A DNA stretch of 7,140 bases. Source: Sulfurimonas sp. Lineage in GTDB: Bacteria > Campylobacterota > Campylobacteria > Campylobacterales > Sulfurimonadaceae. The stretch spans positions 1 to 7,140 of the forward strand of contig JANTGV010000054.1 of the NCBI GenBank assembly GCA_024762745.1, written 5' to 3'. The notes below the pieces were generated by a model. The model did not search any database, had not been told where the DNA came from, and saw only the letters and a list, made by a program, of their open reading frames with translations. A program made the translations under genes and the position numbers. Below are positions 1 through 7,140 of this stretch, one piece after another. The stretch's first letter is position 1; every line of letters starts with the position of its first letter.

Positions 1-678
1 CTTATAGGTCCAAGTGGTTGTGGAAAATCTACACTTCTTAGAGCTATGAACCGTATTCATGACCTTTACCCTGGTAACATATATGATGGTAAAATAGAGC
101 TTTTGAACGAACAAACAAACAGCTATAGCAATATTCTTGATATCAAAAAAGAGAATGAGTTTATAAAGCTCCGTCAACAAGTTGGAATGATTTTTCAAAA
201 ACCGACACCCTTTCCAATGAGTATATTTGATAATGTAGCTTATGGTCTAAAGATTGCAGGAATAAAAAATAAAACTGAGCTTCAAGATAGAGTTGAAGCA
301 GCGCTGAAAGGAAGTGCCTTATGGAAAGAGGTTCACGATAGACTCAATGTATCTGCTATGGGTCTCTCAGGTGGTCAACAACAGCGTTTATGTATAGCAC
401 GTGCAGTTGCAGTAAAACCTGAAGTTTTACTCTTTGATGAACCGACATCTGCACTTGACCCTATCTCTACTGGAGCTATTGAAGAACTTTTGGTTGAGCT
501 GAAAAAAGATATCAGTATAGCAATCGTTACACACAATATGCAGCAAGCTTCTCGTATCAGTGATTACACTGCGTTTATGTATCTTGGTGATTTAGTCGAG
601 TATGACACAACTGAAAATATCTTCCTGAATCCTAAAGAGAAACAGACTGAAGATTATATAACTGGCCGTTTTGGTTAA
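1..678 (+). CDS. pstB: Phosphate ABC transporter ATP-binding protein PstB (5' end missing)
   Basis: PstB is the cytoplasmic ATPase that powers the PstSCAB high-affinity phosphate importer. The reading frame is open from base 1, so the gene starts upstream; the visible part is 225 residues of a usual 250-260, and only about 30 N-terminal residues are missing. ABC motifs appear in order (fragment numbering): Walker [10 protein letters not shown] at residues 3-11, Q-loop Gln66 in MIFQKP, signature LSGGQQQR at 122-129, Walker B LLFDEP with catalytic Glu147, and the H-loop His178 in VTHNMQQA. PstB-specific blocks set it apart from other ABC ATPases: [10 protein letters not shown], the [10 protein letters not shown] segment before the signature, and the YITGRFG C-terminus. 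The first ATG in view (46) lies after Walker A and cannot be the true start. phoU follows after 18 bases with no terminator between, which fits a pst-phoU operon. Confidence 0.97.
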
Positions 679-696
679 TAGATAAAAGGAAAATAC

Positions 697-1356
697 ATGG
701 TTTCAAATTTTGAAGAAAACTTATCAGAGATAAAAAACAGAGTAATTGATATAACTTCAGGACTTCTTGAGTCAAATAAAATACTTCTAAGTGCACTCAC
801 TGACTGTGACCCAGAGAAGTTTGTTGAGGCGAGAGCTCACATAAAAAACATCAGCGCTAAAACTGATGAGATTGACAACTCAATCATAAAAGTTCTTGCT
901 CTTTATACTCCAGAAGCGAGTGATTTAAGACAGGTAATAGCCTACTTAAAAATTACAAATGAGCTATCTCGAGCCTGCTCAAATACTCGAAGTTTCATTA
1001 GAGGTTTTACAGATGTATGTCAAGATGTTGACGTAGCTATAATCAAAGAGTATGCAGTACCTATGCAGACATCAACAGTACAAGCAATTGCACTTTCCAT
1101 TAGTATGATTAACTGTACTGATAATGATGAGATTCAAGAGATATATAATGATGTACTTATAGAAGAGAATAAAACTGATGATCTTTATGAAATGGTTGAG
1201 AGAAATCTCTCTAAACAGGCAGATGATGAAAGTAATTTTGAAAAATTTCACAAAATGTTAAGAGCTCTTAGAAAGAGTGAAAAAATTGCAGCCCGTACTA
1301 TAAGCATAGCAAACCTTCTTGTCTATGCTCAAGTTGGTGGAAGCTTTCGTAGCTAA
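697..1356 (+). CDS. phoU: PhoU-family phosphate signalling regulator
   Basis: PhoU proteins are cytoplasmic helical proteins that link the Pst transporter to the phosphate-sensing histidine kinase and damp phosphate uptake. The 219-residue product has the usual length and appears all-helical, with two related halves. The metal-site type acidic segments are visible as KTDEIDNSI (about 55-63) and EENKTDDLYEM (about 156-166). The PEASDLRQVIAYLKITNEL block (72-90) is typical of PhoU. The start ATG has a clear site, AAAAGGA at 684-690, six bases upstream. The position right after pstB supports the call. Oddity: the usual ERxGD-type motifs closing each half are degenerate, reading LSRACSNTRSFI near 90-101 and KSEKIAARTISIAN near 193-206, so this is a divergent PhoU. 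The protein lacks DNA-binding motifs, so it is not the response regulator. Confidence 0.9.
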   Translation: MVSNFEENLSEIKNRVIDITSGLLESNKILLSALTDCDPEKFVEARAHIKNISAKTDEIDNSIIKVLALYTPEASDLRQVIAYLKITNELSRACSNTRSFIRGFTDVCQDVDVAIIKEYAVPMQTSTVQAIALSISMINCTDNDEIQEIYNDVLIEENKTDDLYEMVERNLSKQADDESNFEKFHKMLRALRKSEKIAARTISIANLLVYAQVGGSFRS

Positions 1357-1368
1357 CCAACACAAAAA

Positions 1369-1408
1369 GTAAGAGTAAATTTCACTCTTACACCACTTTC
1401 TCTTTTTT
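1369..1408 (+). terminator. Rho-independent-type terminator after phoU
   Basis: A perfect 8-bp stem GTAAGAGT (1369-1376) / ACTCTTAC (1384-1391) encloses a 7-base loop. It lies 12 bases after the phoU stop. On the + strand a T-rich run ends in six Ts (1403-1408), but it begins several bases past the stem. On the - strand the stem is followed at once by five Ts (complement of 1364-1368), so the element may work in both directions. The stem is only moderately GC-rich, so efficiency is uncertain. It likely separates the pst-phoU transcript from the lipoprotein genes. Confidence 0.7.
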
Positions 1409-1444
1409 ATTTCCTAATTCTTTTCTAATGTAATCTTATCGAAA

Positions 1445-1483
1445 CTTCATAGTTTTACTCATGTAACACAAGCCACTTATACT
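1445..1483 (+). promoter_or_regulatory. Candidate promoter, possibly phosphate-regulated, for the PhoX-like fusion
   Basis: The best -10 is TATACT at 1478-1483, about 30 bases before the start codon. No good -35 is present; TTTACT at 1454-1459 is the closest, with 18-base spacing. In place of a -35 there are two similar short blocks, ACTTCATAG (from 1444) and ACTCATGT (from 1457), about 12-13 bases apart. Activator-dependent Pho promoters often carry direct repeats in place of a -35, so this is compatible with a pho-box-like site. The match to any known PhoB or PhosR consensus is weak and the reading is speculative. Confidence 0.3.
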
Positions 1484-1512
1484 TTCATATATTTTACATA
1501 GGAGTAATACAG

Positions 1513-4500
1513 ATGAAAAGATGGTTAAGTTTAGCTGCGTGTGCAGTTTTGGTTGCTGCGATGGCTGGTTGTAATGGTAGTGATGGTGCTGCAGGTGCTG
1601 ACGGTGCTGCAGGCGCTGACGGTTCTGCAGGTGTTGATGGTACTGGTATTGATGGTACAAATGGTATTAATGGAATATCATCAGTGTCATTTAATAGATA
1701 TGAAAACAATGCTATAGAGTCTATAGTTCAACTAGAGAACATTCCGGTTCCAACGGGTGATGATCAGAAAACTATTAATACCTCTTCATCTGTAGTCTTT
1801 GGTGATGAGTTTCAGGCAATCGGCTTTAACAAACTTCTTGCAACTGCTGATGTAAACAATGGTGAGACTTTTGGTCTATTAAAAGATTATCAAGATGCAA
1901 CTATTACATTCAGCGATGGTAGTCCTTACATCTGTAATGGTACAAATTCAGGTGTAGGTTCCGGTCTTGACTATACATCTATCTTGCAAAAAAACAACAA
2001 ACTTTATATGGTTTCTCAATTTGAGTGTCAAGTTGGAGCTTTATACAAAGCTGAACTTGAACAAGATACAACTACAGGAGAATTAAGTGTAAAAGACAAC
2101 TCTCTAGAGTTTGTTTCACAAAAGGAAGGTTTTGGTGGTTTCGTACACTGTGCTGGTCAAACAACTCCTTGGCAATCACATCTTGGTAGTGAAGAGTACG
2201 AGCCAAACGCAAGAGCTGTACTTGAGGATGCTGATGCTACTACAGGGCTTACAGGAAATAAGTATTATGATGAAGTAGCAAAGTACTGGGGTGACGATAT
2301 TACTAAAGCGAGTCCATACTATTATGGTTGGACACCTGAAGTAACTATAGATGCTACTGGTGCTGCTGTATATACAAAACACTACTCATTGGGTCGTATG
2401 TCACATGAGCTATCTTATGTTATGCCGGATAGAAAAACAGTCTATATGTCTGATGATGGTACGAATGTTGGACTATTCATGTTTGTAGCAGACTCTGCTG
2501 AAAATTTAAGTGCCGGTACACTTTACGCTGCTAAATGGATTCAAAAAGATGGTGCAAACGGTGGAAACGCAGACCTAAGCTGGATTAAACTCGGGCACTC
2601 TAGCAATGCAGAGATAAAAGCTATTTTAGATGCAGATAATAATGTAAATACAAACGATGCTCCTCTATTTACAGATATATTTGAGACCGCTGAAGTTGCT
2701 AGTGATAACAGCTGTCCTACGGGCTTCACATCTGTGAATACATCTGCTTATCAAGAGTGTTTAAAAGTAAAACCAGGTCAAGAGACAGCAGCAGCTTTCT
2801 TAGAGACCAGAAGATACGCAGCACTTCTTGGTGCTACAACAGAATTCAGAAAAGAAGAGGGTATCACATACTCACCTGAACACGGGAAACTTTTTGTTGC
2901 AATGAGTGCCGTAGCATACGGTATGGAAGACAACAAGAAAAAAGGTGCCGAAAATACAAAATATGATATTGGTGGAAATAACGATATCAGAGTTCCTTAC
3001 AATCCATGTGGTGCTATCTACGCACTTGATGTTGCTAGCAACACTCAACCTGATATGGCTGGAGATGACATAGAGAGCTCTTATGTTGTTAACAACATGT
3101 ACGCGATTTTAACAGGTGAACCTGCAAGCTATCCTGCTGGTCATCCTTACGAGGGTAACAAATGTTCTATCAGTGGAATATCAAATCCAGATAATGTGAC
3201 TTACTTAGAAGACTCTAATCTGCTTTTCATAGGTGAAGATACATCAAGTCACTTAAATAATATGATCTGGGCTTATGACTTAACAAATGGTAAATTAACA
3301 AGAACATTAACGACACCTCTTGATGCTGAAACGACATCACCGTTTTGGTACAAAAACATTAATGGATTCGCCTACATGACAGCTGTAACACAACACCCTA
3401 TGGAAGATGTAGCTGGTGCTACTGATGCTCAAAAAGAGTCTTTTATCGGTGTTATGGGTCCAATCAAAAGTTTAGACTCTTTAAGTTCATCACTCGTTAA
3501 AGTTGGTGCTTACAACTCAGGTTTAGATGGTGGAAGTGAGATATCTGCGTTTGATGCAACTACTCAACAAGTTTTTATTACAAACGGTGCAGACAACACT
3601 TTAGATATTTTAGATGTATCTACTGTTAATGCTCCTGTGAAGACTACCTCTATCGACTTGTCTACATATGGTGCAGGTGTTCAAAGTGTAGCAACTTCAA
3701 ATGGGAAAGTTGCTGTTGCTGTTGCTTCAGCTGATAAAGTTGCAACTCAAGGTAAAGTAGTTATCTTTAACACAAATGGAACTTTCGATAAAGAGGTAAC
3801 TGTCGGTTATTTACCAGATATGGTTGCGTTTAGTACAGATGGTACAAAAGTGATTGTTGCAAATGAGGGAGAGCCTGATGCTAGCAGTGGTTCATATGTG
3901 GATGTAGCAGGAACTGTAGGAATTATTACAGTAGCAACTGGTGTTTACAACGAAACTGGATTTGTTGATGGTGACTTAAACGCTGCAGCTGATGGTACAG
4001 TTGTACGTAAAGGTGGAACGCCATCAGACTCCACTGCATTAGATATGGAGCCAGAGTTTGTTGCAATTGCTGGAGACAAAGCATATGTAACTCTACAAGA
4101 GAACAATGCTCTTGCTATCATCGATATTGCAACTGCTACACCAACTGTAGATAGTGTCAAATCTTTTGGTGCAAAAGATTACTCAAGCCAAAATAAAATA
4201 GATATTGAAGAGGAGGGGAAAATCCTTCTGAAAAACTATCCTGGACTTAAAGGTCTTTATCAACCAGATACAATTGTAGCTCATAACATCAACAGTACAG
4301 ACTACCTCTTTACTGCAAATGAAGGTGATGGAAGAGAGTACGAGGACTCAAGTAACAATGTAATATTTATCGATGAAGATAAAATTAAAAACTTAACTCT
4401 TGATGCTTCTATAGCTGACGCTTATGCAGATGAAAATGACCTAAAAGTTATGACTGACATCTCTACTTCTACTGAACTTTATACTTTTGGTGGTAGAAGC

Positions 4501-4905
4501 TTTTCTATATGGGACACAAATGGTGACTTAGTATGGGATAGTGGCGATGAAATCTCTAAACTTGTTGCGAAGTATGAGCCTAAACTCTTTAACCAAGATG
4601 ATGCAGAAATCGATGGTAGAAGTGGTAATAAAGGTGCTGAACCTGAAGCTATCGCTGTTGGTACACTCTCAAACGGTAAAGTATACGCTTTTGTTGGTCT
4701 TGAGAGACAGAGTGCAATTGTTATCTATGATGTTAGTAACCCACAAGCTCCAGAGTTTGTTGATTATGTTGTGACACATACTGACAATGATATCTCACCA
4801 GAGGGCATGAAGTTTATTCCAGCTTCTAATACTCCAAACGCAAAAGATCTACTTTTAGTATCTTATGAAGTTAGTGGTTCAACTGTTATTTATGAAGTTA
4901 AATAA
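1513..4905 (+). CDS. PhoX/DUF839-type phosphatase fused to choice-of-anchor-I beta-propeller, collagen-linked lipoprotein
   Basis: This 1130-residue envelope protein probably hydrolyses organic phosphate esters to feed phosphate uptake; activity is inferred from the PhoX-like half. Residues 1-20 form a lipoprotein signal with lipobox MAGC and acylated Cys20. Residues 22-56 are Gly-X-Y collagen-like repeats. Residues about 75-655 resemble PhoX/DUF839 propellers: HCAGQTTPW (212-220) followed by SEE (226-228), GRMSHE (294-299), the SDDGTNVGLFMF strand (313-324), EEGITY (448-453), NPDNVTYLEDSNLLFIGED (558-576) and the QHP near 627-629. Cys213 sits where PhoX carries its iron-bridging cysteine. 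Residues about 660-1130 are a full choice-of-anchor-I domain: PDMVAFSTDGTKVIVANEGEPD (from 768), LQENNALAIIDI, ANEGDGREYE, FGGRSFSIWD, KGAEPEAIAVG and a C-terminal VSGSTVIYEVK. The start is fixed by AGGAGT at 1500-1505, seven bases upstream, and by the signal peptide. Six or more other cysteines (141, 172, 401, 416, 499, 551) could form disulfides. The upstream pst-phoU genes support a phosphate role. The first half diverges from canonical PhoX, so lost or altered specificity is possible. Confidence 0.85.
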   Translation: MKRWLSLAACAVLVAAMAGCNGSDGAAGADGAAGADGSAGVDGTGIDGTNGINGISSVSFNRYENNAIESIVQLENIPVPTGDDQKTINTSSSVVFGDEFQAIGFNKLLATADVNNGETFGLLKDYQDATITFSDGSPYICNGTNSGVGSGLDYTSILQKNNKLYMVSQFECQVGALYKAELEQDTTTGELSVKDNSLEFVSQKEGFGGFVHCAGQTTPWQSHLGSEEYEPNARAVLEDADATTGLTGNKYYDEVAKYWGDDITKASPYYYGWTPEVTIDATGAAVYTKHYSLGRMSHELSYVMPDRKTVYMSDDGTNVGLFMFVADSAENLSAGTLYAAKWIQKDGANGGNADLSWIKLGHSSNAEIKAILDADNNVNTNDAPLFTDIFETAEVASDNSCPTGFTSVNTSAYQECLKVKPGQETAAAFLETRRYAALLGATTEFRKEEGITYSPEHGKLFVAMSAVAYGMEDNKKKGAENTKYDIGGNNDIRVPYNPCGAIYALDVASNTQPDMAGDDIESSYVVNNMYAILTGEPASYPAGHPYEGNKCSISGISNPDNVTYLEDSNLLFIGEDTSSHLNNMIWAYDLTNGKLTRTLTTPLDAETTSPFWYKNINGFAYMTAVTQHPMEDVAGATDAQKESFIGVMGPIKSLDSLSSSLVKVGAYNSGLDGGSEISAFDATTQQVFITNGADNTLDILDVSTVNAPVKTTSIDLSTYGAGVQSVATSNGKVAVAVASADKVATQGKVVIFNTNGTFDKEVTVGYLPDMVAFSTDGTKVIVANEGEPDASSGSYVDVAGTVGIITVATGVYNETGFVDGDLNAAADGTVVRKGGTPSDSTALDMEPEFVAIAGDKAYVTLQENNALAIIDIATATPTVDSVKSFGAKDYSSQNKIDIEEEGKILLKNYPGLKGLYQPDTIVAHNINSTDYLFTANEGDGREYEDSSNNVIFIDEDKIKNLTLDASIADAYADENDLKVMTDISTSTELYTFGGRSFSIWDTNGDLVWDSGDEISKLVAKYEPKLFNQDDAEIDGRSGNKGAEPEAIAVGTLSNGKVYAFVGLERQSAIVIYDVSNPQAPEFVDYVVTHTDNDISPEGMKFIPASNTPNAKDLLLVSYEVSGSTVIYEVK
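1585..1638 (+). repeat. Three tandem 18-bp repeats coding collagen-like Gly-X-Y
   Basis: Units of 18 bp begin at 1585, 1603 and 1621. Units 1 and 2 (GGTGCTGCAGGTGCTGAC) differ at one base; unit 3 has diverged further. They encode GAAGAD, GAAGAD and GSAGVD. The wider Gly-X-Y tract spans codons 22-56 (1576-1680), with glycine at 22, 25, 28, 31, 34, 37, 40, 43, then a one-residue skip to 45, 48, 51 and 54. The tract directly follows the lipidated cysteine and probably acts as a stalk or trimerising linker. Such repeats can change copy number by slippage. Confidence 0.85.
4863..4900 (+). repeat. 11-bp direct repeat giving two in-frame Met-Lys-Leu starts
   Basis: TTATGAAGTTA occurs at 4863-4873 and again at 4890-4900, exactly 27 bases apart. 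Each copy holds an ATG (4865 and 4892) in the frame of the downstream lipoprotein and encodes Met-Lys-Leu. Both copies also lie within the 3' end of the upstream gene, in another frame. Neither ATG has a convincing Shine-Dalgarno site. The repeat makes the true start ambiguous; 4892 is preferred because it gives a normal-length signal peptide (28 versus 37 residues to the lipid cysteine). Confidence 0.6.
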
Positions 4906-6679
4906 CTCTCAACTCTTCCCTTTTTTAGGGAAGACAATACTTGTAAGTGTTGGACTTATTGCAACTCTTGGTTGTAATAACTCGAGCAGTAACCCAGAGA
5001 AAAAAATACAAGAACTTGAAATTAAAACTCAAGAGCTTGAAAAAATCGTAGTTGAACCTATTAATGTCGACTTTAAAACTACTCTCTCTAGAAATAATGC
5101 AGCAGCCTATGTTACGTCACAGTGTTATACAAAAACTCAAGACAATAGCTCATCAATAGCGCACAATCCCTGTTTTTCATGTCATATCAACTCCATTGAG
5201 CCCAACTATATTGATGATGCAGAACTGCAAACGCTTAATGACTTTAGTGACTATACAAAAATAAACCGTTTCACTAATCTTTTTAAAGATAGAACAGCTT
5301 TAGTTGAACAGATAAGTGATGAAGAGATTTTATCTTATATACGAGAAGACAACTATTTAAAGAACCAAGAGATTAAACTTGCTCAAAAACTATCAAATAT
5401 ACCGAGTGAGTGGGATGTAAATGAAGATGGGATCTGGAATGGATATATGCCGGACTGCTACTTTAACTTTGACAATGAGGGTTTTGATAGAGACAAGCAG
5501 AATAACTTTACAGGTTGGAGAGCTTTCTCTTACTATCCATTTTTAGGAACTTTTTGGCCAACAAACGGCAGTACAGATGATGTGCTTATCAGGCTTCCAA
5601 AAGCCTTTCAAGAAGATATAAATGGAAACTTTTCTAAAGAGATTTATAAAGTCAACCTCGCTATAGTAGAGTCTCTTATAAAGCAAAAAGATATACAGAT
5701 AAATGAAGTAGATGAGAGCCTCTATGGTGTTGACTTAGACCAAAATGGAGTTTTAAACGCAGCTACAGAGATAATATTTAATTGGGAAAAACCTGATTAT
5801 AACTCAACCACGCAAAGAATTGAAAACTTCTCTATGAGTTATGTAGGTCGTGCTAAAGATATGCTCATAACAAATGAGCATCTCATAGCGCCAGGGCTTT
5901 ATCCAAAAGGGAGCGAGTTTTTGCACTCAGTAAGATATATTGATATTAATGAAAACAACAGTGTCAAAATGGCTTCCCGCATGAAAGAGTTACGTTACGC
6001 TAAAAAAGTACATTGGAACAGTTACCCTCAACTTCTTAATGCTTCCATGAGTGAGATAATGGAAAAAGATCTCTTTCCCGATAGATTAAGAACTATTGTC
6101 GGAGACAGTGAAAGAGGTCTTCAAACAGGTTTAGGATGGACCTACCAAGGCTTTATAGAAGATGCAGAGGGTGAGCTTAGACCTCAAAACTACGAAGAAA
6201 CGCAGTACTGTATAGGGTGTCACAGCGGTATTGGTGCTATTGCGGACTCTACTTTTGTTTTTCAGAGAAAATTTGACTTTGATTCACACCAAAACGGATG
6301 GTACCACTGGCTACAAGAGAGCAATGGCTTTAAAAATATCAAAGAACCAAGAACTAAAAATGGAGAGTATGAGTACTCACTCTATTTAGACAAAAACCAT
6401 GCCGGTGACGAGTTTAGAGCAAACAGTGAAGTAATAGAGAAGTTTTTTCATACAGATGGAACTCTTAAAGAAGAGGAGACTTCAATACTACACAATGATA
6501 TATCCCACCTCATAATACCATCTACACAAAGAGCACTAGAGTTAAACAAAGCCTATAAAGTAATCGTGGATGAGCAGAGTTATATATATGGTAGAGATGC
6601 CCATATAGAACCTGTAAAAAATGTTCACAAAAGTATTGTTCCTGAGACAGAAACCGGTAATGAAATGGTGATTTTTTGA
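4892..6679 (+). CDS. Uncharacterised lipoprotein with two CxxCH haem-c motifs
   Basis: The 595-residue product appears to be an exported dihaem c-type lipoprotein of unknown role; I recognise no named family. A hydrophobic stretch TILVSVGLIATLGC ends in lipobox Cys28. A polar linker and a short heptad-like, probably coiled, segment (about 36-53, KKIQELEIKTQELEKIV) follow. CFSCH (94-98; bases 5171-5185) and CIGCH (440-444; bases 6209-6223) are the haem motifs, separated by about 340 residues. Two Asp/Asn-rich loops, DVNEDGIWNG (175-184) and DLDQNGVLN (281-289), look like calcium-binding loops. Extra cysteines lie at 78 and 189. Distal haem ligands cannot be assigned by eye. The gene overlaps the upstream fusion gene by 14 bases with no clear ribosome site, which suggests translational coupling. 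An alternative start at 4865 would add nine residues. The phosphate-locus setting may mean shared regulation; a role in electron transfer or metal redox is only a guess. Confidence 0.8.
   Translation: MKLNNSQLFPFLGKTILVSVGLIATLGCNNSSSNPEKKIQELEIKTQELEKIVVEPINVDFKTTLSRNNAAAYVTSQCYTKTQDNSSSIAHNPCFSCHINSIEPNYIDDAELQTLNDFSDYTKINRFTNLFKDRTALVEQISDEEILSYIREDNYLKNQEIKLAQKLSNIPSEWDVNEDGIWNGYMPDCYFNFDNEGFDRDKQNNFTGWRAFSYYPFLGTFWPTNGSTDDVLIRLPKAFQEDINGNFSKEIYKVNLAIVESLIKQKDIQINEVDESLYGVDLDQNGVLNAATEIIFNWEKPDYNSTTQRIENFSMSYVGRAKDMLITNEHLIAPGLYPKGSEFLHSVRYIDINENNSVKMASRMKELRYAKKVHWNSYPQLLNASMSEIMEKDLFPDRLRTIVGDSERGLQTGLGWTYQGFIEDAEGELRPQNYEETQYCIGCHSGIGAIADSTFVFQRKFDFDSHQNGWYHWLQESNGFKNIKEPRTKNGEYEYSLYLDKNHAGDEFRANSEVIEKFFHTDGTLKEEETSILHNDISHLIIPSTQRALELNKAYKVIVDEQSYIYGRDAHIEPVKNVHKSIVPETETGNEMVIF
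4914..4934 (+). other. Hairpin at the gene junction, inside the start of the second lipoprotein
   Basis: A perfect 7-bp stem TCTTCCC (4914-4920) / GGGAAGA (4928-4934) closes a 7-base loop of TTTTTTA. It begins 8 bases after the stop codon of the PhoX-like fusion, where a terminator would be expected, but it lies within codons 8-15 of the overlapping downstream gene. No T-run follows the stem, so it is not a standard terminator. It may act as an mRNA stability or translation-tuning element, or be a coincidence of coding sequence. Confidence 0.4.
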
Positions 6680-6788
6680 CAGATTTACCAGACTCTTTTT
6701 ATGTTACCAATCTGTAATCTAAGAGAAACAGTTCAGTAATATAACTATTCTAAACTAGCACATCTTAAAAAATTCGGAGTTTACAATC
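6680..6788 (+). promoter_or_regulatory. Intergenic leader with candidate -10 and ribosome site for the third lipoprotein
   Basis: The 109-base gap contains TATAAC at 6740-6745 as the best -10, without a recognisable -35 at the right distance. GGAG at 6776-6779, nine bases before ATG 6789, is a clear ribosome site and decides that start. A 7-bp inverted repeat ACAGATT (6679-6685) / AATCTGT (6709-6715) encloses 23 bases including five Ts; it is too open and lacks a trailing T-run to be called a terminator. Whether the third lipoprotein is transcribed separately from the upstream pair is therefore open. Confidence 0.35.
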
Positions 6789-7140
6789 ATGAAACTTAAC
6801 AAAAAAATTCTTCTTAGTTCAGCAGCGGCTGCTTTAGCATTATCTTTCACAGCATGTGGTGGTGGCGGAGGTGGTGGTTCTACTACACCGACTACACCAC
6901 CAACTCCTGCAACTGATGCAGAAACTATCGTTAATAATGGAGATTTCACTGGTTCAGGTGCTCTTCAAGCAGCAACTAGATATCTTGCAAATGACGCTAC
7001 TTTCGCTTTACCTGCTACAGCTGGTATTGCAGCTGCAGATTCTGTAGACCAAGCGGCGATAAAGACATTAGCAGATACTAAAACATTAGATGATACAACA
7101 TTAAGTGGAGATATTACAGTTAATACAACTTTAACTTCTG
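6789..7140 (+). CDS. Lipoprotein with poly-Gly tether, start of a possible beta-helix protein (3' end missing)
   Basis: The frame is open from ATG 6789 to the window edge, giving 117 residues of a longer protein. The signal peptide MKLNKKILLSSAAAALALSF leads to lipobox TAC with acylated Cys23. Seven glycines (24-30) and a Ser/Thr/Pro linker (STTPTTPPTPAT) then form a flexible tether. From about residue 45 the mature region is Ala/Thr-rich. The last stretch, with LSGDITVNTTLTS near its end, resembles the opening turns of bacterial parallel beta-helix surface proteins, but too little is visible to assign a family. A clear GGAG ribosome site supports the start. No catalytic motif is visible, so function is unknown; surface location is inferred from the lipobox and linker. 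Confidence 0.8.
   Translation, partial: MKLNKKILLSSAAAALALSFTACGGGGGGGSTTPTTPPTPATDAETIVNNGDFTGSGALQAATRYLANDATFALPATAGIAAADSVDQAAIKTLADTKTLDDTTLSGDITVNTTLTS

What the first reader, a model, noticed from the sequence alone, without database searches (positions are those of the whole stretch)
1513..4905. Fusion of a PhoX-like phosphatase with a choice-of-anchor-I propeller
One uninterrupted frame holds two domains usually met as separate proteins: a PhoX/DUF839-like propeller (about 75-655) and a complete choice-of-anchor-I propeller (about 660-1130) with its usual C-terminal ending. The choice-of-anchor-I domain is known joined to nucleotidase or nuclease modules, so a PhoX partner suggests a two-propeller enzyme for extracellular phosphate release. 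The junction near residue 655-665 is short, implying tightly packed propellers.
Basis: partly seen in the sequence, partly recalled or inferred. Interest (0 to 1): 0.75.

Follow-up and report, generated by a model that had tools for sequence, protein, structure and literature searches.

The report
Two-part phosphatase lipoprotein beside diheme protein
A bacterium carries a probable surface lipoprotein in which a phosphate-releasing enzyme domain is fused to a second propeller-shaped domain also found on other phosphate-releasing enzymes, and its gene sits beside a gene for a two-heme protein that often accompanies this branch of the enzyme family.

Summary
Confirmed: one 1130-aa frame (1513-4905) holds a divergent PhoX domain and a complete C-terminal choice-of-anchor-I (coaI) domain; both pass Pfam cut-offs and model as propellers. 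The fusion is recurrent: 44 retrieved proteins, the window's included, carry both domains nearly complete. In 398 genomes of one Campylobacterota order coaI is over cut-off in 19: 7 on PhoX, 7 on a phytase-like domain, 4 on a 5'-nucleotidase, 1 alone. So coaI is a C-terminal module swapped among phosphohydrolases (at least 8 partner changes). The protein looks like a Sec-exported lipoprotein with a collagen-like stretch and PhoX metal-site residues in place, behind pstB-phoU: an extracytoplasmic phosphatase. 'Tightly packed' is not shown (pTM 0.68). The less expected result is next door. The downstream gene encodes a two-CxxCH protein whose relatives pair with this PhoX subfamily: 73 of 83 genomes with divergent PhoX, 0 of 15 with high-scoring canonical PhoX; in a gammaproteobacterial order, 31 of 33 PhoX genomes. 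Nine searches of an open-access paper library showed neither fusion nor pair. A role in building or oxidising the PhoX iron site outside the cytoplasm is my untested guess.

The parts
1513..4905 (+). PhoX-coaI fusion gene, 1130 aa plus stop
1513..1572 (+). Signal peptide with lipobox-like AMAGC; C20 is the presumed lipid attachment site
   Evidence: read from the sequence; pattern only, no signal-peptide program was run
1576..1680 (+). Collagen-like Gly-X-Y stretch, residues 22-56, modelled as disordered
   Evidence: read; pLDDT below 50 for residues 1-67; not reported as a Pfam Collagen match
1723..3468 (+). Divergent PhoX domain, residues about 71-652, with C213, E227/E228, E299, D315, K447, E449 at the aligned metal-site positions
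3493..4902 (+). Choice-of-anchor-I domain, residues about 661-1130
4892..6679 (+). Two-CxxCH (probably diheme c-type) protein, 595 aa from this start, lipobox-like TLGC; overlaps the fusion gene by 14 bases (a longer frame starts at 4865); CxxCH at 5171-5185 and 6209-6223
   Evidence: pairing
1..678 (+). pstB, cut off at the window start
   Evidence: TIGR00972 336.9 bits; curated cut-off 343.2, gene incomplete
697..1356 (+). phoU-like gene
   Evidence: PF01895 over cut-off; TIGR02135 59.7 bits, below its cut-off of 130.25
1369..1391 (.). Inverted repeat between phoU and the fusion, terminator-like on the - strand
   Evidence: 1 found, 0.0 in shuffles
1454..1483 (+). Promoter-like site before the fusion gene
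   Evidence: 9 of 12 matches; 2 found in the region on both strands, mean 0.5 in shuffles; weak

Best explanation
A Sec-exported lipoprotein held outside the cytoplasmic membrane on a collagen-like stretch. Its first propeller is a divergent PhoX phosphatase that releases phosphate from organic phosphoesters with an iron-calcium cofactor, for uptake by the Pst transporter encoded next door. Its second propeller, coaI, is an exchangeable C-terminal module, probably a second calcium-dependent phosphoesterase or a substrate-holding unit, which this group attaches to three kinds of phosphohydrolase. Shown by computation: domains, predicted folds, conserved residues at aligned PhoX metal-site positions, exchange of partners, gene neighbourhood. 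Inferred: export route, lipidation, metals, catalysis, the role of coaI.
For: PhoX and coaI over Pfam cut-offs; PhoX structure at Foldseek rank 1; the residues aligned to C179, E193, E194, E273 are identical in 56 of 56 rows, to D291 and D292 in 57 of 57, to E387 in 56 of 57, and the R385 position is Lys in 56 of 56. Lys in place of R385 is reported for the iron- and calcium-requiring phosphatase Psip1 (PMC11098088, abstract and section 6). pstB and a phoU-like gene upstream; related PhoX genes near PstB in L048 and, by reading of N-termini, in pst-phoU-phoB-like clusters in L086 and L087. Of 117 retrieved relatives 107 have a lipobox-like pattern and none a twin-arginine pattern. coaI is on phosphohydrolases in 18 of 19 genomes of the order sample and 38 polar columns of coaI are conserved in at least 28 of 29 rows. 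Some coaI relatives are named alkaline phosphatase or 5'-nucleotidase by their sources.
Against: PhoX match is weak (61.4 bits; canonical members in the same order score over 500) and NCBIfam has none. The alignment around R385/E387 is weak. No activity, metal or export was measured. Source names are automatic. A hairpin and a promoter-like site separate phoU and the fusion, so one transcript is not shown. The steady diheme neighbour is not expected for a plain phosphatase.
Confidence: 0.72

Rival explanations
1. coaI is not catalytic: it is a calcium-dependent binding or targeting module that holds different phosphohydrolases on a surface or substrate, and only the PhoX half is an enzyme.
For: coaI sits C-terminal to three unlike hydrolases and has changed partners; its fold matches many non-enzymatic propellers.
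Against: Solo coaI proteins exist (L015; many), and 38 polar columns, about 20 of them Asp or Glu, are nearly invariant, more than a plain scaffold needs.
Confidence: 0.4
2. The PhoX-like half is no longer a phosphatase but a redox or metal-handling partner of the diheme protein.
For: The diheme gene accompanies the divergent PhoX genes (73 of 83 genomes) and not the canonical ones (0 of 15), and overlaps the fusion gene here.
Against: PhoX metal-site residues are kept; 10 of 83 genomes with divergent PhoX lack a diheme match, and some of these PhoX genes lie in pst-pho clusters (L086, L087); fusion partners are phosphohydrolase modules.
Confidence: 0.12
3. The diheme gene only travels with PhoX as a neighbour in a nutrient or metal island and has no direct role in PhoX function.
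For: Position varies: downstream in L001 and L042-L045, upstream in L041 and L046.
Against: The pairing is seen in Campylobacterota and in two named Gammaproteobacteria of different orders, L003 and L005, and in 31 of 33 PhoX genomes of the order of G003.
Confidence: 0.4
4. The fusion is an assembly or annotation artefact.
For: One related record looks chimeric (L002/P0056).
Against: The same order of domains is nearly complete in 44 retrieved proteins and in 7 of 398 genomes, some on contigs over 2 Mb.
Confidence: 0.01

Closest known systems
PhoX alkaline phosphatase (Pfam PF05787; P. fluorescens PhoX 3zwu; C. jejuni PhoX)
   Same: Profile and fold match; aligned metal-site residues.
   Different: Scores 61 bits where canonical members of the order score 351-584 when unbroken or nearly so. 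No twin-arginine signal (C. jejuni PhoX is a Tat substrate: PMC3197622, passages); lipobox-like signal instead. Lys in place of R385. Extra C-terminal coaI domain.
Psip1 of marine picocyanobacteria (PMC11098088: outline and abstract, passages, section 6)
   Same: PhoX-like predicted propeller and active site, Lys in place of R385.
   Different: I did not compare the sequences. Psip1 is reported as a family of its own without clear sequence similarity to known phosphatases, and lacking a counterpart of D292; here D315 aligns with D292.
Atypical alkaline phosphatase PhoAaty (PMC4548154: passages and section 14; PMC6156274: passages)
   Same: Possible relative of coaI: a family of cyanobacteria, proteobacteria and algae with conserved Asp/Glu motifs. 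NF038117 rings in the Synechococcus elongatus control genome; the link is from recall.
   Different: No PhoAaty sequence was compared here. Its papers do not mention choice-of-anchor in the passages searched (one search found 0 in PMC4548154).
coaI joined to phytase-like (PF13449) or 5'-nucleotidase (PF00149, PF02872) domains
   Same: Same C-terminal coaI domain, N-terminal phosphohydrolase, same order of bacteria.
   Different: Different N-terminal enzyme. Two retrieved rows have coaI first (P0131, P0175).
Phosphotriesterase of Sphingobium TCM1 (5hrm)
   Same: Propeller at Foldseek ranks 4 and 6 for coaI (TM 0.52-0.53, 11% identity).
   Different: Many unrelated propellers score as well; not among the 50 rows of the second look.

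Membership tests
PhoX (PF05787) | Profile score over the family's cut-off | tested here: met
   61.4 bits against 24, part of the model only
PhoX (PF05787) | PhoX propeller fold | tested here: met
   3zwu at Foldseek rank 1, E 4.0e-19, on a predicted model
PhoX (PF05787) | Metal-site residues (C179, E273, D292, R385, E387 in P. fluorescens numbering; R385 and D292 named in PMC11098088, the others recalled) | tested here: met
   C213, E299, D315, E449 present; R385 is Lys. The part around R385/E387 rests on a weak alignment
PhoX (PF05787) | Export by Tat (canonical members) | tested here: not met
   No RR in the signal; 0 of 117 relatives by pattern, 12 of 12 fetched canonical genes have RR. 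This bars 'canonical PhoX', not the Pfam family
PhoX (PF05787) | Calcium- and iron-dependent phosphatase activity | not testable with these tools
   needs assay
Choice-of-anchor I (PF22494, NF038117) | Profile over cut-off along the whole domain | tested here: met
   255.5 against 32; 415.7 against 300, model 1-458 of 458
PhoAaty atypical alkaline phosphatase | Four shared motifs of the family | not tested
   motif letters are in a figure that is not held; no PhoAaty sequence was compared
Cytochrome P460 (PF16694), for the downstream gene | Profile over cut-off along the domain | tested here: inconclusive
   28.0-28.1 bits against 27, about 49 residues around one CxxCH; all 13 aligned members match at E up to 0.1

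The most novel reading that the evidence does not exclude
Lipoprotein-type, Sec-exported PhoX forms a distinct system with a dedicated diheme partner outside the cytoplasm. Tat-exported PhoX can take up its iron while folding in the cytoplasm; the Sec-exported form would have to build its iron-calcium site outside, and the diheme protein oxidises or delivers that iron, or sets the enzyme's activity by redox state. The window shows the pair with overlapping genes and with a swappable second propeller on the enzyme.
Probability: 0.13. Interest if true: 0.8.

Novelty: new variant of a known kind. Interest (0 to 1): 0.5.

Why it matters
It indicates that these bacteria build phosphate-scavenging enzymes from exchangeable parts, with coaI as a shared tail on three kinds of hydrolase. 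It also ties one PhoX subfamily to a two-CxxCH protein in two bacterial phyla, which makes a testable question of how an iron-calcium phosphatase is assembled when it is not exported by Tat. If coaI is itself a phosphatase, a large annotated but, as far as I found, unassayed family would gain a function.

Tried and rejected
Chance or chimera as the source of the fusion: rejected. coaI as a sequence relative of PhoX: profile-profile comparison aligned only signal peptides, probability 8.2. coaI in solved structures by sequence: none for the single sequence; for the profile a general propeller, surface-layer protein 1l0q, E 2.1e-7, and hydrazine synthase beta at 0.37. PhoX is not among the 50 rows of the second-look alignment of the whole model, which the coaI half filled. 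One transcript with phoU: left open.

Literature: nine searches. Searches returned mostly unrelated papers; a one-letter word such as the I of choice-of-anchor I may not be searchable (one search gave 0); hits were seen as a listing only. So 'not found in print' is weak, and most subscription papers are not held.

Limits of the counts. Protein lists are the best 120 of each of three searches, not a survey. 47 of the 327 proteins held were labelled PhoX-coaI, of which 44 have both domains nearly complete; the window's protein is one of them. Solo labels may include fragments. The co-occurrence tests take no account of kinship. The 125-bit line between canonical and divergent PhoX was set by me after seeing the scores. 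For the coaI tree near-copies (92% identity and over) were dropped, as was P0237, a short row labelled nucleotidase that looked like a fragment; domains under 430 residues or 350 bits were left out before. Trees are quick ones; those used a simpler model.

Full report
What is there. The frame 1513-4905 encodes 1130 aa. Residues 205-482 match PhoX (61.4 bits, cut-off 24) and 668-1129 match choice_anch_I (255.5 bits, cut-off 32) in Pfam; NF038117 matches over its whole length at 415.7 bits. The N-terminus reads as a lipoprotein signal (AMAGC) followed by Gly-X-Y triplets to residue 56; both are read from the sequence. The nearest relative, 89% identical, is named by its source as from a Campylobacterota bacterium, so I take the window to be from that phylum. 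No whole genome is held for the window.

PhoX half. Search of solved structures with the single sequence gave only a ribosomal protein at E 0.092, but a profile of 23 relatives found P. fluorescens PhoX at 1.1e-6, and the whole-protein model (pLDDT 88.0, pTM 0.68) has it at Foldseek rank 1. Through the alignment, C179, E193/E194, E273, D292, R385 and E387 fall on C213, E227/E228, E299, D315, K447 and E449. In an alignment of 81 sequences, of which about 56 reach this half, C213, E227, E228 and E299 are identical in 56 of 56, D314 and D315 in 57 of 57, K447 in 56 of 56 and E449 in 56 of 57. R385 and D292 are named as PhoX active-site residues in PMC11098088 (section 6), which also reports Lys in place of R385 in Psip1; the roles of the other positions are from recall. 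The stretch around R385 and E387 rests on a weak alignment piece.

How common. Of the 327 proteins held from three searches and the window, 47 were labelled PhoX-coaI, 35 phytase-like-coaI and 30 5'-nucleotidase-coaI; 44 of the 47 have both domains nearly complete. These are best-hit lists, not a survey. In 298 genomes of the phylum of G001 coaI is over cut-off in 8; in 398 genomes of its order, which overlap the first sample, in 19. By phmmer those 19 are 7 PhoX, 7 phytase-like, 4 5'-nucleotidase and 1 alone; 7 of the 19 were also checked with Pfam (L010-L016). coaI is C-terminal in all 18 fused cases of this sample, though two retrieved proteins have it first. PhoX is over cut-off in 98 of the 398. 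A tree of 106 fused coaI domains needs at least 8 partner changes where 2 would do, and a single clade of PhoX-partnered domains is rejected at p 0.025. On a quick PhoX tree, PhoX-phytase-like and PhoX-nucleotidase rows lie among PhoX-coaI rows. Exchange on both sides is the simplest reading.

Neighbours. pstB and a phoU-like gene lie upstream. A related PhoX gene lies near PstB in L048, and by order and reading of N-termini L086 and L087 look like pst-phoU-response-regulator clusters. Downstream, overlapping by 14 bases if it starts at 4892, is a 595-aa protein with two CxxCH. A relative lies on the same piece of DNA, mostly adjacent, in all seven PhoX-coaI loci of the order sample (L001, L041-L046) and beside PhoX in L003, L005 and L006; L002 shows none, but its PhoX frame runs out at a probable assembly join. 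Three genomes have it without a Pfam PhoX match (G414, G444, G476); G414 does carry a PhoX-coaI gene by phmmer. Split at 125 bits, 0 of 15 genomes with canonical PhoX and 73 of 83 with the divergent kind have it. In 62 genomes of the order of G003 (L003, Thiomicrospira sp. WB1, Gammaproteobacteria) it is in 31 and PhoX of this subfamily in 33; all 31 are among the 33, 29 of them within 5 kb, p 1e-15 with the same caveat. In both orders some matches are partial or weak (about 50-100 bits) and may be a second subfamily.

Export. The 12 canonical PhoX genes fetched, of 15 such genomes, all have twin arginines near the N-terminus, in line with C. jejuni PhoX being a Tat substrate (PMC3197622, passages). 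Of 117 retrieved relatives of this protein none has the pattern, 107 have a lipobox-like pattern and 40 a collagen-like stretch (simple patterns). Among the fetched divergent loci some PhoX genes show no lipobox by this pattern.

Reading. Best supported is an extracytoplasmic, tethered phosphatase with an exchangeable second propeller. The new part is the link between Sec-type PhoX and a diheme protein. Ten of 83 divergent-PhoX genomes show no diheme match, some with PhoX inside pst clusters, so the partner is not needed everywhere; incomplete genomes and the strict threshold may account for part. A role in oxidising or loading the iron of the PhoX site fits the contrast in export route, but nothing here tests it.

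Against what is known. The architecture exists in public annotation (PF05787 with PF22494), so the fusion is a variant of a known kind, not a discovery. Nine literature searches showed neither the fusion nor the diheme pair, with the limits stated under Tried and rejected.

Noticed in passing
window 4892-6679: Two-CxxCH protein downstream of the fusion; relatives pair with divergent PhoX genes in two orders. Also has EF-hand-like Asp-rich loops by eye.
   Followed up: partly
L041:4648-12671: A PhoX-5'-nucleotidase gene and a PhoX-coaI gene lie side by side. The contig length equals that given for P0035 (Malaciobacter pacificus), so probably that species.
   Followed up: no
L031, L032 (G341:C27, G356:C104): In two genomes the coaI match runs 55-458 (70-458) first and 1-70 after it in one frame with a phytase-like domain: looks like a circularly permuted coaI.
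   Followed up: no
L041, L042, L043, L044, L046, L047: A gene of about 235 aa starting M(N/T)KSDITN or alike follows the PhoX fusion or diheme gene; L041, L046 and L047 also have three small genes between diheme and PhoX, one with HPHYFLD-like start (by eye).
   Followed up: no
P0095, P0105: PhoX joined to PF03372 (exonuclease/endonuclease/phosphatase), PF00801 and PF18911 domains: further PhoX partners.
   Followed up: no
L002 / P0056 and L009: In one metagenome-derived genome the PhoX frame runs into unrelated sequence while the coaI end lies on another contig, probably an assembly join. Left as it is.
   Followed up: no
window 6789-7139: Start of a further lipoprotein-like gene with a Gly-rich stretch after the lipobox, cut off by the window end.
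   Followed up: no
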